Assembly: GCA_016181345.1 (NCBI GenBank)
Contig: JACOZM010000065.1
Coordinates: 1 to 10,824 of the forward strand
Direction: 5' to 3'
DNA from: Candidatus Woesearchaeota archaeon
GTDB lineage: Archaea; Nanobdellota; Nanobdellia; Woesearchaeales; GW2011-AR9
Length of the DNA stretch: 10,824 bases
Both the position numbers and the translations under genes were made by a program. The notes beneath the pieces are model-generated. The model was not told the DNA's origin. It was given only the letters and a program-made list of their open reading frames with translations, and ran no database searches. Numbering within the stretch: the stretch's first letter is position 1; every line of letters begins with the position of its first letter. Shown here piece after piece: positions 1 through 10,824 of this stretch.

Positions 1-57
1 GCAGATAAACGATTTACGAAGTTAAGTGATGACGAAATAAGAAAGTTAACGAAGTAA
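1..57 (+). CDS. 3' end of a truncated CDS, product unknown
   Basis: Frame 1 is open from the first base and ends with TAA at 55-57. It gives an 18-residue, lysine-rich, hydrophilic tail (ADKRFTKLSDDEIRKLTK). The composition is protein-like, and a T-rich stretch of terminator type follows immediately. The rest of the gene lies left of the window, so no function can be given. It converges on the minus-strand operon ending at 118. The call rests only on a short open frame and its context. Confidence 0.45.
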   Translation, partial: ADKRFTKLSDDEIRKLTK

Positions 58-91
58 GTTTTATTAAATAGGCTTGGTTTATTTTTAGCAT

Positions 92-117
92 CGATTTTTT
101 TTATTTCTTTATTTTTA
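92..117 (+). terminator. T-tract terminator for the left-edge gene
   Basis: Runs of eight, three and five T's occur within 26 nt, about 35 nt after the stop at 55-57. Oligo-T tracts without a strong hairpin are the usual intrinsic termination signal in archaea. The tract lies between two convergent genes. No comparable T-tract is visible on the minus strand after the stop at 118. Confidence 0.45.
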
Positions 118-852
118 TCACTTTAACTCTCTAGCCACTCTTTCCCAAAACTGACGACTGGATTTATCCTTCTCTTCACCTGGACCACAATCGAAAAGTC
201 TCCAACCTTGACGTTGAACATAATCTTGAACCGGCTGAGTAAGAATGTCATGATGATAGGTAGAAGTAGTTAACAGTAAGGGCAACCCCATTTCTCGTGC
301 TTTTTCCGCAACCATTATTCCTAACGGCTGATTGGCTTCTGATTCAAGTACTGCTTGACGTAAAGCCCCATAATAATCTTTCTGCTGACCATAATCTCTC
401 TCAACTGCCCACCCAATCGTATCGACTAAAGAAGTTGTAGCAACATTTTTTCCGATCGTCGAGGCAATATGAACAATCGTTCTAACTAAAGTACTTTCTC
501 TTGCGTTTGCTCCTAAAGAATGCCTTGAAATAAACTCTGCATATTTTCGTAATTCAACCGGATTAAATTCAACAGATTCAGCAATCGCTCGGCTAAATTC
601 TACAATGGCTGACTCTCGTGGATCTGATTGCGCCATTCTTTCAATTAAATCCTTTCCGATAGTTCTCTCACCACTTCCCGTACGTTCAGGAAAAAAACAA
701 TCCGTAACAACTCCCGTTATTCCTGATATCGTAAGTTTATCCATAGCCTCTGCATAATCTCTAGCTAAAGCTACTTGACGTTGAGAACTTAGAACGTCTA
801 CTCCTACTTGCGCATATCCAGGATTATCTTCAACTAAAAGTATATTGTCCAT
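118..852 (-). CDS. Receiver-like (response-regulator fold) protein with large helical insert
   Basis: A 244-residue protein, last gene of the minus-strand operon. The N-terminus (ILLVEDN, residues 4-10) has the acidic pair E8-D9 of receiver domains. GVVTDCFFPE (47-56) places D51 at the usual phospho-acceptor position at the end of strand 3. Residues about 60-175 are an atypical, mostly helical insert. The receiver pattern resumes at QPLGIMVAEKAREMGLPLLL (175-194), followed by TTSTYHH (195-201), where the fold normally has its Thr/Ser switch. The conserved Lys of true receivers is not evident, so phosphorylation is uncertain. There is no DNA-binding output domain. The start lies 3 nt after the stop of the upstream gene and has only a weak GGTTA ahead of it, so translational coupling is likely. 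The fold is read from motifs only. Confidence 0.6.
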   Translation of the reverse strand: MDNILLVEDNPGYAQVGVDVLSSQRQVALARDYAEAMDKLTISGITGVVTDCFFPERTGSGERTIGKDLIERMAQSDPRESAIVEFSRAIAESVEFNPVELRKYAEFISRHSLGANARESTLVRTIVHIASTIGKNVATTSLVDTIGWAVERDYGQQKDYYGALRQAVLESEANQPLGIMVAEKAREMGLPLLLTTSTYHHDILTQPVQDYVQRQGWRLFDCGPGEEKDKSSRQFWERVARELK

Positions 853-855
853 TTT

Positions 856-1872
856 TTAACCATAAAATTCTATTGCTGGATCAAGAACCTTCTCCCAATA
901 TTCTCGTCCAGATGATTTCCAATAAGTACTCCATCGTTTTCCCTTTACTGCTTTTACCATCTCCGAAGTAGGCTTCCAGCCTATCCCTACCAAGTCAAAC
1001 ATCTTTTTAAAGAGATAACATCGGATCATCAAACCTTTCTGTTTCAGATCTTCTCTATTCAAATCTAACAATTTTTTCCATTGCTGAACTGATTCCTGCT
1101 CAATAGCTTGAACAATTTTTTTAATCTCTTCTTGATCATTAACAACTTCGCCATCTACTTCTACAGAATACTTCTTTAGTCCGTTGATATGATCTCCTTG
1201 ATACATACTATGACAAGAAATAGCATCAACAGAAAATTTTACATTCTCATAAACACAATATATCGTTACCGATTTATAAGGAAAATTGGTTTTCCACAAT
1301 GAGGTCGGTTTCAAATCTTCAAAATGTTTAATGACCAGAATATGGTCCTTGCCCAGATGATATGGCCCCATATTCTCCGCGCTATAATCTGTATAAAAGT
1401 CAGTATACAACCCATTGGCTAAATGATAACAAGCCGTGTATAACCTTCCCAAGAGTCGAGCAATAGTGCTATCAGCAGGAGAAAATGGTTTATTCATTAA
1501 GCGAGAAACTTCTTGAGAAGTGTGACAAATATTACTCTTAGTTCCATCAACATCATCTTGAGCAATTTCTTGTAAAACTGAATAAAAGAAGTTTGCAATC
1601 TTTACCCTTCTATCCCTTGGAATTTTTGCTGACTTTAAATCCATGAGGATAAAATAAAGATGGGCTCGTAAATTTCCGGATCTGATAGTCTTAGCAACCT
1701 TAGCTAAAGGAATTTTCTGTTCACTAACTTCATCTACAATCTTCTCTAGCTTATGTATCCATTCTTGAGCAAAAAGAGGATGAAACATAAAGTGAGACAT
1801 TGGTTTCAAAGTACCTAAGTCCATATCTCCTAAAGCATTAAGGATTGATTGGTTGTATGATTTTAGTGTCAT
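856..1872 (-). CDS. Conserved-looking protein of unknown function, partner of a swivel-domain gene
   Basis: A 338-residue soluble protein with no recognised family. The frame is open back to an ATG at 1902, but a GGAGG (minus strand, 1877-1881) sits 4 nt before the ATG at 1870-1872. MTLKSYNQ is therefore the better start and the ten residues before it are probably leader. There is no signal peptide or membrane segment. The N-terminal half (about 25-160) is helical. The middle (175-240) looks like beta strands (HILVIKHF, SVTIYCVYENVKFSVDAIS) and is rich in His and Cys. The C-terminus (250-338) is helical with many Trp and Lys. It lies between a stand-alone phosphohistidine swivel domain upstream and a receiver-like gene 3 nt downstream. 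It may be the partner that a swivel domain needs, but no ATP-grasp or PEP-binding motif is visible. Confidence 0.7.
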   Translation of the reverse strand: MTLKSYNQSILNALGDMDLGTLKPMSHFMFHPLFAQEWIHKLEKIVDEVSEQKIPLAKVAKTIRSGNLRAHLYFILMDLKSAKIPRDRRVKIANFFYSVLQEIAQDDVDGTKSNICHTSQEVSRLMNKPFSPADSTIARLLGRLYTACYHLANGLYTDFYTDYSAENMGPYHLGKDHILVIKHFEDLKPTSLWKTNFPYKSVTIYCVYENVKFSVDAISCHSMYQGDHINGLKKYSVEVDGEVVNDQEEIKKIVQAIEQESVQQWKKLLDLNREDLKQKGLMIRCYLFKKMFDLVGIGWKPTSEMVKAVKGKRWSTYWKSSGREYWEKVLDPAIEFYG

Positions 1873-1876
1873 TTTT

Positions 1877-1881
1877 CCTCC
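1877..1881 (-). promoter_or_regulatory. Strong Shine-Dalgarno deciding the start of the 338-residue protein
   Basis: GGAGG on the minus strand lies just ahead of the ATG at 1870-1872. The upstream in-frame ATG at 1902 has no such site. This favours the downstream start. Confidence 0.6.
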
Positions 1882-1939
1882 ATTATTATTAGCAATTTCC
1901 ATTACATATCAGTTCTAATAAGATAACACAATTAATCTA

Positions 1940-2257
1940 TTAATGAGCTTCTATCTCTCCTGACTTACCATCCATTGTAATCACTTGGCCATTCTTCAGT
2001 AATTCAGTTGCTTGTTTAACTGCTACAATACAAGCTATACCTAATTCTCGTGAAACAATCGAAGGATGACTCGTCATTCCCCCTACTTCACAGATGATTC
2101 CTCCAGCTTTTGCCATCAAGGGAACCATCGTCGGATCAGTAAGCCGAGTGACTAAGATATCTCCCTCTTCAAATAAAGCATGATCTTTAGAACTTTTAAT
2201 GATCCTAACTTTACCTTGAACATTTCCCGTACTTGTTCCCATACCTTTTAATTTCAT
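1940..2257 (-). CDS. Stand-alone phosphohistidine swivel (PEP-utilising enzyme mobile) domain
   Basis: A 105-residue protein that is essentially only the swivelling domain of PEP synthase, pyruvate phosphate dikinase and enzyme I (PF00391 type). The signature GGMTSHPSIVSRELGIACIV (59-78) contains the phospho-acceptor His (H64, in the T-S-H motif). The usual small residue after the His is Pro here. In the known enzymes this domain carries phosphate between an ATP-grasp and a PEP-binding domain. Neither is fused to it or encoded next to it in this window, so donor and acceptor are unknown. GAGGTTA lies about 6 nt before the ATG as a ribosome binding site. It sits between the HAD gene (62 nt upstream) and the 338-residue protein. 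Confidence 0.85.
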   Translation of the reverse strand: MKLKGMGTSTGNVQGKVRIIKSSKDHALFEEGDILVTRLTDPTMVPLMAKAGGIICEVGGMTSHPSIVSRELGIACIVAVKQATELLKNGQVITMDGKSGEIEAH

Positions 2258-2292
2258 GTTTTTAACCTCTATTGTTATAGTTAGTAACCTTC

Positions 2293-2319
2293 AAAAAAGA
2301 TCTTAAAAAATAAAAGATC
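2293..2319 (-). terminator. Hairpin plus T6 after the HAD gene
   Basis: Read on the minus strand directly after the HAD stop codon: GATCTT, a 9-nt T-rich loop, AAGATC, then TTTTTT. This is a 6-bp stem followed by an oligo-U run. It lies inside the apparent operon, so it could reduce transcription into the swivel gene or mark an RNA processing point. The stem is AT-rich and weak. Confidence 0.4.
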
Positions 2320-2963
2320 CTACATAGATAAATCTTTTGTCAAATGCTCTAGAGATTCATTCATATGGCCTCGATAGATATTCCTATCCTGCTCTACAAC
2401 ACTTAATCCTGAAGCTGTAGAGGTAACATGATACCCTCTCGTTGCATTTAAGCCAGTAACGGCAGCATCTAAGTTTGCCCACGTATCTTCCCAAATTCCT
2501 ACAACTTCATTTGCATCATATTTTTGAACTGCTTTAGCCCAAGTTTCTGGCTTTTTCTTGCTGCCGATTGAAACTGTACTTATTAAATCCTGTTTTCCCA
2601 CCAAATCCTGAGCCGTAACACTTTGCCCTGTTCGAGAAGAATAATCTTCAGCAGCTTTATTTACAGCATATTCTAAAATATTATCAGTTCCTGCTGAAAC
2701 AACTACCGGCTTAATACCTTGCTCCCGAAGATACAAACAGCTCTCTGCAAACCCCGGCATGATGATAGGAGTTTCTTTACCACTTAATACTAAATCTTCT
2801 TCATCCCGAGCTTCTTCCTCTAGAGTCTTACCAGTATAACCATGTTTTTTAACCGCTCTACAAGTGGAGCGATTGCCCCTTTCTCCGTTTCCCAGCCGTT
2901 AGTATCATAATGATAACACGGCCCCAATACATCAAATACCGCTATTTTATCTTGTTTTGTCAT
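2320..2963 (-). CDS. HAD-superfamily phosphohydrolase, reading frame broken by a -1 frameshift
   Basis: The frame starts at the ATG at 2963, behind GAGGTTAC, and reads MTKQDKIAVFDVLGPCYHYD. This has HAD motif I (D11, DxxG form). It stops at TAG 2820-2822 after 47 residues. A second frame (2844 to 2320) continues the protein with HGYTGKTLEEEARDEEDL, cap-like residues, motif II (VVVSAGT), motif III (SKKKPE) and motif IV (GIWEDTWANLDA). Joining the frames with a -1 shift at the six-A run (2845-2850) gives about 214 residues, a normal size for a small HAD phosphatase with a helical cap. The shift site in the zero frame is exactly A-AAA-AAC. Possible causes are programmed frameshifting, a genuine mutation, or a one-base assembly error in the homopolymer. 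The ATG at 2760 would give only a 146-residue protein lacking motif I and has no ribosome binding site. Confidence 0.7.
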
Positions 2964-2984
2964 TTTTGTAACCTCATTATTTTT

Positions 2985-3006
2985 ATATTGTTTTCATATT
3001 GTTTTT
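2985..3006 (-). repeat. Two direct repeats of AAAACAATAT, one helical turn apart
   Basis: AAAACAATAT occurs twice on the minus strand with a period of 11 bp, between the TATA-like box at 3023-3030 and the HAD start at 2963. The helical spacing fits a protein binding site, but low complexity could also explain it. Confidence 0.3.
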
Positions 3007-3019
3007 ATGTTATCTTTAT

Positions 3020-3034
3020 GACGTTTATATCGTC
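3020..3034 (-). promoter_or_regulatory. TATA-like box inside a GACG/CGTC dyad, possible HAD-gene promoter
   Basis: On the minus strand GACG-ATATAAA-CGTC places a TATA-like element symmetrically between 4-bp inverted arms. Transcription would start near 2998, giving a leader of about 35 nt to the GAGG site of the HAD gene. This would give the HAD gene its own promoter apart from the small ORF upstream. The arms are short, so the dyad may be chance. Confidence 0.35.
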
Positions 3035-3048
3035 GTTATCTATTTCAC

Positions 3049-3183
3049 TTAACCTATGAGTCTCCCTTTCGGCAAGAGCTTCATCCTCAACGTTTCCGCA
3101 TCCATCTCAATTTTCTCTTGATCAAAGTCATTCATCTTCTTCACCTTCTTTTTATCATGTTCTTGATTCATTGTATCCATCAT
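3049..3183 (-). CDS. Small ORF, 44-residue charged protein
   Basis: An ATG at 3181-3183 (or the next ATG at 3178-3180) opens a 44-codon frame ending in TAA at 3049-3051. GGGTGA lies just upstream as a plausible ribosome binding site, best spaced for the second ATG. The product is hydrophilic and charged, with an unusually Lys- and Met-rich N-terminal half (DKKKVKK) and a C-terminal KLLPKGRLIG. There is no membrane segment or known motif. It sits 85 nt upstream of the HAD gene in the same direction and behind its own TATA-like box (3252-3259), so it may be the first gene of the accessory operon. The call depends on the ribosome binding site and placement, since short open frames also arise by chance. 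Confidence 0.4.
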   Translation of the reverse strand: MMDTMNQEHDKKKVKKMNDFDQEKIEMDAETLRMKLLPKGRLIG

Positions 3184-3251
3184 TTCACCCTTTTCCGATT
3201 CTCTCAAACAGCTTATTTGTTTTAACTATTTAGTAGTAATACATCCTCTTT

Positions 3252-3259
3252 TATTTAAA
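3252..3259 (-). promoter_or_regulatory. TATA box of the leftward operon
   Basis: TTTAAATA on the minus strand. An archaeal start site 25-27 nt downstream would fall near 3228, giving a 40-45 nt leader before the 44-residue ORF. It is separated by 5 bp from the palindrome at 3265-3284. Confidence 0.4.
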
Positions 3260-3264
3260 TTCGT

Positions 3265-3284
3265 GTTGTCGTTTTTCCGACAGC
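3265..3284. promoter_or_regulatory. 20-bp palindrome between divergent promoters, candidate TrmB operator
   Basis: GTTGTCG, 6 nt, CGACAGC: 7-bp arms with one mismatch, GC-rich within very AT-rich DNA. It lies 5 bp from the leftward TATA box and 4 bp from the rightward one, over the BRE region of both. A regulator bound here could control its own gene at 3314 and the leftward operon together. Assigning it to the adjacent TrmB is an inference. Confidence 0.5.
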
Positions 3285-3288
3285 AAAA

Positions 3289-3296
3289 TTTATATA
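3289..3296 (+). promoter_or_regulatory. TATA box of the first TrmB gene, leaderless
   Basis: TTTATATA preceded by purine-rich GCAAAA (BRE-like). The expected start site at about 3316-3320 coincides with the GTG (3314) and ATG (3320) start codons, so the mRNA is probably leaderless or nearly so. Confidence 0.6.
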
Positions 3297-3313
3297 GAAA
3301 ATAAGCTTATTTT

Positions 3314-4435
3314 GTGGATATGGACATTCCTGGCGTCTTAGCTGAATTAGGCTTATCTGAAGGAGAGATTAAGGTTTATTTAGCTCTTTTAAAGCTAAGT
3401 TCGGTTCCCGTAAGCAAGATTAAAGAAGAAACCCAGATGCATAGGACGACAATTTATGATTTCTTAGAAAAACTATTGAATAAAGGGTTGATCAATTACG
3501 TCATCAGAAACAATGTTAAATATTATACTGCTGCTAATCCCACTAAGCTCTTTGAATTTTTAAAAGAAAAACAAGATCATCTGCAAACTATTCTTCCCGA
3601 ACTGCAAAAACTCCACCAATTTCAGCAGGAAGAAACGAAAGTTGAAGTTTATCAAGGAAAAGAAGGACTAAAAACAGTAATGCTAGGATGTATTAGAACA
3701 GGAAAAGAAACTGTTGGAATGGGCATAGATGATGGCTTATTCAAGAAAAATCTACCCGTATTTATCGAGCAATACCAACGTTTACTAGAAGAAAATAATA
3801 TTAAAGAACGAATCCTAGCTAGCGGAAATGCAGAATATTATTTTCATACAAAACAAACAAAATATAAATTTCTTCCTGAAGAGTTATTCAGCCCTATTTC
3901 TACATTGATTTATGGGGATAAAATTCAAATAGTTATTTGGGAACCTAATTTAACTACACTGTTAATCGAAAATAAAAGCCTTGCCGAATCCTTCAAAAAA
4001 CATTTTGAAAATTTATGGAATCAAGAATCCATGATTTTTAGAGGAATAAAAGATGTCCAGTCTGTGTTTATGGATATGGCTAATTCCCTAAAGAAAGGCG
4101 AGGAGTACAGTGTTTTTGGAGTTCCTCCAGCCGCTGATAAATATTCTCCTTTCTTTGAAGAGATGATGATTAAAATGAAGGAAAATGGCAGCAAAGCCAG
4201 AGCTGTCTTTGACCAAAGAGCTATTGAGCAAGCTAAAGCTTGTGAAAAATTTCCTTTTTTTAAGGTGAGAACCTTAGATTCCAAGTATATGTCGCCTGCC
4301 GAAGTAGGTATTTACGGAACTAAAGTCATGATTGTACTCTGGACGGAAACACCTCAAGCCTTCCTCATTAACAATGCTGAAGTAGCCAATTCTTTCCGCC
4401 AGTTCTTCGAGTTCTTCTGGAATATGGCGAAATGA
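3314..4435 (+). CDS. TrmB-family transcriptional regulator with two tandem sensor domains
   Basis: A 373-residue protein. Residues 7-80 form the TrmB winged helix (SKIKEETQMHRTTIYDFLEK as recognition region, then the wing NNVKYYTAANP). A coiled linker at 82-108 follows. Then come two copies of the C-terminal PLD-like effector domain: copy 1 about 109-237, ending LIENKSLAESFKKHFENLWN, and copy 2 about 240-371, ending LINNAEVANSFRQFFEFFWN. The regulators of this family I know carry a single C-terminal sensor that binds sugars or other ligands. The start is GTG at 3314 or ATG at 3320, and both fit a leaderless transcript from the TATA at 3289. It is transcribed divergently from the accessory operon across a palindrome, so autoregulation plus control of that operon is likely. 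The ligand is unknown. Confidence 0.85.
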   Translation: MDMDIPGVLAELGLSEGEIKVYLALLKLSSVPVSKIKEETQMHRTTIYDFLEKLLNKGLINYVIRNNVKYYTAANPTKLFEFLKEKQDHLQTILPELQKLHQFQQEETKVEVYQGKEGLKTVMLGCIRTGKETVGMGIDDGLFKKNLPVFIEQYQRLLEENNIKERILASGNAEYYFHTKQTKYKFLPEELFSPISTLIYGDKIQIVIWEPNLTTLLIENKSLAESFKKHFENLWNQESMIFRGIKDVQSVFMDMANSLKKGEEYSVFGVPPAADKYSPFFEEMMIKMKENGSKARAVFDQRAIEQAKACEKFPFFKVRTLDSKYMSPAEVGIYGTKVMIVLWTETPQAFLINNAEVANSFRQFFEFFWNMAK

Positions 4436-4490
4436 TTGCTCAAAGCACAAATCAAAGTTCCAACAAAAACCACATAGTTTCTAGTAAAAC

Positions 4491-4518
4491 CATCTTCATT
4501 TTAAAAAAATGAATGATG
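4491..4518. repeat. Hairpin-forming inverted repeat between trmB-like gene and SBDS
   Basis: CATCTTCATTTT (4491-4502) pairs with AAAATGAATGATG (4506-4518) around an AAA loop, with one bulged T. This gives 8 bp plus 4 bp. It lies 55 nt after the regulator stop and about 55 nt before SBDS. No T-run follows on the plus strand, so it is not a classical terminator. It may stabilise the 3' end of the regulator mRNA. Confidence 0.5.
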
Positions 4519-4540
4519 ATTAATTAATAAAACTTAGAAA

Positions 4541-4550
4541 AGTTTAAATC
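4541..4550 (+). promoter_or_regulatory. TATA box of SBDS gene, leaderless
   Basis: AGTTTAAATC with an upstream purine-rich AGAAA. It sits about 25-30 nt before the ATG at 4573, which has no ribosome binding site. This is the expected geometry of a leaderless archaeal transcript. Confidence 0.5.
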
Positions 4551-4572
4551 GCAATAAAATAACCTTCTCTGA

Positions 4573-5253
4573 ATGTCCGATAAAATAAGTATAGCCAGAC
4601 TAAAAAAATTTGGCAAGACTTTTGAACTCAGCGTTGACCCAGAAGCTGCACTAAAATACAAAAAAGGTGGAGCTGAACTTCACGATGTCTTGATGGCCAG
4701 CCACATTTTTACTAATGCAAAAAGAGGAGAAATGCCGACGGAAGTTGAATTACAGCAAGTCTTTAAAACAACCGATGTGGAAAAAATAGCTGATCTTATT
4801 CTTAAAGAAGGAGAAATCCAACTGACGTCAGAACATCGAGCCATAGAGCGAGAACAAAAAAAGAAAAAGCTCATCAATATGATTAGAACTTTAGCAGTCG
4901 ATCCAAAAAATAATTTGCCTATTCCTCCTGAAAGGATTGAATTAGCCTTAGAAGAAGGAAAAATTCATTTAAACGATAATAAAACCGTTGAAGAGCAATT
5001 TGATGATATCATTAAACGGCTCCGTCCAATTCTAGCCTTAAAAATTGAGCAAAAACGTCTTTCCATTGAAATCCCTAGCAAGTATGCTGGAAAAGCTCAA
5101 GGACAAATGCGAAAATATTCTATTATTAGAGAAGAATGGCTTCCAACAGGAGCATGGAAAGTAACGATCGAAAGCCCAGCCGGTTTAGTACCTGAAATAA
5201 TTGACCAATTAAATGCGCTAACCCACGGAGAAGTTGTCGTAGAGATTAAGTAA
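4573..5253 (+). CDS. SBDS/Sdo1 ribosome maturation factor
   Basis: A 226-residue protein matching archaeal SBDS in length and order. The FYSH domain (about 1-90) contains LMASHIFTNAKRGEMPTEVE and ends with GEIQLT. The central helical domain (about 95-160) contains the family stretch AVDPKNNLPIPPERIELAL. The ferredoxin-like C-terminal domain is at about 163-226. In eukaryotes SBDS works with the GTPase EFL1 to release eIF6 from the 60S subunit, and archaeal homologues bind the large ribosomal subunit. In most archaea it heads the exosome operon. Here it has its own promoter and is separated from rrp4 by about 1.6 kb of unrelated genes. Identification is secure. Confidence 0.96.
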   Translation: MSDKISIARLKKFGKTFELSVDPEAALKYKKGGAELHDVLMASHIFTNAKRGEMPTEVELQQVFKTTDVEKIADLILKEGEIQLTSEHRAIEREQKKKKLINMIRTLAVDPKNNLPIPPERIELALEEGKIHLNDNKTVEEQFDDIIKRLRPILALKIEQKRLSIEIPSKYAGKAQGQMRKYSIIREEWLPTGAWKVTIESPAGLVPEIIDQLNALTHGEVVVEIK

Positions 5254-5312
5254 GTAAAAAATGAAGATCTCCATCAAGAAGATAAATCTATTTCATCTCT
5301 CTTCTAGGAAAA

Positions 5313-5320
5313 TTTATATA
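5313..5320 (+). promoter_or_regulatory. TATA box of the SemiSWEET gene
   Basis: TTTATATA preceded by GGAAAA. The predicted start site at about 5343-5347 falls inside the ATA repeat, giving a leader of about 10-15 nt made only of repeat units. Confidence 0.55.
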
Positions 5321-5334
5321 TGAAACTTTATGCT

Positions 5335-5356
5335 ATAATAATAATAATAATAATAA
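5335..5356. repeat. (ATA)7 microsatellite at the SemiSWEET start site
   Basis: Seven perfect ATA units plus one A run up to the C before the ATG at 5358. The tract occupies the space between TATA box and start codon, so changes in copy number would alter the start site and leader length but not the reading frame. Confidence 0.85.
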
Positions 5357-5357
5357 C

Positions 5358-5612
5358 ATGGATCTTATACAGATAAGTGGATACTTGGCCGGTATTATTA
5401 TTGCTATATCTTTAACACCACAAGTTATCCAAGCATGGAAGACAAAATCAACAAGGGACATCTCTTTACCGTGGACTCTCCTCCTATTAACTGGCTTGGT
5501 ATTATACTTTGTATATGGTTTTGGTATTGGAGAAATGCCCATCATTGTAGCTAATATCATTGAGACTTTGTTAGTTATCTCGCTAATTATAGCAAAATTA
5601 ATCTACAAATGA
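5358..5612 (+). CDS. SemiSWEET-type PQ-loop sugar transporter
   Basis: An 84-residue integral membrane protein with three predicted helices (about 4-24, 38-56, 61-81). The PQ motif sits at the end of helix 1 (SLTPQVIQAWKTKSTRDIS, residues 18-36). This is the single triple-helix bundle of SemiSWEETs, which work as dimers to move sugars by facilitated diffusion. Eukaryotic SWEETs carry two bundles. The length is typical of the family. The start follows the ATA repeat and has no ribosome binding site. The end overlaps the tail of the convergent oxygenase-partner gene by 10 nt (5603-5612). The substrate cannot be read from the sequence, and some short PQ-loop proteins are not sugar carriers. Confidence 0.88.
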   Translation: MDLIQISGYLAGIIIAISLTPQVIQAWKTKSTRDISLPWTLLLLTGLVLYFVYGFGIGEMPIIVANIIETLLVISLIIAKLIYK

Positions 5613-6112
5613 AGCCCCATCATCCCAAACAAAAATTCTCTTTTTCCTCGAGCTAAATGATTAACATATTTAACATAAAAAGAAACTGGATTTTTAATAA
5701 TAGTTAGTGTATTTTTTTGAGATGGAACTCGTATATGATTTCCCTCTTCATCTATAAACACAACATATCCGCCATAAGAGTCATCCCAATGTTGAGATTG
5801 ATAAAGAGCATAGATTCCTTTTTTTAATGCCGTGTGATCATTCCTAACAATATAATCTTTAGAAGACAATTGAAGTGCATTCCACTCCATCTTTCCTTGA
5901 ACTATTCTTCTTAAAAAATCATCATCAAAGTAAGCTAAAGCTTCTGCATATTTCCCTCGTAAAACATCATTCTTCTTCCGAAAAGAAAACGTTTTCTTCC
6001 TCAACACAGCAAACTCATCTGGACATAAAAAGTCAAATAAAGTTACTATCCCTTCTTTAGCTAAGACTTGAAGAATTGCTTCTTCTTTTCCTTCATACCA
6101 CGAATTAACCAT
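5603..6112 (-). CDS. Homologue of the C-terminal domain of Ofd1/Tpa1/OGFOD1, as a separate gene
   Basis: A 169-residue protein. Its second half matches, from memory of the family, the C-terminal double-stranded beta-helix of eukaryotic OGFOD1/Tpa1/Ofd1. The matching landmarks, in order, are KDYIVRNDH (85-93), HWDDSYGGYVVFI (108-120), NTLTII (134-139) and YVKYVNHLARGKREF (146-160). In the eukaryotic proteins this domain is non-catalytic and serves in substrate or partner binding. The ATG overlaps the end of the upstream catalytic gene by 8 nt (the stop TAA lies within ATGGTTAA), so the two are translationally coupled and probably form one complex. The first 75 residues are helical and less recognisable. 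The stop lies inside the end of the convergent SemiSWEET gene. Confidence 0.7.
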   Translation of the reverse strand: MVNSWYEGKEEAILQVLAKEGIVTLFDFLCPDEFAVLRKKTFSFRKKNDVLRGKYAEALAYFDDDFLRRIVQGKMEWNALQLSSKDYIVRNDHTALKKGIYALYQSQHWDDSYGGYVVFIDEEGNHIRVPSQKNTLTIIKNPVSFYVKYVNHLARGKREFLFGMMGLHL

Positions 6113-6701
6113 GAAACCACCCGCTTAATGCCCATCTCTTGCCAAAATAAACTTCCTCAACTGAATGAACTGACTGTGAAGAAACAGCAAAAAGAACTAA
6201 TCTCCCGCTAGCAGGAGTGATTTTCTTTGTAACTTTATTTTCTTGAAATAACTGTAATCGCCCTCCTTGATTTTTCTTTAAGGTATTTAGAAAAAAGACG
6301 AACGCAATTCTTCTTCCGGCTAATCGATCATCATGAGGCAGAAGGTGATTTGTACTCTGATATAACGAGCCAAAAAGGTCGATCTCAGAAGAGATAGGAA
6401 TTCTTGTCAGTTCAAAGATCTTTTGTTTCCATTCCGAAGATTGAAATATCTGAACAAGTGACGAAAATCGTAAATGATCCTTCAGCTCCGAACTTTGCCA
6501 AAACGTAAATAAGTCTGATTCTTTTAGAGTAAATTTTTCTTTCTGAAGAGCAGAAAGAAGTTCCTTGCATTTTCGTTGAGATAAAAATTGGTCAATGACA
6601 AGACAAGGAAATGGTTTTGCAGCCATAAAAGACTTATACAAAGATCTCATATCTCCAGAATGATCGACCAATTTAAGTAGTTTTTGCCTTCCATTCTTCA
6701 T
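6105..6701 (-). CDS. Fe(II)/2-oxoglutarate prolyl hydroxylase of the Ofd1/Tpa1/OGFOD1 type, catalytic half
   Basis: A 198-residue protein with the 2OG-oxygenase core. LLPHDDRLAGRRIAFVFFLN (120-139) supplies H123 and D125 of the iron triad. GGRLQLF (146-152) is the family turn. SVHSVEEV (177-184) supplies the distal H179. GKRWALSGWFHG (187-198) supplies R189 for the 2-oxoglutarate carboxylate. The HDD..RRIAF and SGWFHG signatures are those of the eukaryotic enzymes that hydroxylate a proline of ribosomal protein uS12 (Rps23). All catalytic residues are present. The protein ends at SGWFHG, where the eukaryotic enzymes continue into their second domain. Here that domain is encoded by the next, overlapping gene. 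A TATA box about 23 nt upstream suggests a leaderless mRNA. Targeting uS12 is an inference, supported by the SBDS neighbour. Confidence 0.85.
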   Translation of the reverse strand: MKNGRQKLLKLVDHSGDMRSLYKSFMAAKPFPCLVIDQFLSQRKCKELLSALQKEKFTLKESDLFTFWQSSELKDHLRFSSLVQIFQSSEWKQKIFELTRIPISSEIDLFGSLYQSTNHLLPHDDRLAGRRIAFVFFLNTLKKNQGGRLQLFQENKVTKKITPASGRLVLFAVSSQSVHSVEEVYFGKRWALSGWFHG

Positions 6702-6720
6702 CCAAAATACACCAATAATC

Positions 6721-6727
6721 TTATAAA
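6721..6727 (-). promoter_or_regulatory. TATA box of the oxygenase gene pair
   Basis: TTTATAA on the minus strand, 20-26 nt ahead of the ATG at 6701, which has no ribosome binding site. This points to a leaderless transcript. It is divergent from the exosome promoter about 60 bp away. Confidence 0.5.
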
Positions 6728-6767
6728 TAACGAATAAAACTAGGATAAAGTGTGAGAAAAGGGAGAA

Positions 6768-6811
6768 TTCCGCTGAAACTTAAACATATAATAATCTCAC
6801 TTAAAGCGGAA
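6768..6811. promoter_or_regulatory. Inverted repeat flanking the exosome-operon TATA box
   Basis: TTCCGCT (6768-6774) and AGCGGAA (6805-6811) are perfect 7-bp inverted arms 30 bp apart. The centre, near 6789/6790, falls on the TATA-like element CATATAATAAT (6785-6794). The arms are GC-rich in AT-rich DNA. This could be a dimeric regulator site over the promoter, or a stem in an upstream-initiated RNA. Confidence 0.45.
6785..6794 (+). promoter_or_regulatory. TATA-like box of the exosome operon
   Basis: CATATAATAA. A start site about 25 nt downstream (about 6813-6818) gives a leader of under 10 nt before the ATG at 6822. Confidence 0.45.
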
Positions 6812-6821
6812 AAAATTGAAA

Positions 6822-7502
6822 ATGAGTGAAATACTAGTAAAAGAACGGGATATCGTCATTCCCGGTGAAGCATTGGCTGAAGGCTTGGATTATCTGCCTG
6901 GTGACAATACTTATCGCGAAAACAACCAAATTTATTCTAAAGTTTTAGGTTTAGTTAACATTTCGGGAAGAGTTTTAAAAATTACACCATTAGCTGGTCC
7001 TTATGTCCTCAAAGTAGGAGATAAGATTATCGCTAAAGTTATTGATATTGCTATGTCAGGATGGAGAGTTGACACAAACACCGCATATTCTGCTATGCTT
7101 AACGTCAAAGATGCTTCCATGCGATTTATCAAAAAAGAGGAAGATTTAAGCAAGATTTTAGCTATCGGCGATCATGTTGTTGTGAAAATTATCAATGTTA
7201 CATCTCAAAACTTGATTGATGTAACCATGAAAGAGCCAGGATTACATAAGATCAGCGGTGGAAGAATCGTTAAGATTAACAGCCAAAAAGTACCAAGGGT
7301 TATTGGTAAGCAAGGGAGTATGATTTCATTGATCAAAACAAAGACTGCATGCGAAATTACCGTTGGCCAGAATGGACTTGTTTGGATTACAGGAACACCT
7401 GAAGGAGAGTTCTTAGCTGAAAGAGCCATTAAACTTGTTGAAGAAAAGTCACACCTAGAAGGCTTGACAGATAAGATTGAAAAATTCCTAGGAGGTAATT
7501 AA
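6822..7502 (+). CDS. rrp4: Exosome RNA-binding cap subunit Rrp4
   Basis: A 226-residue protein. The frame also opens at a TTG at 6816, but the ATG at 6822 two codons later is preferred. The N-terminal domain (1-55) has VIPGEALAEGLDYLPGDNT, typical of Rrp4. The S1 domain is at about 64-138 (KVGDKIIAKVIDI...INVTSQNLIDVTM). The KH domain is at about 145-205 with its loop VPRVIGKQGSMI. Three Rrp4 (or Csl4) subunits sit on top of the Rrp41/Rrp42 hexamer and feed RNA into it, and Rrp4 gives preference for poly(A). It is the first gene of the operon, 1 nt before rrp41, and its 3' end contains the rrp41 ribosome binding site. Length and domain order are those of the archaeal family. Confidence 0.96.
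   Translation: MSEILVKERDIVIPGEALAEGLDYLPGDNTYRENNQIYSKVLGLVNISGRVLKITPLAGPYVLKVGDKIIAKVIDIAMSGWRVDTNTAYSAMLNVKDASMRFIKKEEDLSKILAIGDHVVVKIINVTSQNLIDVTMKEPGLHKISGGRIVKINSQKVPRVIGKQGSMISLIKTKTACEITVGQNGLVWITGTPEGEFLAERAIKLVEEKSHLEGLTDKIEKFLGGN
7490..7497 (+). promoter_or_regulatory. Shine-Dalgarno of rrp41 inside the end of rrp4
   Basis: AGGAGGT lies in the last codons of rrp4, with the rrp41 ATG at 7504. The spacing of about 7-8 nt and the 1-nt gap between the genes indicate coupled translation. Confidence 0.6.
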
Positions 7503-7503
7503 G

Positions 7504-8229
7504 ATGGTCTACAGAAAACGTTTTGACGGAAGAACCGACGAAGAATTACGTCCTATGGAAGTTAAAGCGAATGTAATTCCTAACGCTGCCGGTTCTGCTT
7601 CATTTAAGATAGGAAAGACTTGGGCTATTGCTGCAGTCTATGGTCCAAGAGAACTATACCCTAAATTTTTACAGGATCCTAAAAAAGGCCTATTAAGATG
7701 CCATTACAATATGCTGCCATTTTCTGGTTCTGGAGAGAGAATGCGTCCAGGAACAAGTAGACGAGGCCAAGAGATTGCTATGGTTATGACTAAAGCCTTA
7801 GAACCAGTTGTTGATTTATCTGCGTTTCCTAATGCAGTTGTTGATGTTTTTGTAGAACTTCCTCAAACTGATGCAGGAACACGATGTGCAGCCATTTCTG
7901 CTGCTTCAATAGCACTGGCTGAAGCTGGAATACCTATGAAAGATATGGTTTCTGCTGTTGCTGTTGGAAAAGTTGATAACAAGATTGTCGCTGATTTAGA
8001 TTATATGGAAGAACACGTCGACGAATTTAATCCAGAATCTAAAGGCCAGCCAGTTTCAGACATTCCTATAGCTGTTATCCACAACACTAAAGAGCTAACC
8101 CTTCTACAGATGGATGGAGAGATCAGTAAAGATGACTTACTCTCAGCCCTTAGATTAGGACAAAAAGCCATTGAACAGATTTACCAATTACAAAAAAAAG
8201 CTCTTAAAGAGAGATTCGTAAAGGAGTAG
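7504..8229 (+). CDS. rrp41: Exosome catalytic subunit Rrp41 (RNase PH fold)
   Basis: A 241-residue protein of the RNase PH family. It carries out phosphate-dependent 3'-5' RNA degradation, and the reverse tailing reaction, in a hexamer with Rrp42. Recognisable elements are FDGRTDEELRPMEVKANV (7-24), YGPRE (46-50), HYNMLPFS (67-74), the RNA/phosphate-binding arginines in RPGTSRRGQEIAM (81-93), VELPQTDAGTRCAAISAASI (117-136), and VADLDYMEEH leading to SDIPIAV (162-191). The active-site stretch is unusual. Where archaeal Rrp41 usually has D-L-x-x-x-E-D followed closely by the (A)DMPI motif, this protein has EEH and about 10 extra residues. Catalysis is likely but not certain. Confidence 0.95.
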   Translation: MVYRKRFDGRTDEELRPMEVKANVIPNAAGSASFKIGKTWAIAAVYGPRELYPKFLQDPKKGLLRCHYNMLPFSGSGERMRPGTSRRGQEIAMVMTKALEPVVDLSAFPNAVVDVFVELPQTDAGTRCAAISAASIALAEAGIPMKDMVSAVAVGKVDNKIVADLDYMEEHVDEFNPESKGQPVSDIPIAVIHNTKELTLLQMDGEISKDDLLSALRLGQKAIEQIYQLQKKALKERFVKE

Positions 8230-8233
8230 AAAA

Positions 8234-9028
8234 ATGATTGCTAATAAAGAAACTATCATGATGCTTGCCGCTCAAGGCAAGCGCTTAGACACTAGAAAAT
8301 TGACCGACTACCGACAGCCTATCGTCATCGAGACCAATATTTCTTGGACCGCAGAAGGTTCAGCCAAAGTCCAAATTGGAAATACAACTGTTATGGCTGG
8401 AGTAAAGCTCTCCATCGAGAAGCCATACAATGACACTTCTGATCAAGGCGGGATAATGATTAATGCCGAACTTCTTCCTCTATCAAGTGAAGAATACGAA
8501 CCAGGTCCGCCAGGGATAAAAGCTATTGAACTAGCTAGAGTTATTGACCGAGGAATCCGTGAAGCTAAGGCCATTGATTTGCATGCTTTATGTATTACAC
8601 CGGGAGAAAAAGCTTGGTTTGTAATCATCGATATCATCACTATTAATGATGCTGGAAACTTATTTGACGTTGCTGGATTAGCAGCAATGGCCGCTTTGAA
8701 AGCAGCAAGATTCCCCGTAGTTAATGAAGAAACTGGTTCTATCGATTATAAGAACAGAACAGACAAACCCATACCATTAACCAAAGAGCCTATCTCCGTA
8801 ACTGTCTATAAGGTTAACGGAGCTTTGATGATTGATCCGACAGTTGAAGAAGAAAACTCCTACGAAGCAAGATTAACTATTGCATCTGACAATGATGGAA
8901 CAATTTCTGCCATGCAAAAAGGCGGAAAGATGCCCCTTACCGTTGAAGAAGTAGGACAGATGATCGACTTAGCATTAGAAAGATCAAGCTTCTTAAGAGA
9001 AGAATTGAATCATCAATTAAAAAATTAG
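8234..9028 (+). CDS. rrp42: Exosome structural subunit Rrp42 (RNase PH fold)
   Basis: A 264-residue protein, the usual length of archaeal Rrp42. Recognisable segments are GKRLDTRKLTDYRQPIVIET (15-34), GSAKVQIGNTTVMAGVKL, NAELLPLSSEEYEPGPPG, ELARVIDRGIREAKAIDL, and IDIITINDAGNLFDVAGLA, a hallmark of Rrp42 and its relatives. Rrp42 lacks its own catalytic residues but completes the active site and RNA channel with Rrp41. The start follows GGAG with short spacing and is only 4 nt after the rrp41 stop, so all three subunits are co-translated. A palindrome and T-tract follow the gene. Confidence 0.96.
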   Translation: MIANKETIMMLAAQGKRLDTRKLTDYRQPIVIETNISWTAEGSAKVQIGNTTVMAGVKLSIEKPYNDTSDQGGIMINAELLPLSSEEYEPGPPGIKAIELARVIDRGIREAKAIDLHALCITPGEKAWFVIIDIITINDAGNLFDVAGLAAMAALKAARFPVVNEETGSIDYKNRTDKPIPLTKEPISVTVYKVNGALMIDPTVEEENSYEARLTIASDNDGTISAMQKGGKMPLTVEEVGQMIDLALERSSFLREELNHQLKN

Positions 9029-9045
9029 AAATAAATAACAAGAAG

Positions 9046-9069
9046 AATAAAAATATTTTTATTTTTTAT
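9046..9069 (+). terminator. Palindrome and T-tract ending the exosome operon
   Basis: AATAAAAAT directly followed by its reverse complement ATTTTTATT (9046-9063), a perfect 18-bp palindrome without a loop, and then a further T-run. It starts 17 nt after the rrp42 stop. The T-tract alone would be enough for archaeal termination. Some read-through into rpoK, 37 nt further on, is possible, and the same AT-rich stretch may hold the rpoK promoter. Confidence 0.5.
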
Positions 9070-9105
9070 TAACGATGCAAGAAACGAATCCGGAGGATTC
9101 AAACA

Positions 9106-9318
9106 ATGGAAGAACAAAAAATAAATTACACAAAATATGAAAAAGCACGGATGATTGGTTCTCGGGCTTTGCAGATTTCCATGGGAGCCCCATTTCTCTT
9201 GAAGCTCAGCGAGGAAGATCTTAAAAAAATAAAATATGATCCAATTGAGATCGCTCTCCAAGAATACAGCGAAGGCGTCTTGCCTATTACAGTTAAACGA
9301 CCAAGCATTGCAAAGTAG
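9106..9318 (+). CDS. rpoK: RNA polymerase subunit K (Rpb6/omega homologue)
   Basis: A 70-residue protein with the conserved Rpb6 core [20 protein letters not shown] (8-27), APFLL (28-32), and the C-terminal [20 protein letters not shown] (45-64). This subunit clamps the ends of the largest polymerase subunit and helps assembly, as omega does in bacteria. The size fits archaeal RpoK, which lacks the long acidic N-terminus of eukaryotic Rpb6. A strong GGAGGA (9092-9097) lies about 8 nt before the ATG. It is 77 nt after rrp42 and may be partly co-transcribed with it. Confidence 0.95.
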
Positions 9319-9322
9319 AGAT

Positions 9323-9355
9323 TTCTTTTATTTTTAGCCCTTTATTCTTTTGTTG
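9323..9355 (+). terminator. T-rich terminator after rpoK
   Basis: Several T-runs (TTTCTTTTATTTTT, then TTTATTCTTTTGTT) begin 5 nt after the rpoK stop, with no hairpin. This is the expected oligo-T signal. The next gene has its own TATA box. Confidence 0.5.
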
Positions 9356-9403
9356 ATTACTTAATAAGATTAAGAGATAAGAAATAGTTTTTCAAGAGTA
9401 CAA

Positions 9404-9411
9404 TTTATAAA
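9404..9411 (+). promoter_or_regulatory. TATA box of the DUF357 gene, leaderless
   Basis: TTTATAAA ends 20 nt before the ATG at 9431. The expected start site coincides with the start codon, and there is no ribosome binding site. Confidence 0.55.
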
Positions 9412-9430
9412 AAAGCGATTTATTCTTCTT

Positions 9431-9724
9431 ATGATGAACAATACTATAACTCTCAAAAAACTTGAACAATACTTTTCTATCACAAAAGAAGCTTTAGATA
9501 AAGTTAAAAACGCTCTTGATGAAAAAAGATTGAAAGAAGCCAACGATTTTTTAGATATGGCCCAGCGCTATTATGATGATGCCCATTATTTTTGGAAAAC
9601 AAAACATGACCTTGTCCTTGATTTTGCAGCCCTTAATTACGCACATGGCTGGCTCGATGCTGGAGCAAGAATTAAATTGTTTAAAGTAAAAGATTCTAGA
9701 TTATTTACTGTTGATGATGAATAA
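9431..9724 (+). CDS. DUF357-family protein
   Basis: A 97-residue soluble, all-helical protein. It has the family features LEKYF-like LEQYFSITKEALDKVK (11-26), AQRYYDDAHYFW (43-54), and the most conserved part, DFAALNYAHGWLDAGARIKLF (64-84). DUF357 (PF04010) is widespread in archaea. Its role is unknown, although genes of this family often lie near information-processing genes. Two ATGs in a row (9431, 9434) fit the leaderless promoter equally well. A short acidic tail, TVDDE, ends the protein. It stands alone between rpoK and the second TrmB gene. Confidence 0.85.
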   Translation: MMNNTITLKKLEQYFSITKEALDKVKNALDEKRLKEANDFLDMAQRYYDDAHYFWKTKHDLVLDFAALNYAHGWLDAGARIKLFKVKDSRLFTVDDE

Positions 9725-9854
9725 GAGAGAGAGACTAAACTGAACAAGAACAAAGCAAGAACTGACAAACAGACATCACTACTAATAAACAGAGACCACA
9801 AATAAACATATAGAAAATATACACTACTTTTTAGTAACAAAATAACCGAAACAT

Positions 9855-9863
9855 TTATAAATA
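9855..9863 (+). promoter_or_regulatory. TATA box upstream of the second TrmB gene
   Basis: TTTATAAAT with an upstream GAAACA. Initiation about 25 nt downstream (near 9885) would give a leader of about 100 nt, unlike the leaderless genes nearby. A second, weaker candidate is GATAAAAAA at 9927-9935, which would start near 9958. The intergenic stretch 9725-9850 before it is A-rich with GA repeats and holds no ORF or RNA that I can recognise. Confidence 0.45.
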
Positions 9864-9920
9864 AACATATTCTTGAGCATCTATATCATATTCAAAGAGG
9901 TTCTTAGTGGTTTAAGATAG

Positions 9921-9954
9921 ATTGCCGATAAAAAAGCAGTTCAAAATAGGCAAT
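9921..9954. promoter_or_regulatory. Inverted repeat ATTGCC/GGCAAT, possible operator
   Basis: ATTGCC (9921-9926) and GGCAAT (9949-9954) are perfect 6-bp inverted arms with a 22-bp spacer, just ahead of the TrmB coding region. The centre-to-centre distance of 28 bp fits a dimeric regulator binding widely spaced half-sites, plausibly autoregulation. In RNA it could form a stem over the leader. With 6-bp arms, chance cannot be excluded. Confidence 0.4.
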
Positions 9955-9968
9955 AGATGACTAAGCAC

Positions 9969-9973
9969 GGAGG
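9969..9973 (+). promoter_or_regulatory. Shine-Dalgarno deciding the TrmB start at 9984
   Basis: GGAGG, ending 10 nt before the ATG at 9984. The in-frame ATG at 9957 lies upstream of this site and has no ribosome binding site of its own, so translation probably starts at 9984. Confidence 0.6.
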
Positions 9974-9983
9974 AAAATACAAG

Positions 9984-10769
9984 ATGATCGTTCAAAAAGA
10001 TTTTTTAAACAAACTCAAGGACTTCGGATTAAATTCATACGAGAGTAAGCTCTGGGTAGCATTATTAAGCCGAGGCGTTTCCACTGCTGGAGAGCTTTCT
10101 GACATCTCTAGTGTTCCACGTTCTCGAGCTTATGACGTTCTTGAATCTCTCGAAAAGAAAGGATTTATTGTAGTTAAGGTAGGAAAACCAATTAAATATC
10201 TTGCCGTTAATCCAGCTGAAGTAGTTGACAGAGTAAAGAAGAAAGTTGTTGAAGAAGCAGATGAACGAAATAAAATATTGTCAGAATTAAAAGATTCTGA
10301 TGTTTTAGAAGAATTGAGCACGCTTCATACTGAAGGAGTAAAATTAGTTGATCCAACCGATAAAAGTGGAGCTTTCCGTGGCCGTGATAAGGTTTACGAA
10401 CACTTGCAATTCTTGATCAAAAACGCTAAAAGTAATGTGATCCTGATGACTTCAAAATCCGGTGCGGAAAGAAAATATGAAGCATTATCTCCTGCATTAA
10501 AGAAAGCAGCTAAAGCCGGCGTTGATGTTAAGATTGTTTTACCGCAAAACGTGCCAAAAGAAGTTGTTGATAATTATTCAAGCTTTGCTCAAGTTAAGCA
10601 GATGAAAAACGTTGACACAAGATTTTGTATTGTCGATAATAAAGATATGCTGATGTTCTTAACTGACGACTTGAAAGTCCATAAGAGTTATGATTCAGCG
10701 GTATGGATTGAAGCTGCACAATTCGTAAGTTACTTCAATAGTATTTTCTTAAATGAATGGAAGAAGTAA
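9984..10769 (+). CDS. TrmB-family transcriptional regulator, single sensor domain
   Basis: A 261-residue protein from the ATG at 9984. The open frame extends 9 codons further up to 9957. The N-terminal TrmB winged helix (about 5-75) has LKDFGLNSYESKLWVALLSR, the helix-turn-helix STAGELSDISSVPRSRAYDV, and the wing GKPIKYLAVNPAEV. A helical linker (78-110) follows. A single PLD-like C-terminal domain comes last: AFRGRDKVYEHLQFLIKNAK, then a strand pair NVILMTS...VDVKIVLP, ending in FVSYFNSIFLNEWKK. DNA binding is dimeric in this family. The target and ligand are unknown, and the inverted repeat just upstream suggests autoregulation. A 12-nt tandem duplication spans the stop codon. It differs clearly from the first regulator at 3314, which has two sensor copies. 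Confidence 0.88.
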   Translation: MIVQKDFLNKLKDFGLNSYESKLWVALLSRGVSTAGELSDISSVPRSRAYDVLESLEKKGFIVVKVGKPIKYLAVNPAEVVDRVKKKVVEEADERNKILSELKDSDVLEELSTLHTEGVKLVDPTDKSGAFRGRDKVYEHLQFLIKNAKSNVILMTSKSGAERKYEALSPALKKAAKAGVDVKIVLPQNVPKEVVDNYSSFAQVKQMKNVDTRFCIVDNKDMLMFLTDDLKVHKSYDSAVWIEAAQFVSYFNSIFLNEWKK

Positions 10770-10783
10770 ACGGAAGAAGTAAA
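10759..10783 (+). repeat. 12-nt tandem duplication across the stop codon
   Basis: GGAAGAAGTAAA occurs at 10759-10770 and again at 10772-10783, separated by one C. The first copy contains the last codons and the TAA stop. The second is untranslated. Confidence 0.7.
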
Positions 10784-10788
10784 TCCAC

Positions 10789-10820
10789 TTTCTTTTTTTA
10801 ATATTTTTTTTATTTCTTTT
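10789..10820 (+). terminator. T-rich terminator after the second TrmB gene
   Basis: Long T-runs (seven, eight and five T's) begin about 20 nt after the stop and continue almost to the window end, the typical archaeal oligo-T signal. No gene is visible in the remaining bases. Confidence 0.55.
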
Positions 10821-10824
10821 TAAT

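Follow-up and report, generated by a model that had tools for sequence, protein, structure and literature searches.

Background

The closest described relatives of the genes reported here are the eukaryotic uS12 prolyl 3-hydroxylases of the OGFOD1/Tpa1/Ofd1 subfamily. In animals and fungi this enzyme is a single protein, and the proline that it modifies lies in the ribosomal decoding centre. A 2015 paper stated the subfamily to be confined to eukaryotes (PMC4396695). It also described the two domains of OGFOD1 as tightly packed, included two residues of the C-terminal domain (CTD), Ile450 and Asp452, in its list for the groove, and placed a Tyr of prolyl 4-hydroxylases (Tyr310 of PHD2) where OGFOD1 has Leu152. 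For fission-yeast Ofd1, a second paper reported binding to the first 23 residues of Rps23, which was abolished by changing a basic residue, Pro, Gly or Leu there (PMC5690285). Among the literature matches listed (titles and abstract openings), none described an archaeal form of OGFOD1/Tpa1/Ofd1 encoded by two genes, and some database proteins already carry automatic OGFOD1-type names, one of them from archaeon GW2011_AR17.

In the window (the whole stretch of 10,824 nucleotides that was analysed) two overlapping genes encode homologues of the two OGFOD1/Tpa1 domains as separate polypeptides. The homology of both genes is firm, and from it we infer a complex, its activity and its substrate: the pair would form an OGFOD1/Tpa1-type prolyl 3-hydroxylase with two subunits, one of them dead and positioning the substrate, most likely a proline of uS12. 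This reading is given a probability of about two in three.

Organization of the locus

Both ORFs were recovered where the sequence-only reading had placed them, on the minus strand (Table 1), and the catalytic protein ends in SGWFHG as it had stated. The partner gene had also been said to begin inside the stop codon of the catalytic gene, which required correction: the catalytic gene ends in CAT GGT TAA and the partner ATG sits 5' of the TAA, in the His-Gly codons, so that the partner is read in the +1 frame relative to the catalytic gene.

Table 1. Coordinates of the gene pair, its overlap and its key codons in the window (gene coordinates include the stop codon)
Feature	Position	Strand	Description
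Catalytic gene	6105..6701	-	198-aa 2OG-Fe(II) oxygenase, OGFOD1/Tpa1 type
Partner gene	5603..6112	-	169-aa non-catalytic double-stranded beta-helix (DSBH) protein, homologue of the OGFOD1/Ofd1/Tpa1 C-terminal domain
8-nt gene overlap	6105..6112	-	Partner ATG (6112-6110) made of bases from the last His and Gly codons of the catalytic gene
GGGTGG, Gly-Trp codons of SGWFHG	6117..6122	-	Shine-Dalgarno-like, 4 nt 5' of the partner ATG; putative role
Codons H123-D124-D125 (HxD metal ligands H123, D125)	6327..6335	-	60/60 archaeal and 10/10 fused eukaryote-type rows
Codon H179, third metal ligand	6165..6167	-	60/60 archaeal and 10/10 fused eukaryote-type rows
Codon R189, 2OG carboxylate	6135..6137	-	60/60 archaeal and 10/10 fused eukaryote-type rows
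Codon L120, equivalent of OGFOD1 Leu152	6342..6344	-	60/60 archaeal and 10/10 fused eukaryote-type rows
Codons Y87-D92 (YIVRND) of partner	5837..5854	-	D92 aligns with OGFOD1 Asp452, a groove-lining CTD residue

With partner start codons picked by a script favouring an ATG near offset -8, the start offset was -8 or -11 in 42 of 61 loci from a one-genome-per-species collection, and the 36 loci of a 191-genome set gave offsets of -8 (15), -11 (11), -14 (2), -4 (6) and +11 (1), the start in L022 being disturbed by Ns. A Shine-Dalgarno-like 4-mer was located just 5' of the partner start in 30 of the 46 loci with offsets from -7 to -15, compared to 57 of 591 ATGs elsewhere in the catalytic genes. 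The Gly codon preceding the terminal Trp was GGG, which creates GGGTGG, in 25 of 45 genes versus 77 of 443 other Gly codons (p 7e-8, a statistic that ignores the kinship of the loci). Because the codons of the terminal Gly-Trp-x-His-Gly double as GGGTGG and the partner ATG, translation of the pair is probably coupled, with the end of the catalytic gene supplying what would serve as a ribosome-binding-like sequence and start codon for the partner.

The genes flanking the pair in the window were identified by Pfam as SBDS, a PQ-loop protein, Rrp4 and two RNase PH-type exosome genes, and these flanks fit an archaeal host. The 84-aa PQ-loop gene (PF04193; 5358-5612, plus strand) converges with the partner gene, and their 3' ends overlap by 10 nt. 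The location beside SBDS and the exosome genes had been taken to support a role in translation. This support was lost when the neighbourhoods of 63 other loci (L039-L101) and the window were clustered (ORFs of at least 90 aa, blastp 1e-8, flanks of up to 4 kb and shorter at contig ends), as SBDS, Rrp4 and the two RNase PH exosome genes recurred near the pair in none of the 63. Neighbour genes were common only within close groups, for example the 13 Poseidoniia/Marine Group III loci, in which one recurrent neighbour is, we presume, similar to CTP synthase. Elsewhere in the window, positions 1940-2257 of the minus strand encode a free-standing 105-aa PEP-utilising mobile domain (PF00391, 9.9e-27), with the rest of such an enzyme missing from the ORF.

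Distribution of the gene pair

The catalytic gene was detected in 37 of 191 genomes (the window's own included, and many of them incomplete), and carriage by only this share of the relatives makes any modification by the enzyme look dispensable. An ORF of at least 150 aa overlapped or abutted the 3' end of the catalytic gene in 36 of the 37, and in the remaining carrier (G184) the catalytic gene ends 49 nt short of the contig end. A partner profile recognised 34 of the 37 carriers, the exceptions being G184, where the partner is cut off, and G075 and G004 (loci L033 and L036), where a partner ORF in the expected place is too diverged to be recognised, which may mean that the dead subunit is degenerating or changing rapidly in these two. 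In the other 154 genomes the partner profile gave two weak matches (G084 and G092), which were not of this type. Extra short matches to the partner profile occurred in two carriers (G029:C24:4259-4423, 2.7e-9; G189:C2:105927-106052, 3.7e-7) and are possible fragments of second copies.

A scan of the one-genome-per-species collection with an alignment query identified 63 catalytic loci, and a single-sequence query found no relative in the same collection. The partner was adjacent in 60 of these loci, at a distance of 768 nt in L082, and cut off by contig ends in two. The loci span Woese-, Pace- and Nanoarchaeota, Marine Group III/Poseidoniia (13 loci, several titled only Euryarchaeota) and the Asgard archaea (two Heimdallarchaeota and one Kariarchaeota). 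The archaeal pair is also present in records labelled 'bacterium' and Yanofskybacteria (L049 and L051), whose sequences group within DPANN in the trees; these are probably misbinned contigs or recent transfers. The pair was present in 5 of 227 genomes of the phylum of the Heimdallarchaeota genomes, once on a contig of more than 660 kb, and a sixth match (G338) was partial and lay within a 331-aa ORF. The phylum of the Marine Group III genomes had the pair in 7 of 292 genomes, and the window's own phylum, in which the catalytic gene was scored, gave matches in 47 of 371, one of them a fragment (G731); the latter two sets were drawn from larger groups. The window forms contig 107 of its genome, which comprises 902,592 bases and is 68% complete. 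A 2-oxoglutarate- and O2-dependent enzyme is present in small DPANN genomes.

A joined-pair profile search of proteins, in which the 7996 candidates sharing most words were scored, returned 40 proteins including ten fused forms of 484-664 aa. Three of the fused proteins (P0045, P0046 and P0061) are from eukaryotes, namely a shark, a locust and a microsporidian relative, and the other seven were called eukaryote-type because they group with these three. The catalytic profile gave 18 pattern matches among viral contigs with no relative among them, and two phage records contain distant single-domain relatives of the catalytic protein.

The +1-frame overlap in 48 of 61 loci and the contiguous coding regions of the two halves could be read as traces of an originally fused gene that a recent frameshift or an assembly error has split, the second half then being debris or read by programmed frameshifting. 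Against this, the genes were separate in every examined carrier with room downstream, several frames were observed with offsets from -47 to +768, and a fused prokaryotic form was absent from the sets of 191, 227, 292 and 371 genomes, the species collection and the joined-pair protein search. In L082 (Woesearchaeota) the two genes are separated by a 247-aa antisense ORF (4587-5330, minus strand; no Pfam match at 1e-4), and the halves there are therefore separate proteins if both are expressed. Programmed frameshifting was rejected on the grounds of the varying frames and the antisense gene of L082. A recently broken gene is thus so improbable that it carries almost no weight, and a conserved two-gene arrangement, rather than a local break, is well supported.

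The catalytic protein

The catalytic protein matched PF13661 (2OG-FeII_Oxy_4) with an E-value of 1.6e-21 and, among solved structures, human OGFOD1 (4nhx) at 8.5e-21 and Tpa1 at 2.1e-7, with the next family at 2.6e-3. A profile built from 34 archaeal catalytic relatives matched OGFOD1/Tpa1 at 3.3e-57 and 1.2e-38, followed by a match at 5.8e-7. The predicted model had a pLDDT of 93.6, with low values only over about the first 16 residues, and its first eight Foldseek matches were OGFOD1 and Tpa1. An 82% identical homologue begins at the equivalent of M18, which may be the true start of the protein. In L074 (3536-4618, plus strand) a pyrimidine-dimer DNA glycosylase domain (PF03013, 6.4e-22) lies N-terminal to the oxygenase in the catalytic ORF, and this is either a fusion of a repair domain with the oxygenase or a misread start.

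The 2OG-Fe(II) set proposed from the sequence (H123, D125, H179 and R189) is complete, and each residue is invariant in 60 archaeal rows including the window. The active-site Tyr of HIF/PHD-type enzymes was absent from the archaeal catalytic rows, all 60 of which have Leu at this position, and the replacement of the prolyl-4-hydroxylase Tyr by Leu is a criterion for OGFOD1/Tpa1/Ofd1.

The partner protein

The partner carries YIVRNDH, W..SYGG, NTL and YVKYVNH in the order that had been described, and its proposed match to the OGFOD1/Tpa1 C-terminal domain was borne out by family profile and by fold. Among the sequence searches this kinship emerged with the family profile only: the lone partner sequence gave no match in a PDB search and a Pfam match below the cut-off. 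In the fold comparison PHD2 and a Pseudomonas P4H tied with OGFOD1 within 1 Z. The partner alignment was made from 32 of 36 partners (L022, L033, L034 and L036, divergent or with Ns, were left out), and the full metal triad was found in 0 of 31 aligned partners, indicating that the second DSBH domain is metal-free. The partner motif (D)Y(T)LLHD aligns with the region of Ile450 and Asp452 of OGFOD1; the position of D92 was Asp in 46 of 60 partners and that of Y87 was Tyr or Phe in all 60.

The partner could also be a free-standing protein that binds other factors, for instance a regulator or an oxygen-dependent switch, with the catalytic subunit acting alone. The CTD of fission-yeast Ofd1 interacts with the regulator Nro1, according to the 2015 paper (PMC4396695), and flanks of about 1.2 kb around six single-domain relatives from bacteria or phages contain no partner-like ORF. 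However, the two archaeal genes co-occur and overlap, and a groove-lining OGFOD1 motif is kept in the partner, which makes an independent partner improbable and favours a subunit of the enzyme.

Substrate groove and uS12

The OGFOD1 groove list was mapped by motif onto shark OGFOD1. The catalytic groove positions had an archaeal conservation of 0.656 versus 0.333 for other columns, a difference to which closeness to the active site contributes. Leu152, Arg162, Trp236 and the DL(F/Y) hairpin of the OGFOD1 groove are kept in archaea, while Tyr96 is replaced by Phe in 55 of 60 and Ile450 by Leu in most. Given this conservation and the alignment of the partner Y....D, we propose that the dead subunit contributes, in trans, the remaining part of the substrate groove. 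It would pack on the catalytic subunit as the OGFOD1 domains do through their minor beta sheets, with its Y....D loop reaching the rim of the active-site groove and positioning the substrate, and the pair with O2 and 2-oxoglutarate would hydroxylate the conserved proline of the uS12 KQPNS loop at the decoding centre.

The uS12 of the window's genome has the conserved proline loop (KQPNSAMRKC) for which the sequence-only reading had proposed a check. KQPNS was present in 16 of 16 uS12 sequences from 12 carriers and 4 non-carriers, and since it occurs equally in all four non-carriers the loop permits uS12 as the substrate without singling it out. The N-terminus of the window's uS12 is MGNKPRGLGSAKKL. 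An Ofd1-type docking proline was found in the uS12 of 8 of 29 carriers versus 4 of 63 non-carriers (p 0.008, kinship ignored), and within family in 6 of 16 carriers versus 1 of 28 non-carriers. As this comparison was conceived after seeing the data and used 32 carriers with a uS12 match (29 resolved) and, picked by convenience, 67 of 143 non-carriers with a match (63 resolved), the association of the docking proline with carriage is a hint only.

The same two-subunit enzyme might instead act on another translation factor, on a non-ribosomal protein or on a free amino acid. Several observations would be consistent with such a substrate: genomes with and without the enzyme conserve the uS12 loop alike, the uS12 of most carriers (21 of 29) has no docking proline, the neighbourhoods vary among loci and point to no pathway, and one of the structure matches (4iw3) is a Pseudomonas P4H crystallised with EF-Tu. 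The retention of the OGFOD1 groove positions listed above and the specific CTD homologue that accompanies the enzyme argue against it, so that a substrate other than uS12 is considered unlikely, if a serious contender, and the uS12 proline is preferred.

Evolution of the two halves

When both halves were placed in one tree (38 + 38 rows), each half having been aligned on its own before merging, which may favour their separation, catalytic and non-catalytic copies split at 100/100. The fused N domains grouped with the archaeal catalytic proteins and the fused C domains with the archaeal partners. Profile, fold and tree agree with the sequence-only reading that the two genes are the separate catalytic and C-terminal domains of Ofd1/Tpa1/OGFOD1. 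From the 100/100 split, the duplication that produced the halves seems older than the archaeal-eukaryotic divergence of the family.

The fused rows formed one group, supported at 100/99 without P0061 and at 51/86 with it (catalytic half only). A constraint grouping Eukarya with Asgard was neither supported nor rejected (p-AU 0.064), and archaeal monophyly was not rejected (p-AU 0.38). Asgard sequences fell in an otherwise DPANN set (100/98) in the tree without P0061. Paralogue rooting, again with the halves aligned apart and merged, placed the fused rows inside the archaea, where the relevant branches had bootstrap values of 85-93 and SH-aLRT values of 46-94. As anticipated, the catalytic half grouped with OGFOD1/Tpa1 and apart from the bacterial and phage single-domain oxygenases, represented by only six rows, of which four lay outside behind a 100/100 branch and two, very long-branched, at the base of the rest. 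The trees excluded L101, L069, L106, L053, L039 and L059, whose sequences were truncated, incomplete or contained ambiguous bases. P0061 was likewise excluded from the both-halves tree, the tree with the bacterial and phage rows, the p-AU test of Eukarya with Asgard and the tree that gave 100/99 for the fused rows.

A tandem duplication yields two genes, and as the archaea examined have two and eukaryotes one, a fusion in eukaryotes is favoured, with transfer between domains, including receipt of the pair by archaea, as the alternative. A broader scenario, in which a decoding-centre hydroxylase predates eukaryotes, arose in archaea as a tandem duplicate that turned into an enzyme and a dead partner with coupled genes, was fused in eukaryotes to give OGFOD1/Tpa1 and hydroxylates uS12 in its carriers today, is tentative and stands at somewhat less than even odds.

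Comparison with known systems

The archaeal pairs look like a duplication that has stayed as two genes, and they place an oxygen-using enzyme in Asgard, DPANN and Marine Group III lineages, which are often regarded as anaerobic. They raise the question of whether archaeal ribosomes bear a proline modification at the decoding centre, and the two-gene version offers a simpler form for asking how ribosomal proline modification arose. Because each subunit can be produced on its own and then combined with the other, the contribution of the dead domain is open to direct testing.

The HIF prolyl hydroxylases (PHD2/EGLN) share the prolyl hydroxylase fold with the archaeal catalytic protein and differ in being single-domain proteins with a far weaker sequence match and a Tyr at the Leu position, as given in the 2015 paper (PMC4396695). 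Bacterial single-domain prolyl hydroxylases (Pseudomonas PPHD and plasmid-borne 2OG-Fe(II) oxygenases) have the same catalytic fold and chemistry, and five plasmid-borne enzymes were about 26-31% identical to an archaeal member. No partner-like ORF was present beside four plasmid and two phage matches, whereas the archaeal gene has a partner, and the six bacterial and phage rows sampled fall outside the archaeal-eukaryotic group in the tree. OGFOD1, Tpa1, Ofd1 and Sudestada1 have the same catalytic DSBH ligands, the prolyl 3-hydroxylase leucine and most groove residues in common with the archaeal pair, and in both forms the catalytic domain comes first and a metal-free DSBH domain second. The archaeal form differs in consisting of two polypeptides from overlapping genes, where the family is defined by one, in lacking the acidic loop and the long linker, and in its archaeal host, for which uS12 is the substrate we infer. 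With its domains on separate genes, the archaeal pair is therefore a two-subunit variant of a known family, outside the range stated for that family, rather than a plain member of it.
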